A stretch of DNA of 64,000 bases, taken from the NCBI GenBank assembly GCA_017609625.1, contig JAFCDN010000001.1:1-64000 (forward strand). Reading direction: 5' to 3'. The position numbers and the translations under genes are program-made. Shown here piece after piece: positions 1 to 64,000 of this stretch; the first letter of the stretch is position 1, and each line of letters opens with the position of its first letter. Source of the DNA: Candidatus Iainarchaeum sp. Lineage in GTDB: Archaea; Iainarchaeota; Iainarchaeia; Iainarchaeales; 1-14-0-10-31-34. Below the pieces are notes generated by a model. That model did not search any database, was not told the origin of the DNA, and saw only the letters and a list, made by a program, of their open reading frames with translations.

Positions 1-386
1 TTTTTCAGGTTTAAAAATGGAAAAAAGTTTATTTAATATAGATTTTATCATAATTTTCAATACTATAATTACCCTAACTACTTTTAAATTTAACTATTTT
101 TACTTAATTTACAGGTAATTACTTATATTTTCAATATTTTTTCCTAGTAATTACTCGATGATTCCCTTTAAAACACCTGAATTCTTGCAATATTGAGTAT
201 AGAGAGGATAATGCTTAAATAAAGGGTTGTCTGAAAATTAGCAAAATTTAGTTGATTTTGAATAATTTGTTTTTAAGTGAGATTTGTTTTTTTTATTGTT
301 ATGAAAAAATTTTGTTTATGTGTTTAAAGTGAGAAGAACTTTTTAGTTTTTTTCAAAGAATAAGTTAATTTTTTTAAAAGTAATAG
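1..386. other. Gene-free AT-rich left edge
   Basis: I see no gene in this stretch. It is very AT-rich, with short stop-broken frames on both strands. The self-complementary octamer GTAATTAC occurs at 115-122 and again at 147-154. There is no regular spacing or repeated unit that would suggest a CRISPR array, and no tRNA-like T arm. It may hold the downstream region of the minus-strand tRNA gene that follows. Confidence 0.6.
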
Positions 387-461
387 TAGCGGGGAAAGGA
401 TTTGAACCTTTGACCTTCGGGTTATGAGCCCGACGGGCACTCCTGGCTGCCCCACCCCGCT
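387..461 (-). tRNA. Initiator tRNA-Met (CAT)
   Basis: Read on the minus strand this folds as a complete 75-nt tRNA. The acceptor stem AGCGGGG/CCCCGCT is perfect, the anticodon loop is CTCATAA (anticodon CAT), and the T loop is TTCAAAT. The A1:U72 pair and the GGG/CCC pairs in the anticodon stem are known marks of archaeal initiator tRNA, so this is called initiator and not elongator. It has no intron and no encoded CCA. It lies downstream of trm56 and tfe on the same strand. Confidence 0.95.
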
Positions 462-638
462 AGCTTAAATCTCATTTTATTGCTTTTTTAACCTTATTTT
501 CAATTTTCAATCTCGTTTTGGCCTTTTTATCTTTTTTAGTGTTTTTTCTAGCTTTTTTTTGCCTATTATTTTCTTTTTTGGTTATTTTTTGAGCTATTTT
601 TTGTTTTCTTTTTTTGTCCAAGTTTTTGTGTTTTTTTG

Positions 639-1166
639 CTACTTTGAGAGCCTCTTTAATACTCCTTCTACTAATATCATTTGTTTTTTGATGTCTTTTA
701 TTCTTTTTTTGTTATTTGCAAGTTCTAGTGTTTTTCCGCATTTTGGGCATCTGAATTGATATTCTGCTGCAATCTCAAATGGAATGCTGTCACACAGTTT
801 TTTGCAGCTAAAAAAGACATAATCTTTTTCAAAATCCAGTTTTTTTTCAAGTTTTTTGATTTCTTCACTTTGTTCTTCTATTATAAGCTCTGCAATCCTT
901 TTTTCTTTTATTTCCCAAGTATAGGAATACCATCCGGTTTTTTGGTTCTTTTTTTTGTCATAGCAGGCAATGCCTCTATAATGAAGTCTGTTAAGGATTG
1001 CTCTTACTTCAGTTATTTTTAGTTTAGCTCCTTTTGCAATCTCTTCGTCTGTAAGTTTTTTCTTTTTGTTTTTGCATGCTTTTATTAGTGGAATTGCATC
1101 ATTGCCGCCAACTTTTTCTACAAAGTTTTTTGTAAGTTCATGCGACATTATGTCTTTTTTTGTCAT
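639..1166 (-). CDS. tfe: Transcription initiation factor TFE (TFIIE alpha)
   Basis: This 175-aa protein matches archaeal TFE, which joins the TBP-TFB-RNA polymerase complex and helps open promoters. An N-terminal winged helix (about residues 9-85) is followed by a charged helix (90-115) and a zinc ribbon with cysteines at 121, 125, 140 and 143. The first knuckle is CxxxC and not the usual CxxC, which is odd. ATG at 1148 is a possible alternative start (MSHEL). The gene lies 30 nt downstream of trm56 and the two probably share a transcript. A lysine-rich open frame continues in the -1 frame past the stop (see findings). Confidence 0.88.
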   Translation of the reverse strand: MTKKDIMSHELTKNFVEKVGGNDAIPLIKACKNKKKKLTDEEIAKGAKLKITEVRAILNRLHYRGIACYDKKKNQKTGWYSYTWEIKEKRIAELIIEEQSEEIKKLEKKLDFEKDYVFFSCKKLCDSIPFEIAAEYQFRCPKCGKTLELANNKKRIKDIKKQMILVEGVLKRLSK

Positions 1167-1196
1167 ATAATTTCCTTCTGCAAATGATAATTTAAA

Positions 1197-1739
1197 CTAA
1201 TCTGCTTTTTTCTTTTTATTTTCTGTTTTTTTTCCTTTTTTTTGGGGAATTATTTTTATTTTTGCTTTTGAAAACTTTTTAGTTAACTCTTTTCCCCCGA
1301 AAATTTCGTGTAGGGTTATTGCAAGAGAAGCAATCTCAGAATGTGGCTGGGTTCCGACAGAAATATTGTAATCGCTTTCTGAATAAATCCAAGCAGGCAC
1401 TTTTTCTGCTCCCGCCACCAAACAAATTTTCTTTTTGCCCCTTAATTCTTTAATTTTTTTTTCTAATTTTTCCCCGTACATTGTTAGATGCACAATTGTA
1501 AACTCTTCCTTTTTCTTTTTTTCAACTTCTTTTTTTAGGTTAGATGAAAATTTTATTTTAAAGTTTCCGCCCCAAGAAGAAGCCACATTTTTTACTGTTT
1601 TTTCTATTGATTTGTCTTCTTCTCCTGTGACAATTATTTTTTCTGCACCAAATGCTCTTGCAACCAAAGCGCAGTGGGTTGTAACGCGGACATCTCTTAT
1701 TATTCTGTGACCAATGCGCAAAACTTCTACTTTTACCAT
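1197..1739 (-). CDS. trm56: tRNA cytidine(56)-2'-O-methyltransferase (aTrm56)
   Basis: This 180-aa protein has the N-terminal block of aTrm56 (VEVLRIGHR, then THCALVARAFGA), a SPOUT-class enzyme that uses SAM to methylate the ribose of C56 in the T loop of archaeal tRNA. The trefoil-knot region with the SAM-binding loops lies at about 108-148 (VAGAEKVP, SVGTQPHSE). The last 30 residues are a lysine-rich tail. It is divergent from serS across about 50 bp and probably co-transcribed with tfe, so two tRNA-related genes and a transcription factor sit together. Family assignment is firm; activity is inferred from it. Confidence 0.9.
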   Translation of the reverse strand: MVKVEVLRIGHRIIRDVRVTTHCALVARAFGAEKIIVTGEEDKSIEKTVKNVASSWGGNFKIKFSSNLKKEVEKKKKEEFTIVHLTMYGEKLEKKIKELRGKKKICLVAGAEKVPAWIYSESDYNISVGTQPHSEIASLAITLHEIFGGKELTKKFSKAKIKIIPQKKGKKTENKKKKAD

Positions 1740-1791
1740 ATATTATTTTATTGCTTGCTTCTTATTTTTATATTATCTTTTAGGGATAGAT
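1740..1791. promoter_or_regulatory. Divergent trm56/serS promoter region
   Basis: Only 52 bp separate the start codons of trm56 (minus) and serS (plus). The stretch is almost pure A/T and contains TATA-like runs (TTTTATATT), so it must hold both promoters if these are the transcript starts. I cannot place the TSS exactly. Confidence 0.45.
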
Positions 1792-3078
1792 ATGATAGAT
1801 ATAAAACTAATTAGAGAAAACCCCTCTCAAGTGAGAAAAAACCTTGAAAGACGGCAGGTTAAAGAATACCTTGAATTGTTTGACAAGCTTGTTAAAATAG
1901 ATAAGGAAATGCTTGTTCTCTTGAAAGAAACAGAAGAATTAAGATATAAAAGAAACCAGGTTACAATAGAAATTCAAAAAATTATTTCAGAGAAAAAGGA
2001 CGCTTCAAAGAAACTGAAAGAAGCAAAAGAAATTCCTGTAAAAATAAAAGAAAAAGAACAGAAGTTAAATGCTCTAAAAAAAGAATGCAAGGCCCTGCTT
2101 TATAAGATCCCAAACCTGCTTGATAAAAGTGTTCCGTTTGGAAAAGACGAAACAGAAAATAAGGAAATAAGAAAAGAAGGAAAAATCCCTTTATTCAGTT
2201 TTGAGTTAAAACATCATGGGAAATTAGCTGTAGAATTAGGCGGAGCAGATTTTGAAAGAGCAGTAAAAATTTCTGGAAACGGATTTTATTTTTTAAAAGG
2301 AGATTTGGCGTTACTTGAATGTGCACTAAAAAAATTTGCAGTAGAAATTCTTACAAAAAAAGGTTTTGTTCCTGTTTATCCTCCTATGCTTATGAGAAGA
2401 AAACCTTATTCTTGTGTAACAGATTTAAATGATTTTGAAAATGTGATGTATAAAATAGAAAATGAAGATCTCTATTTGATTGCAACTTCAGAGCACCCTC
2501 TTGTTTCAATGCATATGGATGAAACATTGGAGGAAAAAGAACTTCCATTAAGGTATGCAGGATGTTCTGTGTGTTTTAGAAAAGAAATAGGAAAACACGG
2601 TTTGGATGAAAGAGGTTTGTTCAGAGTTCATCAATTTGATAAAATAGAGCAGGTTGTTTTCTGTAAGCCGGAAGATTCAGAAAAACAGCATGAAGAATTG
2701 TTAATGAATTCAGAAGACTTGTTAAAACTTTTAGAAATTCCTTACCGCGTGGTTAGTGTGTGCACTGGAGACATTGGAATTGTTGCATCAAAAAAGTATG
2801 ATGTTGAAGGATACTCCCCAAGAGAAAAAAAATACATTGAAATAATGTCTTGCTCTAACTGCGCTGACTATCAAGCAAGAAGATTAAAAATAAAATATTC
2901 TAATGGGAAAGAAAAAAGATTAGTGCACACTTTAAACAACACAATGGTTGCTACTGCAAGAACCCTGCGGCTTATTTTAGAAAACTTTCAGACAAAAGAA
3001 GGCACAGTAAAAGTCCCTAAAGTACTGCAACCTTATATGAATGGATTAAAAGAAATAAAACCAAAAAAGAAGGTTTAA
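1792..3078 (+). CDS. serS: Seryl-tRNA synthetase
   Basis: This 428-aa class IIa synthetase charges tRNA-Ser. A long N-terminal coiled-coil tRNA-binding arm (about 27-100) precedes the catalytic domain, with motif 2 near residues 260-282 (CFRKEIGKHG, then GLFRVHQFDK) and motif 3 near 379-395 (NNTMVATARTLR). It is the common bacterial/eukaryal type and not the rare methanogen type. I use ATG 1792 (MIDIKLIREN), which matches the family start. An in-frame start at 1714 would add 26 hydrophobic residues and overlap the trm56 coding region, so I reject it. Confidence 0.95.
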   Translation: MIDIKLIRENPSQVRKNLERRQVKEYLELFDKLVKIDKEMLVLLKETEELRYKRNQVTIEIQKIISEKKDASKKLKEAKEIPVKIKEKEQKLNALKKECKALLYKIPNLLDKSVPFGKDETENKEIRKEGKIPLFSFELKHHGKLAVELGGADFERAVKISGNGFYFLKGDLALLECALKKFAVEILTKKGFVPVYPPMLMRRKPYSCVTDLNDFENVMYKIENEDLYLIATSEHPLVSMHMDETLEEKELPLRYAGCSVCFRKEIGKHGLDERGLFRVHQFDKIEQVVFCKPEDSEKQHEELLMNSEDLLKLLEIPYRVVSVCTGDIGIVASKKYDVEGYSPREKKYIEIMSCSNCADYQARRLKIKYSNGKEKRLVHTLNNTMVATARTLRLILENFQTKEGTVKVPKVLQPYMNGLKEIKPKKKV

Positions 3079-3108
3079 ATAACTTTTTTCGCCCAAATTC
3101 ATAACTGC

Positions 3109-3175
3109 TTCTCTATCCTTTCTTTCTTTTCCAAAAGAAAGAAAGTGTAAGTTAGCCAAAGAAAGAAAAGGAAAT
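3109..3175 (-). repeat. REP-like palindromic element, copy 1
   Basis: A perfect 13-bp inverted repeat at 3118-3145 (CTTTCTTTCTTTT, CC loop, complement) is flanked by a segment whose reverse complement carries AACTTACACTTTCTTT. The same arrangement, inverted in orientation, occurs at 43900-43965 after another gene. It sits 3' of serS and could act as a terminator or be a small non-autonomous repeat. Confidence 0.55.
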
Positions 3176-3191
3176 GCAGTTAAAGTTTTTG

Positions 3192-3218
3192 ATACAACTT
3201 TTTCCTAAAAAGTTGTAT
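3192..3218. repeat. 12-bp perfect palindrome upstream of tRNA-Lys
   Basis: ATACAACTTTTT and its complement flank a CCT loop, ending one base before the 5' end of tRNA-Lys(TTT). It occupies the place where a TATA box would be expected. It belongs to the AACYTTTT/AAAARGTT family described in the findings. Confidence 0.7.
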
Positions 3219-3219
3219 T

Positions 3220-3292
3220 GGGTCCGTAGCTCAGTCGGTAGAGCACCGGCCTTTTAAGCCGGGTGTCGAGGGTTCGAGTCCCTTCGGACTCG
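3220..3292 (+). tRNA. tRNA-Lys (TTT)
   Basis: Complete 73-nt cloverleaf: acceptor GGGTCCG/CGGACTC (one G:U pair), D stem GCTC/GAGC, anticodon stem CCGGC/GCCGG with loop CTTTTAA (anticodon TTT), T loop TTCGAGT, discriminator G. No intron. It is followed 120 nt downstream by a second tRNA-Lys with a very similar body, which suggests tandem duplication and divergence. Confidence 0.95.
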
Positions 3293-3326
3293 TTTCGCGG
3301 TTTCGTCCGTGAATAACGAGAAATGT

Positions 3327-3351
3327 CAAGCCATTGCTTTGCAATGGCTTG
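3327..3351 (+). terminator. 11-bp hairpin after tRNA-Lys(TTT)
   Basis: CAAGCCATTGC and its exact complement enclose a TTT loop. The position, 35 nt past the tRNA, fits a 3' processing or termination structure, but archaeal termination does not need a hairpin, so its role is uncertain. No strong T run follows directly. Confidence 0.45.
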
Positions 3352-3393
3352 TTAATTTTCACTTCTTCTTTCTTAAAAGTTTTGCAGTTTAAT

Positions 3394-3400
3394 TTTTAAA
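3394..3400 (+). promoter_or_regulatory. TATA-like box for tRNA-Lys(CTT)
   Basis: TTTTAAA lies about 16-19 nt upstream of the mature 5' end of tRNA-Lys(CTT), within a T-rich tract beginning near 3388. This is close to the archaeal TATA spacing if the leader is very short. Confidence 0.4.
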
Positions 3401-3412
3401 GCACAAATAAAT

Positions 3413-3485
3413 GGGCCCGTAGCTCAGTCGGTAGAGCACATGGCTCTTAACCATGGGGTCGGGGGTTCGAATCCCTTCGGGCTCG
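3413..3485 (+). tRNA. tRNA-Lys (CTT)
   Basis: Complete 73-nt cloverleaf: acceptor GGGCCCG/CGGGCTC with one G:U pair, anticodon stem CATGG/CCATG with loop CTCTTAA (anticodon CTT), T loop TTCGAAT, discriminator G. No intron. With the neighbouring TTT isoacceptor it covers both lysine codons. A palindrome of the AACTTTT family (3487-3505) follows at once, then a hairpin with a T run near 3559-3589. Confidence 0.95.
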
Positions 3486-3558
3486 TAAACTTTTAAGAAA
3501 AGTTTAAGCAAAATGCGCGGGACAAGCCCGTGCTGTTTCGCTGTTTAAGCACGAGACA

Positions 3559-3589
3559 CTATCTTTGCTTTGCTTGATAGGGCTTTTTT
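3559..3589 (+). terminator. Possible terminator after tRNA-Lys(CTT)
   Basis: CTATC/GATAG (3559-3563/3576-3580) is followed by GGC and a run of six T. A second small hairpin GTGCT/AGCAC lies just upstream at 3530-3552. Together they look like the end of the tRNA-Lys transcript and separate it from the endonuclease gene. Confidence 0.4.
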
Positions 3590-3644
3590 CAGAGGCAGTT
3601 AGGTTTGGTTTTTGTTTAAAAACAAAAAAAAACAATGTTTGTTA

Positions 3645-4385
3645 ATGCTGCCTTTAGTAACTTATTCTGATTTAGCTAAGACTTATCCAAAGAATAATAA
3701 GCTGAAATTTGATAACAGAGTGAACTCTTGGTTACCTTTATTTCCTTCTCCTGTTTTAGCAGGAATTGTTGCGGATTTGATGGCAGATGGCAACCTTTAA
3801 GGCCCTCCCAAATGGAGGTTTGACTATTGTTCAAAACACTCTAAAGAATTGAACAGATTTGGAAACACAGTTTTTTCTGTATTTGGTTTAAAAGGAACAA
3901 TTCGCCCCGGCACAACTAATAAATACAACACTAAAAATTATGGTGTAAACTGCAGGCCTCTTGCAAAAACTTTGTTTTTGATAGGTGTTCCTTATGGAAA
4001 TAAAGTATTGAAAAAATATTTAATCCCTAATTGGATTTTAAATGATAAAGATTGTTTTAGATTTTTTATTAGAAGATATTTTGATTGTGAACGTTCTATT
4101 GATTTAAAGAAAAAGTCCCTATCAGTTGAGGTTCACAAATCAACAGAACTAATTGAAAACTCATTTGTTTTTCTTAATCAGTTTAAGCAGGGACTTCTCA
4201 AGCATTTTGATATAAAAACTATTAATCCATTTAAATTGTCTTTGAAAGTGAAAAGAAAGTCAGGAGCGACAGTACAAGCCACAAGAATAAAAATCACAAG
4301 AAGAGAAAACATGGAAAAATTTTGTGCCGAAATAGGTTTTAACAGCAAGCTTAAAATGGAAAAGCTAAAATCAACCATATCTTAA
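3645..4385 (+). pseudogene. LAGLIDADG homing endonuclease, interrupted by an in-frame TAA
   Basis: Translation of this frame gives a LAGLIDADG-family DNA endonuclease: the first motif LAGIVADLMADGNL ends at a TAA codon (3798-3800), and the same frame then continues with GPPKWRFDYCSKH, the normal continuation in this family. A glutamine codon (CAA) turned into TAA by one C-to-T change would explain it. The second motif region (FIRRYFDCERSI) keeps an acidic residue but has lost its glycines. About 247 codons in all. It sits between tRNA-Lys(CTT) and the intron-bearing tRNA-Phe, but not inside the intron I can define. It may be a decaying selfish gene or a sequencing error. Confidence 0.8.
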
Positions 4386-4388
4386 AAA
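4381..4388 (+). promoter_or_regulatory. TATA-like box for tRNA-Phe
   Basis: CTTAAAAA lies about 37-44 nt upstream of the first tRNA-Phe exon at 4425. This allows a leader of roughly 10-15 nt. It overlaps the stop codon of the endonuclease gene. Confidence 0.35.
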
Positions 4389-4424
4389 ACTTTCTTCCAC
4401 CTAATTTTATGAGGTTGAGTCCCT

Positions 4425-4543
4425 GGGAATTCTTCTAAGATTATTATTCATTATTGTTTTGGTTGAACCAGTGCGGTAGCTCAGCCTGGGAGAGCACACG
4501 GTTGAAGACCGTGGTGTCGTGGGTCCAAATCCCACCCGTCCCA
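4425..4543 (+). tRNA. tRNA-Phe (GAA) with intron in the acceptor stem
   Basis: The 3' part (4474-4543) is a clear tRNA-Phe body: D stem GCTC/GAGC, anticodon stem CACGG/CCGTG with loop TTGAAGA (anticodon GAA), T stem GTGGG/CCCAC, 3' acceptor strand CCGTCCC and discriminator A. The bases directly upstream (AGTGCGG) mismatch at 1:72 and 3:70. Joining exon GGGA (4425-4428) to CGG (4474 on) restores GGGACGG, a perfect seven-pair stem. The mature tRNA would be 74 nt, with the 45-nt intron lying between nucleotides 4 and 5. The T loop is TCCAAAT, with C at position 55. Confidence 0.85.
4429..4473 (+). other. 45-nt tRNA-Phe intron with bulge-helix-bulge splice sites
   Basis: CTGG (4424-4427, flanking and exon bases) pairs with CCAG (4468-4471) to form the four-pair central helix. 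Three-nt bulges GAA (4427-4429) and TGC (4472-4474) lie on the two strands, cut after their second base. TTC/GAA (3 bp) and CC/GG (2 bp) extend the outer helices. Exact helix boundaries could shift by one base, but the GGGA/CGG exon junction is fixed by the acceptor stem. This is the known substrate shape of the archaeal tRNA splicing endonuclease. Confidence 0.75.
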
Positions 4544-4607
4544 TTTTTTTCTTTTTAAACATCCTTAGCGTTTTTTAAATTCTTCTCAACTTATTTTGAA
4601 AGGTTTT

Positions 4608-5894
4608 ATGAATTCAACCTTAATTATTGGCTCGCAGTTCGGCGACGAAGGAAAAGGAAAAATCGTTGACTGTTTGGCAGAGAAATCTGACTGTGTTGTA
4701 AGGTTCCAGGGAGCAAACAATGCAGGCCACACTGTAGTGGTTGACGGAGAAAAATTCAAACTACACCTGCTTCCTTCAGGCGTAGTAAGAAAAAAACGTT
4801 CTTTGATTGGAACTGGGGTTTGTATTGACCCAAGAGTATTAAAAAAAGAAATTGACGGGTTAAAAGAAAAAGGAATTGAAGTCAATCTTGGAATTGATCC
4901 AAGAAGCCAGATAATAATGCCCTGGCATAATGTGATTGATGTAGGAAAAGAAGAAGCACTAAAAGAAAAAAACATTGGAACCACAAGAAGAGGAGTTGGC
5001 CCGTGCTATGCTGACAGAGCTTCAAGAATTGGAATCCGTTTTGATGATTTAGTTGATGAAAACCGGTTCAAAGAAAAACTTGCATTCAATTATTCTTACT
5101 ATAAAAACATCTGTGAAAACATTTTAGGAAAAACAATAGAATTTACAGAAGAAGAAGTTTTTCAAGAATACTTTGCTTTAGGAAAAGAATTCAAAAACAT
5201 GCTTACAGATGTTTCAATTGAAGTAAATCAATTATTAGACAAAAAAAAGAAAGTATTGTTTGAAGGGGCACAGGGAACTTTATTAGACAATGATTTTGGC
5301 ACTTATCCTTTTGTTACTTCTTCTCACCCGATTTCTGGTGCGGCAACAGTTGGGGTGGGGATGTCTCCAAAAAGACTGGAAAGAATTATTGGAATAGTTA
5401 AAGCTTATACTACTAGAGTTGGTTCAGGTCCTTTTCCCACAGAACTGCATGAAAAAGAAGCAGATTTTTTAAGGAATGCAGGCAATGAATTTGGAACAAC
5501 AACCGGCAGAGCTAGAAGAGTAGGCTGGCTTGATTTGCCAATGCTTAGAATGGCCCAAAGATTAAATGGTTTTACTGAATTAGGGCTAACAAAATTAGAT
5601 GTTTTAAGTGGAATAAAAGAATTAAAAATAGCAGATTCTTACACTTTAGAAGGAAAAAAAGTTTTAGAATTTCCTTATGCAAACCATTTGGTTCAAAAAT
5701 GCAAGCCAAACTACAAAGAATTTGATGGCTTTACTTTAGAAGACAAAGAGAGAGATGAACTCAGAAAAAATGGTTTTGGCGCATTAGACGAAAACGCAAA
5801 AAAATACATTTCTTTTATTGAAAAACAACTAAAAGTTCCAATAAAAACAGTTTCTTTTGGCGCAGAAAGAAAAGACACTTTAACAAGAGATTAA
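4608..5894 (+). CDS. purA: Adenylosuccinate synthetase
   Basis: PurA joins IMP and aspartate using GTP, the first of two steps from IMP to AMP. The N-terminal GDEGKGKIVD loop (about residues 12-21) with its catalytic Asp, the NNAGHTV block and a C-terminal GAERKDTL are all present. At 428 aa it is the full bacterial/eukaryal size and not the short (about 340 aa) form of some euryarchaea. ATG 4608 (MNSTLIIGSQ) is preferred over the in-frame TTG at 4596. A TTTAAAT box about 30 nt upstream suggests a nearly leaderless message. Its stop codon overlaps that of the convergent purB. Confidence 0.96.
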   Translation: MNSTLIIGSQFGDEGKGKIVDCLAEKSDCVVRFQGANNAGHTVVVDGEKFKLHLLPSGVVRKKRSLIGTGVCIDPRVLKKEIDGLKEKGIEVNLGIDPRSQIIMPWHNVIDVGKEEALKEKNIGTTRRGVGPCYADRASRIGIRFDDLVDENRFKEKLAFNYSYYKNICENILGKTIEFTEEEVFQEYFALGKEFKNMLTDVSIEVNQLLDKKKKVLFEGAQGTLLDNDFGTYPFVTSSHPISGAATVGVGMSPKRLERIIGIVKAYTTRVGSGPFPTELHEKEADFLRNAGNEFGTTTGRARRVGWLDLPMLRMAQRLNGFTELGLTKLDVLSGIKELKIADSYTLEGKKVLEFPYANHLVQKCKPNYKEFDGFTLEDKERDELRKNGFGALDENAKKYISFIEKQLKVPIKTVSFGAERKDTLTRD

Positions 5895-7228
5895 AATTTT
5901 GTTAATTCAACAGCCTTTCCTATATATGTTTCTGGCTTTAATTTTAAAAGCTTCTTTTTTTCTTTTTCACTCAAAGAACTTTTCTTAATAAATTCTCTCA
6001 GCATTTCCAGAGAAAGTTTTTTTCCTCTGGAAAAATCTTTCAATTTCTCATAAGCATTTTCATCTTTTTCTTTCCTCATCACAGTCTGAATTGCCTCAGT
6101 TAAAGTTTCAGGGTGTTTTTTTAAATCTTCAAGTATTTCTTTTCTGTCTGCATGGATTCTTTTCAGGCCTTTAATACACATTTTTATTCCTAAAATTGAA
6201 TGAGCAAAAGCTGTTCCATAATTTCTCTTGACTGTTGAATCTGAAAGGTCGCGCTGCATTCTGGACTTTTGCAAACGAGAACTCAAAAAATACAACAGAT
6301 TATTTGCTAGTAACAGATTCCCTTCGCTGTTTTCAAACTGTATTGGGTTGATTTTATGTGGCATTATAGAAGAACCGGTTTCTTTTCCGATCTTTTTCTG
6401 TAAAACATAATTTTTGCTTATATACATCCACAAATCAGTATCTAAATCAATCACAATATTATTGAGCAAAGCCATTTCATTTAAAATTCTTGAAATATTT
6501 TCATGAACAACAATTTGGGTTGTTAAACTCTTGTGTTCAAATCCAAAGCTTTCGACAAACTCTTTGCTTAATTTTATCCAATTTTTTTCTGGAAAAGCAA
6601 TCTGCATTGAGTTAAAATTTCCTGAAGCAGAATTCATTTTTCCAGGCAGTTTTAGTTTTTTCAGGTGCTCTAAACTTTCATTTATTCTAGAATAAAAAAC
6701 TGCAATTTCTTTTCCAAAAGTTGTGGGAGAAGCAGGCTGTCCGTGTGTGTGAGCAAGCATTGCAGTTTTCTTTTCTTTAGAGGCAATTTTCTTCAAACTT
6801 TTGAGCAACCCAGAACTCTCAGTTATGTATAAGTTAAGTCCTTTTTTTAGCTGAATTGAATTAGCTAAGTTATTTACATCTTCTGATGTCAGCCCAAAAT
6901 GTACAAAACTTTCAGCATTTTTCAATGAACTTTTTTCTATTTTTTTTCTTATAAAATATTCTACTGCTTTGACATCATGATTTGTTTTTCTTTCAATCTT
7001 TTTTATCTCTTCAAAGTCTTTTTCATTAAATTTTTCATAGAGTTTTTCAAGCAGTTTTTTTTCTTTTGAGCTAAACTTTTTAATAACTCCTTTTTTTGAT
7101 AAAAAAATCAGATACTTTGCTTCAACTTCTGTACGGAATTTTTGCATTGCATATTCAGAGAAAATTTCCTGCAGTTCAATCAGTTTATTTGAATATCTTC
7201 CGTCTATTGGGGAAACAGCTTTATTCAT
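5891..7228 (-). CDS. purB: Adenylosuccinate lyase
   Basis: This 445-aa member of the fumarase/aspartase superfamily releases fumarate from adenylosuccinate (and from SAICAR), so it completes the PurA reaction and also serves the main purine pathway. The N-terminus AVSPIDGRY matches the E. coli-like PurB subfamily. A His-containing block (AHTHGQPASPTTFGK) lies near residue 160, and the signature SSIMPHKINPIQFEN with the catalytic Ser lies near 286-300. The two opposed genes purA and purB share overlapping stop codons (TAA on each strand), leaving no room for separate terminators. Confidence 0.96.
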   Translation of the reverse strand: MNKAVSPIDGRYSNKLIELQEIFSEYAMQKFRTEVEAKYLIFLSKKGVIKKFSSKEKKLLEKLYEKFNEKDFEEIKKIERKTNHDVKAVEYFIRKKIEKSSLKNAESFVHFGLTSEDVNNLANSIQLKKGLNLYITESSGLLKSLKKIASKEKKTAMLAHTHGQPASPTTFGKEIAVFYSRINESLEHLKKLKLPGKMNSASGNFNSMQIAFPEKNWIKLSKEFVESFGFEHKSLTTQIVVHENISRILNEMALLNNIVIDLDTDLWMYISKNYVLQKKIGKETGSSIMPHKINPIQFENSEGNLLLANNLLYFLSSRLQKSRMQRDLSDSTVKRNYGTAFAHSILGIKMCIKGLKRIHADRKEILEDLKKHPETLTEAIQTVMRKEKDENAYEKLKDFSRGKKLSLEMLREFIKKSSLSEKEKKKLLKLKPETYIGKAVELTKF

Positions 7229-7288
7229 AAATAATTATGATTTGAATTGTTTTTATTGTTATTGTTTTTCCTTTTTCTAGGCGGATCA

Positions 7289-7296
7289 ATTTAAAT
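7289..7296 (+). promoter_or_regulatory. TATA-like box for purF
   Basis: ATTTAAAT, with a transcription start expected about 25 nt downstream (near 7320), would leave a short leader before the purF start at 7344. Confidence 0.45.
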
Positions 7297-7343
7297 TCTT
7301 TAACTCCCTCAATTATATTATCTCTCTTAGAATGGTTTTTTTT

Positions 7344-8768
7344 ATGTGTGGGATAGTTGGAATAATTTCCAAGCAGGATGTTTTACCGGATGTTTTTGTC
7401 GGAATGCTTTCTTTACAGCATCGAGGACAGGATTCTGCAGGAATTATTTCTTACAACGAAAAAATGAACCTTATTAAAGATGAAGGACTTGTTTCTTCTG
7501 TTTTCACTGAAAAAGAACTGGAAAAACTTAAAGCAAATATTGCAATAGGCCATACAAGATATCCTACTGTTGGCTCTGATTTTACTATTGATGCCCAACC
7601 TTTTATGGTTTCAAAACCTTATGAAATTGGAATAGCACACAATGGAAATTTGGTGAACTACGTTGAATTAAGAAAAGAATTAAACCTAAAAAACAATTGT
7701 GTAGTTTCTTCTTGTGATGTAGAGGTAATTCTTCATGTTTTTGCGCAGGCTCTTCCAGAAGAATTTTCTGTTGAAGCATTATTTGAGGCAGTAAAAAAAG
7801 TTTTTGAAAAAGCAAAAGGAGGTTATTCTGTTTTAATGATAATTAAAGACAAAGGCATGCTTGCTTTTCGTGATCCTCGTGCAATCCGCCCTTTGGTTGT
7901 GGCAGAAAAAACAGTTGATGGAGTAGAATCAATAGCTTTTTCTTCTGAAAGCCTGCCTTTAACCACAACCGGCTTTAAACTAATTGGAAATATTGAAGCA
8001 GGAGAAGCAGTTTTTGTGAATCAAAACCTTGAAATCACTTCAAAAAAATTAGCAAAAGAAAATCCTGCTCATTGCATGTTTGAATGGGTTTATTTTTCTG
8101 CTGCAGAATCAATTTTAGAAAACTTGGAAGTTTATACTGCAAGAATTAATTTAGGAAGAGAACTGGCTGATGCATGGAAAAAAACAGGATTAAAAGCTGA
8201 TGTGGTTGTTCCTGTTCCAGACACAAGCAGAACTGCTGGTTCCAGATTAGCAGAAGAAATAGACTTGCCTTATAGGGAAGGATTAATAAAAAACAGGTAT
8301 ATTGGAAGAACTTTTATTATGGCTTCGCAAGTTAAAAGGGAAAATTCAGTAAGGCTGAAGTTAAACCCTGTAGAAAGCGAAATAAAAGGAAAAAGAATTT
8401 TGTTAGTGGATGACAGCATTGTCCGCGGAACCACTTCAAAAAAAATAGTGAAGTTATTAAAGGACCACGGAGCAGAAAAAGTTTATTTCCTTTCAACCTG
8501 CCCGCCAATAATTTCTCCTTGTTTTTATGGAATTGACATGCCTTCAAAAGCAGAATTAATTGCAGCAAGGCTTTCAGTAGAAGAAATAAGAAAAGAAATC
8601 GGTGCAGATTATTTATTGTATAATTCAGTTGATGCATTAAAAAGAGCTTTAGGAATAAAAGATTTATGTTTGGCCTGTCTTACAGGAAAATATCCTGTTT
8701 CTGTTCCAAAAGAAACAGAATCAGAATTTGAGAAAAAAAGAATTGAAGAAAGAAAAGAACACAAATAA
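7344..8768 (+). CDS. purF: Amidophosphoribosyltransferase
   Basis: PurF makes phosphoribosylamine from PRPP and glutamine, the first committed purine step. It is an N-terminal-nucleophile (Ntn) enzyme, so the start must expose Cys next to Met: I choose ATG 7344 (MCGIVGIIS) over ATG 7332. The glutaminase domain fills the first half; the PRPP loop VDDSIVRGTTS lies at about 353-365. Cysteines near 244, 386 and two in LCLACL near 441 match the four Fe-S ligands of the B. subtilis type, so a structural 4Fe-4S cluster is likely. It overlaps only the discarded upstream extension of purC, and 31 nt separate the two genes. Confidence 0.95.
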   Translation: MCGIVGIISKQDVLPDVFVGMLSLQHRGQDSAGIISYNEKMNLIKDEGLVSSVFTEKELEKLKANIAIGHTRYPTVGSDFTIDAQPFMVSKPYEIGIAHNGNLVNYVELRKELNLKNNCVVSSCDVEVILHVFAQALPEEFSVEALFEAVKKVFEKAKGGYSVLMIIKDKGMLAFRDPRAIRPLVVAEKTVDGVESIAFSSESLPLTTTGFKLIGNIEAGEAVFVNQNLEITSKKLAKENPAHCMFEWVYFSAAESILENLEVYTARINLGRELADAWKKTGLKADVVVPVPDTSRTAGSRLAEEIDLPYREGLIKNRYIGRTFIMASQVKRENSVRLKLNPVESEIKGKRILLVDDSIVRGTTSKKIVKLLKDHGAEKVYFLSTCPPIISPCFYGIDMPSKAELIAARLSVEEIRKEIGADYLLYNSVDALKRALGIKDLCLACLTGKYPVSVPKETESEFEKKRIEERKEHK

Positions 8769-8799
8769 AAGAAAAGAAAAAAACAATAGAGGTTTTGAA

Positions 8800-9765
8800 A
8801 TGGGTTCAGTTAAAGATTTAGAAATAATAAAAAAAGCTTCAAAAGATTCTTTTGGTAAAGGAATTTTTTCTTTCACTGACGACTACAGTGTATTTGATTA
8901 TGGAAAAATGCCTGAAAAAATCCCGTTTAAAGGAGAATCTCTCTGCAGAATGGCTTCATATAATTTTGAAAAAATTGAAGAACTTGGCCTTGCATCACAT
9001 TTTGAAGAGTTTATTGAGCCAAATAAAATGAAAGTTAAATTAGTTCAGGTAATCTATCCAGACAAACAAAAATTAACAGAAAATGATTCAAATTATTTAA
9101 TCCCTTTAGAGGTTGTTTTCCGCAACATGCTTCCAGAAGGTTCTTCTTTGCTTTCCAGATTCAGAAAAGGAGAATCAACATCAGAACAATATGGTTTAGA
9201 AAAAATCCCTGAACCAAACCAATTCTTTGACAAGCCAATTTTAGAGTTTTTTACTAAACTTGAACCAATTGACAGGCTTTTGACTGAATCTGAAGCACTT
9301 GAAATAAGTGCATTAAACCAAAACGAATTAACCCAAATAAATGATTTTGCATTAAAAGTAAATAATTTTTTGAACAAAAAAGCAGAATCATTAAATTTAG
9401 TTCATGCAGACGGAAAAATTGAATTAGCTTTTTCTCCTGAAAGAAAAATTATTTTGGTTGATGTTTTTGGCACTTTAGATGAAAACAGATTTTTGTTCAA
9501 TAACATTCATGTAAGCAAGCAGGTTGCAAGAGATTATTATAATACAACTTCCTGGAAACAGGAATTAACAGATGCAATGAAACAAGGAAAACAAAAAGAA
9601 GAATGGCCTGCCCCGCCAGAACTCCCTGTAAAACTCTTAGAACTCATTTCAGAATTCTACCTCTCAACCGCACAGGAATGGACTGGAGAAAACTTTGCTT
9701 CTGCTCGTCCGCTGGAAAAAGTTGTTTTAGAATATAAAGAGTTAAAAGAGAAAAATAATTGGTAG
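8800..9765 (+). CDS. purC: SAICAR synthetase (archaeal long form)
   Basis: PurC joins aspartate to CAIR with ATP. The block FTDDYSVFDYGKMPEKIPFKG is typical of the family and identifies it clearly. At 321 aa it is longer than the bacterial enzyme (about 240), as in other archaea. The ATG at 8800 has a good Shine-Dalgarno (GAGG) upstream and follows purF by 31 nt, so the two are an operon. An upstream in-frame extension inside purF (from 8728) is lysine-rich and rejected. The stop abuts the stop of a convergent orphan gene with zero spacing. Confidence 0.92.
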   Translation: MGSVKDLEIIKKASKDSFGKGIFSFTDDYSVFDYGKMPEKIPFKGESLCRMASYNFEKIEELGLASHFEEFIEPNKMKVKLVQVIYPDKQKLTENDSNYLIPLEVVFRNMLPEGSSLLSRFRKGESTSEQYGLEKIPEPNQFFDKPILEFFTKLEPIDRLLTESEALEISALNQNELTQINDFALKVNNFLNKKAESLNLVHADGKIELAFSPERKIILVDVFGTLDENRFLFNNIHVSKQVARDYYNTTSWKQELTDAMKQGKQKEEWPAPPELPVKLLELISEFYLSTAQEWTGENFASARPLEKVVLEYKELKEKNNW

Positions 9766-10122
9766 TTATTTTTTATTTTTTTTTTCTTTAGTTTTGCGTT
9801 GTTCTGTTCGTGTTCTAACTCGGCCAGAGCCGTATTTGTGGATTTTTAGTCTTCGGTCTTTAATAAGAAAACCCTCTTTTCCACCAGGTGTTTCGTAAAG
9901 CCCTTCTACTTCTGCAAGATTTCTCTCAGTGCTAAGAGTCCCTTTCTGGCGCCTTCTGATTGCGCGATTCTTTGCAAGACCAAACAAACCAGCCCCAAAA
10001 ACAGGCTTGCGTCGTATACGGCTGGCTAGACTCCGTATTTTTCTAGCTTGGATATCTGGGGGGTGTCTTCTTCTTTCAGCAGGTTTTCCTTTTCTTGTAA
10101 CAGGTCTTTTTGCTGTTGCCAT
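9766..10122 (-). CDS. Small basic orphan protein
   Basis: I do not recognise this 118-aa protein. It is strongly basic, with an Arg-rich first half (ERRRHPP, SRIRRKP, RAIRRRQ) and a Lys-rich C-terminal tail, and no signal peptide or membrane segment. The DNA is visibly less AT-rich than its neighbours and uses CGN arginine codons alongside AGA, unlike the adjacent pur genes. ATG 10122 fits the gene start. It could bind nucleic acid, but nothing proves this. It sits between purC and purE with its stop touching that of purC. Confidence 0.6.
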   Translation of the reverse strand: MATAKRPVTRKGKPAERRRHPPDIQARKIRSLASRIRRKPVFGAGLFGLAKNRAIRRRQKGTLSTERNLAEVEGLYETPGGKEGFLIKDRRLKIHKYGSGRVRTRTEQRKTKEKKNKK

Positions 10123-10165
10123 GTTTTAATAATAAACTTAGATTTATTTAAACATTTGCATTCAG

Positions 10166-10174
10166 TTTATATAT
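10166..10174 (+). promoter_or_regulatory. TATA box for purE
   Basis: TTTATATAT is centred about 24 nt before the purE ATG, the spacing expected for a leaderless archaeal transcript. No Shine-Dalgarno is seen, which agrees. Confidence 0.55.
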
Positions 10175-10193
10175 TACTTAAAAAAGTGGTTGA

Positions 10194-10574
10194 ATGAAAG
10201 TCGCAATTGTAATGGGTTCTGAATCTGATAAAAAGATTGCAGAAAAAGCAGAAAAGGTTTTGAAAGAAAACAAGATTCCTTTTACAACTTTTGTTGCTTC
10301 TGCGCACAGAAACCCTAAAAAAGTAAAAGAAATTGCAGGAAAAGATTTTGATGTGTTTATTGCAATAGCAGGTTTAAGTGCTGCACTTCCAGGAGTAATT
10401 GCTTCTCATACAAAAAAGCCTGTAATTGGCGTTCCAGTTTCCTCTAAATTAGGAGGCTTAGATGCCTTGCTGGCTATTGCACAGATGCCTAAAGGAGTGC
10501 CGGTTGCCTGTGTAGGCATTGACAATGCACAAAACGCTGCTTTTCTTGCAATCCGTATACTAAAATCAAAATGA
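10194..10574 (+). CDS. purE: PurE, phosphoribosylaminoimidazole carboxylase/mutase
   Basis: This 126-aa protein carries the PurE signature: MGSESDKK at the N-terminus, SAHRNPKK near residues 36-43, and the AGLSAALPG turn. PurE forms CAIR, either from N5-CAIR (class I) or directly from AIR and CO2 (class II). No purK lies in the window, so the class is open. It is somewhat shorter than typical bacterial PurE (about 160 aa), ending soon after the last core helix. It is flanked by the orphan gene and guaA in a purine-rich region. Confidence 0.92.
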
Positions 10575-10655
10575 TTTTAATTCCTTTACTCAATAATTAT
10601 TTATGTTGCAAAGAATATTATCTAATTCTATCCTTAATTTTATGGAGGCAGCTAA

Positions 10656-12185
10656 ATGATTGCAGTAATCAACTTTGGAGGCCAGTATTGCCATTTGATT
10701 GCAAGAAAAATACGGGAGCAGGGAGTTAAGGCAGAAATCTTTCCTCATACAATTTCTGCTTCAAAATTAAAGAAATCTTTTCCAGAAGGAGTAGTTCTTT
10801 CAGGAGGCCCTGCAAGTGTTAATGCAGAAAACACCCCAAAAATGGATTTAAAGATTTTAGATTTAGAAATCCCTGTTTTGGGAATCTGTTATGGAATGCA
10901 GTTGATTGCTCAAGGCTTAAACGGAACAGTGGGAAAAGGAAAATCAAAAGAATATGGAAAAAATATTATTTCAGTTAAAGGCAATGACCCTTTGTTTAAA
11001 GGACTAAAAAAAGAGCAGGTATGGCTTTCTCATTTTGATACGGTAAAAAAACTTCCAAAAGATTTTTCTGTTTCTTCTTCAACAAAAACCTGTAAAATTT
11101 GTTCAATGTATTCTTTAAAGAAAAAAATGTTTGGTTTGCAGTTTCATCCTGAAGTGCATCACACTCCAAAAGGAAAAAAAATTCTGGAAAACTTTTTGAA
11201 GATATGCAAAGCAAAAAAGAACTGGAAAATTCCTTCTTTGATAAAATCAATTCAAAAGCAAATCAAGCAAACAATTGGAAAAGAAAAAATAATTATGGGT
11301 GTTTCTGGAGGAGTAGATTCTTTAGTTGCTTCAGCTTTAATTCATAAAACAATCCCAAACCAGTTATTTTGTGTTTTTATTAACAATGGTTTAATGAGAA
11401 AAAACGAAACAAAATACATTCAATCTTTATATAAAAAAATGGGTTTTAAGCATTTTTTTGTTGTTGATGCAGCAGAAGAATTTGTTTTTGCTTTAGAAGG
11501 AGTTTCTGATCCAGAAGAAAAAAGAAAAATTATTGGCCATACTTTTATTCATGTTTTTGAAGAAAAAGCAGCCAAGTTAGAGGAAAAATTCGGTAAAATC
11601 TCTTTTTTAGGACAAGGAACAATTTATCCAGACAGGATTGAATCAGCCGAGCCTTCAGCTGAAGCTTCAAAAATAAAATCTCACCACAATTTAACCCTCC
11701 CAGAACAGATGAACTTAAATTTAATTGAGCCTTTAAGAGACTTTTATAAAGATGAAATAAGAAAAATTGGTTTAAGCCTGAAAATTAAAAAAGAATTTTT
11801 ATTCAGGCATCCTTTCCCTGGCCCTGGTTTGGCTGTTAGAATCTTAGGAGAAGTCTCTGCAGAAAAACTTTCTATTTTAAGAGAAGTTGATTCAATTTTT
11901 ATTGAAGAATTAAAGAAAAACAAGTTTTACGACAAAACTTGGCAGGCTTTTGCAGTTATATTTCCTGTAAAAGCTGTAGGAGTTAAAGGAGATGAAAGAA
12001 GCTATTCTTTTATTGTTGCATTGCGTGCAGTGAATTCTGTTGATGGAATGACTGCAGACTGGACCAGAATTCCAGAACTTTTGCTTGAAAAAATCTCTTC
12101 CCGAATCTTAAACGAAGTTCCTGAAGTCGGCAGGATTTTGTATGACATTTCACAAAAACCTCCTGCAACAATAGAATTTGAGTGA
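10656..12185 (+). CDS. guaA: GMP synthase, fused glutaminase and synthetase
   Basis: GuaA converts XMP to GMP with ATP and glutamine. The class I amidotransferase domain (about 1-185) has Cys78 in GICYGMQ and the His-Glu pair in FHPEV. The ATP pyrophosphatase domain carries the PP-loop SGGVDS near 215, and the C-terminal dimerisation domain ends in PPATIEFE. At 509 aa it is the fused bacterial form; many archaea have separate GuaAa and GuaAb subunits. ATG 10656 has a strong GGAGG 10 nt upstream, so this is a leadered message. Confidence 0.96.
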   Translation: MIAVINFGGQYCHLIARKIREQGVKAEIFPHTISASKLKKSFPEGVVLSGGPASVNAENTPKMDLKILDLEIPVLGICYGMQLIAQGLNGTVGKGKSKEYGKNIISVKGNDPLFKGLKKEQVWLSHFDTVKKLPKDFSVSSSTKTCKICSMYSLKKKMFGLQFHPEVHHTPKGKKILENFLKICKAKKNWKIPSLIKSIQKQIKQTIGKEKIIMGVSGGVDSLVASALIHKTIPNQLFCVFINNGLMRKNETKYIQSLYKKMGFKHFFVVDAAEEFVFALEGVSDPEEKRKIIGHTFIHVFEEKAAKLEEKFGKISFLGQGTIYPDRIESAEPSAEASKIKSHHNLTLPEQMNLNLIEPLRDFYKDEIRKIGLSLKIKKEFLFRHPFPGPGLAVRILGEVSAEKLSILREVDSIFIEELKKNKFYDKTWQAFAVIFPVKAVGVKGDERSYSFIVALRAVNSVDGMTADWTRIPELLLEKISSRILNEVPEVGRILYDISQKPPATIEFE

Positions 12186-12218
12186 ATCTTTAAATACTAA
12201 AAACTGCTTTATTTGTTT

Positions 12219-12543
12219 ATGGTTAAACCAAAAATAACTAGAAGAAATGTTTCAAGATTTCTTAGGGGAAAAAAGTCAAAAGCATTGCCAGGCGGTTTAT
12301 CAAAAAAAATTAGAACCAAATATAAACTTAAAAAAGCAATTAAGTTTTCTAAAAAAAGCAAACAAAAGCCAAAAGAATTGCGTTTGCCTAAATTGATGAA
12401 GAAATTGCGTAATCTCAGTGAGAAAGAAAGAGACTCTGGTTGCAGGAGTTGAAGATGAGCTTAGGGCTCCTAACAATGAATTTGCAAGAATTGAAAGAAT
12501 CATGAACTGGCGCAGAGCTCAACGCTCTAAAAAAAAGAATTAG
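12219..12543 (+). pseudogene. Basic orphan protein with a +1 frameshift
   Basis: From ATG 12219 a lysine-rich frame runs to TGA at 12450-12452. The +1 frame opens just before this and continues with well-formed sequence (LVAGVEDELRAPNNEF, then RIERIMNWRRAQR) to TAG 12541-12543. Joined near 12420-12440 the two give one protein of about 108 aa with no other stop. The cause could be one extra base, a true +1 shift, or a sequencing error. I do not recognise the family; the product is basic like other orphans here. Its 3' end overlaps the convergent lysK stop by four bases. Confidence 0.55.
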
Positions 12544-14165
12544 TTTTTCACGCTTTCTTCCAGTTTTTTTATTACTTTATCTTTTCCTATTGCAATGATT
12601 AATTGCCCTAATTTTGGCCCGAATTTTTTTTCAATTAAAGTCTGATAAAATTCTGTGAATAGTTTTTTTGAAGGAATGTTTTTTGTTTTTCCTATTTCAA
12701 AAATCTTCTGCTGAATTTCTTCAGTCTTGTCTGTTTTCTTTAAAACTTTAATTGCTTCTAAAAAAACTTCTTTCATTTCTTCTGAAACAGAACTTGTTTT
12801 TTCAGAAAAAACTATTCTGCTTTCTTCTGGCGCGTATTTTTCAAGCCACACTTTAGACAATTCAATTCTTTCATTTAATGCGTTTAATTCGTCTTTTGAA
12901 TTTGAATCAATTTTATTTAATTCTTTTAATTTGTTTATTATGGCTTCTTTTTTATAAAATCCGTTTAAAAAAGAACATAAAGCATAGTCTGCCTGCAAGG
13001 GAACAAGTTTTCTGTCTTTGACTTTAACAAATTCTGAATAAGTTTTGTTTTTTAACTGCTCTACGTCATTCCCTGTTTTTTTTTCTGCGTTTTCTATTAC
13101 TCTGTCTAATTCCAGTTCCATTAATGGAACATCTTTCCATTCAAAACTCCTTGTTTTCATCAATCTTTTCATATACAAGTATTTGAGTGTTTCCGGCCGG
13201 CTTACTTTTAGCCAGTCTGCTGGATAAACTACATTGCCTAGTGAAGCACTCATTTTTGTTCCGCCGATAATTAAATGCTCGTAAAATATCGGCTCTGGAT
13301 AAGGAAAATTCAAAACCTTTTCTGTAATTTCTGCATTAACCCAGAAAGCAGAGTTTCTGCTTTCGTATTCTTTTCCTGCTCCTTCTGAACAGACTTTCCA
13401 TCTTTTCCATTGTGCTGCCCATTCACTTTTCCATATAAGTTTTCCGTTTGGTTTCTTTAAATCTGAAATTCCTTTATGCCCGCATCCTTTTGCAGTAAAT
13501 TTTTCGAATTTATAATCCTGGCATTTATAGTGAATTTTTTTTCCTTCAACTTTTGTTATTGTTGTTGTCTGCAGGTTTCCACATTTTTCGCAGATTGGTT
13601 TCCATACGCTCCAGTTTTTTCCTACTTTGCTTTCTTGTGTTTTTTCTATTATTTCTTTTACTTTTTCCCTGTTTTTAACCAGATCAAGAATTTCCTGGTT
13701 AAAGTTTCCTTTTTTGTATTCTTTTCTCATTGAATAAACTTTTGGTTTTATTGAAAGAAATTTTTCAAACACTTCCAGGAATTCTGAAGTAAAATGTTCT
13801 GCATAGCTTTTGTGGCATCCTTTTGGGTCAGGCACATCTGATACAGGAAATCCAATATATTGTTCAAATTCTTTTGGCACGCCGGCAGGAATTTTTCTTA
13901 GCGGATCCATGTCTTCTGTTACATAAATAAAGTCTGCATTAAACCCTGCTTTTTCTAATGCTCTTGCTTGTGCTTCTACTCTGATGATATCTGACAGTCT
14001 TCCAATATGCAGTACGCCTGATAAAGAAGAAGAGCTTTTTACTGTCCAGTTTTTTTCTTCTGGAATTTTTTGTTCTGTAAAGTGAAGTTTTTTTCTTTTA
14101 ATTATTTTTTCTGCTATTTCTTCTGCCCAAAAAACCCATTTAGCCAAATAAACACCTATACACAA
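12540..14165 (-). CDS. lysK: Class I lysyl-tRNA synthetase
   Basis: Class I LysRS, common in archaea, charges tRNA-Lys (two isoacceptor genes lie at 3.2-3.5 kb). The HIGH-type motif is HIGR at residues 53-56 and the KMSKS-type motif is KMSAS at about 302-306. Zinc-type cysteines occur in CEKCGN, CQDY and GCGHKG in the middle. The C-terminal half is helical, as in the class I family. Length 541 aa is usual. The N-terminus (MCIGVYLAKWVFWAEEIAEK) is slightly longer than in relatives, but no better start is seen. Confidence 0.94.
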   Translation of the reverse strand: MCIGVYLAKWVFWAEEIAEKIIKRKKLHFTEQKIPEEKNWTVKSSSSLSGVLHIGRLSDIIRVEAQARALEKAGFNADFIYVTEDMDPLRKIPAGVPKEFEQYIGFPVSDVPDPKGCHKSYAEHFTSEFLEVFEKFLSIKPKVYSMRKEYKKGNFNQEILDLVKNREKVKEIIEKTQESKVGKNWSVWKPICEKCGNLQTTTITKVEGKKIHYKCQDYKFEKFTAKGCGHKGISDLKKPNGKLIWKSEWAAQWKRWKVCSEGAGKEYESRNSAFWVNAEITEKVLNFPYPEPIFYEHLIIGGTKMSASLGNVVYPADWLKVSRPETLKYLYMKRLMKTRSFEWKDVPLMELELDRVIENAEKKTGNDVEQLKNKTYSEFVKVKDRKLVPLQADYALCSFLNGFYKKEAIINKLKELNKIDSNSKDELNALNERIELSKVWLEKYAPEESRIVFSEKTSSVSEEMKEVFLEAIKVLKKTDKTEEIQQKIFEIGKTKNIPSKKLFTEFYQTLIEKKFGPKLGQLIIAIGKDKVIKKLEESVKN

Positions 14166-14202
14166 AACCAGTTGTAAAAGATTATTTTAAGTTATTGAGT
14201 GC

Positions 14203-14946
14203 CTAGGATTCATCATATGCTTCTTCTATTCCATGCACTTTTATTCCTGTTTTTCCTATTGTAACCGGATGCAGATCTTCTGAATGTTTTGTTGCCCTCA
14301 TTTTTCTGATATGAATTGTTCTGTTTGTTCCTCCGCCTCCAATACCTGAATAATGCAATACTACTACTCCGTCTACAACATATTCTTCCACTTCATATCT
14401 TCCGAATTTTGCTGCGCCTTCTTGTATTTCTGAAGTCATTATTGAAGTTACTCCAATCCGCATCAGCATATAGCTTAATTTTAGTATTGCTTTTCTTGTT
14501 TCCTGTTCGTTTTCAAAGTTAAATCCTAATGCAGGAATTGAATCTATAACTGCTCTTTTTGCGCCCATTCTTTTTGTTACCCGCATTATCTCTAGTAAAA
14601 GCTTGTCTAAATCAAATCCTGTCATAGGTAAAGAGAATTCTTCGTCTGATGGCATTCCTATTCTTGCAACGCTTCCGTCTATTATGGTTATTAATTTTTT
14701 TTCTTCTAATTTTCTTAAATCCCAGCCAAACCTGGTTACATCTTCTCTTATCAGTTCTGGCCGTTCGTCTAAAGTAACATAGATTCCTGGTTCATTATAT
14801 TTTACTGCTCCATTGTAAATGTACTGCATTGAAAAAATTGTTTTTCCTGTTCCGCAGGCTCCTGAAACAAGGATTGCTCTTTTTTCTGGAAACCCTCCTT
14901 CCATTAATTCATCCAATCCAGTTATTCCTGTTTTAATTCTTTTCAT
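14203..14946 (-). CDS. KaiC-like RecA-superfamily ATPase, single domain
   Basis: This 247-aa protein has a KaiC fold: Walker A GACGTGKT at 29-36, a Walker B-like RAVIDSIPAL near 133, and the KaiC N-terminal signature TGITGLDELMEGGFP. Such single-domain proteins are common in archaea, where relatives include archaellum or signalling ATPases (FlaH-like, GvpD-like); the exact role is unknown. A second, longer KaiC-like gene at 27442 shares the GLDELxxGG and YNGAVKYNEPGI-type blocks. The two flank the pilus locus, so a role in surface structures or taxis is possible but unproven. Confidence 0.85.
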   Translation of the reverse strand: MKRIKTGITGLDELMEGGFPEKRAILVSGACGTGKTIFSMQYIYNGAVKYNEPGIYVTLDERPELIREDVTRFGWDLRKLEEKKLITIIDGSVARIGMPSDEEFSLPMTGFDLDKLLLEIMRVTKRMGAKRAVIDSIPALGFNFENEQETRKAILKLSYMLMRIGVTSIMTSEIQEGAAKFGRYEVEEYVVDGVVVLHYSGIGGGGTNRTIHIRKMRATKHSEDLHPVTIGKTGIKVHGIEEAYDES

Positions 14947-15012
14947 TTTTATCCCTCTGTTTCTATTATTCTTTTGTTTAATAAAAACTTTTCTTTTTCT
15001 CTTTTTTGGCTT

Positions 15013-16839
15013 TTAACCCCTGTTAACCTCTTTTACTCCGTCTATTTTTCTTATTTTTTCCACAATTTTCCTTATTTTTTCTGGTTTTTTTGTCTGAAGA
15101 ACAAAATTGCATGAAATGTTTTCTTTTTCAACTTTCGCGTCAGTTGAAATAACTTTTCCTTTCATTGAAGCAATTACATCTAGAATCTCTGTTAATAAAT
15201 TAATTCTTTCTTTTGCTTTTATTTTTATTTCTGCGCTTAATTCTCTTTTTCCGATCATTTCCCAGTTTATTGGAATGACTTTTTTTTGGTCTTCTCTTTT
15301 CAAGTTCTTACAATTTTCCATGTGAACAGTTAACTTCCTTTTTGTTGTTTTTATTGCATAAATTTTGTCTCCTGGAATCGGGTTGCAGCACCTTGATATT
15401 TTTATTGATTCAATTATTTTTTTTGATATTTTTTTTGGTTCTTTTTTGGTTTTCTTTTCTTTTTTTATTTTTAAAAACTGCCTTATTCTTGTTTTTGCCT
15501 TGTTTGTTTTCACTATGGTTAGCCACTGGCTTTTTGGAACCTGTTTTTTTGAAGTTATTATTTCAACTACGTCTCCATTATCCAATTCATAATCCAAGGA
15601 AACAATTTTCCCGTTAACTAATGTTTTTTCACAAGTGTTCCCTATGTTTGGATGAATTGCATAAGCAAAATCTAAAGGAGTTGCTCCTGGAACTAGTTCT
15701 ATTATATCTGAATTAGGGGTTAATACAAAAATCTTTTTTTCTTCAAACCTTAATTTCAGTGATTCAAGTATTTTTTTTGATTTACTTTTCCGGCTCCATT
15801 TAATCAGTTGCCTTGCCCAAGTAAGTTCTGAATCAAACTCTTTGTCTTTTTTAATGTCTTTGTACAGCCAGTGTGCAGGGGTTCCTTCTTCTGCTTCTGC
15901 ATGCATTTTCCAGGTTCTTATTTGCGCTTCAAATACTCTTCCATCAGCAGTTTTCAGGTCTGTGTGAATTGACCTGTAATTGTTTTTTTTCGGGGTTGCA
16001 ATATAATCATCAAAAGAATTAAGCAAAGATTCATACATTGCATGCAGTATTCCAAGAATAATATAGCATTCTTTTACTGTATCGCAGATTATTCTTATTG
16101 CAATTAAATCATGCACCCCCTTTAGCTTGCATTTTTTTCTTTTCATTTTTTTGTGTATTCCATAAAGGTTTTTTACTCTCCCGATAACTTTTGCATTTAT
16201 GTTTTCTTTTTTCAGGGTTTTTTTTATTTCATTTTCTATTTTTTTCAAATCATTTTCTCGGTCATTTCTGTTTCTTTTCAGAATGTTTTTCATTTTTTGG
16301 TAGTTTTCCTGCTCTAAAATTTTAAATGAAAGGTCTTCCAGTTCCCAGGCAACTTCTTCCAAACCAATTTTTTGGCTGATCGGAAGGAAAACAGCTTTAA
16401 CTAGTTTTGCCAGTTCTTTGTCGTCTTTTTTTGATCTTCTCATTTTTGCAAGCTTTAATGCAAGAACCATTATTGTTGTCCTGACATCCTGTGTTGTTGC
16501 AAGAATTATTTTGCTTAAAGTTTCTGCATCAAAGTTTTTTTTCTGGTTTTCTATTTTTCTTATTTTCCTTATTGATTCAACCAGATTTTTTGTTTCTTCT
16601 GTAAACTCTTTTTTTATTTCCTCCTGGTTCATTTTTGTTTCAAACAACAGCACTGCAGAAATGCTTGCGTCCTTTAACCCTAAAGAGTTCAAAAGATGAG
16701 CTGTATTAAGCAGGCAGGTAAAATTTTCTTTATTAAGCTCTTTTTCAGAAACCTTAACTGCTTTTTTTATCAATCCTATTTCAAAGCTTTTTTTAAGGCT
16801 TTTCAGAAATTCTTCCTGTGAAACATTTTTGTACTTCAT
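15013..16839 (-). CDS. Long RelA/SpoT homologue, hydrolase domain degenerate
   Basis: This 608-aa protein has the full long-RSH order. The N-terminal hydrolase-like domain (about 40-150) has lost its HD pair (LLHD becomes LLFE) and its RLHNMR block (KLAKMRR). The (p)ppGpp synthetase domain (about 215-330) is well kept: GRVKNLYGIHKKM, HDLIAIRII, SFDDYIATPKKNNYRSIHT and FEAQIRT. TGS follows near 367-430, a CC motif (RCCNPIPGD) near 482, and an ACT domain from about 535. The SFDD turn resembles the EXDD of synthetase-only RelA, not the RXKD of bifunctional Rel. This suggests an alarmone synthase without hydrolase activity. RSH proteins are uncommon in archaea. Confidence 0.93.
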   Translation of the reverse strand: MKYKNVSQEEFLKSLKKSFEIGLIKKAVKVSEKELNKENFTCLLNTAHLLNSLGLKDASISAVLLFETKMNQEEIKKEFTEETKNLVESIRKIRKIENQKKNFDAETLSKIILATTQDVRTTIMVLALKLAKMRRSKKDDKELAKLVKAVFLPISQKIGLEEVAWELEDLSFKILEQENYQKMKNILKRNRNDRENDLKKIENEIKKTLKKENINAKVIGRVKNLYGIHKKMKRKKCKLKGVHDLIAIRIICDTVKECYIILGILHAMYESLLNSFDDYIATPKKNNYRSIHTDLKTADGRVFEAQIRTWKMHAEAEEGTPAHWLYKDIKKDKEFDSELTWARQLIKWSRKSKSKKILESLKLRFEEKKIFVLTPNSDIIELVPGATPLDFAYAIHPNIGNTCEKTLVNGKIVSLDYELDNGDVVEIITSKKQVPKSQWLTIVKTNKAKTRIRQFLKIKKEKKTKKEPKKISKKIIESIKISRCCNPIPGDKIYAIKTTKRKLTVHMENCKNLKREDQKKVIPINWEMIGKRELSAEIKIKAKERINLLTEILDVIASMKGKVISTDAKVEKENISCNFVLQTKKPEKIRKIVEKIRKIDGVKEVNRG

Positions 16840-16903
16840 TTCATAATATTCTTTTATAAAAAGGTTTTAATTCTCTTTTCTGCTAATTCATACAGTGTTT
16901 TTG

Positions 16904-17629
16904 ATGTTGATTGCAGGAAATTGGAAAATGAACAAAAACCCAAAGGAAACAAAAGAGTTTTTTAAAGAATTCAATAAACTCTTAAAGACAAAAAACAAAG
17001 TTCTTTTGTGCCCTTCTTTTCCTTGTATTCCAATTGCAAGAGAAGCAGCTTCAAAAAACATTTCCATTGGTGCGCAAGATGTTTTTTTTGAAGAAAAAGG
17101 AGAATTTACTGGAGAAGTCTCTCTTTCCCAGATAAAAGATTCCTGTAATTTTGTTATTTTAGGCCATTCAGACAGAAGACACAAATTCTCTGAATCAAAC
17201 CAAACAATAAACAAAAAAGTTCAAGTTTCATTAAAAGCAGGCTTTAATGTAATCCTTTGCATTGGAGAAACTTTAGAGGAAAGAAACTCTGCAAAAACAA
17301 ATTTTGTTTTGGAAAAACAATTAAAAGAATCTCTTTTAGGAATTTCTTTTTCTTCAAAGCTTTTCATTGCTTATGAACCTGTCTGGGCAATAGGAACAGG
17401 AAAAAACGCGATTTCAAAAGACATCATTTCAGCCCATTCTTTTATTAAAGAAAAATTAATAGAAATATTGGGAAAAAAAGCAAATCAAATTAAAATCCTT
17501 TATGGTGGAAGCGTTAAACCAGAAAACGCAAAAGAAATTCTTTTACTTAAAGAAGTTGGCGGAGTTTTAGTTGGCGGGGCTTCTTTAGATCCACAGAAGT
17601 TTGCCTTTATAGCTAACTATAAAAAATAA
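16904..17629 (+). CDS. tpiA: Triosephosphate isomerase
   Basis: TpiA interconverts dihydroxyacetone phosphate and glyceraldehyde 3-phosphate. NWKMN carries the catalytic Lys at residue 8, GHSDRR the electrophilic His near 88, and AYEPVWAIGTG the catalytic Glu near 157. At 241 aa it is of bacterial/eukaryal length and motif type, not the shorter (about 225 aa) archaeal form, which suggests horizontal acquisition at some time. ATG 16904 (MLIAGNWKMN) is chosen over the GTG at 16895. It is convergent with the pilin gene across a hairpin terminator. Confidence 0.95.
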   Translation: MLIAGNWKMNKNPKETKEFFKEFNKLLKTKNKVLLCPSFPCIPIAREAASKNISIGAQDVFFEEKGEFTGEVSLSQIKDSCNFVILGHSDRRHKFSESNQTINKKVQVSLKAGFNVILCIGETLEERNSAKTNFVLEKQLKESLLGISFSSKLFIAYEPVWAIGTGKNAISKDIISAHSFIKEKLIEILGKKANQIKILYGGSVKPENAKEILLLKEVGGVLVGGASLDPQKFAFIANYKK

Positions 17630-17654
17630 GTAAATAAAATAAAAAAAGAAGTAA

Positions 17655-17677
17655 AAAATGCACTTTATGTGCATTTT
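17655..17677. terminator. Bidirectional hairpin between tpiA and the pilin gene
   Basis: AAAATGCAC and its complement flank a TTTAT loop, giving A-runs and T-runs on the two sides. It lies between the convergent tpiA and pilin stop codons and overlaps the latter, so it can serve both transcripts. Confidence 0.6.
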
Positions 17678-18123
17678 CCAATTAATGATTTGTCTCCAAT
17701 TTGGACTAATCCAGTTATTTTTCTTGAGTCATAAGTCATTGAAACATTATAGTCAAATCCGACTCCTGCTACTCCGCAGGTTGGAGCACTTGTAACTGAA
17801 ACTGATTTTCTTTCTCCTGCATTGAATTCAACATCTGCTGCTAATGCGCCTTCTCCGTCAAATTCTACATCAGTTAAAGTCAGTTTGTTTGCTGAAACAT
17901 TCTGTACTTCTAGTGTTACTGTTGTTGCTTCTGCGTCAAACTTGTATTCCATTATCCCAAAAGGAGAAGTGCTCTGCCAGTATGCTCTTGACTGCTGTTC
18001 TGTTATTCCTCCGGAAAGCCCTGGAACCCAGCCCATTACTCCAACTACAACTAATGCAATTACAATAATTACTGCCAGGATAATCAAATACTCTGTTGTT
18101 CCTTGTCCTTTTCTTCCAAACAT
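17665..18123 (-). CDS. Type IV pilin-like protein, class III signal peptide
   Basis: This 152-aa protein starts MFGRKGQGTTEYLIILAVIIV: the class III signal pattern KG^QxTTEY with a hydrophobic stretch just after the cleavage site, as in archaeal pilins processed by EppA-type peptidases. The rest is a beta-rich extracellular domain with two cysteines. It is the first gene, in map order, of a minus-strand locus that also encodes two TadC-like proteins and a secretion ATPase, so it is a candidate major pilin. Nearby genes add more pilins, and a prepilin peptidase lies at 59840. Confidence 0.85.
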   Translation of the reverse strand: MFGRKGQGTTEYLIILAVIIVIALVVVGVMGWVPGLSGGITEQQSRAYWQSTSPFGIMEYKFDAEATTVTLEVQNVSANKLTLTDVEFDGEGALAADVEFNAGERKSVSVTSAPTCGVAGVGFDYNVSMTYDSRKITGLVQIGDKSLIGKCT

Positions 18124-18195
18124 TTTTTTTGCCTCCTTTAAAATAAAAACAATATGCTATTTATTTAGTCGCTTTTCATTTATATTTCTTTCTGC

Positions 18196-19200
18196 TTATA
18201 AAACCGAAAGAACTCCTGAAACAAGGGTTTTGAATACAAAAAACAATACTACTGAAGCAATAAAAATTACTGGAGCATATTTTATTCCTAATCTTGCTTT
18301 TCTTTCAGTCAGCACTCCAATAAAAATACTTGAAAGGATTGCGTTCCCAAAAAACAAAATCAAAGCCGTGTTCTGCATGAAATCAGGAGTTATTGTAATT
18401 TCCCCGCTTAAAAACCCTATTTCTAATGTTCCGCCTGAAATATTTGTTTCAGCATGAATTGAAGAAAGCATTACCAAAAACTGCACTGAAATTGACATCA
18501 ATAAAGGAGTTGCAATAACAATTACAAACAACACAAACAAAACATACATTTTTGTTCCTGAAAGCATTTCTTTTTTCAGTTCCATTGTGTCAGAAATGTC
18601 TTCTGCACTTGCTTCAAGCAGTTCAGCAAGTTTTCCTCCTGATTTAAGGCTTTGTGAAAAGAAAGAAACACTTTCTTTTAAGATTCTTGAATCAATTTTT
18701 GTTGACAATTCTTTAAGTGAATCTCTGAAAGATTCTATTCCCATACTTCTTGCTGTTATTACTCTCATTTCTTCATCTAATGGCCCGAATTCTTCTCTGC
18801 AGCTGTTCTTGCATGCATTAAACGGAGTCATTCCAGACCTTAAATTTGAAGCAACCAAAAGCAAAAAATCAGGCAAAACAGCTTCAACTCTTTTTCTCCT
18901 GTCGTCAATCTGGTATTCCAAATGCAGGTAATATAAAAACAAAGTCAAAAAGAAAAAAAAACTTCCCAAAACCAACCCAAAAATTATTTGAAGAACTGTT
19001 TCATTTAATTCAAAATACTGGCCTAAGCTTAAAGGAATCAACAATCCAACCAAAAAAAACAGCAGTGCAAGCAGTATTCTTTTTCCAGTCCATTCGTCTA
19101 TGTCTTCTTTTATTCCTCCGAACTCCATTTTAACTGTGATTTTTTTTCTTTGTTCTTCGGGAACAAGTTCTGACAGCCTTTTTTGAATTAATTTTTTTAT
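18196..19200 (-). CDS. TadC/GspF-like pilus membrane protein (second T2SF)
   Basis: Membrane platform protein of a type IV pilus/Tad-like system, with a T2SF domain in the middle (about 80-230) and hydrophobic segments near both ends. The first ATG is 19128 (310 aa), but the frame stays open upstream and reads like the normal N-terminus of the family (KRLSELVPEEQRKK, then the ATG). No ATG, GTG or TTG exists there. An ATA at 19198-19200 overlaps the stop of the previous gene in an ATAA arrangement, so I draw the gene from 19200 (334 aa); translation may begin at ATA, or a -1 shift may fuse the two genes (see findings). Confidence 0.8.
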   Translation of the reverse strand: MKKLIQKRLSELVPEEQRKKITVKMEFGGIKEDIDEWTGKRILLALLFFLVGLLIPLSLGQYFELNETVLQIIFGLVLGSFFFFLTLFLYYLHLEYQIDDRRKRVEAVLPDFLLLVASNLRSGMTPFNACKNSCREEFGPLDEEMRVITARSMGIESFRDSLKELSTKIDSRILKESVSFFSQSLKSGGKLAELLEASAEDISDTMELKKEMLSGTKMYVLFVLFVIVIATPLLMSISVQFLVMLSSIHAETNISGGTLEIGFLSGEITITPDFMQNTALILFFGNAILSSIFIGVLTERKARLGIKYAPVIFIASVVLFFVFKTLVSGVLSVL

Positions 19201-20081
19201 GCTACCACCTTTGGTTTTCTGTTTTTAACAAATCCAATTAATACAACCTGAATCACAAAAGCAAAAGCTATTGTAAAAATCACATGAGTTTCTTCTATTC
19301 CTGTTCCCCCCATTGAAGAAAGGATTATAAGAAAAGTTATTCCCAGAGTAGGAATTGCTGCAGCCAAAAGCAGATACATTAAAATCCACAGATTCAATTC
19401 TGCTGCATAATTTTTTATTGCTCTCATCTGGTTTGCATTTAAAGTATGAATTGTTGTTTCTAATGCTCCTGCAACGCTTGCCCCGCTTTTAATTGAACTT
19501 ACAATCTGCCATGCAGCTTTTTTTAAGTATTCTGATTTTGTTCTTAAAGCCATTTTTTCTATTGCTTTTGCTTCTCCTGTGCCTGTTTCTATTTCTCTTA
19601 CAACACTTCCAAATTCTTTTGATACAACCCCGTAATCTGATTTTGCAGTGTTTTTTATTGCACTAAATAAAGGCACGCTGGATTTAACCTGAATAAGCAT
19701 TCCTTTTAATGCAAAAATCAAATTCTGGTCTATCCCAAAAGCAATTCTTTTAGAGATAATTCCCGGATAAACAATGTGCAGGAAAAAAAACAAAATAAAA
19801 AAAACCATTCCAATAACAATATTCAAAGGAAATGTACTTTCAATTACTCCGTCTCTTAAAAAAATCAGCAGAGTTCCAAGCAAAAAGAAAATTATTCCAT
19901 AAAACAATGCAGAAAGAAATGCTGCAGTCAAATACTCTTTTGCTTCAAGCTCTAATTCTGCTTTTTTTAAATCATATTTTATTCCGACAAAAATTTTTTT
20001 TAAAAAATCTCCAATAAAAAAAATCCTGTTGTTTAAGTTTTTTGCCTGCTCTATTGAAAGCAGCATGAATTTTACTCTCAT
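19197..20081 (-). CDS. TadC/GspF-like pilus membrane protein (first T2SF)
   Basis: This 294-aa protein has several hydrophobic segments (about 50-70, 85-105, 225-250, 260-285) around a soluble T2SF-type helical domain (SSIKSGASVAGALE). In archaella and archaeal pili the platform protein (FlaJ/PilC) carries two such domains; here two genes carry one each, as with TadB and TadC. It follows the secretion ATPase by 5 nt and is followed at once by the second T2SF gene. The products probably assemble together beneath the ATPase. Confidence 0.82.
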   Translation of the reverse strand: MRVKFMLLSIEQAKNLNNRIFFIGDFLKKIFVGIKYDLKKAELELEAKEYLTAAFLSALFYGIIFFLLGTLLIFLRDGVIESTFPLNIVIGMVFFILFFFLHIVYPGIISKRIAFGIDQNLIFALKGMLIQVKSSVPLFSAIKNTAKSDYGVVSKEFGSVVREIETGTGEAKAIEKMALRTKSEYLKKAAWQIVSSIKSGASVAGALETTIHTLNANQMRAIKNYAAELNLWILMYLLLAAAIPTLGITFLIILSSMGGTGIEETHVIFTIAFAFVIQVVLIGFVKNRKPKVVA

Positions 20082-20086
20082 TTAAA

Positions 20087-21814
20087 TCACAATTTATCTA
20101 AATTCAGTTTTTTTTCTGCAGCTCTGAAAACATTATCCGGATTGCTGTAATAATGTTTCATTACTTCTCCTACTTTATTCACTTCATTTATTTTCTTTTC
20201 AACCATCCATTCCAGAATCTTTTTTCTTTGATCTAAATCTTCGTATATTTCCTGTTCAGTCAAGCCGGTATGCAGATTTAATTCCCCAAAAAACTTTGTT
20301 GGTTCATCTATTTTGTCCCAGGAATCTGTTCTTGGCGACCATCTGTAAATAGTGTTTGTTGCTACAGTGCCTTCATGCATTCCAATGTCTATTTCGCTTA
20401 ATTCCATTGTTCTTCTTTTGTTTGTTTTCCTGTCTCTGTATTGCACTAATACAAGATGTAATGCTTCCACTTCTAATGAAGGAATTTCTATTGGAGGTTC
20501 AGTTAATCTCCTGATTAACTGCCTTCCTGAATCAGCATGCATTGTAGAATAAACTGAATGCCCTGTGTGCATTGCCTCAAACAACACTTCAGCTTCTTTT
20601 TTTCTTCTCATTTCTCCTAAAATTATCCTGTCTGGCCTCATTCTCAAAGAAGACATCATTAAATCAAACATACTTACTTCTCCTAAACCTTCAGGGTTAG
20701 GATTTCTTGTGGTTAATGGAATCCAGTTCCATTTCAGATATTCCGGCAAAGTCAGTTCCCTTACATCTTCTATTGTAATTATTCTGTGATAGCTTGGAAT
20801 CATTGCGCATAAGGTATTCAAAGCAGAAGTTTTTCCTGAAGCAGTTGAACCTGCAATCATTAAGTTCATTTCATATTGTATTGCCATCCACAAAAAAGCA
20901 GCCATCTCTGAATTCATTGTATGTTTTTCCGGGGAAATAAAATCTGTTATAGTCCATGGTTTTCTTGCAAATTTTCTTATAGTAATTGTATTCCCTGAAG
21001 AAGATATAGGATAAAGCGTTGCATTAACCCTGTCTCCTGTAAGCAATTGTGCATCCAAAATTGGATTTAAGTTTGTTATTTCTCTTCCCATTTTTCTTGC
21101 AATCTGCCCTGCATAATTTTCAATCAGCTGTTCTGATTCCAGAGTCAAGTTTGTTTTTAACCAGCCAAATTCTCTGTGGTAAACTGCAATATTTGTTTTT
21201 GCAGAATTTATTGCAATCTCTTCAAGCAGGTTGTCTTTCATTAATAATTCCAGTTCTCCCATTCCATACATTTCGTGCAGTAAAATCCCTGCAAGTTTTT
21301 CAGTAACTTTTTTTTCTGTTTCAGGGAAATATTTCAGCAGAGTTTTGTTTACTGTTTGAACAAATTTTTCTCTTAATTTTTCGTTTGTTGAATCTCCTTC
21401 AATTGAAACTTCTTTTGCTATTTCTTCTTTTATTTCATCCAGAAAAGCTTCTGTTGCCTTGTCTACTTTGTCAAAATCCAATAAATAAAAAGGTCTTTTG
21501 CTGTCTTTTGGCTGCATTATTTTTGCTTTTGCTTTGTTTGTATCAGCAATTAATTCGTATTCCTGTAAAACTTTTTCTGCTTTTCTTGGAATATCTGGCT
21601 CTAATTTAACTTCTTTTTCTATTTTAATAAAAGGCTTTGATAAAACATTTGCCGGATACACTACATTTATTATTCCTGTTTTTTCCATTACTTTTGCAGT
21701 TAACTCCACTTTATTTTTATCCCACCATAATTCTCTTGATATCTCTTCAATTGAAGCTTTTTTATTTTTTTGCAGAAATTTTACTAACTCAAAAATCTTT
21801 GTTTTTAGAATCAT
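20087..21814 (-). CDS. Type II/IV secretion system ATPase (TadA/PilB/FlaI-like)
   Basis: This 575-aa assembly ATPase powers pilus extrusion. A winged-helix-like N-terminus (1-65) precedes the N2 domain and the RecA-like core. Walker A is GSTASGKTSA near 321, the Asp box reads ITIEDVRELTLP, Walker B is RPDRIILGE near 391, and the His box lies in EAMHTGHSVYSTMHADS. These match the VirB11/TadA family found with archaeal pili. It is the first gene of the minus-strand run that continues with both T2SF genes and the pilin. Confidence 0.93.
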   Translation of the reverse strand: MILKTKIFELVKFLQKNKKASIEEISRELWWDKNKVELTAKVMEKTGIINVVYPANVLSKPFIKIEKEVKLEPDIPRKAEKVLQEYELIADTNKAKAKIMQPKDSKRPFYLLDFDKVDKATEAFLDEIKEEIAKEVSIEGDSTNEKLREKFVQTVNKTLLKYFPETEKKVTEKLAGILLHEMYGMGELELLMKDNLLEEIAINSAKTNIAVYHREFGWLKTNLTLESEQLIENYAGQIARKMGREITNLNPILDAQLLTGDRVNATLYPISSSGNTITIRKFARKPWTITDFISPEKHTMNSEMAAFLWMAIQYEMNLMIAGSTASGKTSALNTLCAMIPSYHRIITIEDVRELTLPEYLKWNWIPLTTRNPNPEGLGEVSMFDLMMSSLRMRPDRIILGEMRRKKEAEVLFEAMHTGHSVYSTMHADSGRQLIRRLTEPPIEIPSLEVEALHLVLVQYRDRKTNKRRTMELSEIDIGMHEGTVATNTIYRWSPRTDSWDKIDEPTKFFGELNLHTGLTEQEIYEDLDQRKKILEWMVEKKINEVNKVGEVMKHYYSNPDNVFRAAEKKLNLDKL

Positions 21815-21932
21815 TTTTTTCTCCTTTCACCAATAATACTGTATTTTTATTAATAAACCTAACTTGCCTGTGCTGACTAATAGAATAGCTTAAAAAACAT
21901 TATTCTAAGGGTAATATTTTCAAGGTGATTAT

Positions 21933-22286
21933 ATGAAAGGATTTTTTAATAAAAAATTTGCTTTGCTGATTGTTTTTGCAGGATTAATTTTAATGGGAAC
22001 AAATTTTCTTCCGACAGAAACAACAAATGTTAAAGCAGTTTTAGAAAAAGATTTACAAGCAATTGAAGGGCCTACTTCGTTTTTAGCAGCAGAACCCTCC
22101 TGCAAGGTTTTTACTAATAATGGTTGTTATTGTAAAGGCACTTCATGTACCAAAAGTAATGGCGGTGGTTATATAGCTTGTGACGATGGCGATGCTAGTA
22201 CAGATCCAATGACTTGTGGAGATTCCTTAAAAGCAGGCGATAACTCTTGCTCTTGTGAACAGATGGCAATTCCTCCTGCTAATTAA
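21933..22286 (+). CDS. Small secreted or anchored Cys-rich protein
   Basis: This 117-aa protein starts with a basic segment and a hydrophobic run (residues 9-25), so it is exported or membrane-anchored. The mature part has eight or more cysteines, in patterns such as CYCKG and CSCEQ, suggesting disulfides or a metal site. I know no matching family. It is transcribed opposite to the pilus genes on both sides. A short 15-nt tandem repeat encoding NPCNS lies 120 nt downstream in the same frame, after two stop codons, so a longer Cys-rich ancestor is possible. Confidence 0.65.
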   Translation: MKGFFNKKFALLIVFAGLILMGTNFLPTETTNVKAVLEKDLQAIEGPTSFLAAEPSCKVFTNNGCYCKGTSCTKSNGGGYIACDDGDASTDPMTCGDSLKAGDNSCSCEQMAIPPAN

Positions 22287-22410
22287 TTGTTTTTCCATTC
22301 AAATTTTATTTGGTTTTCTAACCATTTCCTTTTTTATTTTTTTTCTTTTTATTATTCAACAGAAGCTTTTGGATTCAAAAACTTTTTTCAAAAAATACTT
22401 TGATGTTGCA

Positions 22411-22470
22411 GTGGTAATAATCCTTGCAATAGTAATCCTTGCAATAGTAATCCTTGCAGCGGTAATAATG
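22411..22470 (+). repeat. 15-nt tandem repeat, about three copies
   Basis: The unit AGTAATCCTTGCAAT is repeated about three times (the first and last copies carry changes) and is flanked by GGTAATAAT on both sides. In the frame of the upstream Cys-rich gene it encodes NPCNSNPCNSNPC; in the next frame it reads VILAIVILAI. It lies between the Cys-rich gene and the stop of the next pilin-like gene. Confidence 0.75.
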
Positions 22471-22478
22471 ACTAATTC

Positions 22479-23354
22479 TTAGTTTTTTTCAAATCCTTTT
22501 AACTCAAGAAGCGAATTTGAATTCAGGTCTGTTTGGTTATAATTTAACTCTGCATCCAAAAACGCTTTGAAAGAAACATCTGCATTTAAGGGATTCATTT
22601 CTCCTTTAAAAGAAAAATCAATTTCTTGCTGAGAAGAAGTTTTGTTTAAAACTCTTAATGCATTAACTTTGTTGCTGAAAGTTCCAATATGAATCTCTAT
22701 AATATCCTTTGGATTTTCAGAAAATCTTGCAGTAATTACATTATCAAATCCAGAGTTAATCTGCAATGTTTCGTGTTTTTCATTTAATATATTTTCATCA
22801 ACATAATTAAAGTTTACAGTTAAATCAGGGTTTGAAGTATCAAGGGTTTCTGTAACTTCGACAGAGCTTCCCTGAACAGTTAAATTCAAATCCATTGAAC
22901 TCAAATTAGTGTCTTTATTTCCTGCGTGAAAAAAAACTGATGTTTCTTCTGCATCAAACTCATACTCATAATTCAAGCCATTGCTGAAAACAATCGGAAT
23001 AATTCCTTGTGTTGAATCAAAATCTAATTCAATTACTGCATTGTTTATTGAAGAATAGCTTGTTTCAATAAAGTCTTTGAATTTATCCATTCTTTGTGCT
23101 TTATCAAAGCCTGCAGGAATTTTTTCCCTAAAAACCACTTCTAAATTGCTGTTTCTGTTTACTGAAATTTCTGTTCCAAGAATTTTGTTTACATCAAAAC
23201 CCAAGTCATCTTTTACAAACTCTAGTTTAGAATACTTCTGAATTTCTTTTACAGAAAAATTCCTTGAATTTACATTATCAAAATAAAACATTGAAAAAAA
23301 CAGCATTGAAGAAAGCAAAAGTATTGCACTAAAGCTCATTACATATCCTTTCAT
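22479..23354 (-). CDS. Pilin-like exported protein
   Basis: This 291-aa protein has a short charged start (MKG) and a hydrophobic segment at about 5-24, followed by a long extracellular beta-type domain with many Asn and Ser. The KG/Y junction before the hydrophobic run fits a class III signal loosely. It overlaps the next upstream gene by 4 nt (ATGA type), so the four pilin-like genes 22479 to 24637 form one operon. It is probably a minor pilin or pilus-associated protein; no closer function can be given. Confidence 0.7.
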   Translation of the reverse strand: MKGYVMSFSAILLLSSMLFFSMFYFDNVNSRNFSVKEIQKYSKLEFVKDDLGFDVNKILGTEISVNRNSNLEVVFREKIPAGFDKAQRMDKFKDFIETSYSSINNAVIELDFDSTQGIIPIVFSNGLNYEYEFDAEETSVFFHAGNKDTNLSSMDLNLTVQGSSVEVTETLDTSNPDLTVNFNYVDENILNEKHETLQINSGFDNVITARFSENPKDIIEIHIGTFSNKVNALRVLNKTSSQQEIDFSFKGEMNPLNADVSFKAFLDAELNYNQTDLNSNSLLELKGFEKN

Positions 23355-23776
23355 TTTGCCACCTTAACCCAAGACTTTAGTTCAGCCCAATAAAATTTTT
23401 CATTTTTTGGGACAAAAAAACTTCTTTTAGTTGAAAGCACTGAACCAGTATTTTTTTTACACCCTTTTTTTGTCGCACTGCTGAATGCGCTTGAATCATC
23501 ATCAAAATCAAACACGCTTAACTCAAAACACAAATTTTTTGATGTTTTGTTCAGATACTTTCCCAGCTCTTTATTTTTGTTTTCCATTACTGCTTCTTCT
23601 AGTTTTCCGCTTTTCTCTAATACAGTTAAAACATCTTTTGATACTGCGCTTAATTTTTCATCAGCCAGAAAACCGTGTTTGCTTGCAGAAAAATGAGTTG
23701 AAATAGAAACAAGCATTGCAAAAGCAATAAGCAATGCAATCACTGCATCAATTGAAATAATAAACCCTTTTTTCAT
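23351..23776 (-). CDS. Minor pilin-like protein
   Basis: 141 aa. The start MKKGFIISIDAVIALLIAFAML combines two lysines and a glycine with a hydrophobic helix, like a pilin N-terminus. Two or three cysteines occur in the mature part (NLCFELS, KGCKK). It overlaps its neighbours by 4 nt on both sides, so it is translated together with them. Specific role unknown; most likely a pseudopilin of the same surface structure. Confidence 0.7.
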   Translation of the reverse strand: MKKGFIISIDAVIALLIAFAMLVSISTHFSASKHGFLADEKLSAVSKDVLTVLEKSGKLEEAVMENKNKELGKYLNKTSKNLCFELSVFDFDDDSSAFSSATKKGCKKNTGSVLSTKRSFFVPKNEKFYWAELKSWVKVAK

Positions 23777-24273
23777 TTAAACACTCCTAAAATCAATTTT
23801 CTTTCAGCCCCATTTAGCAAAACATATCTTTCAACTATAACAGTATTTTCTGTTGAAGGAAAAGTCCCAAACTCTTTTACCGAACTTCCGTTTATTTCTG
23901 TTACTTTAAAATAAAATTCATATTTTGACAGCCCTAAAATTTCTTTTATTGTTTCATATTCTGTTGCATTTAAATCAACCAGTCTGTCAATTTTTTCTTC
24001 ATCTAAAACATTTCTTTCTTTTGCTATTCCAAGTGAATTCACATTCAAATCTGAAAGCAGTTCCCATGAATTTGGATCCCCTGAAGTTGAAACCAAGACT
24101 TCGCTTGCATTCAATGCTTTTTCCTGCATTTCAGAATAAAATTCCTCTTCATTTAATGAATTCTGAATCAAACCAAAACTCGTGCTTGAAACTACTAAAA
24201 TAAAAAGCAATACAGTAACTGCAACAATCAAGTCTGTAGTAAAAATCTGCCCTTTAGAGTTCTTCAACTTCAA
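23773..24273 (-). CDS. Pilin-like protein with class III signal
   Basis: 166 aa, starting MKLKNSKGQIFTTDLIVAVT: KG^Q followed by a hydrophobic helix is a clear class III pilin signal. The rest is an extracellular domain without cysteine. It overlaps the upstream pilin gene by 20 nt and the downstream one by 4 nt, marking tight translational coupling. Probable minor pilin. Confidence 0.75.
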   Translation of the reverse strand: MKLKNSKGQIFTTDLIVAVTVLLFILVVSSTSFGLIQNSLNEEEFYSEMQEKALNASEVLVSTSGDPNSWELLSDLNVNSLGIAKERNVLDEEKIDRLVDLNATEYETIKEILGLSKYEFYFKVTEINGSSVKEFGTFPSTENTVIVERYVLLNGAERKLILGVFK

Positions 24274-24637
24274 TCACTCCTTGATTATTCCGTATTTCTA
24301 TTGTACTTGCATTTGCTTTTGAAGTAAAATCAATGTTGTTTGTCAAAACACTTGAAGAAACAAACTGCCCTTGTGCATAATTTACTTTTAGATAATTTTC
24401 TTCAAACTCTAATTCAAAATCAAACTCTTTTGTTATTATTGTTTCACTTCCGTCTCCTGCAATATAAATTCCATTAACTCCTATTGCAACTTTTTGCATC
24501 AGAGTTTTTGCCTTTATTTTTTCTGAGTTAAAATTAATGTTTTCCTGCTGCTGGATTGAAACAAAAACAACCAGAGAAAACAAAGAAAAAAGAATAACCA
24601 GTGTAATTACAAATTCTGCTGTAACCTGTCCTTTCAT
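24254..24637 (-). CDS. Pilin-like protein with class III signal
   Basis: 127 aa, starting MKGQVTAEFVITLVILFSLF, a very typical class III pilin start (KG^QxTAEF). The mature domain is beta-rich (residues 70-127). It lies 11 nt downstream of the large adhesin gene on the same strand and overlaps the next pilin gene by 20 nt. Probable pilin subunit. Confidence 0.8.
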   Translation of the reverse strand: MKGQVTAEFVITLVILFSLFSLVVFVSIQQQENINFNSEKIKAKTLMQKVAIGVNGIYIAGDGSETIITKEFDFELEFEENYLKVNYAQGQFVSSSVLTNNIDFTSKANASTIEIRNNQGVIEVEEL

Positions 24638-24648
24638 TTAAAATCACT

Positions 24649-27156
24649 TTAAGGTATTACCACTGCCCCGCCTTGGACTACATTTATATCATCAATGTAA
24701 AAATAATCTCTGCGGTTATTCATTCCTGCATCAAATGCAATCCAGAATTCGCCTGAAGGATTATAGCCGCTTAAATTAAATGAATAGAAATGATATTGGT
24801 TATCTGAGTCAGCAAAAGTGAATGTTTTAATTGTAGTCCAGTTTGTATGGTCAGATGAAACTCTTACATAAGCTCTGTCAAGGACTTCAAAGCCATTTAT
24901 TTTAGCCCAAAACTCTAATCTTGCATTTGGATAACTGCTTAAATCAACTGATCTTTCAGCATATCCTGTGTCTCTTCTTAACCTTAAATGATTTGGAGAA
25001 CTATGTGGTGTTTCTCTGTTTGTAATTGAAGTGTCGCCTAAATAATTCCATGGAGCAAGCCATCCAGTTCCAGAACTCCAGCTTGTGTCAGGGAAAGTGT
25101 GCTCTGCAATTACTACTGTCTCTAAAGACAATATTCTAATGCTTCTGTTTTCCCCGCTTGTGCCTGTATTAGAATTTTCAGAGTCATCTGTGCAAGTTAC
25201 ATCCCAAGTGTAATTTCCATTGCTTTCAAATGTTTTGCTGAAAGTCTGTGTAACTCCTTCTGCTATTGTATTATCTGTCTGGTCTACTGCTCCGTCAATT
25301 ATCAGTTCACAGAAAGCAATTCCTGATTCTGCATCAGTTACATTATATTCAAAGTCTATATCATAAGTTCCTGAAGTGTAGTTGTCAATTGGAGATTCTA
25401 ATGCAACAACAGGTGCAGTAATATTTGTTGAAATATTAATTGTCCTGCTCTCGCTTGCCCCGGTATTTGGAATAACATAATCGTCAGTGCATCTTACAGC
25501 CCAAACATAACTTCCATTTGAGCTGAATGTTTTGCTAAAGCTCTGAGTAACTCCTTCTGTAATTGATGTATCAGTCTGGTCTACTCCTCCATCAATCAAT
25601 AATTCACAGTTTGCTATTCCAGAGATTGCATCATTTACATTATACTCAAAAGTGACATCATAGCTTGTTGAACTATAACTATTTGCCGGGCTTTCCAAAG
25701 CAATAATCGGAGGATCTGAATCTGGAGTTCCAGCAGAATAATAAACTGGAGTAGTATAAGTGCTTCCATCTAAAAACTCAAATGTAATTCTGAAATATTC
25801 TCCATCGTCATTTACAACTGCATTAAATCTTAATCTGTTTCCTGAAGTATAATTTGTTGAAGTAGGAATACTAAAGTCTGTATTATCCATCCATTCTCCT
25901 GCGCCTGCATTTCCACTCCATTCTTCTGGGTTTCCATTAAATCTTACTCCTCTTAAAGTTGCATTATCTTGATCTGATTCATTCCAATCCCAAACAATAA
26001 TTCTTGAGATTACAATTGTTGCGCTTGAACTGGCATTTCCCATTGTCCAGTTTCTTAATCTTGTTCCAGCAATATTAAATGTTACAGTACTCCAGTCAAA
26101 GTAGAAATTGTCTGCCATTTCTGCAATGCTTACATCAAGTGAAATAAAATCTGAGTTTGTTCCGTCTGATGCAGTAACTGTTCCAGTGTCACTTGTCCCC
26201 CCAATTGGAACATTAATTGTTACAGTAATTTCTTGACAAGTGTTTCCTTCTAAAGAATCAATTGATGCAATCGGATCAACCCATTCTCCTGCATCTCCGC
26301 TTGAAGAAGTAAAAACAATGTTTGTCAGTTTTGAATCAGTTGTATTGCACACCTGAAAAGTGTTTGAATCACTTGTGCCAGCATCTATTGTCAGATTCCA
26401 AGAATCAGGAAAAATCATTAAAGGTTCTCCCCCGCCGCTTATAATAACTTCTACAGTTAATGGAACAACAATTCTTTTGCTTCCGTCAACTGTATCAATA
26501 TCAAAAACCAGTTCCCCAACATAATTTCCCACTGCAGTTGAACCAGAACTAAAATTCAAATTTATCCCATAACTTGAGCCAGTTCCAACAACAAAAGAAT
26601 TCTCACTTAAAGACAAAGAAACCTCTGAAGAACTCCAAGTACTTGTAACAGTTACTGTTGCATTTCCGCTTGTATTATTTATTATTTTAATGTTTTCTAT
26701 TGCTGTTGCATCCTGTGCTATAGTCGAATAAACACTTCCTTTGTCTGTTTCAATTTGAACATCTCCCACCAAAACATATCCTTCATAGGCAGTAATCCAG
26801 ATCCAATGCCCGCCTTGTTCTGTTGGAATACTTCCAGTTAATTCAACTTTTGCTTCAGAAATAATGTCTGTTCCATTTATGTTAAGCCTTACAGTATTAT
26901 TTGTTATTCCTGTTTTTGTTTTATCTATTCCTGAAGGGATTGAAACAAAAATCTGTTTTTTTGTTCCTGTTCCTGCAGAAAAAACTTCTTCTGCAGTTTT
27001 TGCAATTTTGTCTGCAGTATATTGTGCATCATAATTTGCTTTAGTCAAGTTCACTGTGTTGATTTCTTCATTTGATACAACAAGAATTATTCCAATTAAA
27101 ACCATTGAAACTGCAAGAATTACAAGCAGTTCAACTGACGCCTGTGCTTTATTCAT
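24649..27156 (-). CDS. Large pilin-anchored adhesin with Ig-like repeats
   Basis: This 835-aa protein begins with a class III-type segment (MNKAQASVELLVILAVSM), so it may be built into a pilus or anchored at the membrane. It then carries beta-rich domains; two near-identical Ig-like repeats lie at about 475-572 and 575-675, each with ALESP, FEYNV and CEL(L/I)IDG blocks and paired cysteines. A C-terminal jelly-roll-like domain (about 690-835, with RLRRDTGYAERS and YFYIDDINVV) resembles adhesive or carbohydrate-binding modules. It likely mediates contact with surfaces or a host cell. It leads the pilin operon. Confidence 0.82.
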   Translation of the reverse strand: MNKAQASVELLVILAVSMVLIGIILVVSNEEINTVNLTKANYDAQYTADKIAKTAEEVFSAGTGTKKQIFVSIPSGIDKTKTGITNNTVRLNINGTDIISEAKVELTGSIPTEQGGHWIWITAYEGYVLVGDVQIETDKGSVYSTIAQDATAIENIKIINNTSGNATVTVTSTWSSSEVSLSLSENSFVVGTGSSYGINLNFSSGSTAVGNYVGELVFDIDTVDGSKRIVVPLTVEVIISGGGEPLMIFPDSWNLTIDAGTSDSNTFQVCNTTDSKLTNIVFTSSSGDAGEWVDPIASIDSLEGNTCQEITVTINVPIGGTSDTGTVTASDGTNSDFISLDVSIAEMADNFYFDWSTVTFNIAGTRLRNWTMGNASSSATIVISRIIVWDWNESDQDNATLRGVRFNGNPEEWSGNAGAGEWMDNTDFSIPTSTNYTSGNRLRFNAVVNDDGEYFRITFEFLDGSTYTTPVYYSAGTPDSDPPIIALESPANSYSSTSYDVTFEYNVNDAISGIANCELLIDGGVDQTDTSITEGVTQSFSKTFSSNGSYVWAVRCTDDYVIPNTGASESRTINISTNITAPVVALESPIDNYTSGTYDIDFEYNVTDAESGIAFCELIIDGAVDQTDNTIAEGVTQTFSKTFESNGNYTWDVTCTDDSENSNTGTSGENRSIRILSLETVVIAEHTFPDTSWSSGTGWLAPWNYLGDTSITNRETPHSSPNHLRLRRDTGYAERSVDLSSYPNARLEFWAKINGFEVLDRAYVRVSSDHTNWTTIKTFTFADSDNQYHFYSFNLSGYNPSGEFWIAFDAGMNNRRDYFYIDDINVVQGGAVVIP

Positions 27157-27207
27157 TTAACTCCTAATTTAATAATGAAAAGCCTTTATTATACTTTTTC
27201 TTTGAAA

Positions 27208-27432
27208 TCAGTAAAGCGTGCTCAAAGTTCTTTTTGCTTCCACATAAGTCCAAATTGTTGCGCCAAAAGAACACATTGAAATAAAATAGAAAACTAAAGC
27301 AGTCAAACTATAAGCTCTTGTTTGAGCCAGGATTCCTTCAATTAAAGTCACAAGCCCAAAGCTTATCAGTATAGCTCCGCTTAAAATAAAAAAAGCAGCT
27401 TTTAATCCCTGCTTTAACTCGTCTTTTTGCAT
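27208..27432 (-). CDS. Small two-helix membrane protein
   Basis: 74 aa with two hydrophobic segments (about 11-33 and 43-64) and charged ends. I do not recognise the family. It lies between the KaiC-like gene (9 nt upstream) and the adhesin gene on the same strand, so it is probably co-transcribed with the KaiC-like gene. Confidence 0.6.
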   Translation of the reverse strand: MQKDELKQGLKAAFFILSGAILISFGLVTLIEGILAQTRAYSLTALVFYFISMCSFGATIWTYVEAKRTLSTLY

Positions 27433-27441
27433 TCTACCAAC

Positions 27442-28290
27442 TCAAAATATTTCTATGTCTGCATAGATTTTTATTCCTTCCTTTTCAAAATTCAAAGCAC
27501 AAACTTTGTTTGTATGCCTTGTGCCGCGCATTTTTAATATCTCCAATGAATGAACTCTAACGTCTTTTTCTTCTTTTTTTTCATAATACAATGAAATCAC
27601 TGCATCAACCAAAAACCCTACAGAGCCTTTTGTTGTTTCAGCTTCTTTTGGGCTCATTTCACTTACAATAATTGAAGTGCAGTCCCATTTTTTTATTAAT
27701 TCAAAAAACCTCAAAATGCTTTCTCTTTGCTGGTATTCATCTTTAAACAGCAGGCCATATGAAGTGATTGAATCAATCACTATTCTTTTTGCTTTCATTT
27801 GCTGTATTGCATCTTTTATTGGTCCGCCTCCTTGTTCTAATAATCTTCCAACCTGATGAGGTTTATATTCTAAAACTCTGAATAAACCTTTTTTTTCCAG
27901 TTCTTCAAAGTTCCATCCATATTCTGCACTGTGTTTGTAGTATGATTCCTTGCTTTCTTCAAAGCTGATTAAAATTCCTGGTTCATTGTATTTTACTGCC
28001 CCATAATACAAAAACTGCAGTCCAAAAGTTGTTTTTCCTGTTCCAGCGCTTCCTGCAACAAGAATAGTTGAATTTTTTTCAAACCCGCCTTCAATCAGTT
28101 CATCAAAACCAAGAATCCCTGAAGGCACTCTCTTTAATTTTTTGAATCTGCTTTCATCTAATTTTGGTTCTGCTGTTTTTTCTTCTGTTTTTAATTCTTG
28201 AATTTCTTTTTTTTGTGAAGTTTTTTCTGGTTTTTTTGGTTCTTCTTTTATTCCTAGATCTTCTTTGATTTCAATTTTCTTTTCTGCCAT
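27442..28290 (-). CDS. KaiC-like ATPase with charged N-terminal extension
   Basis: 282 aa from ATG 28290, with GGTGTG just upstream. A charged Lys/Glu-rich extension of about 50 residues precedes a KaiC domain: GILGFDELIEGGF, Walker A GSAGTGKT, the YYGAVKYNEPGIL block and a Walker B-like RIVIDSITSYG. The family couples ATP to switching or assembly and includes FlaH of archaella. Placed at the head of the pilin/adhesin genes, it could be the FlaH-like partner of this pilus, but that is inference. An in-frame start 33 nt upstream is rejected in favour of this one. Confidence 0.85.
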   Translation of the reverse strand: MAEKKIEIKEDLGIKEEPKKPEKTSQKKEIQELKTEEKTAEPKLDESRFKKLKRVPSGILGFDELIEGGFEKNSTILVAGSAGTGKTTFGLQFLYYGAVKYNEPGILISFEESKESYYKHSAEYGWNFEELEKKGLFRVLEYKPHQVGRLLEQGGGPIKDAIQQMKAKRIVIDSITSYGLLFKDEYQQRESILRFFELIKKWDCTSIIVSEMSPKEAETTKGSVGFLVDAVISLYYEKKEEKDVRVHSLEILKMRGTRHTNKVCALNFEKEGIKIYADIEIF

Positions 28291-28354
28291 TAAACACACC
28301 TTTTTGGAAAAAAGCTGTACCAAAAAACTTTTCTTTAATAAAAAGCATTTTGTT

Positions 28355-28364
28355 CTTTAAATAC
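28355..28364 (-). promoter_or_regulatory. TATA-like box for the KaiC-like gene
   Basis: On the minus strand GTATTTAAAG lies about 65 nt before the ATG at 28290, predicting a start near 28330 and a leader of about 40 nt that contains the GGTGTG ribosome site. Confidence 0.4.
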
Positions 28365-28393
28365 TTATTTTTTTATAAAAAAAAAAGAAAAAG

Positions 28394-28419
28394 AAAAAAA
28401 GCGTTTAAACGCTTTTTTT
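28394..28419. terminator. 26-bp perfect palindrome terminator
   Basis: Seven A, GCGTTT, AAACGC and seven T form a perfect inverted repeat with T runs on either strand. It ends at the stop codon of the small membrane protein gene (minus strand) and so probably terminates that transcript. Confidence 0.65.
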
Positions 28420-28780
28420 ATGATTTCATTGCAAGGTTTTTGATTGCAACTAATGCAACTATTACTGCTGCTGGAGCAACAAAGACTGCAATGTATTCAA
28501 AGATGCTTGACAAAATTGTTCCTAATAAAGGAATTGCCTTGTCTATCGCTGAAAATGTTCCAATAGCTCCTGTTGCAAGCAATGCAATTGATGCAATCAA
28601 GAAAGGAGTTGTCTCTTTGTCTTTAATGTTTAGCAATCCAACTAGAATTCCTAAGATTACCAAAACAAGAGGCGCCCATCCAATAAAGTCTGTTGGAATG
28701 TATTCGCTGAAAACACCAAGCAAGAATGCAATTATTACACCTATTACAAATGCCCATTCTCCGATTTTTTCTAATTCCAT
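28418..28780 (-). CDS. Small four-helix membrane protein
   Basis: 120 aa from ATG 28780, preceded by a very strong GGAGG. Starts MELEKIGEWAFVIGVIIAFL and has about four hydrophobic segments. No catalytic motifs. I do not recognise a named family. A start further upstream would translate the leader hairpins and is rejected. Its leader is unusual: about 130 nt with three consecutive hairpins, the last touching the ribosome site, suggesting post-transcriptional control. A strong site and long leader may mean high expression. Confidence 0.75.
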   Translation of the reverse strand: MELEKIGEWAFVIGVIIAFLLGVFSEYIPTDFIGWAPLVLVILGILVGLLNIKDKETTPFLIASIALLATGAIGTFSAIDKAIPLLGTILSSIFEYIAVFVAPAAVIVALVAIKNLAMKS

Positions 28781-28792
28781 TTTTCTTCCTCC

Positions 28793-28893
28793 TTTAACCT
28801 TTTCAAAGGTTAAACAAAAGCACAACCTAAAGTTGAGCTTGTTTTTCGCAAAACGAAAAACCTTTTTGTTCAACCTTTTTTCAAAAAAGGTTG
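28793..28893 (-). promoter_or_regulatory. Leader with three tandem perfect hairpins
   Basis: Three exact inverted repeats follow each other: 28871-28893 (11 bp, CAACCTTTTTT), 28841-28861 (8 bp, GTTTTTCG) and 28793-28814 (10 bp, TTTAACCTTT). On the minus strand they lie between a TATA-like ATTTAAATA at 28932-28940 and the GGAGG of the small membrane protein gene. The last hairpin borders the GGAGG, so folding could limit ribosome access. Confidence 0.55.
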
Positions 28894-29012
28894 TTTAATA
28901 AAACAATTTATTGTAAGGATTTAGTATTTCTTATTTAAATTCTTTTGCTTTTAGAATTCCTTTCTTTTTCTTATAAAAAAGTGCTAAAAACACGCAGAAT
29001 CAGCAAATAAAG

Positions 29013-29290
29013 AGTGTGGGCATGCTTTAAAGTCGAGTTAAAACAAAAAACAGAATTAGCCCTTAATTGCTCTCCCTTCCGTTGATCCCAAAAGCATTAA
29101 GCAGTAAAATTTCCGTTGCTTCCTTCCAGATCTGGCGGGTTGGTTTTAAAACTTAATCTTAGGGGACAGAAGTTCATAGAAACAAACAAGGATTCTATTC
29201 TTTGGATTAAACCCTTCCCCAAAGCTTCGACTCCTGCTAAAGCAGATTTCAGGTAACAGAGAACTGCTGACTCTCCAGCCTAGCCCACTA
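29013..29290 (-). ncRNA. Signal recognition particle 7S RNA
   Basis: On the minus strand the 5' part reads GTGGGCTAGGCTGGAGAG followed by TCTCTGTTACCTGAAATCTG, matching the archaeal SRP Alu domain. The helix 8 motif CCAGATCTGGAAGGAAGCA (near 29117-29137) is the SRP54-binding tip. The 5' AGTGGGC pairs with GCCCACACT at the 3' end, closing the molecule at about 278 nt, slightly under the usual 300. A TATA-like tract (29311-29318) lies about 24 nt upstream of the 5' end. The protein partner SRP54 and receptor FtsY are at 61.6-64 kb. Ends are approximate. Confidence 0.92.
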
Positions 29291-29355
29291 TGAATTATTA
29301 AAAAAAAAGGTTTAAAAAGGTAAAAAACCTAATAAATAGTATTGAGGAGATTCTT

Positions 29356-29772
29356 ATGAAAAAGTTAACCAAAGAATTATTGAGAATAATAGGCGTTTGG
29401 GTTTTAGCTAATGCAGGGATTACAACATTAAAAGTTTCAACAGATGAGGCTATAAAATGGGGTAAATTTTCTTCAGCATGGGTGGAAATTAATAACAGAA
29501 ATCAACCTCAATTTAAAAGAGATGCTAATAAAAGAGAATTTAACAGAGAGTTGAGAAAAAAGATTCGACAAGTAGGAGGACATGCTTTTAATCCAGGAAC
29601 CGTTGCAATCGCAAGTGCATTAGCATTTGGATCATATGGGATAGGTAATACTAGGAAGGAAAAAAAAAGACACGAAACATCTAAAGGAAAGTCTAGAGGA
29701 ACTCCTGGAAGAGGAACCTATTCCCGCAAAAACCCTCCAAAAAAGCCTCGCAGGCAAAACTATAGAAGATAA
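29356..29772 (+). CDS. Small basic orphan protein
   Basis: 138 aa; I do not recognise it. The N-terminus has a weak hydrophobic stretch (about 9-22), the middle is charged, residues 82-95 are hydrophobic (NPGTVAIASALAFG), and the tail is rich in Lys, Arg, Gly and Pro (GKSRGTPGRG, KKPRRQNYRR). GAGG about 10 nt before ATG 29356 supports the start. It is divergent from the SRP RNA gene. Like the other basic orphans in this window it might bind nucleic acid or membranes; this is a guess from composition. Confidence 0.6.
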   Translation: MKKLTKELLRIIGVWVLANAGITTLKVSTDEAIKWGKFSSAWVEINNRNQPQFKRDANKREFNRELRKKIRQVGGHAFNPGTVAIASALAFGSYGIGNTRKEKKRHETSKGKSRGTPGRGTYSRKNPPKKPRRQNYRR

Positions 29773-29800
29773 CAATCTTTTAAGCAAAGAAAAACTTCAA

Positions 29801-30457
29801 ATGTTTTTTAATAACATAAAATCAAAACTCTATATGCTCAACGAATTTTTAAATTCTGTTTCAGAAAAAATCTTTTCAAACAAAAAACTCTTGTACTTTC
29901 TGATTTTAGCAAATTTCATCGGAGCCTTGTATGGATTCATTTTTTATTATGGAGCAAGGCTTTTGTCAACTCCGTTGCATTTGTGGATTTTTGTTCCAGA
30001 CTGCCCTTTGTTTTCTTTATTCATGTCTCTGACTTTTCTTTTAATTCTTTTAAAAAAAGAATCTTCTCTTTTGTTTTTTTTCTCTTTAGTTGGAGCACTA
30101 AAATACGGTTTTTGGACAGTTTTTGTTCTAACCTTTTTCAATGATTTTTATTTCACTCCGGAAAAAACTTTTATGTATGCAGTGTTATTAATTGCACATA
30201 TTTTCCTTTTTGCAGAATCTTTTCTTTTAGTAAAAAAAATAAAATTCAAATTCTATTATTTGCTTCCGACTTTGCTTTTCTTTTTGGCAAATGATTTCTC
30301 TGATTACTTTTTAGGCACACATCCGCCTATTCCTTTGGATGAACTGAATTTTATGTTTTATTTGACTTTAATTTCGTCACTGTTTTTTATTTTATTAGCT
30401 TTTATTTTAGTCAATTTTAAAGGAAAGAAATTCTCATCACATCAGCATTTATTTTAG
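29801..30457 (+). CDS. DUF1405-family membrane protein
   Basis: 218 aa with six or seven hydrophobic segments. The block YGARLLSTPLHLW, followed by FVPDCPLF, matches the DUF1405 (YpjA-like) family, conserved in Bacillus and many archaea but of unknown function. It lies 28 nt after the basic orphan gene, on the same strand, and faces the ferredoxin gene. Start ATG 29801; the second ATG (residue 12) would also be possible. Confidence 0.8.
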   Translation: MFFNNIKSKLYMLNEFLNSVSEKIFSNKKLLYFLILANFIGALYGFIFYYGARLLSTPLHLWIFVPDCPLFSLFMSLTFLLILLKKESSLLFFFSLVGALKYGFWTVFVLTFFNDFYFTPEKTFMYAVLLIAHIFLFAESFLLVKKIKFKFYYLLPTLLFFLANDFSDYFLGTHPPIPLDELNFMFYLTLISSLFFILLAFILVNFKGKKFSSHQHLF

Positions 30458-30488
30458 TTAAATTTAAAGAAAAAGAAATAGAAAAGAA

Positions 30489-30680
30489 TTATTCTTTGTT
30501 TATGTGAATGCAGTTAACCGGACAGCTTGATTCTGCTTCTTTATTGCATCCAACTTCTGTTAAATCAGTGTTTTTTGGGCTGGACTTGTCGCCTTTCATT
30601 TCCCAGTTATCAGGACAAACTGCTGCACAGGCTCCGCAACCAATACATTTTTCAACTTCGTGAACAATTTTTACTGCCAT
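30489..30680 (-). CDS. 4Fe-4S ferredoxin
   Basis: 63 aa. The pattern CIGCGACAAVCP (cysteines 12, 15, 18, 22) with a second Cys group at 45, 53 and 57 (GCNKEAESSCPVNC) matches single-cluster ferredoxins of the Pyrococcus/Thermotoga type: C12, C15, C18 and C53 would bind the 4Fe-4S cluster, and C22 with C45 may form a disulfide as in P. furiosus ferredoxin. It would carry electrons between soluble oxidoreductases. It is convergent with the DUF1405 gene. Confidence 0.9.
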   Translation of the reverse strand: MAVKIVHEVEKCIGCGACAAVCPDNWEMKGDKSSPKNTDLTEVGCNKEAESSCPVNCIHINKE

Positions 30681-30765
30681 TTTTACACCTCAAAAACTCT
30701 TGGTTCCTTAAACTATATGGACTGACTTTCTTTTATATTTAATGGCTTTTATGCAGGAAAAAGGC

Positions 30766-30773
30766 ATTTAAAT
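30766..30773 (+). promoter_or_regulatory. TATA-like box for the A-ATPase operon
   Basis: ATTTAAAT lies 56-63 nt upstream of the GTG start of atpH, predicting a start near 30797 and a leader of about 30 nt. Confidence 0.45.
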
Positions 30774-30828
30774 CTTTCCTTAAATTAATTTTTCTATAGA
30801 GCCTATCCCCTTCTTTAAGGATTAAAAG

Positions 30829-31164
30829 GTGAATAAATTGTCTAAAGATGAAACTCTCTCTAGAATAAAAAAAGCAGAAGAAAATGCAAAAAAACAGCTT
30901 GAACAAGCCGAAAAAAAGAAATTAAATATAATGGAAGAAGCAAAAACAAAGGCTATTTCCCTGATTTCTGAAGCAGATTCCAAAGACAACCAATACAGGG
31001 AAGCAGAAATAAAAAAAACAAAAGAAAAAATAAACAAACAAAAAGAAAAACTGCTTCAGGAAGCAGAAAAAGAAACTGCGGCAATCAAAAAAAATGCAGA
31101 AAAAAAGCTGAAATCAGAGGCAAATTTTGCAGTAAAAAAATTTTCAGAAGAAGTTTTTTCTTAG
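30829..31164 (+). CDS. atpH: A-type ATP synthase subunit H
   Basis: 111 aa, almost wholly a charged Lys/Glu-rich coiled coil, as expected of the H (AhaH) peripheral stalk that pairs with subunit E. GTG start at 30829. It opens the operon H-I-K-E-C-F-A-B-D, the same order as in Methanosarcina aha. There is no G gene at the far end. Identity rests on position and coiled-coil character more than on conserved residues. Confidence 0.82.
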   Translation: MNKLSKDETLSRIKKAEENAKKQLEQAEKKKLNIMEEAKTKAISLISEADSKDNQYREAEIKKTKEKINKQKEKLLQEAEKETAAIKKNAEKKLKSEANFAVKKFSEEVFS

Positions 31165-31179
31165 CGCCTGGGTTATTTT

Positions 31180-32982
31180 ATGATTCGAACAAAGAAAATG
31201 GTAAAAACCAGACTCTCTGGCCCAAAACACTCGCTCAAAAAACTGATTAATGAACTGCATGCAATGAAATTAATTCATTTAATTGACTACAGAGGAGAAG
31301 AATTTGAAACAGGAAACTCTTTTTCTGAAGCAGAAGAAATATCAGAAAAACTGATAAAACTCCGCGCAATGATTTCGCGTTTTAAATTAAATTTAAATCC
31401 AAGAATAATAAAGGATTTGAAAGTATGTGAACAGAGATTCAGCCAGATTTTTTCTTCTTATCATTCTCTAACAGCGGAAATTTCTTCTTTGAATGAAAGA
31501 AAAAAAGAGCTTGAAGCAAAAAAAGGCTCAATTGAACCAATAACTTCTCTTCAATTATCTCCAGAATATTTTTCTGGTTATGAATCCTTAACTGTATTCA
31601 AAGGAACAGTAAAAAAACAAATTCCAGAACAAAAGATTTCTGAAACAACAAAAGACTTTGAATTATTTTCTTCAAATTTTGAAGGAAAAAATGTTATTGC
31701 ATTATTTGTCCCGACGGAACAAAAAGAAAAAATTCAATCCTTAATTTCAGAATATGGTTTTTCTGAACTGCATTTTGAAGAAGAAACAAATCTGAAAGAA
31801 CTTGATTCAGAATTATTTTCAATCGAAAAACAACTCTCTTCTTTGAACTCAAAACTAGATTCTTTAAAGGAAAAAGAAGGTCAGTTTTTGATTGACTATG
31901 AATTCAATTTAGAAAAAGAAACAGAAAAACTGGAAGCTCCGTTAAAGTTTGCTGTAACAGAAAACGCGTTTATTATTGAAGGATGGATTCCGAAAAAAGA
32001 AGCAAAAGAAATGCAGGAAAAACTGAATAAATTAACTGAAGACAAAATTTTTATTGAAACATTTGAAGAAAAAGGAGCCCCAACTGCATTAGAAAACCCT
32101 TCAATGGTAAAACCCTTTGAATTTTTTATGAACCTTTACTCTTTGCCAAAATATGCTGAAATAGACCCGACATTTCTTGTATTCATTACATTTCCTTTGT
32201 TTTTTGGTTTTATGTTGGGAGACGTAGGTTATGGAATAGTAACCTTGATTGCATTCCTTGTTTTGAGAAAAAAAATCAAAGGAGAAGCAAAACTTTTAAT
32301 CAATTCTTTGATTGTTGCTTCTCTTGCAACAATTCTTTTTGGCTTTATTTTTGGGGAAGCTTTTGGATTTGAATTTGTAGAGCATCCGATTTTGAACAGG
32401 GTGCATGATTTGGATTTAATGCTTTTAATTTCAATTGTTGTTGGCTTAATCCACATTACTTTAGGTTTTTTGGTAGGATTTTATAATGTAATGATTCAGC
32501 ATGACTTCAAAGAAGCAGTTTTTGAAAAAGGAAGCTGGCTTGTAATTGAAGCAGGAGGGTTGTTGGTTATTTCTGAAATGCTTTTATCAATGACTTCTTT
32601 TGGAAACATTTTAGGGGGAATATTAATTCTTGCAGGAATTGTAATGCTCTTTAAAGGAGAAGGTGTGCAGGGTTTAGTTGAATTACCTTCACTTTTAAGC
32701 AACACTTTATCTTATGCAAGGCTTTTTGCAGTAGGCCTTGCTTCAGTGCAGTTAGCATTAATAATTAATGCTTTTGCAACAGACTTTTTTCAGCAAGGAG
32801 GAATAATGATTGGAGCAGCAGTTTTAATTCTGCTTTTAGGGCATTTTGTTAATATTTTATTAGGCTTGTTAGGGCCGTTTTTACATTCCTTAAGGCTTCA
32901 TTATGTGGAATTTTTTGGTAAATTCTATAAAGGCGGAGGAAAAAGATTCATTCCATTTGGAACTGAAAAAAATAATGCTTAA
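31180..32982 (+). CDS. atpI: A-type ATP synthase subunit I (a)
   Basis: 600 aa. A cytoplasmic coiled-coil half (about 1-320) is followed by seven or eight membrane segments. The conserved Arg that faces the c-ring is R514 in SNTLSYARLFAVGL. Together with the K ring it forms the ion channel of the membrane-bound part. It begins 15 nt after atpH and ends 20 nt before atpK. Confidence 0.93.
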   Translation: MIRTKKMVKTRLSGPKHSLKKLINELHAMKLIHLIDYRGEEFETGNSFSEAEEISEKLIKLRAMISRFKLNLNPRIIKDLKVCEQRFSQIFSSYHSLTAEISSLNERKKELEAKKGSIEPITSLQLSPEYFSGYESLTVFKGTVKKQIPEQKISETTKDFELFSSNFEGKNVIALFVPTEQKEKIQSLISEYGFSELHFEEETNLKELDSELFSIEKQLSSLNSKLDSLKEKEGQFLIDYEFNLEKETEKLEAPLKFAVTENAFIIEGWIPKKEAKEMQEKLNKLTEDKIFIETFEEKGAPTALENPSMVKPFEFFMNLYSLPKYAEIDPTFLVFITFPLFFGFMLGDVGYGIVTLIAFLVLRKKIKGEAKLLINSLIVASLATILFGFIFGEAFGFEFVEHPILNRVHDLDLMLLISIVVGLIHITLGFLVGFYNVMIQHDFKEAVFEKGSWLVIEAGGLLVISEMLLSMTSFGNILGGILILAGIVMLFKGEGVQGLVELPSLLSNTLSYARLFAVGLASVQLALIINAFATDFFQQGGIMIGAAVLILLLGHFVNILLGLLGPFLHSLRLHYVEFFGKFYKGGGKRFIPFGTEKNNA

Positions 32983-33002
32983 TTTAAAAGGAGGAAAAGA
33001 AT

Positions 33003-33248
33003 ATGGTTGAATTAGAATTAGGATTGATTGCAATCGGAGCAGGAATTGCTTTAGCCGGAAGTGCTTATGCTGCAGCAATCGCAGAAAAAGAAATCGGAAC
33101 AGCAGCAGTAGGTGCAATGGCAGAAAAAGAAGAATTATTCGGAAAAGGATTAATTCTTACAGTAATTCCAGAAACAATCGTTATCTTTGGATTGGTTGTT
33201 GCAATTATGATTCTGGGTTTAGCTGACAAAATACCTGTAACAGGATGA
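33003..33248 (+). CDS. atpK: A-type ATP synthase subunit K (c ring)
   Basis: 81 aa, one hairpin of two membrane helices with AAVGAMAEK in the loop. The ion-carrying residue is E57 in PETIVIFGL. The Thr next to that Glu recalls Na+-binding c subunits, but the usual helix-1 Gln ligand is not evident, so the coupling ion cannot be told. A GGAGG site lies 10 nt upstream, the strongest in the operon, in line with the need for many copies per ring. Confidence 0.93.
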   Translation: MVELELGLIAIGAGIALAGSAYAAAIAEKEIGTAAVGAMAEKEELFGKGLILTVIPETIVIFGLVVAIMILGLADKIPVTG

Positions 33249-33265
33249 TCTTTAAGGTTTTTTAA

Positions 33266-33826
33266 ATGTCTTTAGAAAATGTAATTAAAGAAATAAATCT
33301 AGAAGCAGGAAAAAAAGCAAACACAATAATCCAGGAAGGAAAAAAAGAAGCAAACTCAATAATACAGAAGACGCAGGAAAAAGTAGATATCTCCAGAGAA
33401 AAAACAGTCAAAAAAACAGGGGAAATAGTTTCTTCAATGCAGAGAACAGAAATTGCTTCTTTGAAACTGTTCTTAAAAAAACAAAAGCTAAATGCAAAAA
33501 AAGAAGTGATTGACTCTTTGTTTAAGGAAGCAGAAAAAAATCTGAAAAAACTTCCTGAAAAACAAAAAGAAAAAATCCTGAAAAAACTTTTGCATAAAGG
33601 AAAAGAAGAAGTAAATGCAGAATATTTTTACTGTAATTCAGCAGACAAAAAAACAATCCAAAAACTTTCAAAGCTGAAATTCAAATCAAATATTGACTGT
33701 ATTGGCGGTTTTGTTTTGGAAAACAAAGAAGAAACAATCCGTTCAGACCAGACTTTTGACTTAATCCTGGAAAAAGTAAGAGAAAAATGCATTAGTGAAA
33801 TTTCTTTAAGGGTGTTTAAGGAATGA
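33266..33826 (+). CDS. atpE: A-type ATP synthase subunit E
   Basis: 186 aa: a long charged helix (1-105) and a globular C-terminal domain, the form of the E stator stalk. It ends in an ATGA overlap with atpC, so the two are coupled. Family similarity is modest, as usual for E; the operon place makes the assignment. Confidence 0.85.
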   Translation: MSLENVIKEINLEAGKKANTIIQEGKKEANSIIQKTQEKVDISREKTVKKTGEIVSSMQRTEIASLKLFLKKQKLNAKKEVIDSLFKEAEKNLKKLPEKQKEKILKKLLHKGKEEVNAEYFYCNSADKKTIQKLSKLKFKSNIDCIGGFVLENKEETIRSDQTFDLILEKVREKCISEISLRVFKE

Positions 33827-34725
33827 CTGAAAAAGGTTTTGGTTTTGCATACACTAACACTCGAGTCAGGGTAATGAAATCAAAATTAATTGATTCAACT
33901 GAATACCCTAAGCTCTTGAAAATGGGTTTAGACCAGATTGCTCGTTACTTGCAGGAAACAGACTACAAAAAAGAAATTGATTCTCTTGGAACAACTTATG
34001 AAGGAGCAGATTTAATTGAGTATGCAATAAACCTTAATCTAGCAAACAGTTTCAAAAAAGTCCTTAATTTTTCTCTGAAAGATTCCAGAATAACAATCAA
34101 CTTTTTCCTGAAAAAATACGATGTATGGAATATTAAAACAATTTTAAGGGGAAAACAATCAGGAGAAACAACAGAAGAAATAATTTTGGATTTAATTCCT
34201 GCAGGAGAACTCTCAGAAGAATTTCTTGTCGAAGTTATAAAAAAATCCTCTTCAGTTAAAGAAGCAATCGAATTATTCAAAAAAACAGAATTTTATGAAA
34301 CACTAAAACTGCATTCAGAAAATTTATCTGAATTAGAAGACGAACTTGACCTAAAATATTACAGAGAACTAATTGAATCAACTGAAGGAAAAGTCCAGAA
34401 ACTGATAAAACAAAAAGCACTTTATCTGGATGCATTAAATGAAGCCCGCGCAAAAGAAACAAAAATTGAAATGAAAAGAATTCTTCCTATAACAAAAAGA
34501 GGAAAAAAAGTTGTTGTAGAAGATTTGAAAAAAGACAGAATTGAATTCAGAAAAGACATTGCAGTTAAAGGAAAAAAAATGGTGCATGAATTCAAAAGAA
34601 ACACTTCTCCTGTAATAGGATATTTTGTTGCAAAAGAAAACGAAATAGACAATTTAAGAATTATTGCAAGAGGCAAACACTCTGGATTGCCTCAGGAGTT
34701 AATTGAAAAACAACTGGTGTTTTGA
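33823..34725 (+). CDS. atpC: A-type ATP synthase subunit C
   Basis: 300 aa, all helical; the FGFAYTNTRVRVMKSKLI start and ENEIDNLRIIARGK near the end are typical of subunit C (V-type d), the funnel that joins the central stalk to the c ring. ATG overlaps the atpE stop (ATGA), and its own stop TGA overlaps the next ATG (TGATG). Confidence 0.9.
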   Translation: MTEKGFGFAYTNTRVRVMKSKLIDSTEYPKLLKMGLDQIARYLQETDYKKEIDSLGTTYEGADLIEYAINLNLANSFKKVLNFSLKDSRITINFFLKKYDVWNIKTILRGKQSGETTEEIILDLIPAGELSEEFLVEVIKKSSSVKEAIELFKKTEFYETLKLHSENLSELEDELDLKYYRELIESTEGKVQKLIKQKALYLDALNEARAKETKIEMKRILPITKRGKKVVVEDLKKDRIEFRKDIAVKGKKMVHEFKRNTSPVIGYFVAKENEIDNLRIIARGKHSGLPQELIEKQLVF

Positions 34726-35021
34726 TGGAAATAGCAATAATAGGTTCAGATGATTTTGTAACAGGTTTTCGTTTAGCCGGAGTCAGAAACATTTTCCCGG
34801 TAAAAAATGATTTTGATTTACAAATAAACAGCGCTATAGAAAAAGAACAAATTGGTGTTATAGTGGTTGAACAAGAAGAATTAGACAAAACTTCTCATAA
34901 AACAAAAAGAATGTTAGAAAAGCTTATTACTCCGGTTCTGATAACCCTTTCCTCTAAGGGAAAAGAAACGGATTTAAGAGAATTAATCAAAAGGACGGTT
35001 GGTGTAGATTTATGGAAATAG
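34725..35021 (+). CDS. atpF: A-type ATP synthase subunit F
   Basis: 98 aa with the small Rossmann-like F-subunit pattern: [19 protein letters not shown] at the start and [10 protein letters not shown] in the middle. F sits on the central stalk and modulates rotation. ATG 34725 shares its A with the TGA of atpC. The 3' end overlaps atpA by 10 nt. Confidence 0.9.
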
Positions 35022-38000
35022 CAAAAATATACAGAATCTCAGGTCCTGTTGTAACCGCAAAAGGACTTAAAGCAAAAATGTATGACTTAGTTAAAGCAGG
35101 AAAAGAAGAATTAATGGGAGAAGTAATTCAAATCGATGGAGACAAAACAACAATCCAGGTTTATGAAGACACTTCTGGAGTAAAACCAGGAGAGCCGGTA
35201 AAAAACACAGGTGCTCCGCTTTCAATTGAATTAGGACCTGGCTTATTAACAACAATTTATGACGGAATCCAAAGGCCTCTTCCAACTTTAGTAGAACAGA
35301 TGGGAAACTTTATTGAAAGAGGAATTTCTGTTCCAGGATTAGACAGAAAAAAGAAATGGAACTTTAAACCAACCGTAAAAAAAGGAGAAAAAGTTTCTGG
35401 AGGAGATGTAATTGGAACAGTTCAAGAAACAAAAAACATCACACACAAAATTTTGGTTCCTCCAACAATTTCAGGAAAAATAAAAGAAATAAAATCAGGT
35501 TCTTTTACTGTAACAGCAATAGTTGCAGTTTTAGATAACGGAAAAAAACTTTCTTTAATGCATGAATGGCCTGTAAGAAAACCAAGACCTTATGCAGAAA
35601 AATTAATGCCAACTGTTCCTTTAATCACCGGACAAAGAATTCTTGATTCTTTATTTCCAATAGCAAAAGGAGGAGCAGGAAGTATTCCAGGGCCATTTGG
35701 AAGCGGAAAATGCATAAGCGCAGACACAACAATTCTAGCAAACAACCAACTCATTCCAATAAAAGAAGCTTTTGAAAAAGAATTTTCCAACAAAGAAAAC
35801 CAGATTCAAGAAACTGAAGAAGAAACAATAATTGAACTAAAAGAACCAGTTGAAGTTTTTTCTTTCGATGGAAAGGAAATAAAAGAATCCCTTGCAACAC
35901 ACTTTTACAGAGGCAAAACAGAAAAATTAATTGAAATAAAAACCAGAAGCGGAAAAACAGTTAAACTAACTCCGATCCATAAACTATTCAAATTGAACCA
36001 AAGGCTGGAGATAGAAGAAACTCTTGCAATGAATTTGCAGGAAGGAGATTATCTAATCTCTCCAAGAAAAATTCCTTTCCAGACAGCTTTACAGGAAATA
36101 ACAATAAATTTCAACTGCAGAATTTCAGATGAAAAAGCAATCCAGAAAATGAAATCCATTATAGAGCAGGAATGCAAAAGCAAAGCAATTACAAAAAAAC
36201 AATTAGCTTCAGAATTGAATGTTTCCTATGATTCAATTATAGCATTTTACACTGGAAAAAACAAACCAACCTTTGATTTTATAAAAAAACTAGAAGCATT
36301 TTCAGACAAAAAAATCCCCTTCACTGAAATCAAAACTGAAAGGCAATCAAAATCAATCAAAATACCAGAATATTTTAATGAAGAATTCTCTGAATTGCTT
36401 GGCTTATTAATGGCTGATGGTTCAATTAAAGGAAAAGGAGTAATTGAATTCTACAACAAAAATCCTGTTTTAAGAAACAGGGCAAAATTTTTGTTAAAAA
36501 AACTATTCAATTTAGATTCAAAAGAAATTTATGCAAGAACAGTTGAAGCCATAACAGTTCCAAGTGTGCCATTGGCAAAACTTTTGAATTCTTTTGGTTT
36601 TCCTTTAAAGAAAAAATCAAGAAACTTAGTTCTTCCAAAACAATTACTTTCTTCTCCAGAAAATGTTTGCAATGAATTCCTAAAAGCTTACATCGCCTGT
36701 GATGGCCATGTTTCAAAGACAGATATAGAAATTGCAACTGCTTCAGAAAAAATGCAGTCAGGCTTATCATACTTGCTGACAAAAATAGGAATTTTGCACA
36801 CTACAAAACACAAGCTTGTAGATTCCACTAAGTATTTTAGAATTTTTATTGCCCCAAAAGAAGCAAACAAAATTAATTCGTATTACTCCAAAAAATATTA
36901 TTACACTTCCAAAGACATTGTTCCGATGACTCCTTCTTTATTCAAGGAAATGCTTCAAGAAACAAAACCTTGGCAACTGCAAAAGACAAGTATTTCAACA
37001 ACTGCTTTTTACAAGCAGGCCAATCAGACAGCAACAACCTTTCAGGAAGTAATAAAACAATTAGGAATTCAAGGTCATTTATATGAATTTGCCCAAGCAT
37101 TAGAACATGTTTTTTGTGATGAAGTCCTAGAAGTAAAAGAAATAAATTCAGAAGAGTTTGTTTTTGATTTGACTGTTCCTTTAACCCATAATTTTGTTTC
37201 AGGAAATTCTCCAATGATATTGCACAATACAGTAACCCAACAGCAGTTAGCAAAATGGAGTGACGCAGAAATTGTAGTTTACATTGGATGCGGAGAAAGA
37301 GGAAATGAAATGACTGAAGTATTGCATGAGTTTCCTGAATTATTAGATGTAAAAACCGGCAGGCCGTTAATGGAAAGAACAGTCTTAATTGCAAACACTT
37401 CAAATATGCCTGTTGCAGCAAGAGAAGCTTCAGTTTACACTGGAATGACTATGGCAGAATATTTTAGAGACCAAGGATTTGATGTAAGCTTAATGGCAGA
37501 TTCTACTTCTCGTTGGGCTGAAGCAATGAGAGAAATTTCTTCTAGATTAGAAGAAATGCCAGGAGAAGAAGGATATCCTGCATATTTAGCAGCAAGACTT
37601 TCAGAATTTTATGAAAGAGCCGGAAGAATAAATGTTTTAGGTTCAAGAAAAGAAACAGGTTCAGTTACAGCAATCGGAGCTGTCTCACCACCAGGAGGAG
37701 ACTTTTCTGAACCAGTAACACAAAACACATTAAAGATCACTAAAGTGTTTTGGGCTTTAGATGCAAAGCTTGCTCAAAGAAGGCACTTTCCTTCAATCAA
37801 CTGGCTTGACAGTTATAGCCTTTACTCTACATTATTAGAAAACTGGTTTGTAGAAAATGTTGCAAAAGACTGGGTTAAAATCAGAACTCAAGTAATGAAA
37901 ATTTTGCAGAAAGAATCTTCTTTGCAGGAAATTGTTCAGTTAATTGGTTCAGATGCTTTGCCTGAAAAAGAACAATTAACAATGGAAGTTGCAAGACTGA

Positions 38001-38272
38001 TTCGAGAAGGATTTTTGCAGCAAAACGCATTCCATGAAGTTGATGCTTACTGCAGTATGAAAAAACAATATGGAATTTTAAAAGGAATTATTTCTTTTTC
38101 TGAACAGGCACAAACAGCAATTGAAGTCGGTGCTCCAATAGAAAACATAATTAAAATGAAATCAAAAGCAAGATTGACAAAAATCTGTTTAGTAAAAGAA
38201 GAAAACTTTGAAAAAGAAATGAATAAAATAATGGGTGAAGTAAAAGAGGAATTCAAAAATATAAACAAATAA
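35012..38272 (+). CDS. atpA: A-type ATP synthase catalytic subunit A with intein
   Basis: 1086-aa precursor. The host protein (580 aa after splicing, normal length) is the catalytic subunit: GPFGSGK(T) P-loop at 228-234, catalytic Glu in GCGERGNE, and a C-terminal helical domain. An intein of 506 aa interrupts it exactly between the P-loop Lys and the Thr (see its own entry), so no ATP can be bound until protein splicing is complete. It overlaps atpF by 10 nt; 38 nt separate it from atpB. Confidence 0.95.
35711..37228 (+). other. Intein in AtpA (506 aa, DOD endonuclease)
   Basis: Begins with Cys ([11 protein letters not shown]) and ends in ILHN before a Thr of the host. Block B is [11 protein letters not shown] (TPIH); the DOD endonuclease motifs are [10 protein letters not shown] and AYIACDGHV; block F is [16 protein letters not shown] helix-turn-helix-like insert ([15 protein letters not shown]) lies before the first DOD motif. 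All splice residues (C1, block B His, the final His-Asn, +1 Thr) are present, so splicing should work. The site is the conserved P-loop GSGK/T. Confidence 0.95.
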
Positions 38273-38310
38273 ACGTTGCGCCGTTTAAGCACGCGCATGA
38301 GGTGTAAAAA

Positions 38311-40923
38311 ATGAAAGAATATAAAACAATTGAAAAAATCGCAGGACCATTAATTTTTGTAAAAAAAACAGGCCCAATTGGATATGGGGAATTAGTTAAA
38401 ATAAAATTAGGGGACGGCACAATAAAAAACGGCCAAGTATTAGACACTTCAGATGATGTGGTTGTTGTTCAGGTTTTTGAAGGAACCTCTGCAATAGACA
38501 GAGGCTCTATAGTAAAATTCACCGGAGATACAATAAAACTAAAAGTCTCTAAAGATTTGCTTGGAAGAGTTCTTTCTGGTTTAGGAGAACCAATTGACAA
38601 TGGTCCAAGAATAATTCCAGATAAAGAATTAGATATTATTGGTTCTGCAATAAACCCTTATGCAAGAAGCTCTCCAAAAGATTTTGTCCAGACAGGTTTA
38701 TCAACTATTGATGGAATGAACACTCTGGTAAAAGGACAAAAATTGCCAATTTTTTCTGGTTCAGGTTTGCCTCATAATGACATTGCATTGCAAATCGCAA
38801 GACAGGCAAAAGTTGAAGGAAACTTTGCAGTTGTTTTTGCTGCAATGGGAATCACAAACGAAGAAGCCCAGCAATTCCAGCGCGACTTTGAACAAACAGG
38901 CGCATTAGAAAGAACAATAATGTTTTTGAATTTAGCAAATGACCCTGCAATTGAAAGATTGATTGCTCCAAGGATGGCTTTAACTGCAGCAGAATATTTA
39001 GCTTACACTCATGATATGCACGTACTAGTAATTTTAACAGATATGACAAACTATTGTGAAGCTTTAAGAGAAATCGGCGCAGCAAGAGAAGAAGTTCCAG
39101 GAAGAAGAGGTTATCCAGGTTATATGTACAGCGTAGACGGAAGCAGAAATATTGTTGTTCAAAACCCCGAAGGGGAAATAAAAATTTTGCCCATAAACGA
39201 GTTTTTCAAAAAAACGAGTGAAAAAAACCAAGCGGTCAAAAGCAAAGATGAATATGAGGAAAGAATTAACATTAGTGAATGGAAAGCATTAAGCTCTCTT
39301 AAAGACGGAACATCAGTATTCAGGCCGATAAAACAAGTAATAAGACACAAATACAAGGGAAAAATGTGTAAGCTTACAACCCAAACAGGAGAAACAATTG
39401 TTACTCCAAACCACAGTGTTTTTACAATAAATGAAAACAAGGAAATAGTTCCAGTTATTGCAGAAAATCTTTCTGTTGGTGATTTGCTTGCACACGCTCA
39501 CAATCTTCCTGCAACAGCAACAAGCACTAACAATAAATTAAGTGTAGAATTAGCAAGGCTTGCTGGCTATTATGTTGCAGAAGGCCATGCAATAAAATAT
39601 TTAGACAAAGTGAAAAATTGCTGGTGTCATTATGTAAGAATTGACAACAATTCGCAAGAAATGATTGACGATATGGTAGGTTGTTATGAAAAAGAGTTTG
39701 CCCACAAACCCTCAGTTTTTGTTTCAGATAAGCGTTCAGGCACTATAAGAACTTCTATTGGAGGGAAAAAATACTATGATGCATTTGTAAATGATCTTGA
39801 TTGTGGCCATAGTTCTTATGCTAAAGGAATTCCATCACAAGTATTTTCTGCAGAACCAGAAGTTCAACAAGCCTTTTTTGATTCATATTATTTAGGCGAT
39901 GGCAAAGCAACAGATTCTCGTTATAACATAATACAGTATGATATGGTTACAATAAGCCCTAAATTAAGAGACGGACTGATGCTGCTTTCAAGAAAATTGT
40001 ATCCAGAAAGAGTTCCAACTTTATACAAGTGGAAAGGCAGAGACGCTTGGAAGGTTTATCTTTCAACTTACCTCAAAGGAAAACATGAATTTGTAAATGA
40101 TGTTCTTGCAGCAGAAATAAAAAAAATTGAATTTGTGGAACCAACAGAAGAATTTGTCTATGATCTTAGCGTTGAAGAAACTCAAAATTTTGTTGATGCA
40201 TGCGGGAATGTCTTATTGCATAATACAGACCTTGCTTCAATTTATGAAAGAGCAGGATTAATTAAAGGAAAAAAAGGTTCTGTAACCCAAATTCCAATCT
40301 TAACAATGCCTGGAGATGATATAACCCATCCAATACCTGATTTAACAGGCTATATTACTGAAGGACAGATTGTTTTAGGAAGAGATTTGCATATGAAAGG
40401 AATTTACCCCCCAATTGATGTTCTTCCCTGCCTTTCAAGATTAATGAATGCAGGAATTGGCAAAAAGAATACAAGAGATGACCATAAAGCTGTTTCAAAT
40501 CAATTATATGCAGGCTATGCTGAAGGACGTTCTTTGCGTGGATTAGTTGCAATTGTTGGAGAAGAAGCTTTAAGTGAAAGAGACAGAGGTTTTTTGAAGT
40601 TTGCAGAACAATTTGAAGAGCAATTTATTACTCAAGGAAAATATGAAGACAGGACAATTTTTGACACTCTAAACTTAGGCTGGGATTTATTGTCTGCTTT
40701 ACCAACATCTGAACTCACAAGAATCGATGATGAATTAATCGAAAAATACTTAGACAAAAACAAGCGGCCAAAAGAAAAACCTGTTGAAACAAAAGAGGTA
40801 AAGAAAGAAGAATCAAAGAAACCAGAACCAATCCAAACAAATAATAAAAATTTAGATAAAAAAAATTCTAAACCTTCAAACAAGAAAAAAAATTCAAAGA
40901 AAAATAAGAAAAAGAAAAAGTGA
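38311..40923 (+). CDS. atpB: A-type ATP synthase subunit B with intein
   Basis: 870-aa precursor; 505 aa after removal of a 365-aa intein. The host is the non-catalytic nucleotide-binding B subunit ([22 protein letters not shown], where the slash is the intein site; no Walker A motif). The C-terminus carries an extra 50-residue Lys-rich tail (ending [12 protein letters not shown]), beyond the usual 460-aa length. The short gap between atpA and atpB contains a small GTTTAAGCACG hairpin resembling one near 3541. Confidence 0.94.
39130..40224 (+). other. Intein in AtpB (365 aa, Ser-1 type)
   Basis: Starts with Ser ([10 protein letters not shown]) and ends with LLHN before Thr. Block B is [11 protein letters not shown] (TPNH), block [17 protein letters not shown]. 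Two DOD-like motifs ([12 protein letters not shown] and DSYYLGDG) are present, so a homing endonuclease core is kept though small. The Ser-1 start and YVAEG motif recall inteins of B-family DNA polymerases. The insertion point is the conserved PGYMY/TDLA stretch. Splicing residues look intact. Confidence 0.93.
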
Positions 40924-40928
40924 TTTAA

Positions 40929-41585
40929 TTGCCTGAAATTAAACCTACACGTTCAGAACTGATAAAACTCAATAAAGGAATCAAATTAGCAACTTCAGGC
41001 CATGCACTTCTTAAAAGAAAAAGAGACGGCCTGATTCAGGAATTTTTCACTGTGCTTGAGGAAGCAAAAAAATCTAAATCTGCTATGACAGAAAAATACA
41101 CTAAAGCAGTTGAAGATATTACTTTAGCAAGAGCAGTTGAAGGAACTATTTCAGTTAAATCTGCTTCTCTTGCATTAAAACACAAAGCAGAAATTGATGT
41201 GACCACCCGTAATGTTATGGGTGTTGTGGTGCCTTCAGTGAAATCAGAATATGCTACAAAATCTTTTGGAGAAAGAGGCTATGGTTTGATTGGAACTTCT
41301 TCTTATATTGATGATGCAGCAGAAAGCTATGAAGAATTATTAAAAAACATTATTGTTGCAACAGAAATCGAAAACACTCTAAGAAAACTTTTAACAGAAA
41401 TTGATAAAACTAAAAGAAGAGTTAATGCATTAGAATTCAAAGTTATTCCAAAAATGAAATCAGATGCATCATTTATTCGAATGCGCTTAGAAGAAATGGA
41501 AAGAGACGACCTCTTTCGTTTGAAAAAAATCAAAAGCAAATCCCAGAAAAGAGAAGCAGCAAAACAAGTCGCACAGGCAAGCTGA
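40929..41585 (+). CDS. atpD: A-type ATP synthase subunit D
   Basis: 218 aa, the long coiled-coil central shaft: PTRSELIKLNKGIKLA at the start, with helices to about 70 and from 130 on, and the small YGLIGTSSYID turn between. TTG start at 40929, five bases after the atpB stop, because no ATG fits. It is the last gene of the operon; no G subunit follows. Confidence 0.92.
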   Translation: MPEIKPTRSELIKLNKGIKLATSGHALLKRKRDGLIQEFFTVLEEAKKSKSAMTEKYTKAVEDITLARAVEGTISVKSASLALKHKAEIDVTTRNVMGVVVPSVKSEYATKSFGERGYGLIGTSSYIDDAAESYEELLKNIIVATEIENTLRKLLTEIDKTKRRVNALEFKVIPKMKSDASFIRMRLEEMERDDLFRLKKIKSKSQKREAAKQVAQAS

Positions 41586-41628
41586 TTTTCAGTTAAATTT
41601 AAATTTTCTAAAATCGTTCTATTAGTTT

Positions 41629-42312
41629 ATGTGGGTAGCAAAATTTACAGTAACACATAAAGGCTCTCTTACAAGCCCTTTAACTACAAAGCATAACGTA
41701 ACAATGCTTGTTTTTCCTTTAAACTCTTACAAAGAAAAAAACAAAATCTACATCAGTGCAGCACACCTTATTCTGGGGAAAGAAGAAAACAAAAAAGAAT
41801 ACTTTAAGGACACAATAAAAAATCCAAGAATAATAGAATATGATTTATGCGGAGATTTATTAATTTACAGTTTCTGGGCTCCGTTAAAAAATACTCATTT
41901 ACAGCAATGGATTACTCCCAACATAATGTTCCTAAAGCCGACAGTTATCGGCCCAGATGGGATACAACATTTTACCATTGGTTCATGGAAAAAAGAAAAC
42001 CTTTCAAAAGTAATGAATAAAATGAAACCAAACTGCAAAACATTTGAATTAGAATCACTAAAACAAGAAAAGGTTTCAGATTTATTTATTCCACATATTG
42101 CTCCTCCGTTAAGTAAAAAACAAAAAGAGATTTTCAATATAGCCTATACTCACGGCTTTTACGATTACCCAAAAAAAACAAATATAGAAAAAATGTCAAA
42201 AAAAGCAAAACTTTCTCCTTCAACTTTTCAAGAGCATTTGAGAAGAGCAGAAGCAAAAATGATTCCATTTATAATGGAAAACTTAATGCAGAACCCCGCT
42301 ATAGACCGGTAA
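41629..42312 (+). CDS. HTH_10-type transcriptional regulator
   Basis: 227 aa. The C-terminal 55 residues (LSKKQKEIFNIAYTHGFYD, then LSPSTFQEHLRRAE) form the HTH_10 domain known from bacterio-opsin activator and related archaeal regulators. The N-terminal 165 residues are a probable ligand or sensor domain that I do not recognise. A TTAAATTTAAATTTT box ends about 23 nt before the ATG, so the message is nearly leaderless. Its target is unknown; the next gene, on the same strand 27 nt later, is a natural candidate. Confidence 0.85.
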   Translation: MWVAKFTVTHKGSLTSPLTTKHNVTMLVFPLNSYKEKNKIYISAAHLILGKEENKKEYFKDTIKNPRIIEYDLCGDLLIYSFWAPLKNTHLQQWITPNIMFLKPTVIGPDGIQHFTIGSWKKENLSKVMNKMKPNCKTFELESLKQEKVSDLFIPHIAPPLSKKQKEIFNIAYTHGFYDYPKKTNIEKMSKKAKLSPSTFQEHLRRAEAKMIPFIMENLMQNPAIDR

Positions 42313-42339
42313 AAGCAATAATAATTATGTAGAACATAT

Positions 42340-43881
42340 ATGTTTATGGTTTCAAAAACAGACGTATTTACTAAAGACAAGTGGATTATGGGAGAAGATA
42401 TCCCTAACCTTACTTTTGATTTCTCCCAGTTATGGGCTTCTTCTTTCTCAAATGAAATGGAAAACTCTGTTGGAATAAATTACGGCGCAGTAGTTTTAAT
42501 CCATAAAGGCCATGCCATGTCTTTTCATTTCCGAAACAAAGACAGCAATAATTTTGGTCAGCATGTTTTGGATTTAATTGTAAAAAAACCTGATTTTGGA
42601 AAAAAAATTAACAACAAAATAATTGAACTTTCTGACAGATTAGAAAAAAACGCAGAAAAAAATTTCACTAAAGATTTAAGCAAAATTTCAAACAAACAAT
42701 TAGCAGAAATTTATTCTCATCACGATAAAATCCACACTGAATTATATGAATATGGCTGGCTTCCAAACGCAATTGATATGTTTCACGCAAATTTTACAGA
42801 ATTACTCTTAAAATACTTAAAAGATATTGGAGTTCCAGAAGAAAAAAGAAATGACTATTTAATTTTACTCACAACCCCTTCCAAAAAAAGCATTATAAAC
42901 CAGGAAGAAGAAAGCCTTTACAAAATTGCAGCAGAAATAGAAAAAAATTCAAAAACAAAAAAGCTGTTTAAAAACCCTGCAAGCAAAATCAAAGAACTGC
43001 TTCCTTCAAAAATCAAAAAGAAAGTTTTATTTCATTGGAAAAAATACCATCACTTAAAATTCATGTGGTTAGGCTTGCATGGGGTTTATTCTGTTGAATA
43101 TTATATTTCAGAAATAAAAAAAATTTTAAGGAAAAAGAAATCCCCAAAACAGTTTTTATTGGAAGAAAAAAAGCATTTCCAGAAAATAAGAAAACAAAAA
43201 ACTGTTTTAGAGAAAAAACTTAAAGTAGACAAATTACACAGACAACTATTTGATTTATGGGCAGATTATATGCTTTCAAAACTTTACAGAAGAAATGTTC
43301 AGATTAAAAACTATTATTTGTTCACTCCAGTGCAGAAAGAAATAGCAAAAAGACTTTCTCTTCCATTAAAATCAGTTCATTTTTTTCTTCCGCAAGAAGT
43401 TTATCCTGCTTTAGTTAAAGGAAAATCTTTTGAAAAAGAATTGCTAGAGAGAAGCAAATTTTGTCTTTATTTTACTTCAAAAGGAAAAGACAAATTTTTT
43501 ACTGGAGAAAAAGCAAAAAAGATGGCTGAAAAAGTAAAGCAAATAAAGCTTCAGAAATTAAATGAATTAAAAGGCCAGTGCGGGGCTTCTGGAAAAGCAA
43601 AAGGAAAAGTGAAAATAATAAATTCTCAGCATGAAATGAAAAAAATGAAAAAAGGAGATGTTTTAGTTGCAATTGCAACAAACCCTGATATTGTTCCTGC
43701 AATGAAAAAAGCTTCTGCAATAGTTACAGACCAAGGAGGAGTAACTTCTCATGCGGCAATTGTTGCAAGAGAAATGAGAACCCCTTGTGTAATTGGAACA
43801 AAAATTGCAACTAATGTATTCAAAGACAACGATTTAGTTGAAGTTGATGCTTCAAGAGGAATAGTAAAAAAAATATTGTGA
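42340..43881 (+). CDS. PEP-synthase-like phosphohistidine domain protein
   Basis: 513 aa. The last 90 residues match the mobile phosphohistidine domain of PEP synthase and PPDK: GDVLVAIATNPDIVPAM, then DQGGVTSHAAIVAREM with the phosphorylatable His. The nucleotide-binding and PEP-binding domains are absent. The N-terminal 330 residues are helical and charged and match nothing I know. It could pass a phosphate, or be a regulatory remnant. It lies just after the HTH_10 regulator, which may control it. Confidence 0.78.
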   Translation: MFMVSKTDVFTKDKWIMGEDIPNLTFDFSQLWASSFSNEMENSVGINYGAVVLIHKGHAMSFHFRNKDSNNFGQHVLDLIVKKPDFGKKINNKIIELSDRLEKNAEKNFTKDLSKISNKQLAEIYSHHDKIHTELYEYGWLPNAIDMFHANFTELLLKYLKDIGVPEEKRNDYLILLTTPSKKSIINQEEESLYKIAAEIEKNSKTKKLFKNPASKIKELLPSKIKKKVLFHWKKYHHLKFMWLGLHGVYSVEYYISEIKKILRKKKSPKQFLLEEKKHFQKIRKQKTVLEKKLKVDKLHRQLFDLWADYMLSKLYRRNVQIKNYYLFTPVQKEIAKRLSLPLKSVHFFLPQEVYPALVKGKSFEKELLERSKFCLYFTSKGKDKFFTGEKAKKMAEKVKQIKLQKLNELKGQCGASGKAKGKVKIINSQHEMKKMKKGDVLVAIATNPDIVPAMKKASAIVTDQGGVTSHAAIVAREMRTPCVIGTKIATNVFKDNDLVEVDASRGIVKKIL

Positions 43882-43883
43882 GA

Positions 43884-43905
43884 AGAAACCAGATAAACGG
43901 TTTCT
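43884..43905 (+). terminator. Hairpin with T run after the PEP-mobile gene
   Basis: AGAAACC/GGTTTCT flank an 8-nt loop directly after the stop codon and are followed by TTTTC. It likely ends the atpD-distal transcript. Confidence 0.5.
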
Positions 43906-43965
43906 TTTCTTTGGGCAACTTACACTTTCTTTTCTTGCGAAGAAAAGAAAGGGTAGTTAGTCTTC
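43900..43965 (+). repeat. REP-like palindromic element, copy 2
   Basis: AACTTACACTTTCTTTTC leads into a 12-bp inverted repeat (43925-43951, CTTTCTTTTCTT, GCG loop). The reverse complement of 3109-3175 has the same order of parts. It lies between convergent genes (PEP-mobile domain gene and radA). Confidence 0.55.
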
Positions 43966-46900
43966 TATTCCATTTTCTGTTACTTTGTAAACGGCTTCTC
44001 CGTCAGGTAAAGAAGGTGAATCTACAAGCTTTGCAACTCTTTTTTCTCCTTTTGCTTTTCTTAGGTACAATCTCGTTTTGCTGTTGTGCACTAAAAAACC
44101 GTTTGCAATATAGTTTTCTGTTTCTGGAACGCTTATGTCATACAAAGGCAAGTTGTTCTTTTGCTTTTTAATGCTTGTAACTTTTCCAAAAGAAATTTCT
44201 CTGTTTTGAATAGCTTCCAGCAACTTTATTTTTTCTTTGTGCTTTAAAGCAATTTCCTTCTCTTTTGTTTTTTCAAGAATTTCATTTAGTTCTTTCAAAG
44301 TAATATACTTGGAGTTTCTGGATTGAATTACTCTGCTTGGGTATTTAACTATTTCTTTCAGAAAGCCCCAAATAACTTTTCTTTTAATAGGTACAATAAC
44401 TTTCGCTTTATTTGCATTGAATTCTTTTACCCATTTATCTAGTTTTTTTCTTTTATCCGGAGCACTGACACCGATTTCTTTGCCATACTTTACAACATCT
44501 TCACTAAATATTTCTAGGGACTGAAATTGTTTTGTTCCATATTTTAGTATTCTGGATTTTATTCCAAACCTTAGTAACAGCATTTGAATTATTTGCAGTA
44601 TTTCTTTATCTTTTTGCCCAATGCTGATCCTTCTGATGTTTTTGTCAATGTGTCCTTCTGCATCCACAAATCCTTTAATAAATGCTTTAACAACAGGTTT
44701 TGGCGACTGCGTTATTAGGGCAATGTAGTTTCTTTTAATATAGGAAAACAGTTCTCTTATTTCTTTACTGTTCACGCTTAACTGCCAGCAATTTTTGTCT
44801 TTGATTTTTGAATATTTTCCTTCTATACTAAAGATGTCTTTGAACAGTTCTCCATAGGTTTCCAAAATTTCTATTCTTTCGTCTCTAAACCTTAAACTTC
44901 TTTGGTCAAGATTTCCGTCACCTAAAAAATAACCAGTTGTTTGTGAAAGTTCTTTAGAGAATGTTTCTGGAACAGTTAATGGTCTGTGCCTGTAATTTAA
45001 AGCAGGTTGTGTTTCTTCAATTATTTCTTCCGCAATCCCTTCATCAAATCCAAAACCAAAAATACTGTTTATGTTTTCCATTGAAATTGGCTTGCTTTCA
45101 TTCAATGATCTTCTTAATGATCTTTTATCAAAAGGCATTTCTTCACAGAACTGCTCTCTAGTAAAACCCATATTTTTAATAGTGTTTTTTATTAGTTCAG
45201 CGCCTTTTTTGTTGACAATCAAAAATTCTTTTAATTGCATTTTTGGGATTTCCTGTTCATTATCTTTAACTTCTATTTTTCCTGCTTGTAACAGATAGTC
45301 ATTTTTTGAGATATCTTTTGCTTTCACTTCCTTGATTTCAAACCCCTCTAATTTAAAGAATCTATGATTTGATGAAGCATTTATCTGATATCCTGTATCA
45401 ATCAAATAACTTTCTTTTATGTCTTCCCTTTTTGATTTAAATGTAACTGCTGAAACTTTTCCTTTTAATTCTTTTAAGTCAGTTGAACAAACACTGTTAT
45501 CTTTGAACTCTTTTATTTTAGTGATCTGTCCATTGCCTGTTTGAATCAAGGTATTTGGATCAAGACAAGCGTGGGCAACAATATTTCCCCCGATTGGGGC
45601 AGTAGGATCCCCAAATAATATATCTGGTCTTGCCATAACTTGGTTTGTAACTAATACAACTATATTATTCATTTCTGCCAGCTTCATTAAAACATGCATA
45701 TGTTTGTTTAATTTTTGCTGCCTTCCAGATAAAGTGCCTCTTCCAATGAATTCTGCTCTGAATTGGGAAGTTAAGGAATCAACTATAACTAATTTAATGT
45801 TTTTTTCTTTTATCATTTCTTCGGCTTTTTCTGCTAAAACCATTTGATGATCTGAGTTAAATGCTCTTGCAATAAAAATATTTTTTAGGACTTTATCTGG
45901 ATCTAATTTAAGGTGTTTTGCAATGCTTATAATTCTTTCAGGCCTAAAGGAATTTTCTGAGTCAATGTATAATACATTTCCTTCTAATCCTCCTTTTTCT
46001 TTTGGAAGTTGTGTTGTAACGCACAACTGAAAACACCATTGGGTGTTATGCAGAAATACCGGTTTGTTTCCTCCAATAAAGCTGTGAATTTCTGGCACAA
46101 CTAAATCATAAACCCAGTCATTGTATTCAATTGTTTTTATTGAAGAGATTTTTTCCCATTTGACTTGTGATTCAAGAATTAATTTTAGTTTTCCTAAATC
46201 TTTTTTAATTTCCTTGTCTTCCAGCAATTCATTAGTCATTTTTGTTAGTGTTTCATTTATTTCAATCACTTTTTGTTTATTCATTTTTCTTGTAATGTAA
46301 TTCTGAAAAGTTCCTTTTTTCAAATTCATTTCTTCTCTTATCTGAACCGTTGAGAATGGAAGGACTGCAAGTGCTTTGAAAACATTATTTTCTGTTGGTT
46401 CATCCAGCAATTTTCTTGTTTCTTTGATTTCTTTTATTCTTACTGAGAAGAAGCGTAGCATTTGTTTTATGGTTCTGTCTGTAACCCTGTCCATTACCGG
46501 TTCTTCTCTTGCAAAGAAATTTCTAAACAATGTTCTGTGTTCACTTTCTGTTATTTCTTTTTTATTCCATTTGTTAAACCTTCTTCTGGAACCAGTTAAT
46601 TTAGTGTAAATTCTGGTGTACAAAGGCTTAATTGCTTCTAAAGGAATTCCGTATTTGATTGAAATATTTTTGTTGCTTGTCAAGATATTGTCTTTTTTTA
46701 ATAAACTGTATTCTTTCATTAATTTTTCTATTTTAATTTTTGCTTTTGGTTCTGTAACATAATTTTTATAGAATGGCTCTGTTTTTATTGTCTGAATTCT
46801 TGAAGTTACATTAACTCCAATTCTTGCAAACAAATAAGTTAATTCTTCACTTAATTTTTTTGACCTTGTTCCAGTTACAACTGTTTTATTAACTTCTCCG

Positions 46901-48066
46901 TCGCCGTCAAGATAACCTGCTAAAAAAGCTTTGACTGCTTCTTCTTTTCCTGTAATGATTTCTTCTGGCACAAATTTTGTTCTGGATTTTGTTTTTCCTA
47001 ATTCTTTTAGGAATTCTTTTGTTGGTTTCTGTAAAATAATTAATTGTTTTTTTTCACTAAATGAAGGTTTATACTCAAATTTTTTTTCTATGTAGTTTAT
47101 CAGCCAGTTTTGAGCTTTTTTTTCAAATATTGTTATACTGCAAGGATTTGCACAGCCTTCAGCTGCATATAAACCCAAAAAGTATGCGTCTTCTATTGGC
47201 ATTTCTTTTCCGTTAAATTCAATTTTTTTTGGAACTCCAACAAAATCTCCTTCTTTTAGTAAGCCCATAGATTTCCATTGAATTCCTTTTTCATTTAAAG
47301 TCAGTAGTGGATGTCTTTCAGTTAATTTTATTTTAGCTCCTCTTTCTGTTTCAACTAATTTTAGTGTTCTACAGTATTCTTTAAACAAATTTGATGCATT
47401 TGCTTTCTTTGCTTTTCCAAATTTGTCTATTCCCATTACCTGCACAGGTTTTTTTATTTCTGCTAAAAAACCTCCGTCAAATGACTGTTCATTTACAGAA
47501 TAATTTTCATATAATTCTTCTATTGAACGCAAATGTGCTTTATCAGGATTAAAATACATAATTTTAGTGTCTTTTGAAACACATTTTCCGCTTGCAAATT
47601 TACCATAAATCTCGGTAATGCTTTGTGTTTCTAATCCCCCTCCAACTAATTCATCTAATTCTTTTGAGCCTGTTGTAACCCTTCCAATTGTTTTTCTTCT
47701 TTCCTGAATCTTGTCTGCTGTTTCATAACCCATTTCCAGTGATTCTCTTGCAGCAGTAATTGCTTTTGTTGCGGTAATTTCTCCTAATCCTGCAGCTTCC
47801 ATCAATTCTGCAGGGGATGCAACTGCAATGTTTTCCATTGTTTTGTATCCTGCTCCAATCAGTTTTTCTGCTGAAGTTGTTCCAACTCCGGGCAAATCTG
47901 AAATGGTTTTTATTTTCTTTTCCGGTTTAATTATTTTTGCATCTTCAGAATCAGAACTTGTTTTTTCTTTTTTTTCTGATGTAATTTTTGCATCTTTAGA
48001 TTCAAAAACTTCTTTTTTTTCTGTTTCTGTATTTTCAGAACTAGTTTTAACTTTTTTTTCCGCCAT
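43957..48066 (-). CDS. radA: DNA repair and recombination protein RadA with two inteins
   Basis: 1369-aa precursor giving a 361-aa RadA after both inteins leave. RadA is the archaeal RecA/Rad51 strand-exchange protein. The host shows an acidic/Lys-rich N-terminal extension (1-50), the helix-hairpin-helix domain (51-110), a P-loop GKFASGK(T) at 154-161 (relatives have GEFGSGKT), Walker B KLVIVDSLTSQF, the loop region with GRGTLSGRQQ, and a normal C-terminus. Intein 1 sits in the P-loop and intein 2 at IVAHA/SKTRLYLRK, so active RadA needs two splicing events. Its leader of about 110 nt has two hairpins. Confidence 0.95.
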   Translation of the reverse strand: MAEKKVKTSSENTETEKKEVFESKDAKITSEKKEKTSSDSEDAKIIKPEKKIKTISDLPGVGTTSAEKLIGAGYKTMENIAVASPAELMEAAGLGEITATKAITAARESLEMGYETADKIQERRKTIGRVTTGSKELDELVGGGLETQSITEIYGKFASGKCVSKDTKIMYFNPDKAHLRSIEELYENYSVNEQSFDGGFLAEIKKPVQVMGIDKFGKAKKANASNLFKEYCRTLKLVETERGAKIKLTERHPLLTLNEKGIQWKSMGLLKEGDFVGVPKKIEFNGKEMPIEDAYFLGLYAAEGCANPCSITIFEKKAQNWLINYIEKKFEYKPSFSEKKQLIILQKPTKEFLKELGKTKSRTKFVPEEIITGKEEAVKAFLAGYLDGDGEVNKTVVTGTRSKKLSEELTYLFARIGVNVTSRIQTIKTEPFYKNYVTEPKAKIKIEKLMKEYSLLKKDNILTSNKNISIKYGIPLEAIKPLYTRIYTKLTGSRRRFNKWNKKEITESEHRTLFRNFFAREEPVMDRVTDRTIKQMLRFFSVRIKEIKETRKLLDEPTENNVFKALAVLPFSTVQIREEMNLKKGTFQNYITRKMNKQKVIEINETLTKMTNELLEDKEIKKDLGKLKLILESQVKWEKISSIKTIEYNDWVYDLVVPEIHSFIGGNKPVFLHNTQWCFQLCVTTQLPKEKGGLEGNVLYIDSENSFRPERIISIAKHLKLDPDKVLKNIFIARAFNSDHQMVLAEKAEEMIKEKNIKLVIVDSLTSQFRAEFIGRGTLSGRQQKLNKHMHVLMKLAEMNNIVVLVTNQVMARPDILFGDPTAPIGGNIVAHACLDPNTLIQTGNGQITKIKEFKDNSVCSTDLKELKGKVSAVTFKSKREDIKESYLIDTGYQINASSNHRFFKLEGFEIKEVKAKDISKNDYLLQAGKIEVKDNEQEIPKMQLKEFLIVNKKGAELIKNTIKNMGFTREQFCEEMPFDKRSLRRSLNESKPISMENINSIFGFGFDEGIAEEIIEETQPALNYRHRPLTVPETFSKELSQTTGYFLGDGNLDQRSLRFRDERIEILETYGELFKDIFSIEGKYSKIKDKNCWQLSVNSKEIRELFSYIKRNYIALITQSPKPVVKAFIKGFVDAEGHIDKNIRRISIGQKDKEILQIIQMLLLRFGIKSRILKYGTKQFQSLEIFSEDVVKYGKEIGVSAPDKRKKLDKWVKEFNANKAKVIVPIKRKVIWGFLKEIVKYPSRVIQSRNSKYITLKELNEILEKTKEKEIALKHKEKIKLLEAIQNREISFGKVTSIKKQKNNLPLYDISVPETENYIANGFLVHNSKTRLYLRKAKGEKRVAKLVDSPSLPDGEAVYKVTENGIED
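44083..45567 (-). other. RadA intein 2 (495 aa)
   Basis: Begins CLDPNTLIQTGNG, ends GFLVHN before Ser. Block B YQINASSNHRFFKL has the His, block F is LYDISVPETENYIANG. DOD motifs TTGYFLGDGNLD and FIKGFVDAEGHID suggest an active-type endonuclease core. The site lies in the ATP-cap region near the C-terminus of RadA. Confidence 0.94.
46045..47583 (-). other. RadA intein 1 (513 aa) in the P-loop
   Basis: Begins CVSKDTKIM directly after GKFASGK and ends KPVFLHN before Thr. Block B is KLTERHPLLTL (TERH), block F WVYDLVVPEIHSFIGG. DOD motifs YFLGLYAAEG and GYLDGDGEV are present. The insertion point is equivalent to that of the AtpA intein (after the P-loop Lys). Confidence 0.95.
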
Positions 48067-48083
48067 TGTTTCACCTCAACACT

Positions 48084-48129
48084 AAACCTTTTAGGAAAAG
48101 GTTTATCAAAAACGAGGGATAAATCCCTC
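48084..48129 (-). promoter_or_regulatory. radA leader hairpins
   Basis: Two perfect inverted repeats lie in the presumed 5' leader of radA: 48084-48104 (AAACCTTTT, AGG loop) and 48114-48129 (GAGGGA, TAAA loop). A TATA-like CTATTTAAAA at 48204-48213 on the minus strand would place the start near 48180. Confidence 0.5.
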
Positions 48130-48287
48130 TGAACCTTTTCAGGAATCGCTTTTGGCTGAGCTATCCTATTGATTTGTGCTATTAAAACTTAAAGTCTAGT
48201 TCTTTTTAAATAGTTTTCAGGGCTCACTGCCGTTGATTTTAATGAAAACAAAAAGTTTAACTAGAAAAGACGACTTAAAGTCTTGAA

Positions 48288-49388
48288 ATGGTTAAAGAAT
48301 TTCTATTGAATTGGCTTTTTGTATTAATCAAACCAAGAAGCACTTTTGCTAAAGAAAAACCCAAAGCTTCAATGAAAAAAGCTTTGATAAATTACGCAAT
48401 ATTTTTTGGTTTTTTGGGAGTAAATCTGGGTTTTTCTCACTTATATTCTTCAGTTGTTGGTTTTTTAGTGAGATTTACTAACCCTCAATTGTCTTCTAAT
48501 ATGTTCCCTATTGAAATGGTTCTTTTGAGAACAGATCTTTTTAAAAGCATAGAAACTATAGTCCTTTTCCTAATTATAGGGTTTTTTTTAATATTTCTAA
48601 TTCAAGGAGTATTATTTTTTATAGCAAGAAGATTGAAAGGCAAAGGTAATTTTGTAGAACAATTTTATTTAACATCTTTATTTATTGTCCCTTGGGGGAT
48701 AATATTTATCCCGCTTGCATTACTGGCAATGGTCACAATTGCTTTGTTTATTGTACCTTATTTAGGATATGTTTTGGGCCCATTAATCCCCTTACTTATT
48801 ATGATTTTTATCTTTTTATTAGTCCTCTTAATTTATTTTTTTATTCTTGTAGTTTTGACATTAAAAGAAGCTCACAACTTTAGTTTTTTTAGAACAATTT
48901 TGACATTGTTTGGTTCAATAGCCCTATTTTTTATAATTGTTTTTTTGTTGATAGTTATTGTTGCTTTTCTAAATAGGCCTGATGTAAACCCAACAAACAA
49001 CGCAGTTATTATCCTAGCTAATAGTTATAATAGTGAACCTCCTGCCGACGATGGAAGCATGATAGTTGAGTTTTACTCTGGCCAAAAGATAACCAATAAA
49101 GAAATATCAGACAAATCAGGTTTAATTTCACCTGGTGAATTATGCATGGTTAAAAGAGAATCCACTAAGACTCAAGAAACAGACTGGGAAATAACAAACG
49201 AATACATAATGTATAAAGCCAGCGGAAAAAAAGAGGCAAATCTTATAGCTTATTGTGATAAAGAGGGAAAAATAGAAGAAAATATTAAACAGTATGATTT
49301 ATTTATAAAACATTTTGATTTATCAGATTGCCATTGTTTGGAAAAACAAATTTGTTGTGTTATAGGAATACAAAATGAATTGGCTTAA
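48288..49388 (+). CDS. Yip1-like membrane protein with Cys-rich tail
   Basis: 366 aa. Five or six hydrophobic segments within about 35-235 give a Yip1-type membrane domain. The last 130 residues are a soluble, probably extracellular domain with a pilin-like look (VIILANSYNSEPP) and five or six cysteines near the end (DCHCLEKQICCV). I do not know this combination and give no function. It is divergent from radA. Confidence 0.65.
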   Translation: MVKEFLLNWLFVLIKPRSTFAKEKPKASMKKALINYAIFFGFLGVNLGFSHLYSSVVGFLVRFTNPQLSSNMFPIEMVLLRTDLFKSIETIVLFLIIGFFLIFLIQGVLFFIARRLKGKGNFVEQFYLTSLFIVPWGIIFIPLALLAMVTIALFIVPYLGYVLGPLIPLLIMIFIFLLVLLIYFFILVVLTLKEAHNFSFFRTILTLFGSIALFFIIVFLLIVIVAFLNRPDVNPTNNAVIILANSYNSEPPADDGSMIVEFYSGQKITNKEISDKSGLISPGELCMVKRESTKTQETDWEITNEYIMYKASGKKEANLIAYCDKEGKIEENIKQYDLFIKHFDLSDCHCLEKQICCVIGIQNELA

Positions 49389-49489
49389 TAATTAAATGCA
49401 AATATATTGGCTCTAAAAATATTTGGAGTTTTTATTACCGTTGATTTTTTAATGGTTTTTTCACAGGAGTTTTTTCTTCAGGTGTTTTA

Positions 49490-50629
49490 ATGATTGCAGA
49501 CAAATTCCAGAAATTAACTCCATCAGCCACTTTGACAATTAATGCCAAAGCAAATGAATTAAAAGAAAAAGGAGTAAATATAGTAAATTTTTCAGCTGGA
49601 GAGCCGGATTTTAATGCACCGGAAAATGTTAAACAAGCTGCAATTCAGGCAGTAAAAGAAAATTTTTCCCGTTACACTGCAGTTCCAGGAATACTTTCCT
49701 TAAAAGAAAAAATCCAGCAAAAATTGAAAGAAGATAACAATTTAAGTTATTCAGTTGATGAAATAGTAATAGCAAACGGGGCAAAACAATCTCTTTACAA
49801 TGCAGTAATGGTTTTGTGCAATAAAGGAGATGAAGTAATAATTCCTTGTCCGTATTGGGTTAGCTATGAGGCAATGGTTTTATTGGCAGAAGCAAAACCG
49901 ATTTACACTTCAAACTCTTCATTAAAAATCACTCCGGAAGAATTTGAAAACTCTGTTACAGAAAAAACCAAAGCAGTTTTTTTGAATTCTCCAAGCAATC
50001 CAACAGGCTTAACTTATACAAAAAAAGAACTGCAGGAACTAGCAGAGATTGCAGTTAAAAAAAATGTTTTTGTAATTTCAGATGAAATCTATGAAAAAAT
50101 CTTGTTTGAAGGAGAACATTATTCTATTGCATCTTACAACGATGAAATCAAAAACCGTACAATCACTATAAACGGAGTGTCCAAATCCCACTCAATGACC
50201 GGTTATAGAATAGGTTATTCTGCTTCAAATAAAGAAATTGCCGGTGCAATGAAAAAAATCCAAGGGCATTCCACAAGCAATGCCTGTTCGATTTCCCAGA
50301 AAGCTGCTTTAGCTTCTTTTGACACTTCAAAAGAAGAACTAAAAATGCAGGTAGAAGAATTCAGGAAAAGAAGGGATTTTATCTCAAAAGAATTAAAAGA
50401 AACCAAAATCAAATTTTTTCTTCCGCAGGGAGGCTTTTATTTCTTTTTGGATATCAGCGAAATAGAAAAAGATTCAGTTAAATTCTGTTCAGAATTGTTA
50501 GAAAAAAAGCATGTTGCTTTGGTTCCAGGAAAAGCTTTTGGAATGGAATCCTATGCAAGATTAAGCTATCCAAACACAATGGAAAACATTAAAGAAGGCC
50601 TAAAACGATTAAAAGAATTCATTGAATAA
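49490..50629 (+). CDS. Aminotransferase class I/II (aspartate type)
   Basis: 379 aa PLP enzyme, fold type I. The Schiff-base Lys is K232 in NGVSKSHSMTGYRIGY; SPSNPTG and SDEIYE are PLP-contact blocks; the C-terminal LSYPN keeps the Arg that binds the substrate carboxylate (ARLSYPN). This set fits the aspartate/aromatic aminotransferase subfamily Ib. Exact substrate cannot be read from sequence. A short T-rich stretch with the sequence CCGTTGATTTT precedes it; a similar stretch is found before the 48288 gene. Confidence 0.9.
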   Translation: MIADKFQKLTPSATLTINAKANELKEKGVNIVNFSAGEPDFNAPENVKQAAIQAVKENFSRYTAVPGILSLKEKIQQKLKEDNNLSYSVDEIVIANGAKQSLYNAVMVLCNKGDEVIIPCPYWVSYEAMVLLAEAKPIYTSNSSLKITPEEFENSVTEKTKAVFLNSPSNPTGLTYTKKELQELAEIAVKKNVFVISDEIYEKILFEGEHYSIASYNDEIKNRTITINGVSKSHSMTGYRIGYSASNKEIAGAMKKIQGHSTSNACSISQKAALASFDTSKEELKMQVEEFRKRRDFISKELKETKIKFFLPQGGFYFFLDISEIEKDSVKFCSELLEKKHVALVPGKAFGMESYARLSYPNTMENIKEGLKRLKEFIE

Positions 50630-50630
50630 A

Positions 50631-51284
50631 CTATTTATTCAATTCGTCTAAAATAGCCTGTCTTAATTCTGAAGCAGAAACTTTTTTTCCGTTAACAAAA
50701 AAGCTTGGAGTTCCTCCAACGCCTAATTCTCTTCCTTGCTGTGAGTCAGCAATAATTAATTCGTCTTTTTCATTGCTTTCTAATACAGCCTTAAATTTTT
50801 CCATATCCAAATCAAGTTCTTCCGCATATCTGATTAAATCTTCTTTTAGCAGATGCTCTTGGTTTTCATATAATTTATTATGGTATTCCCAAAACTTACC
50901 TTGATCGCCTGCAGCTTCAGCTGCAACTGCTGCTTTGAAAGCAAAAATATGATAGCTTAAAGGAAAATGCCTGTATTCAAACCTTATTTCATCCTGAAAT
51001 TCGTTTACAATATTTTTTACCGGGCTGTATGCTGCACCACATGCAGGACACTGAAAATCTGAATATTCCACTACAAGAATTTTTGCATCAGGATTTCCTT
51101 TATATGGTCTTCCGTCATCTCCTGCGGGGGCATCAGGCAATCCAAACAAATAAAATCCTGTTACAGGCCCGCCAAAAATAAAAATTAATACAACTATAAC
51201 TGCAATTCCCCAGCCAATAACCTTTACTTTAGAATTGCTTTTTTCTTCTTTTCTTTCAACCTGAATTTTTTTTAAGTTACTCAA
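50631..51284 (-). CDS. DsbA-like membrane-anchored thiol oxidoreductase
   Basis: 217 aa. One hydrophobic segment (about 22-48) anchors an extracellular thioredoxin-fold domain of the DsbA/Thioredoxin_4 type. The active site CPAC lies at 79-82 in SDFQCPACG, and the cis-Pro loop is GGTPSFFVNG. It probably forms disulfides in secreted proteins such as the Cys-bearing pilins and adhesin in this window. It is divergent from a protein with three thioredoxin-like repeats. Confidence 0.9.
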   Translation of the reverse strand: MSNLKKIQVERKEEKSNSKVKVIGWGIAVIVVLIFIFGGPVTGFYLFGLPDAPAGDDGRPYKGNPDAKILVVEYSDFQCPACGAAYSPVKNIVNEFQDEIRFEYRHFPLSYHIFAFKAAVAAEAAGDQGKFWEYHNKLYENQEHLLKEDLIRYAEELDLDMEKFKAVLESNEKDELIIADSQQGRELGVGGTPSFFVNGKKVSASELRQAILDELNK

Positions 51285-51401
51285 AAAACCGCCTTTTTAT
51301 GTATAAATTCATCATTATTTATGCAAGAAAAGCTTTAAATTTCCTTGTTTTTTATTTGCTTTTTGCATTGCTTTTTATTTCTTTTACTCTTTACTTTTTT
51401 A

Positions 51402-52541
51402 ATGCCAGAAGAAAAAATGCTTATACCAAAAAAACAAATGGCTGTTGCAGTCTTAATTCTTGTTATTTTGATTGTTATTTCAGCTTATTGGGTTATAGAA
51501 TCAACAAAAGATTCTAATGGAGATTTCAATGGAGACAAAAATGGAGATGGAAACGGAAACATAATTCCTCCTGATGACAGACTTCCTTTTATTAAAATAA
51601 CTATTCTAGAAAAAACAGACTGTACTGAATGCCTTCCAATAGATGTTTTGGTTGATTCAATAAAAGAAAACTTTGATGTAAATATTCTGGAAGTAAAAAG
51701 AGTAGATTCTGACTCAAAAGAGGGACAGGATTTAATTAAAATGCATGGAATAGAAAAACTGCCTACACTAATAATCAACGGAGAATTTAAGGGAACTGAA
51801 TTAGAAGCTCAATGGCCTTTAATTGGAGAAGAAAAAAACGGCGTATTAATTTTAACTGAAGTCCAGCCGCCTTATTATTCTCTTACAGAAGAAAGACTGG
51901 TTGGCGGAGTAACTTTTTTATTAATTGAAAATTCTTCCTGTTCTGACTGCGTTGACTTAAATTTTTTCTCTGAAGTTTTGGAAAACTATGGAATTCTAAT
52001 AGAAGAAAAAATTGTTTTGGATTACAATTCCAAAGAAGCAGAAGACTTTTTTTATTTTTATTTAATTGACCGTGTTCCTGTGTTGATTTTGATAGGAGAT
52101 GCAGAAGCATATCCTCTTTTTTCTTCTGACTGGACTCAATGGGGGGGCAATGTAGAAGACGACGGAGCATTTATTTACAGGGATGCAGTTCCATATTATG
52201 ACCTTCTTTCAGAAGAAGTTAAGGGGCTGGTTGAATTAACAAAACTGGTTGATGAAAACTGTTTAGACTGCGTTGATATAAGTTATCTTGTTGAACCACT
52301 GCTTCAGATGGGTTTGGTTATAGTAAAAGAAGAAACTTTTGACATTTCTTCAGAAAAAGGAATAGAATTAATAGAAAAATATGAAATAAAAAAAGCGCCT
52401 ACAATAATCGTCTCAAAAGAAGCAGAAGAATACCTTGATTTTTTTGTTGTATGGCCTGAAGTTGGAACACAAGAATCTGACGGAGTTTTTATTTTCAGAA
52501 ATCTTGAAATATTTGACCAAAATTTTACAACATTAGAATAA
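51402..52541 (+). CDS. Membrane-anchored protein with three thioredoxin-like repeats
   Basis: 380 aa from ATG 51402 (the 19 residues upstream in frame are rejected). One membrane segment (13-33) and an Asp/Asn/Gly linker (34-58) precede three repeats of about 106 aa. Each has a CxxC (C74-C77, C180-C183, C287-C290) and, 43-44 residues later, a Pro in the place of the thioredoxin cis-Pro (P121, P226, P333), then a DG(V/A)xI(F/Y) strand. So each is a thioredoxin-like redox unit facing outward. Divergent from the DsbA-like gene, it may be its redox partner. I know of no described family with this architecture. Confidence 0.8.
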   Translation: MPEEKMLIPKKQMAVAVLILVILIVISAYWVIESTKDSNGDFNGDKNGDGNGNIIPPDDRLPFIKITILEKTDCTECLPIDVLVDSIKENFDVNILEVKRVDSDSKEGQDLIKMHGIEKLPTLIINGEFKGTELEAQWPLIGEEKNGVLILTEVQPPYYSLTEERLVGGVTFLLIENSSCSDCVDLNFFSEVLENYGILIEEKIVLDYNSKEAEDFFYFYLIDRVPVLILIGDAEAYPLFSSDWTQWGGNVEDDGAFIYRDAVPYYDLLSEEVKGLVELTKLVDENCLDCVDISYLVEPLLQMGLVIVKEETFDISSEKGIELIEKYEIKKAPTIIVSKEAEEYLDFFVVWPEVGTQESDGVFIFRNLEIFDQNFTTLE

Positions 52542-53768
52542 CTTTTCCAGAACAAGTTCAGTTTCTCCTGAAAAAGAATTGTCTTTTCCAGATGCAATAA
52601 AGCAAACTTCTTTTCCTTTAATTTTTTCATTCAATTCTTCAATCAATTCTTCTACAATAACTTCTTCCAGCCTTTCTTCAATTTCTTCACTTCTTTTGCC
52701 TAAAATTTCTTCACCTTTTTTCCCGTAAACTATTGTGTTCATTCTTCCGGATTCATCTTCTAATTCAAAAGAAACAACAAGCTTTTTATCTGGCTTTAAA
52801 ATCTGTCCGCAGGAATCACAAAAAAATTTGTTTTCTTCTTCCTGAATTTTTTTTCCGCATTCAGAACAGACATTAAACAAAAGCTTTGTTTTATTCAAGT
52901 GATTTATTTTTCCTTTTACTAAAAACCTTTTTCCTTCAACAACCTGATTTAATTCTTTTTTTCCAAAAACCTTTTCACATAATTCTTTCAGTTCAGCAAT
53001 TCCGGCAATTTCGTTTATTTCAGTATTTGAATTTGAATGCAGTTCAATTTTATCAAACCCTTTTCTTGCATTAACCATTTGCAATTCAATTCCTTTTCCC
53101 TCTTCAACTTTCTCTTTTGCTTTTTCATTCCATAAAACTACTCTAACTACCCCGCTTTCGTCAATAAGTTCTATTCTCTGTAATAGCCCTTTTTTGCCTT
53201 CTTTTGTTTCAAACTCTTTTAACGGAAACTTTCTCAAAACCCTTGCTTTAACTGAAAAATTCCTGTCAGATTCTTGTACTTCAGAAATTTTTTTAATTTC
53301 AATTCCTTTGCCTTCTTTTAATTCAAAATTTCCGTTAAACCCTTTTTTTAATTGAATTTTTCCGTTAAATTCTTCAACAGAAAACTCTTCTAAAACAATT
53401 TTTTTTCCAGTATCTTTTTCTGAAATTTCTTCTGTTTCTTTATTCCATAAAACCAGAAAAGCAGTTCCGCTTTTGTCTTTAATCTGTACATTCCTTAATT
53501 TTCCCGTTTTCCCGTTTTTTTCAAATTCCCTTGCAGGGTAAACTGAAACAACCTCTGCCTCTAAATTAACAGTTTTTCCTTTTTTTAATTCTGAAATCAA
53601 AGTGTTTTCTTCCCCAAAATTAATTTTTTGTTCTCTTGCAACCAAAAACAATGCAGCTTCTGTATTCAGCATTCCGGAAAACTTTTCCACTTTTTCTTTT
53701 ACTTTTGCTTCCAGTTCTTTTTCGCTTAAATTCCCTTTTTCAAGGATTTGTTCTCTTAATCTATCCAT
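52533..53768 (-). CDS. rpa: Replication protein A (ssDNA-binding, three OB folds)
   Basis: 411 aa. At least two OB folds are clear (about 60-160 and 165-265, each with VQIKDKSG or IELIDESG and a WN motif: VLWNKE, VLWNEK), then a zinc ribbon CSECGKK...CDSCG near 299-322 within a third OB fold. This is the layout of euryarchaeal RPA, which coats single-stranded DNA in replication, repair and recombination, and so is a partner of RadA at 44-48 kb. It overlaps the convergent thioredoxin-repeat gene by 9 nt. Confidence 0.92.
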   Translation of the reverse strand: MDRLREQILEKGNLSEKELEAKVKEKVEKFSGMLNTEAALFLVAREQKINFGEENTLISELKKGKTVNLEAEVVSVYPAREFEKNGKTGKLRNVQIKDKSGTAFLVLWNKETEEISEKDTGKKIVLEEFSVEEFNGKIQLKKGFNGNFELKEGKGIEIKKISEVQESDRNFSVKARVLRKFPLKEFETKEGKKGLLQRIELIDESGVVRVVLWNEKAKEKVEEGKGIELQMVNARKGFDKIELHSNSNTEINEIAGIAELKELCEKVFGKKELNQVVEGKRFLVKGKINHLNKTKLLFNVCSECGKKIQEEENKFFCDSCGQILKPDKKLVVSFELEDESGRMNTIVYGKKGEEILGKRSEEIEERLEEVIVEELIEELNEKIKGKEVCFIASGKDNSFSGETELVLEKLF

Positions 53769-53821
53769 AAAAAAACAGATTCACAAAAAAGTTTAAGTTG
53801 CTTTACCTTGTCAATTACTTA

Positions 53822-54472
53822 ATGCCTTTATTAAATCCAGCACAAAATGTTTTTTTGATTTCAACTTCAGACCTTTCCTGCAATTCTTTTTTACTAAAAG
53901 CAAAACAAAACCTTCTGATTGATTCTGGTTCAAGCACTGCAACAGAAGAGCACATTTCAACCCTAAAAAAACTAAATTTAGAACTGTCAGATATCTCTGT
54001 GATTCTTCACACTCACGGCCATTACGACCATTTTCAGGCAGACAAAATCTATTCTAAAGCAGAAACTTTTATGAGCGAGTTTGACTCAAAACACTTAATA
54101 GAAGAAAACCCTGAATTCACTCGAATAAGAGAAGATTCTTTTCATCCAAAAATCCATTCCTTTCTGAAAGAAAACCAAGTTCTTGAATTTCTGCCATTCA
54201 AACTCAAAGTTATTTCCACTCCAGGCCATACAAAAGGCAGTCTTTGCTTTTACGAGCCAGACAAAAAAATGCTTTTCTCTGGCGACACAATTTTTTTCCA
54301 CACTATTGGCAGAACAGATTTAATGTCTGGTTCTTTTTCTGACCTGAAAAATTCAGTGCAAAAACTCTCTGAATTGGATGTAGAACATCTTTTCCCTGGT
54401 CATGGAAAAATCGTTTCAGGAAAAAAAGAAAACAGAGAAAACTTTGAATATATTAAAAAGCATTTTTTTTGA
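53822..54472 (+). CDS. Metallo-beta-lactamase fold hydrolase
   Basis: 216 aa from ATG 53822. Metal ligands of the MBL fold are present: HTHGHYDH at 63-70 gives the HxHxDH core, with TPGHTKGS, SGDTIFF and PGHG supplying the later His and Asp. The small size and motifs fit a glyoxalase II-like or general thioester hydrolase; substrate unknown. It is divergent from rpa. Confidence 0.88.
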   Translation: MPLLNPAQNVFLISTSDLSCNSFLLKAKQNLLIDSGSSTATEEHISTLKKLNLELSDISVILHTHGHYDHFQADKIYSKAETFMSEFDSKHLIEENPEFTRIREDSFHPKIHSFLKENQVLEFLPFKLKVISTPGHTKGSLCFYEPDKKMLFSGDTIFFHTIGRTDLMSGSFSDLKNSVQKLSELDVEHLFPGHGKIVSGKKENRENFEYIKKHFF

Positions 54473-54526
54473 ACACTGGCAGTGTACTCTCCAAACCAAT
54501 AAAAGCACAAAAAGCAGAACTCTTTA

Positions 54527-54957
54527 ATGGCCAGAAGAATTTATTTGGATTCAAATGTTTTTATTTCTTTTGTCAGGGAAGAAATTGATTCTGCTTTAAA
54601 TATGAGGCATTTAGATTGCAGAGATTTTTTTGCATTATGCAGAAAAGAAAACATGTTTTGTTGCTTTCTGATTTGTTTTTTTCTGAGGTTTACAAACAAA
54701 TTTCGCTAACTAGAGAAAGCGTAATTGAAGAATTCAACAGAATGAATGCAAAAGTTTTGTTGGCCAACAAAATGCCAGATGAAAAATTAATTTTAAAGAT
54801 AAATCGCGAATGTAAACTGCATTTCTCTGATTCAACACATGTTGCGTATGCTTATGAAAATAAAGCAGATTTTATTGTATCTTGGGACAAAGATTTTCTA
54901 AAATCTAAGGCATTTGTTAAATGCAGGTCTCCTAAAGATTTTTTAAATGTTCTCTAG
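54527..54957 (+). pseudogene. PIN-domain (VapC-like) gene with a -1 frameshift
   Basis: The first frame (ATG 54527) gives MARRIYLDSNVFISFV, the PIN start with its first Asp, up to about RKEN near 54650. The -1 frame then continues with LLLSDLFFSEVYKQIS and FSDSTHVAYAYENKADFIVSWD, which carry the later acidic residues. Joined, they form one PIN protein of about 143 aa with all catalytic acids. The shift falls in an A-rich run (AGAAAAGAAAAC), so an indel, a sequencing error or programmed slippage are all possible. It ends overlapping a convergent RHH gene. Confidence 0.75.
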
Positions 54958-55198
54958 CCAATTCATCTCTTTCTTTTTGAGAAAGCATTTTGTTAAAGCG
55001 TGCTTTTTTTTGGAGCCTTTTCTTTGAGGCTTCAACAGCTTTTAGATGAGGTTCTAATTCTAAAATTTTATACAGTTTTTCTCTTGCAGCATCTCTTAAA
55101 AATTCGCTTTTAGACTGATAAAGACCTGTCCTAGAAATTAATTCATCTATTTTTTTTGAGAAAGGTTTTTCTATTGTAAAGCTCACAGTAGTGCTCAT
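54932..55198 (-). CDS. Ribbon-helix-helix (CopG-like) DNA-binding protein
   Basis: 88 aa. The N-terminal 45 residues (TTVSFTIEKPFSKKIDELI, then SKSEFLRDAAREKL) form a CopG/Arc-type ribbon-helix-helix; the rest is a charged tail that could bind a toxin. It lies opposite the PIN gene and overlaps its end by 26 nt. Antitoxin to the PIN protein is likely by family, but a convergent pair is not the usual vapBC order. Confidence 0.8.
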   Translation of the reverse strand: MSTTVSFTIEKPFSKKIDELISRTGLYQSKSEFLRDAAREKLYKILELEPHLKAVEASKKRLQKKARFNKMLSQKERDELAREHLKNL

Positions 55199-55332
55199 AT
55201 CCTAACCTTAAACAAAACATTACTTAATAGTATGCTATTAGAATGCTATTAAAAAGTAAAGGAGGGCTTTTATTCTGAGCCAGCAAAAAACCCTTTTAAA
55301 TAACTTTTCTACTCAATTTTTGAGTGAAATTT

Positions 55333-56118
55333 ATGTTTGAAAACCATTTTGGAAAGACCTATAAAAAAATTCTGAAAGAAATTGAAGAAAAAAAAGGATT
55401 AGTTTTTTTGGTTATTGACCCTCCAGACCAGTCTCCAGAAGAAGCAGGAATTATTGCAAAACTAGCAGAAAAAGCTGGAATTGCAGCTTTTGCTGTTGGA
55501 GGTTCAATTGGAGCACAAGGCTCTACTTTAGATAAAACAATTAAACAAATCAAATCAAACTCTTCTCTTCCAGTAGTTTTGTTTCCTGGAAATATTGCTA
55601 CTTTAAGCCCTAAAGCTGATGCAGCTTATTTTATGTCAATGCTTAATTCCAGAGACCCGTATTTTATCAGCGGGGCACAGACTGTTTCTTCTATTCCAAT
55701 AAAAAAAATGAATTTAGAAACAATTCCAACTTCTTATCTTGTTTTTGAGCCAGGAAGAGCGGTTGGATGGGTTGGCCAAGCTAATTTAATTCCAAGAGAT
55801 GTTCCTTATGTTGGAGCAGCAGCAGCTTTAGCAGGCCAGTATAATGGTTCTCATTTAGTAATCTTAGAATCTGGTTCTGGCGCTTCTTCTCCTGTTCCTC
55901 CAGAAAACATTAAAGTAATTGCTTCAACTATTGATATTCCGATTATTGTTGCTGGCGGAGTAAAGACGCCGAAAATGGCTTTTGATTCAATCCAAGCAGG
56001 TGCTTCTATTGTTCATGTTGGAACTGCAGTGGATAATGTACACAAAAACAAAGAGAAAGCTTTCAAGCTGATGAAAGAGTTTGTTGTTTCTGCACGCGAA
56101 GGCGGAAAAAAACGCTGA
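55333..56118 (+). CDS. Geranylgeranylglyceryl phosphate synthase
   Basis: 262 aa TIM-barrel enzyme of the PcrB/GGGPS family. It joins geranylgeranyl diphosphate to sn-glycerol 1-phosphate, the first step of archaeal ether lipid synthesis. VVLFPGN, FEPGRAVGWVGQA, ILESGSGASSPVP and IIVAGGV with VGTAVD are the substrate and phosphate-binding blocks. Presence of this gene marks the host as an archaeon that can make at least this part of its own lipids. ATG 55333 is chosen over the GTG at 55324. Confidence 0.93.
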   Translation: MFENHFGKTYKKILKEIEEKKGLVFLVIDPPDQSPEEAGIIAKLAEKAGIAAFAVGGSIGAQGSTLDKTIKQIKSNSSLPVVLFPGNIATLSPKADAAYFMSMLNSRDPYFISGAQTVSSIPIKKMNLETIPTSYLVFEPGRAVGWVGQANLIPRDVPYVGAAAALAGQYNGSHLVILESGSGASSPVPPENIKVIASTIDIPIIVAGGVKTPKMAFDSIQAGASIVHVGTAVDNVHKNKEKAFKLMKEFVVSAREGGKKR

Positions 56119-56187
56119 TTTTAAAGAAAACCTTAAAAACCAGAACATCTAAATAATGACTATTATTACTTTTTGGAGAGTGGTTTA

Positions 56188-56691
56188 ATGAAAAAATTAT
56201 TATTGCTGGCAGTGATTTTAATTGTCTTAATCAGTTTTGCTTCTGCATTAATGCTTATAGGCGGAAGAAGTCCATATCCTAACCGCCAAGTTGAAGCAGA
56301 TGATATTACTGATCCTATCCCGCAGCCTTTAGCTAAAAGCACTACAGAAGACATAATCTGGAGTGCAAAAGCAGATGACATTCCCAATGGCGGTGCAAAA
56401 GTTTTGTCTTTTGGAATGCAGATTGGAACTCTTGCTTATGGCGGAGGCTCTGATGGTTCAGTCAAACTCTATCCAGGGAATGGCACAGCAAAAGTTTTGT
56501 CTTTTGGTCTAAGAATTACTGGCAATAAAACTTTGTCTTTTGCTGCAGGCGTGCAGGATGAAACAGCCAAAACAGACATTATTAATGGCGGAGGAGTAAA
56601 GCTGGGAAAAATAATTTTTGCTGGTGGAGTTCCTGATGGAAATTTAAAACTGAAAACACCCGGAATTACTGAAGAACACTTAGGGATTTAA
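56188..56691 (+). CDS. Small exported protein with internal repeats
   Basis: 167 aa from ATG 56188. A signal-like hydrophobic start (MKKLLLLAVILIVLISFASA) is followed by a Gly/Asn-rich region with three imperfect repeats (AKVLSFGMQIG, AKVLSFGLRITG, NKTLSFAAGV). No cysteine in the mature part. I do not recognise it. It could be a small surface beta-protein. A perfect 20-nt palindrome terminator follows. Confidence 0.6.
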   Translation: MKKLLLLAVILIVLISFASALMLIGGRSPYPNRQVEADDITDPIPQPLAKSTTEDIIWSAKADDIPNGGAKVLSFGMQIGTLAYGGGSDGSVKLYPGNGTAKVLSFGLRITGNKTLSFAAGVQDETAKTDIINGGGVKLGKIIFAGGVPDGNLKLKTPGITEEHLGI

Positions 56692-56704
56692 AAAATATTT
56701 TTTT

Positions 56705-56724
56705 GAATGGATTTAAATCCATTC
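56705..56724 (+). terminator. 20-nt perfect palindrome
   Basis: GAATGGATTT followed by its exact complement, then TTTTC, 13 nt past the stop of the exported-repeat protein. Probable terminator. The next 165 nt to the epimerase gene are T-rich and contain no gene; they include a hairpin at 56861-56886 (AACC/GGTT outer, GCCTTTT/AAAAGGC inner). Confidence 0.55.
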
Positions 56725-56888
56725 TTTTCTATTTATTTTAATTAATTAGTTTTGTTTTTTTTATTTCTTTTTTATTTTTAATTATTTCTTTTTTCATTTT
56801 TTTCTTTTATTTTTTCAATTAGTTTTTCATTTATTTTTCTGCTTTTTTTCTGGTTTTGGCAACCTGCCTTTTTTCAAAAGGCGGTTTT

Positions 56889-57779
56889 TCAGCCTTGCTC
56901 TTGTGCCTGCAGTTCTTTCACTGTTTCTTTTATTCCTTTTTCTGTAGTATAAATTGGCTTCCAGCCGAGTTTTCTGATTTTTTCTGTTGAATAATTTCTT
57001 TCTCTTATCAATCTCAAAATATGTTCTTTTCTTACAATAGAATCTCTTTTAAAGAAAGCATAAAGTCTTGCAACAAAAACCGGAACTAATTTTATTTTTT
57101 TCTTTACTTTTAATTCTCTTTGAATCAAAAAATAAACATCAATCAATTTCTTTCCTTTTTCTTCTGCTATAATAAAAGTTTCATTTTCTGTTTCTTTGCT
57201 TTTCAGACAAAAAATTATTGCTGAAACCAAATCCTTGTAATAAACCATCTGAAAAGAATTTTTTCCTGTGCCGATTAAAGGAAACCCTTCTTTTGCTAGT
57301 TTAACTATTTCTTTCCAGTATTTATTCGGCCCTAAAACCAAAGCGCTTCTGATTATTGTAACCGGAAGCAGTTCCTGAAATTCATTTACTTTTTTTTCTG
57401 CTTCTGCTTTGGATTTTTCATATTTTGTTTTTGGATTAAAAGGAGTTAATTCTGTTGCCTGTGTTGTAATTTCTCCCATTACCCCTGCAGTGCTTAAATA
57501 AATAAATTTTTTCACTTTAAATTCAACGCATTTTTCTAATAACTTTTCTGTTCCTTTTACATTCACTTTATTTAACTCCTCTAAGGATTTCTTTTCATTT
57601 AATGAAGCAGCCAAATGAATCACAACTTCCGCTCCTTTAACCAATTCCAAGTCTTTTTTGTTTAACAGATTCTGTCCTCTAGTCAAATCAAACTCCACTA
57701 CCTGATTCCTTTGCTTTCTCAGCTCTTTTACTAGTTCTTTTCCAATAAACCCTTCAGAGCCTGTTACTAAGATTTTCAT
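56889..57779 (-). CDS. NAD-dependent epimerase/dehydratase (extended SDR)
   Basis: 296 aa. The N-terminal Rossmann motif GSEGFIGKEL binds NAD(P), and the active-site YxxxK is YEKSK in TKYEKSKAEAEK near residue 135, with STAGVMGE holding the Ser/Thr of the triad. The family (GalE/RfbB-like) modifies nucleotide sugars or other sugar-like substrates; which one is not clear. No glycosyltransferase lies nearby. The gene is divergent from rtcA across about 60 bp. Confidence 0.88.
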   Translation of the reverse strand: MKILVTGSEGFIGKELVKELRKQRNQVVEFDLTRGQNLLNKKDLELVKGAEVVIHLAASLNEKKSLEELNKVNVKGTEKLLEKCVEFKVKKFIYLSTAGVMGEITTQATELTPFNPKTKYEKSKAEAEKKVNEFQELLPVTIIRSALVLGPNKYWKEIVKLAKEGFPLIGTGKNSFQMVYYKDLVSAIIFCLKSKETENETFIIAEEKGKKLIDVYFLIQRELKVKKKIKLVPVFVARLYAFFKRDSIVRKEHILRLIRERNYSTEKIRKLGWKPIYTTEKGIKETVKELQAQEQG

Positions 57780-57838
57780 TTTCTTTCCCTTTTAATTAAA
57801 CGAAAACCTTATTATTAATTTTACCTCATGGTTTCTTA

Positions 57839-58882
57839 ATGGAAAAAGATTTAATTGAAATAGACGGCAGGGCAGGAGGGCAGTGTCTGCGTACTTCTCT
57901 TGCATTATCTTCTGTGCTGAAAAAACCTGTTTTGGTTTTTAATATCAGAAACAACAGGCCAAAACCCGGCTTGGCAAAACAGCATTTAACTGGCTTAAAC
58001 ACTTTAGCAAAAATTTCCAAGACAAAAGTAAAAGGAAATTTTCTTGGTTCAAAAAAAGTTGTTTTTTATCCAAAAACAATAAAAGAAGGAAACTATTCTG
58101 TTAACATCGGGACAGCAGGTTCAATCACTTTGCTTCTTCAGGTTTTAACTCTTCCATTGATTTTTTCTGAAACCAAAAGTTCTTTTAGAATTGTCGGCGG
58201 AACTGATGTTCCTTTTTCTCCTTCTTTTAATTACGCTAAAGAAGTTTTTTTCCCTTTCCTCTCATCCTTAGGAGCAAAATTTTCTTTGGATTTAAAAAGA
58301 AGAGGATATTATCCCAAAGGAAATGGTTTTGTTTCTTTTTCCAAAATTTCTTCCAAATTACCATTAAAACCTTTTTATAAAACAGAACAAGATGAACTAA
58401 ATTATATTAAAATCATTGCACATTCAACCGGCTATCCAAAAGAAGCTTCTTCTAATTTATGCGCTTCAGCTAAAAGCATTTTATCAGAAAAGTTTTCTGC
58501 TTTAGAAGAAGTAATTGAATTCAATGAAGCAATAGATGAAAAAGGAGCAGGCATTTCTTTGATTGCTTTTTTTAAGGACAGAACAAGAATTGGTGCAAGT
58601 ACAGTGCAGGAAAAAAACCCTGCAAAAGCAGGAAAAAAAACAGCAGAATTTCTTTTGAAAGAAATAGATTCAAAAAAACCAGTTGACTCTCATCTTTCTG
58701 ATCAGTTAATTCCTTTTATGGCTTTAGCTAAAGGACACTCAACTTTTGAAACCTCTTCTCTTACACAGCACACTTTAAACAACATCTCTGTTACAGAAAA
58801 ATTTCTTGAAGTAAAATTTGAAGTTAAAGGAAAATTAAATGAACCTGCAGAGATTTCTGTTAAAGGAATTGGCTTTAAATAA
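57839..58882 (+). CDS. rtcA: RNA 3'-terminal phosphate cyclase
   Basis: 347 aa. RtcA turns an RNA 3'-phosphate into a 2',3'-cyclic phosphate with ATP through an enzyme-His-AMP. The N-terminal block GRAGGQCLRTSLALS (relatives: GGGQILRT), RPKPGLAKQHL and the C-terminal QHTLNNI with the adenylylated His are present. Cyclic phosphate ends are the substrates of the RtcB RNA ligase, which would also join tRNA exons such as those of the tRNA-Phe in this window; rtcB itself is not here. Confidence 0.93.
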   Translation: MEKDLIEIDGRAGGQCLRTSLALSSVLKKPVLVFNIRNNRPKPGLAKQHLTGLNTLAKISKTKVKGNFLGSKKVVFYPKTIKEGNYSVNIGTAGSITLLLQVLTLPLIFSETKSSFRIVGGTDVPFSPSFNYAKEVFFPFLSSLGAKFSLDLKRRGYYPKGNGFVSFSKISSKLPLKPFYKTEQDELNYIKIIAHSTGYPKEASSNLCASAKSILSEKFSALEEVIEFNEAIDEKGAGISLIAFFKDRTRIGASTVQEKNPAKAGKKTAEFLLKEIDSKKPVDSHLSDQLIPFMALAKGHSTFETSSLTQHTLNNISVTEKFLEVKFEVKGKLNEPAEISVKGIGFK

Positions 58883-58935
58883 GCAATAGATTAATATACT
58901 TATTTTTTTATATTGTCTATAAAAGTGTTAATCTT

Positions 58936-59652
58936 ATGAGTATAAGAGTAATTGGATCCAGGCCGTCTGTTTCACGTAAAAGTAGTAGGATTTCAATGGC
59001 AGATGGAAATAGGAAGTCTAGAAATACAAATAGACAAAGGGGTTCCCCAAAAAGAAGGCAAAACTCATCTAGAACCAATAAACCGCCAAGAAGGCCAAAA
59101 AAAGAGGGAAGTACTCTTAGTTATGTTCCCCCTAAAACTCTTATTGAATTTATTAGGGCAGGAGATACTTCTAACTGGAATGCATTTAAAAAATTCTCTA
59201 AAATTTCTTTTGATAAAACAAAGCAATTATGGGCGCTTCAGAGTCCATCAAATCGCATAGTAAGACATAAATTAAACCCTTTTTTGGTATTATTCTGTTT
59301 TAATATAGTATTAGTAGAAGGATCAACATTTGCAGATGCTGCAAAAAAAGTTAATTCTTTTCTTAGAGAAAATGGGGTTGAAGTTACTTTAATTCCAAAC
59401 AGCGTATCTCAAATAAACAGAGACTTAAAAATTGTTGAGATAAAAACAAGAGTAACAGGGCGCAAAACAGGGGGCCCAAGAAAACCTGTTTCAGATGCAA
59501 TAAAAAGACAAGTAGCTAATCTGCTTAGACAAATGCCAGCTGATACAACCAGAAGATTAAATTTTGGAAGTATTGCAGCAAAAGTTGGGCTTTCAGAAAG
59601 CATTGTCAAAAAAATGAATACTGATCCTGATTTTTGGAGAGAATATGGTTAA
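58936..59652 (+). CDS. Basic orphan protein with C-terminal HTH-like region
   Basis: 238 aa, unrecognised. The first 65 residues are Arg/Ser/Lys-rich and probably disordered (KSRNTNRQRG, NKPPRRPKKE). A middle domain (70-160) is mixed alpha/beta. The last 35 residues (LNFGSIAAKVGLSESIVKK) look like a helix-turn-helix. Composition is a little less AT-rich than that of neighbours. Possibly a DNA-binding protein. The start at ATG 58936 is the first good one after a T-rich spacer. Confidence 0.6.
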   Translation: MSIRVIGSRPSVSRKSSRISMADGNRKSRNTNRQRGSPKRRQNSSRTNKPPRRPKKEGSTLSYVPPKTLIEFIRAGDTSNWNAFKKFSKISFDKTKQLWALQSPSNRIVRHKLNPFLVLFCFNIVLVEGSTFADAAKKVNSFLRENGVEVTLIPNSVSQINRDLKIVEIKTRVTGRKTGGPRKPVSDAIKRQVANLLRQMPADTTRRLNFGSIAAKVGLSESIVKKMNTDPDFWREYG

Positions 59653-59686
59653 TGTTGTTTATATTGGATTGGATTTAAGGGATTAG

Positions 59687-59878
59687 ATGAATAAAAAAAC
59701 TCTGAAAATTTTTGTAATAGTGCTTTCTTTAATGCTTTTGATTATTTTTAATCTTGCAGTTTTAGGTTATACTGATCCAATAAATTTTTGGATTGCAGCA
59801 ATTTTAGTTGCAGTTTTTGCTTTTATTGCTCTGCCAAAACTAAATAAACAACGCAACCAGCAGCTGGGGAAAAACTAA
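59687..59878 (+). CDS. Small two-helix membrane protein
   Basis: 63 aa with two hydrophobic segments (about 8-28 and 34-50) and a charged tail. Its 3' end overlaps the convergent prepilin peptidase gene by 39 nt. Unknown function; could be a real small gene or a chance frame, though length and charge layout favour a gene. Confidence 0.5.
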   Translation: MNKKTLKIFVIVLSLMLLIIFNLAVLGYTDPINFWIAAILVAVFAFIALPKLNKQRNQQLGKN

Positions 59879-60679
59879 ATTAATCAGCACTCCAACAAAA
59901 ATAAACGGCCCAAATTTAGGCAAATCCCGGTAAACAAGCAGTTCTTTTACTCCTGCTTTTTGCAGTTCTTTTTTTTCTTTTTCTCCTAACACTCCCTTCA
60001 AACCAAGATTTAACTTTTCCAGTGTTTCTTTTTTTTCAAATTCAACTGCAATCAGTTCATCTTCTTCCATTTTTTCTATTGAAATTTTTTTAAGGAAAAA
60101 ATTCTTTTTAATTCCTTTTTCTAATGCAATAAAAATCAATGCAACAGCCATTGGAATCAATAAAACCAAAATCAGTTTTTCCATGCCAGCATAATAGACC
60201 ATTAAAAAATAAAATAAAATCAAAACTCCCAATCCAACAGCTTTTTTCATTCCTTCTATATTTTCTTTCCATATAATTCCTTTTCTTGCATATTTCAAAA
60301 CAAAATACACTCCGTAAAATAGCAGGGAAGTTATTCCTGCCCAAATTAATGAATTTAACACAAAAATATTCAAAGGAAAAATTCCTGTTTCAAAAGGCAA
60401 AAGCAATGCTATTGCAGTGAATAATTTTATATCTCCTCCGCCTATTTTCCCTAAAAAATACATTGCATAGCCTAAAGCAAAAACTATTATTCCAACAGAA
60501 AACAGTTCCAGAAACTTTTCCAGAGAAACTTCTATCCCAAGTTCAAATAAATTTAATAAAATCCCAACAGCAATCATTGGATAAGTGATTTTATCAAAAA
60601 TATAGCCAGTTTTATAGTCTGTATAAGCTGCAATCAAGCTTCCAATTAAAATCACTGCATATCTTAAAAGCAAAATCAT
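59840..60679 (-). CDS. Prepilin peptidase (EppA/FlaK type)
   Basis: 279 aa membrane aspartyl protease of the GxGD class. The two catalytic Asp are D21 (AYTDYKTG) and D83 in GGGD (GKIGGGDIKLF). Six to eight hydrophobic segments surround a soluble loop (about 205-250). It would cleave class III signal peptides before the hydrophobic stretch, so its likely substrates are the pilins at 17.7-27.2 kb, although the gene lies 33 kb away. It is somewhat longer than FlaK (about 230 aa). Confidence 0.88.
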   Translation of the reverse strand: MILLLRYAVILIGSLIAAYTDYKTGYIFDKITYPMIAVGILLNLFELGIEVSLEKFLELFSVGIIVFALGYAMYFLGKIGGGDIKLFTAIALLLPFETGIFPLNIFVLNSLIWAGITSLLFYGVYFVLKYARKGIIWKENIEGMKKAVGLGVLILFYFLMVYYAGMEKLILVLLIPMAVALIFIALEKGIKKNFFLKKISIEKMEEDELIAVEFEKKETLEKLNLGLKGVLGEKEKKELQKAGVKELLVYRDLPKFGPFIFVGVLINLVFPQLLVALFI

Positions 60680-60731
60680 AATAAAGTTACTAAAGAAATG
60701 TTTTTTAACTCTTTAAAGTATTCTTTTCTTT

Positions 60732-61040
60732 ATGAAGAATCCTTTAAGAAAAGCCAGAAACACGGTTAGAGAATTTTTTCTTGTAGCAAAAATGAAGAAA
60801 AGAAGAAATGCAAGAAAACGAATAACTCAAACCGAAAATCCTTTATTAGCACTTCGTAGCACTAATACTGGTGTGCGAAAACAGGCGGAGATTAACTCTT
60901 TAATCTCTTGTTTAGGAGCTACAATAAACAACAGAACTCAATTTGTTAGTTCAGCAGAAGCATTGCACTTGGCCAAGAGCGAAATACAGGAAATCTGGCC
61001 TTATTTTAAAAGTGCTTTGAAGATAAGAAATAAACAATAA
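60732..61040 (+). CDS. Small basic orphan protein
   Basis: 102 aa. Arg/Lys-rich first 35 residues (RKARNTVREFF, KKRRNARKR), then a more ordinary helical part (QAEINSLISCLG to the end). No family recognised. ATG 60732; convergent with the NTPase gene. It shares overall character with the orphans at 9766, 12219, 29356 and 58936, but no clear sequence similarity is seen between them. Confidence 0.55.
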   Translation: MKNPLRKARNTVREFFLVAKMKKRRNARKRITQTENPLLALRSTNTGVRKQAEINSLISCLGATINNRTQFVSSAEALHLAKSEIQEIWPYFKSALKIRNKQ

Positions 61041-61056
61041 AAGTTAAGAAGCATTT

Positions 61057-61584
61057 TTACTTTGCATAAAATTCTTTGCTTACAATTTTCATTAAAGCCA
61101 TAACAACAGCTAACTCAGTAAATTCTGTTCTGTTAATTTTTCCTTTTGTGAGTTCTCCTACTGCCCCCTTTTTTTTTCCCATATCTTTTTCTTTTCCAAA
61201 CAATTTAGCAAAAGCAGTGTTAATATCATCTTCTCCTTTCAAAAGCAACTGAACTGCTTTCTCTGGATATTCAAACAAAGGGCTTGTTCCAAAGAAAAAA
61301 TCTTTTCCGTCAAAAATTACTGCCATTGTAATCTCCATATAGCCGGAGTTTGAAGGAAAACTCATTATTCCAGATTCAATCCCAACAGAGTAGTTACAAT
61401 TAGAAAAACTTTTCATTGCTCTGTTTTGAGCACCTTTTAAAATATCCTGTAAATTCAAAGGCTGTTCTTTTACTTCAGAATCAGTTTCAATTCCTTTAAC
61501 TTCTATTTCTTCAAAATATTTCCCAAAAGCGTTTTTTACTGCTTTAACTTTTATTGGATTTTCTGAACCAACATTAATCAGCAT
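61057..61584 (-). CDS. Inosine/xanthosine triphosphatase (YjjX family)
   Basis: 175 aa. The start MLINVGSENPIKVKAVKNAF and GIESGIMSF are typical of the YjjX/DUF84 NTPases, which remove ITP and XTP and keep deaminated purines out of nucleic acids. The GAVGELTKGKINR tail matches the family too. It lies 32 nt downstream of SRP54 on the same strand. Confidence 0.9.
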   Translation of the reverse strand: MLINVGSENPIKVKAVKNAFGKYFEEIEVKGIETDSEVKEQPLNLQDILKGAQNRAMKSFSNCNYSVGIESGIMSFPSNSGYMEITMAVIFDGKDFFFGTSPLFEYPEKAVQLLLKGEDDINTAFAKLFGKEKDMGKKKGAVGELTKGKINRTEFTELAVVMALMKIVSKEFYAK

Positions 61585-61616
61585 CTTATTACCTTATTTT
61601 CGTCTCTTATTTTTTT

Positions 61617-62963
61617 TTACCTTATTTTCATTTTCTTCTGTTTACCAAACTTTTTCATTAATTTATCCAAAGCGCCTTTTTTCTGCAATTGTTTTGGATC
61701 AGAAAACTTTTTCATCTGTTTAACCATTTTTTTCATTCTTTTATAGTGTTTTATTAATTCCCTTACATCTTCTTCTTTTTTCCCTGAACCTTTTGCTATC
61801 CTTAAAATCCTTGGATGATTTAATAACTCTGGATCTAATTTTTCTTTTTTTGTCATTGAATCCATTATCACTTTAAATGAATCCAGTTTTTCTTCTCCTA
61901 CTTCTAATTGTTCTTTTGGGATTTGGCTTCCCATTCCCATCATGTCCATTACTTTATTTAATGGCCCCATTTTTCTTGCAGCTTTTAATTGTTTATAAAA
62001 AATATCCAGATTAAATTCTTTTTTCATTAATTCTTCTAAATCAACTTCTTCGTTTTCTGTTGCGTCTTTTACTTTTTCCAGCAACCCCTGCAAATCTCCG
62101 TAACCCATTATTCTGCTTAAATATCTTGTAGCATCAAATTCTTCCAAGTCATTCATTTTTTCTCCTGTTCCAATAAAATAAACAGGAGCTTTTGTAAGCG
62201 CACATGCAATTAAAGAGCCTCCTCCTTTTGCAGAACCATCCATTTTTGTAATAACTACTCCATTTATCCCTACACTTTCATGAAAAGCTTTAGCTTGTTT
62301 GCCTGCAATCTGGCCAATATCTGCTCCTAAAACAAGCAGACTCAAATCAGGCTTTAATGATTCATTTACTTCTTTTATTTCTTTTACTAGTTCTTTATCT
62401 AAAGCACTTCTTCCGGCAGAATCAACTATAATCAAATCAAAATCTTTGAATTTCTTTAATCCTTCTTTTACTACTTTTTCTGCTTTTTTTTCTTTTTTAA
62501 TTCCAAAAAACTCTATATCAACTTTTCCTGCAACCTGCTGCAGCTGCTCAAACGCAGCTGGACGAAAAGTGTCTGCACAAATTAACCCGACTTTTTTTCC
62601 TCTTTTAGAATAATATTTTGCCAGTTTACCTGAACTAGTGGTTTTTCCTGAACCAAACAAACCTAACATCAAAATCTTTCTAGGCTCTTTCTCTAATTTA
62701 GGTTTTTCTCCGCCTAAAGCTTTAGCTAAAATATCATAAGTGTTTTTTGTAATAAACTCTCTTCTGTTAATTCCTTCAGGCAAATCTTTAAATGCTTGTT
62801 CTTCAATTTTTTTTGTTAATTTCAATACAAGCTCTACTTGTACATCTGAAGCAATCAATGCTCTTTGAATCTCTTTAACCACTTCTTTTACTGTATCTTT
62901 ATCTAAAGAACTTGAGTTGCGGATTTTTTCCATTGCATTTCTTAGTGTTTCTCCTAAACCCAT
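61617..62963 (-). CDS. srp54: Signal recognition particle protein SRP54
   Basis: 448 aa from ATG 62963 (a GTG start three codons upstream is less likely). N domain (1-90), G domain with GLFGSGKTTS, DSAGR and TKMDGSAKGG, and a Met-rich M domain (from about 300, with the helices around MMGMGSQIP and KMKKMVKQM) that binds signal peptides and SRP RNA helix 8. Its RNA lies at 29.0-29.3 kb and its receptor is the next gene upstream. Confidence 0.96.
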   Translation of the reverse strand: MGLGETLRNAMEKIRNSSSLDKDTVKEVVKEIQRALIASDVQVELVLKLTKKIEEQAFKDLPEGINRREFITKNTYDILAKALGGEKPKLEKEPRKILMLGLFGSGKTTSSGKLAKYYSKRGKKVGLICADTFRPAAFEQLQQVAGKVDIEFFGIKKEKKAEKVVKEGLKKFKDFDLIIVDSAGRSALDKELVKEIKEVNESLKPDLSLLVLGADIGQIAGKQAKAFHESVGINGVVITKMDGSAKGGGSLIACALTKAPVYFIGTGEKMNDLEEFDATRYLSRIMGYGDLQGLLEKVKDATENEEVDLEELMKKEFNLDIFYKQLKAARKMGPLNKVMDMMGMGSQIPKEQLEVGEEKLDSFKVIMDSMTKKEKLDPELLNHPRILRIAKGSGKKEEDVRELIKHYKRMKKMVKQMKKFSDPKQLQKKGALDKLMKKFGKQKKMKIR

Positions 62964-63015
62964 TTTTACCACTTTTAAAATAGAATTCTGTTGGGAAAAG
63001 AATAATAGTTTTTCA

Positions 63016-64000
63016 CTATTTAATAATCCTTTCAGTTAAAAACTTTGGAGTGAATTCAATTAAATCCTCATATCCTTGTCCTGTGCCGACAAAAACAACA
63101 GGTTTCTTTAAAGCAGAAATCAAAGAAATCGCGGTTCCGCCTTTTGCATCAGTGTCAATTTTAGTTAAAACAAAACCATCAAACCCAATCTTTTCACTGA
63201 ATTCTTTTGCCTGTTCAAATAAGGAATTGCCTGACATTGCTTCTCCGACAAACAGTTTCAAATCAGGTTTAACTACTCTGTCAATTTTTTTCAGTTCATT
63301 CATTAAATTTATATTTGTTTCCTGCCTTCCGGCAGAATCAATTAACACTAAATCAATATCTTTTGCTTCTGCTGCCCTTACTGCATCAAATGCTACAGCA
63401 GCAGGGTCACTGCCATACTGGTGCTTTACTAATCTTAAATTTAGTCTGTCTGCATGAACCTGAATCTGTTCAATTGAAGCAGCACGAAAAGTGTCTGCTG
63501 CAGCCAAAATAACTTTTTTTCCTTGCTTTTGAAATCTGAAAGCAATTTTTGCAATTGAAGTGGTTTTCCCTGCTCCGTTTGGCCCTAAAAAAAGTATTAC
63601 AAAAGGCTTTTTGTTTTGAATTTTTTCTTCCAAAGGAATCTTTGGAACATCCATTAATCTTTCCAGAATCAAAGCAATTTCTTTTTTCAATCCTTCACTG
63701 ACATTTTTTCCGTCAATTTCTTTTCCAACAAGCTCTTTTTTGATTTCTTGCACGATTTTTGAGGCAGTTTGCTGTTCTACATCTGATTCCAGTAAAGCAA
63801 GTTCAAAGTCTTCCAGAAAATCGTTTACATCTTTTTCTTCTATTTTAACTCTTCCGGTAAAAAACTTTTTTATTCCTGTTTTCAAAGAAACTTTTGCTTT
63901 TAGTTCTCTTTCTTTTAATAAATCCGAATCAATTTTCTTTGAAACATCTTCTTCCAAATCTTTTTCTAATTCTTTTTCAAAAACTTCTTCGTGTTTTTCC
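63016..64000 (-). CDS. ftsY: Signal recognition particle receptor FtsY (partial, runs off right edge)
   Basis: At least 328 codons are seen; the frame is still open at 64000, so the true N-terminus lies outside. The acidic/Lys N-terminal region (EKELEKDLEEDVSKK) is the usual membrane-linking A region. NG domain motifs: LGPNGAGKTTS, DTFRAAS, DSAGRQ and TKIDTDAKGG. It docks ribosome-SRP complexes at the membrane. It sits 52 nt upstream of SRP54 on the same strand, so both SRP GTPases may be co-transcribed. Confidence 0.95.
   Translation of the reverse strand, partial: EKHEEVFEKELEKDLEEDVSKKIDSDLLKERELKAKVSLKTGIKKFFTGRVKIEEKDVNDFLEDFELALLESDVEQQTASKIVQEIKKELVGKEIDGKNVSEGLKKEIALILERLMDVPKIPLEEKIQNKKPFVILFLGPNGAGKTTSIAKIAFRFQKQGKKVILAAADTFRAASIEQIQVHADRLNLRLVKHQYGSDPAAVAFDAVRAAEAKDIDLVLIDSAGRQETNINLMNELKKIDRVVKPDLKLFVGEAMSGNSLFEQAKEFSEKIGFDGFVLTKIDTDAKGGTAISLISALKKPVVFVGTGQGYEDLIEFTPKFLTERIIK

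Follow-up and report, generated by a model that had tools for sequence, protein, structure and literature searches.

How can a tRNA-Phe gene whose acceptor stem does not pair as encoded give a regular tRNA, and, if an intron accounts for the mispairing, how did it come to lie at so odd a position? The question is raised by a gene in a stretch of 64,000 nucleotides from Candidatus Iainarchaeum sp. (the window; its genome is G000 below). ARAGORN and Rfam both place this gene at 4470-4543. In this unspliced reading the acceptor stem has mismatches at 1:72 (A.C) and 3:70 (U.C), and the Rfam score is 48.8 bits, where the window's three other tRNAs reach 63-72 bits. The initial annotation had ascribed the mispairing to an intron between nucleotides 4 and 5 (position 4/5) and had expected standard tools to mis-end the gene; both expectations are borne out. 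The sequence can be read directly as a tRNA-Phe(GAA) gene that is split at 4/5 by a 45-nt intron at 4429-4473, with the layout GGTTGAGTCCCTGGGA / ATTCTTCTAAG...GGTTGAACCAGTG / CGGTAGCTCAG... over 4413-4543. The 3' acceptor strand is CCGTCCC followed by A73, the last base being 4543. Removal of the intron joins GGGA to CGG, and GGGACGG forms seven Watson-Crick pairs with CCGTCCC. The cloverleaf score rises from 24.2 to 28.8 and equals that of normal tRNAs. Removal thus restores a cloverleaf of standard pairs, as for a bulge-helix-bulge (BHB) tRNA intron. The features of the locus are collected in Table 1.

Table 1. Features of the tRNA-Phe locus in window positions, with loci of related frames elsewhere
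Feature	Position	Strand	Basis or remark
tRNA-Lys(TTT), conserved neighbour	3219..3293	+	ARAGORN; part of a Lys-Lys-Phe cluster that many relatives share
tRNA-Lys(CTT), conserved neighbour	3412..3486	+	Lys-Lys-Phe cluster in many relatives
Subfamily-A LAGLIDADG homing-endonuclease gene, free-standing, interrupted in frame by one stop (3798-3800)	3645..4385	+	Pfam and copies in relatives
5' leader clamp, GGTTGAGT	4413..4420	+	8 bp with D-arm strand 4479-4486 in the minimum-free-energy (MFE) fold
BHB core strand 1, CTGG (final two bases of the leader, then nucleotides 1-2)	4423..4426	+	Partner 4468-4471 in the MFE fold
5' exon, nucleotides 1-4, GGGA	4425..4428	+	Partner after splicing: UCCC in the 3' half of the stem
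5' bulge GAA, predicted cut after 4428	4427..4429	+	Splice-site parse and MFE fold
BHB intron at 4/5, 45 nt	4429..4473	+	7/7 acceptor pairs on removal; canonical BHB; ends kept in G002
BHB core strand 2, CCAG, within the intron	4468..4471	+	MFE fold
3' bulge TGC, predicted cut after 4473	4472..4474	+	Splice-site parse and MFE fold
3' exon of tRNA-Phe(GAA), nucleotides 5-73	4474..4543	+	Second intron absent here, unlike in relatives
D-arm strand GCTCAGCC, partner of the leader in the precursor	4479..4486	+	MFE fold
Adenylosuccinate synthetase (PurA), downstream of tRNA-Phe	4611..5894	+	79-82 % identical to PurA of G001/G002, downstream of tRNA-Phe there too
LAGLIDADG frames at other tRNAs	L279 (G000:C6:12500-14500), L262 (G000:C52), L266 (G002:C26), L278 (G000:C3), L265 (G000:C2), L269 (G001:C42)		Upstream of or overlapping the tRNA

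The predicted precursor presents a complete splicing motif. The unconstrained MFE fold of 4413-4543 (z = -2.43) includes exactly the BHB at 4/5, and every detail given in the initial annotation, namely the CTGG/CCAG core and the GAA and TGC bulges, reappears in it. Each 3-nt bulge is predicted to be cleaved after its second base. The four core pairs are all Watson-Crick, and the core is flanked by an intron helix of 3 bp (TTC/GAA) and an exon helix of 2 bp (CC/GG), which together constitute an hBHBh' motif. In addition, the leader GGUUGAGU pairs with the D-arm strand GCUCAGCC over 8 bp. Leaders pair likewise in the G002, G034, G065, and G006 precursors, whose 5' regions have z-scores of -3.2 to -7.1. 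The BHB core of the 4/5 intron in G006 is weaker. Every one of the five 4/5-intron genes has a leader/D-arm helix of 6-9 bp (score 6-8.5), whereas the mean score is 2.7 in 50 tRNA-Phe genes that lack this intron, of which one (G073) reaches 5 (Mann-Whitney p = 1e-4). Half of the four core pairs and the entire exon-side helix depend on leader bases. Early loss of the leader would therefore destroy the splicing substrate, and for this reason splicing should precede removal of the leader by RNase P.

From this fold, the following course of events can be proposed. The leader would pair with the D-arm strand, clamping the BHB, of which leader bases form part of the core. A single alpha4-like endonuclease would cleave both bulges, and RtcB would ligate GGGA to CGG. 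The D-arm would then be freed and the acceptor stem could form, so that the D-arm and acceptor stem of the cloverleaf would arise after splicing, not before. RNase P would trim the leader last. Genes for RtcB and RNase P RNA are both present in the genome. Although the fold is a prediction and we infer the cutting, the joining, and their order from it, we are highly confident that 4425-4543 carries a real BHB intron and that it is spliced from a clamped precursor in this way.

The gene might instead be a pseudogene or a damaged tRNA that runs uninterrupted over 4470-4543, its acceptor stem degenerate and the GGGA upstream a coincidence, as the calls of the standard tools would have it. However, the GAA anticodon occurs once among the 37 tRNA-search matches in the genome (assembly 91.7% complete), at 4425-4543. 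An intact tRNA-Phe elsewhere, which the initial annotation had named as the case that would overturn the intron, was looked for there and not found. When the upstream sequence was shuffled 20,000 times by dinucleotide, a perfect acceptor-stem BHB intron never appeared; with CGG kept, it did so 5 times in 20,000. Furthermore, G002, which belongs to the same genus, has identical intron ends and conserved exons and leader, while the intron interior differs and is 13 nt shorter, giving an intron of 32 nt. Damage to the gene is thus very improbable. Split and permuted tRNA genes are both known in archaea (PMC3218864), and the true 5' piece could in principle lie elsewhere and be joined in trans. 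A second locus is not needed, since with GGGA in cis the stem is perfect and the BHB canonical, and the same cis arrangement recurs in four other genomes; a join in trans is exceedingly improbable. The pseudogene, split-tRNA, and permuted-tRNA readings were rejected on the cis BHB, the perfect stem, the sole tRNA-Phe, and the shuffles. The intron could also be real with RNase P acting first and the leader/D-arm helix being incidental. The presence of RNase P RNA is compatible with this, and the order of events is itself deduced, but the dependence of the core and exon-side helix on leader bases and the occurrence of the leader/D-arm helix in five of five genes with a 4/5 intron make it improbable.

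A cis-spliced intron at 4/5 has to be handled by the splicing enzymes of the cell. One splicing endonuclease gene (PF02778 and PF01974, 171 aa; L001 1273-1788) was found in the genome, and a search of the genome for a second EndA subunit or a further gene found none, even at E <= 10. Over its whole length the protein is collinear with M. jannaschii EndA (1A79), with no extra loop, and no CSL/ASL loop was found in it. This is the architecture of the alpha4 type, i.e., a single subunit of about 170-180 aa with one N-terminal and one C-terminal domain, no partner, and no insertion. The length and the absence of a partner gene suggest a homotetramer. The catalytic triad of the alpha4 type (Tyr, His, Lys) is incomplete: Tyr and His are kept, but Thr stands in place of the catalytic Lys (Mj K156, Af K287) in 18 of 18 aligned EndA proteins of the order. 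We therefore call the enzyme alpha4-like by architecture only. In most of them the Thr is part of an N[IL]xT motif; between the active-site Tyr and His lies a GK loop that is invariant. Alanine at the catalytic Lys abolishes cleavage in characterised enzymes (PMC12397907). The activity of this EndA is assumed because many introns in the order need it, and the loop lysine is a candidate for substituting the catalytic Lys. Of 18 genomes of the order examined for the gene, 16 have it, with open frames of 171-194 aa in those that no contig end truncates, and among these 16 are genomes with three or four tRNA-Phe introns. No EndA was found in two of the 18 (G034 and G056), which is probably due to assembly incompleteness.

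The initial annotation had advised identifying the endonuclease type and had held that introns at such sites need an endonuclease of broad specificity. The search yielded the alpha4-like enzyme, and the claim of broad specificity finds no support in a single EndA without a second subunit or a CSL/ASL loop. The H. volcanii endonuclease strictly requires hBHBh' (PMC7714728), and splicing that does not depend on mature tRNA structure is known in Haloferax, going by the title of a reference cited in PMC7714728. A canonical BHB at an odd position should therefore be within reach of an alpha4-like enzyme. Relaxed specificity is unnecessary because the BHB is canonical and its position alone is unusual.

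The 4/5 intron is one of many in the tRNA-Phe genes of the order. A model built on the 3' half of tRNA-Phe matched 74 of 75 genomes, although some matches are not true tRNA-Phe, and a consensus-guided dynamic-programming parser was run on 60 genomes. Three of them (G014, G017, and G057) were not parsed, being mis-assigned or cut by a contig end, and in about 15 more, no clear tRNA-Phe match turned up. Nearly all of the surveyed genomes are probably metagenome assemblies. Intron positions were assigned by script; the D-loop site is labelled 19/20, and the conserved GG places it after G18. In this order, tRNA-Phe is a hot spot for introns, which occur at seven positions. The 4/5 intron occurs in three families, in G000 and G002 (same genus), G034 and G065 (family f7), and G006 (family f4). 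The 9/10 intron was found in G036, G052, and G056, the D-loop intron in G001, G002, G012, G026, G034, G042, G058, and G062, the 22/23 intron in G073, and the 43/44 intron in G056, G058, and G060. The 30/31 and 37/38 introns occur in 10 and 14 genomes, respectively. Within one position class, splice-site ends are largely conserved and interiors vary. Four introns each are present in the tRNA-Phe genes of G002, G056 (L188), and G058 (L192). In G002 (L060, ~1777-2054; G002:C144) they lie at 4/5, the D-loop, 30/31, and 37/38, and all cores have 4/4 pairs. Three introns is the archaeal tRNA maximum given by tRNAscan-SE 2.0 (PMC8450103), and four-intron archaeal tRNAs are new relative to such open-access sources. 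Likewise, 4/5 is a new acceptor-stem intron position relative to the open-access sources, which name 3/4. In the open-access literature, outside which many primary papers lie, we found neither tRNA introns of DPANN or Diapherotrites nor tRNAs with four introns, and no homing endonuclease tied to an archaeal tRNA intron.

A free-standing nuclease gene directly precedes the window tRNA-Phe, ending 39 bases before nucleotide 1. The initial annotation had overlooked this broken gene, as well as the leader/D-arm helix and the occurrence of the 4/5 intron in further families. Its product matches Pfam LAGLIDADG_3 (PF14528) with 24.3 bits (cut-off 22.5) and is 65, 58, and 56 % identical to the copies upstream of tRNA-Phe in G002, G065, and G034. 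These copies belong to subfamily A, which (above 200 bits) occurs only in G000, G002, G034, G065, and G052, always upstream of tRNA-Phe on the same strand. Measured to the stop codon, the five genes end 41-51 nt upstream; free-standing nuclease genes thus adjoin intron-bearing genes, as collaborative homing would have it. Four of the carriers are 4/5-intron genomes, out of five such genomes in all, and the fifth carrier, G052, has introns at 9/10, 30/31, and 37/38. Its genus mate G036 (L154) keeps the shared 9/10 intron and has subfamily-A fragments in several frames upstream, the remains of a decayed nuclease. The gene is in two pieces in G034 (contigs C47 and C4) and appears to be frame-shifted at the N-terminus in G002. 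It is open throughout in G065, whose intact protein scores 18.6 bits, below the cut-off of 22.5, and is 58-60 % identical to the window and G002 copies.

Further subfamilies stand before other tRNA-Phe genes. Subfamily A' precedes tRNA-Phe in G003, G015, G020, G035, and G040, all with 30/31 and 37/38 introns; with the distant members in G073 (22/23 intron) and G072 (no intron), this pair of introns accompanies five of seven carriers. Subfamily B is found in G001 and G012, both with a D-loop intron, and subfamily C in G026, G060, and G068, whose introns differ. PF14528 was above the cut-off in the scanned A', B, and C proteins and in those of G072/G073, as in the window copy. When compared with NCBIfam, subfamily A matched only intein-bearing proteins such as RtcB, which suggests a relation to intein endonucleases. 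Matches to solved structures were weak and limited to V-type ATP synthase chains, and a search of viral contigs for a relative of subfamily A found none.

Nuclease genes and introns are associated across the 56 genomes with usable context. A nuclease gene adjoins 16 of 23 intron-bearing tRNA-Phe genes versus 2 of 33 intron-less ones (Fisher p = 6e-7), and subfamily A is associated with the 4/5 intron (p = 7e-5). Permutation of nuclease labels within families gave p = 0.0002 for the three matches of subfamily to position, p = 0.003 for the pairing of subfamily A and 4/5, and p = 0.012 when nucleases of every kind were set against non-canonical introns of every kind. Because subfamilies and positions were defined after the data had been seen and the genomes are related, these p-values are indicative only. 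The identity of subfamily A falls from 65 % within the genus to 56-58 % in another family, while that of PurA falls from 82 to 55-56 %. This slower drop suggests that subfamily A moved between families.

These associations point to collaborative homing, for which the following steps can be envisaged. The upstream LAGLIDADG nuclease would cleave intron-less tRNA-Phe genes near nucleotides 4 and 5. The intron would split the recognition site and thereby shield the chromosome that carries it. Repair off an intron-bearing copy would transfer the intron together with the neighbouring nuclease gene. The window gene is now broken, as would be expected late in a homing cycle. The linkage and the subfamily-position match are observed, and from them we infer the cleavage specificity and the mobility. 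On balance, we lean towards the intron having spread, or having been kept, together with the upstream gene by collaborative homing as its most likely history. The explanation of the locus as a whole, weighted to the intron and its splicing, we regard as likely. For the order at large, the odds seem even that non-canonical BHB tRNA introns spread and were kept in this way, each nuclease subfamily selecting its own position, with up to four introns per tRNA that would all be handled by an alpha4-like enzyme with a replaced catalytic lysine. We found no report of collaborative homing for BHB tRNA introns in the open-access literature.

Some genomes do not follow the pattern. G052 has subfamily A without a 4/5 intron, G006 a 4/5 intron without a nuclease gene, and G072 an A'-like gene without an intron, and subfamily C accompanies several different introns. 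In the main rival explanation, the intron is real and the nuclease genes are independent hitchhikers that land at conserved tRNAs by intronless homing, while introns arrive through integrase attachment-site exchange or transposition (a route proposed for Caldiarchaeum tRNA-Thr). Mobile-element models of tRNA intron gain have been published (PMC3293823), the G072 gene bears a nuclease and no intron, and introns without an adjoining nuclease gene occur in G062, G042, G067, G056, and G006. However, hitchhiking predicts neither that nuclease-bearing tRNA-Phe genes mostly have introns nor that subfamily and position match across families (within-family permutation p = 0.0002), and nuclease remnants lie beside some introns that lack an intact gene (G036 and G058). 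The subfamily-position match in particular argues against independent hitchhikers, which we consider possible but rather unlikely, and collaborative homing is the reading kept here.

Other tRNAs of G000 also carry introns, mostly at 37/38. Further non-canonical introns lie in the D-loop of tRNA-Arg(GCG) and tRNA-Gln(CTG) and in the D-arm of tRNA-Ala(GGC), where the site is approximate. Eight stand-alone LAGLIDADG_3 frames (<420 aa) were found in the genome. Five of them stand directly before a tRNA on the same strand, namely Phe (4/5 intron), Arg-GCG (D-loop), Gln-CTG (D-loop), Ser-CGA (37/38), and Pro-GGG (no intron); one of the remaining three is at a contig end. The pairing with Gln-CTG is conserved in G002. 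LAGLIDADG frames were seen upstream of or overlapping Arg-GCG, Gln-CTG, Ser-CGA, Pro-GGG, and Leu-TAG tRNAs, several of which have introns, and some of these frames extend into the tRNA or its intron. A 375-aa frame without a Pfam family (L250 296-1423, minus strand; G000:C40) runs up to the start of tRNA-Ala(GGC), a gene with D-arm and 37/38 introns, and is possibly another nuclease type. In the window, LAGLIDADG_3 domains also lie in long open frames (871-1372 aa) at 36386-36814, 39544-39792, and 44470-46938. These are probably inteins; the genome has 29 such domain matches. An archaeal SRP RNA was found at 29014-29290 on the minus strand of the window (Rfam, 122 bits). As for the lineage, the two records with a PurA 79-82 % identical carry different labels, Candidatus Diapherotrites for L061 and Candidatus Micrarchaeota for L060, and most of the next archaeal matches are labelled Diapherotrites, in agreement with the DPANN origin suggested at the outset.

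How introns are gained at odd positions of archaeal tRNA genes is a long-standing question, and the models in the sources consulted invoke integrases or transposable elements. Introns that travel with upstream homing genes may help explain such positions. A position-specific link between a BHB intron and a homing gene would be a directly testable mechanism, requiring one protein and two DNA substrates. The reviews consulted tie non-canonical introns to (alpha-beta)2 or epsilon2 endonucleases. This lineage challenges that view, since its genomes, with up to four introns in a tRNA, presumably rely on a single alpha4-like enzyme that lacks the usual catalytic Lys.

Archaeal rRNA BHB introns can contain LAGLIDADG genes, as in the 16S rRNA of Thermoproteales (cf. 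the account in PMC4496867). LAGLIDADG genes are thus linked to BHB introns in both systems. However, in the rRNA introns the gene lies inside, whereas here it lies outside, upstream of the tRNA, and the 4/5 introns are just 32-45 nt long. F-CphI of cyanophage S-PM2 is a free-standing endonuclease that targets an intron-less site, and the intron blocks self-cleavage (PMC6083498). The endonuclease gene adjoins an intron-bearing gene in both cases; the block on self-cleavage is known there and proposed here. F-CphI has an Endo VII motif and acts with a group I intron in a phage. Here, by contrast, a LAGLIDADG protein accompanies a BHB tRNA intron in a cellular archaeal chromosome, and cleavage is proposed from linkage.

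The EndA described here shares with M. jannaschii EndA (1A79, alpha4 class) the length of 171 aa, collinearity, the N- and C-terminal domains, and the active-site Tyr and His. M. jannaschii EndA has the catalytic Lys, whereas Thr replaces it in this order (18/18), within a motif of the N[IL]xT type, and the His is preceded by a GK loop that is invariant. The closest parallels to the intron itself are the acceptor-stem BHB introns at 3/4 in Thermoproteales (Sugahara et al. 2008, as cited in PMC4090602); acceptor-stem introns are also mentioned in PMC12397907. Like the 4/5 intron, they are short BHB introns that lie outside 37/38, in the acceptor stem, and are removed by tRNA splicing endonuclease. 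They differ in position (3/4 versus 4/5), lineage (Crenarchaeota versus DPANN), and enzyme ((alpha-beta)2 versus alpha4-like), and the 4/5 intron has in addition a leader/D-arm clamp and an adjoining homing-endonuclease gene.
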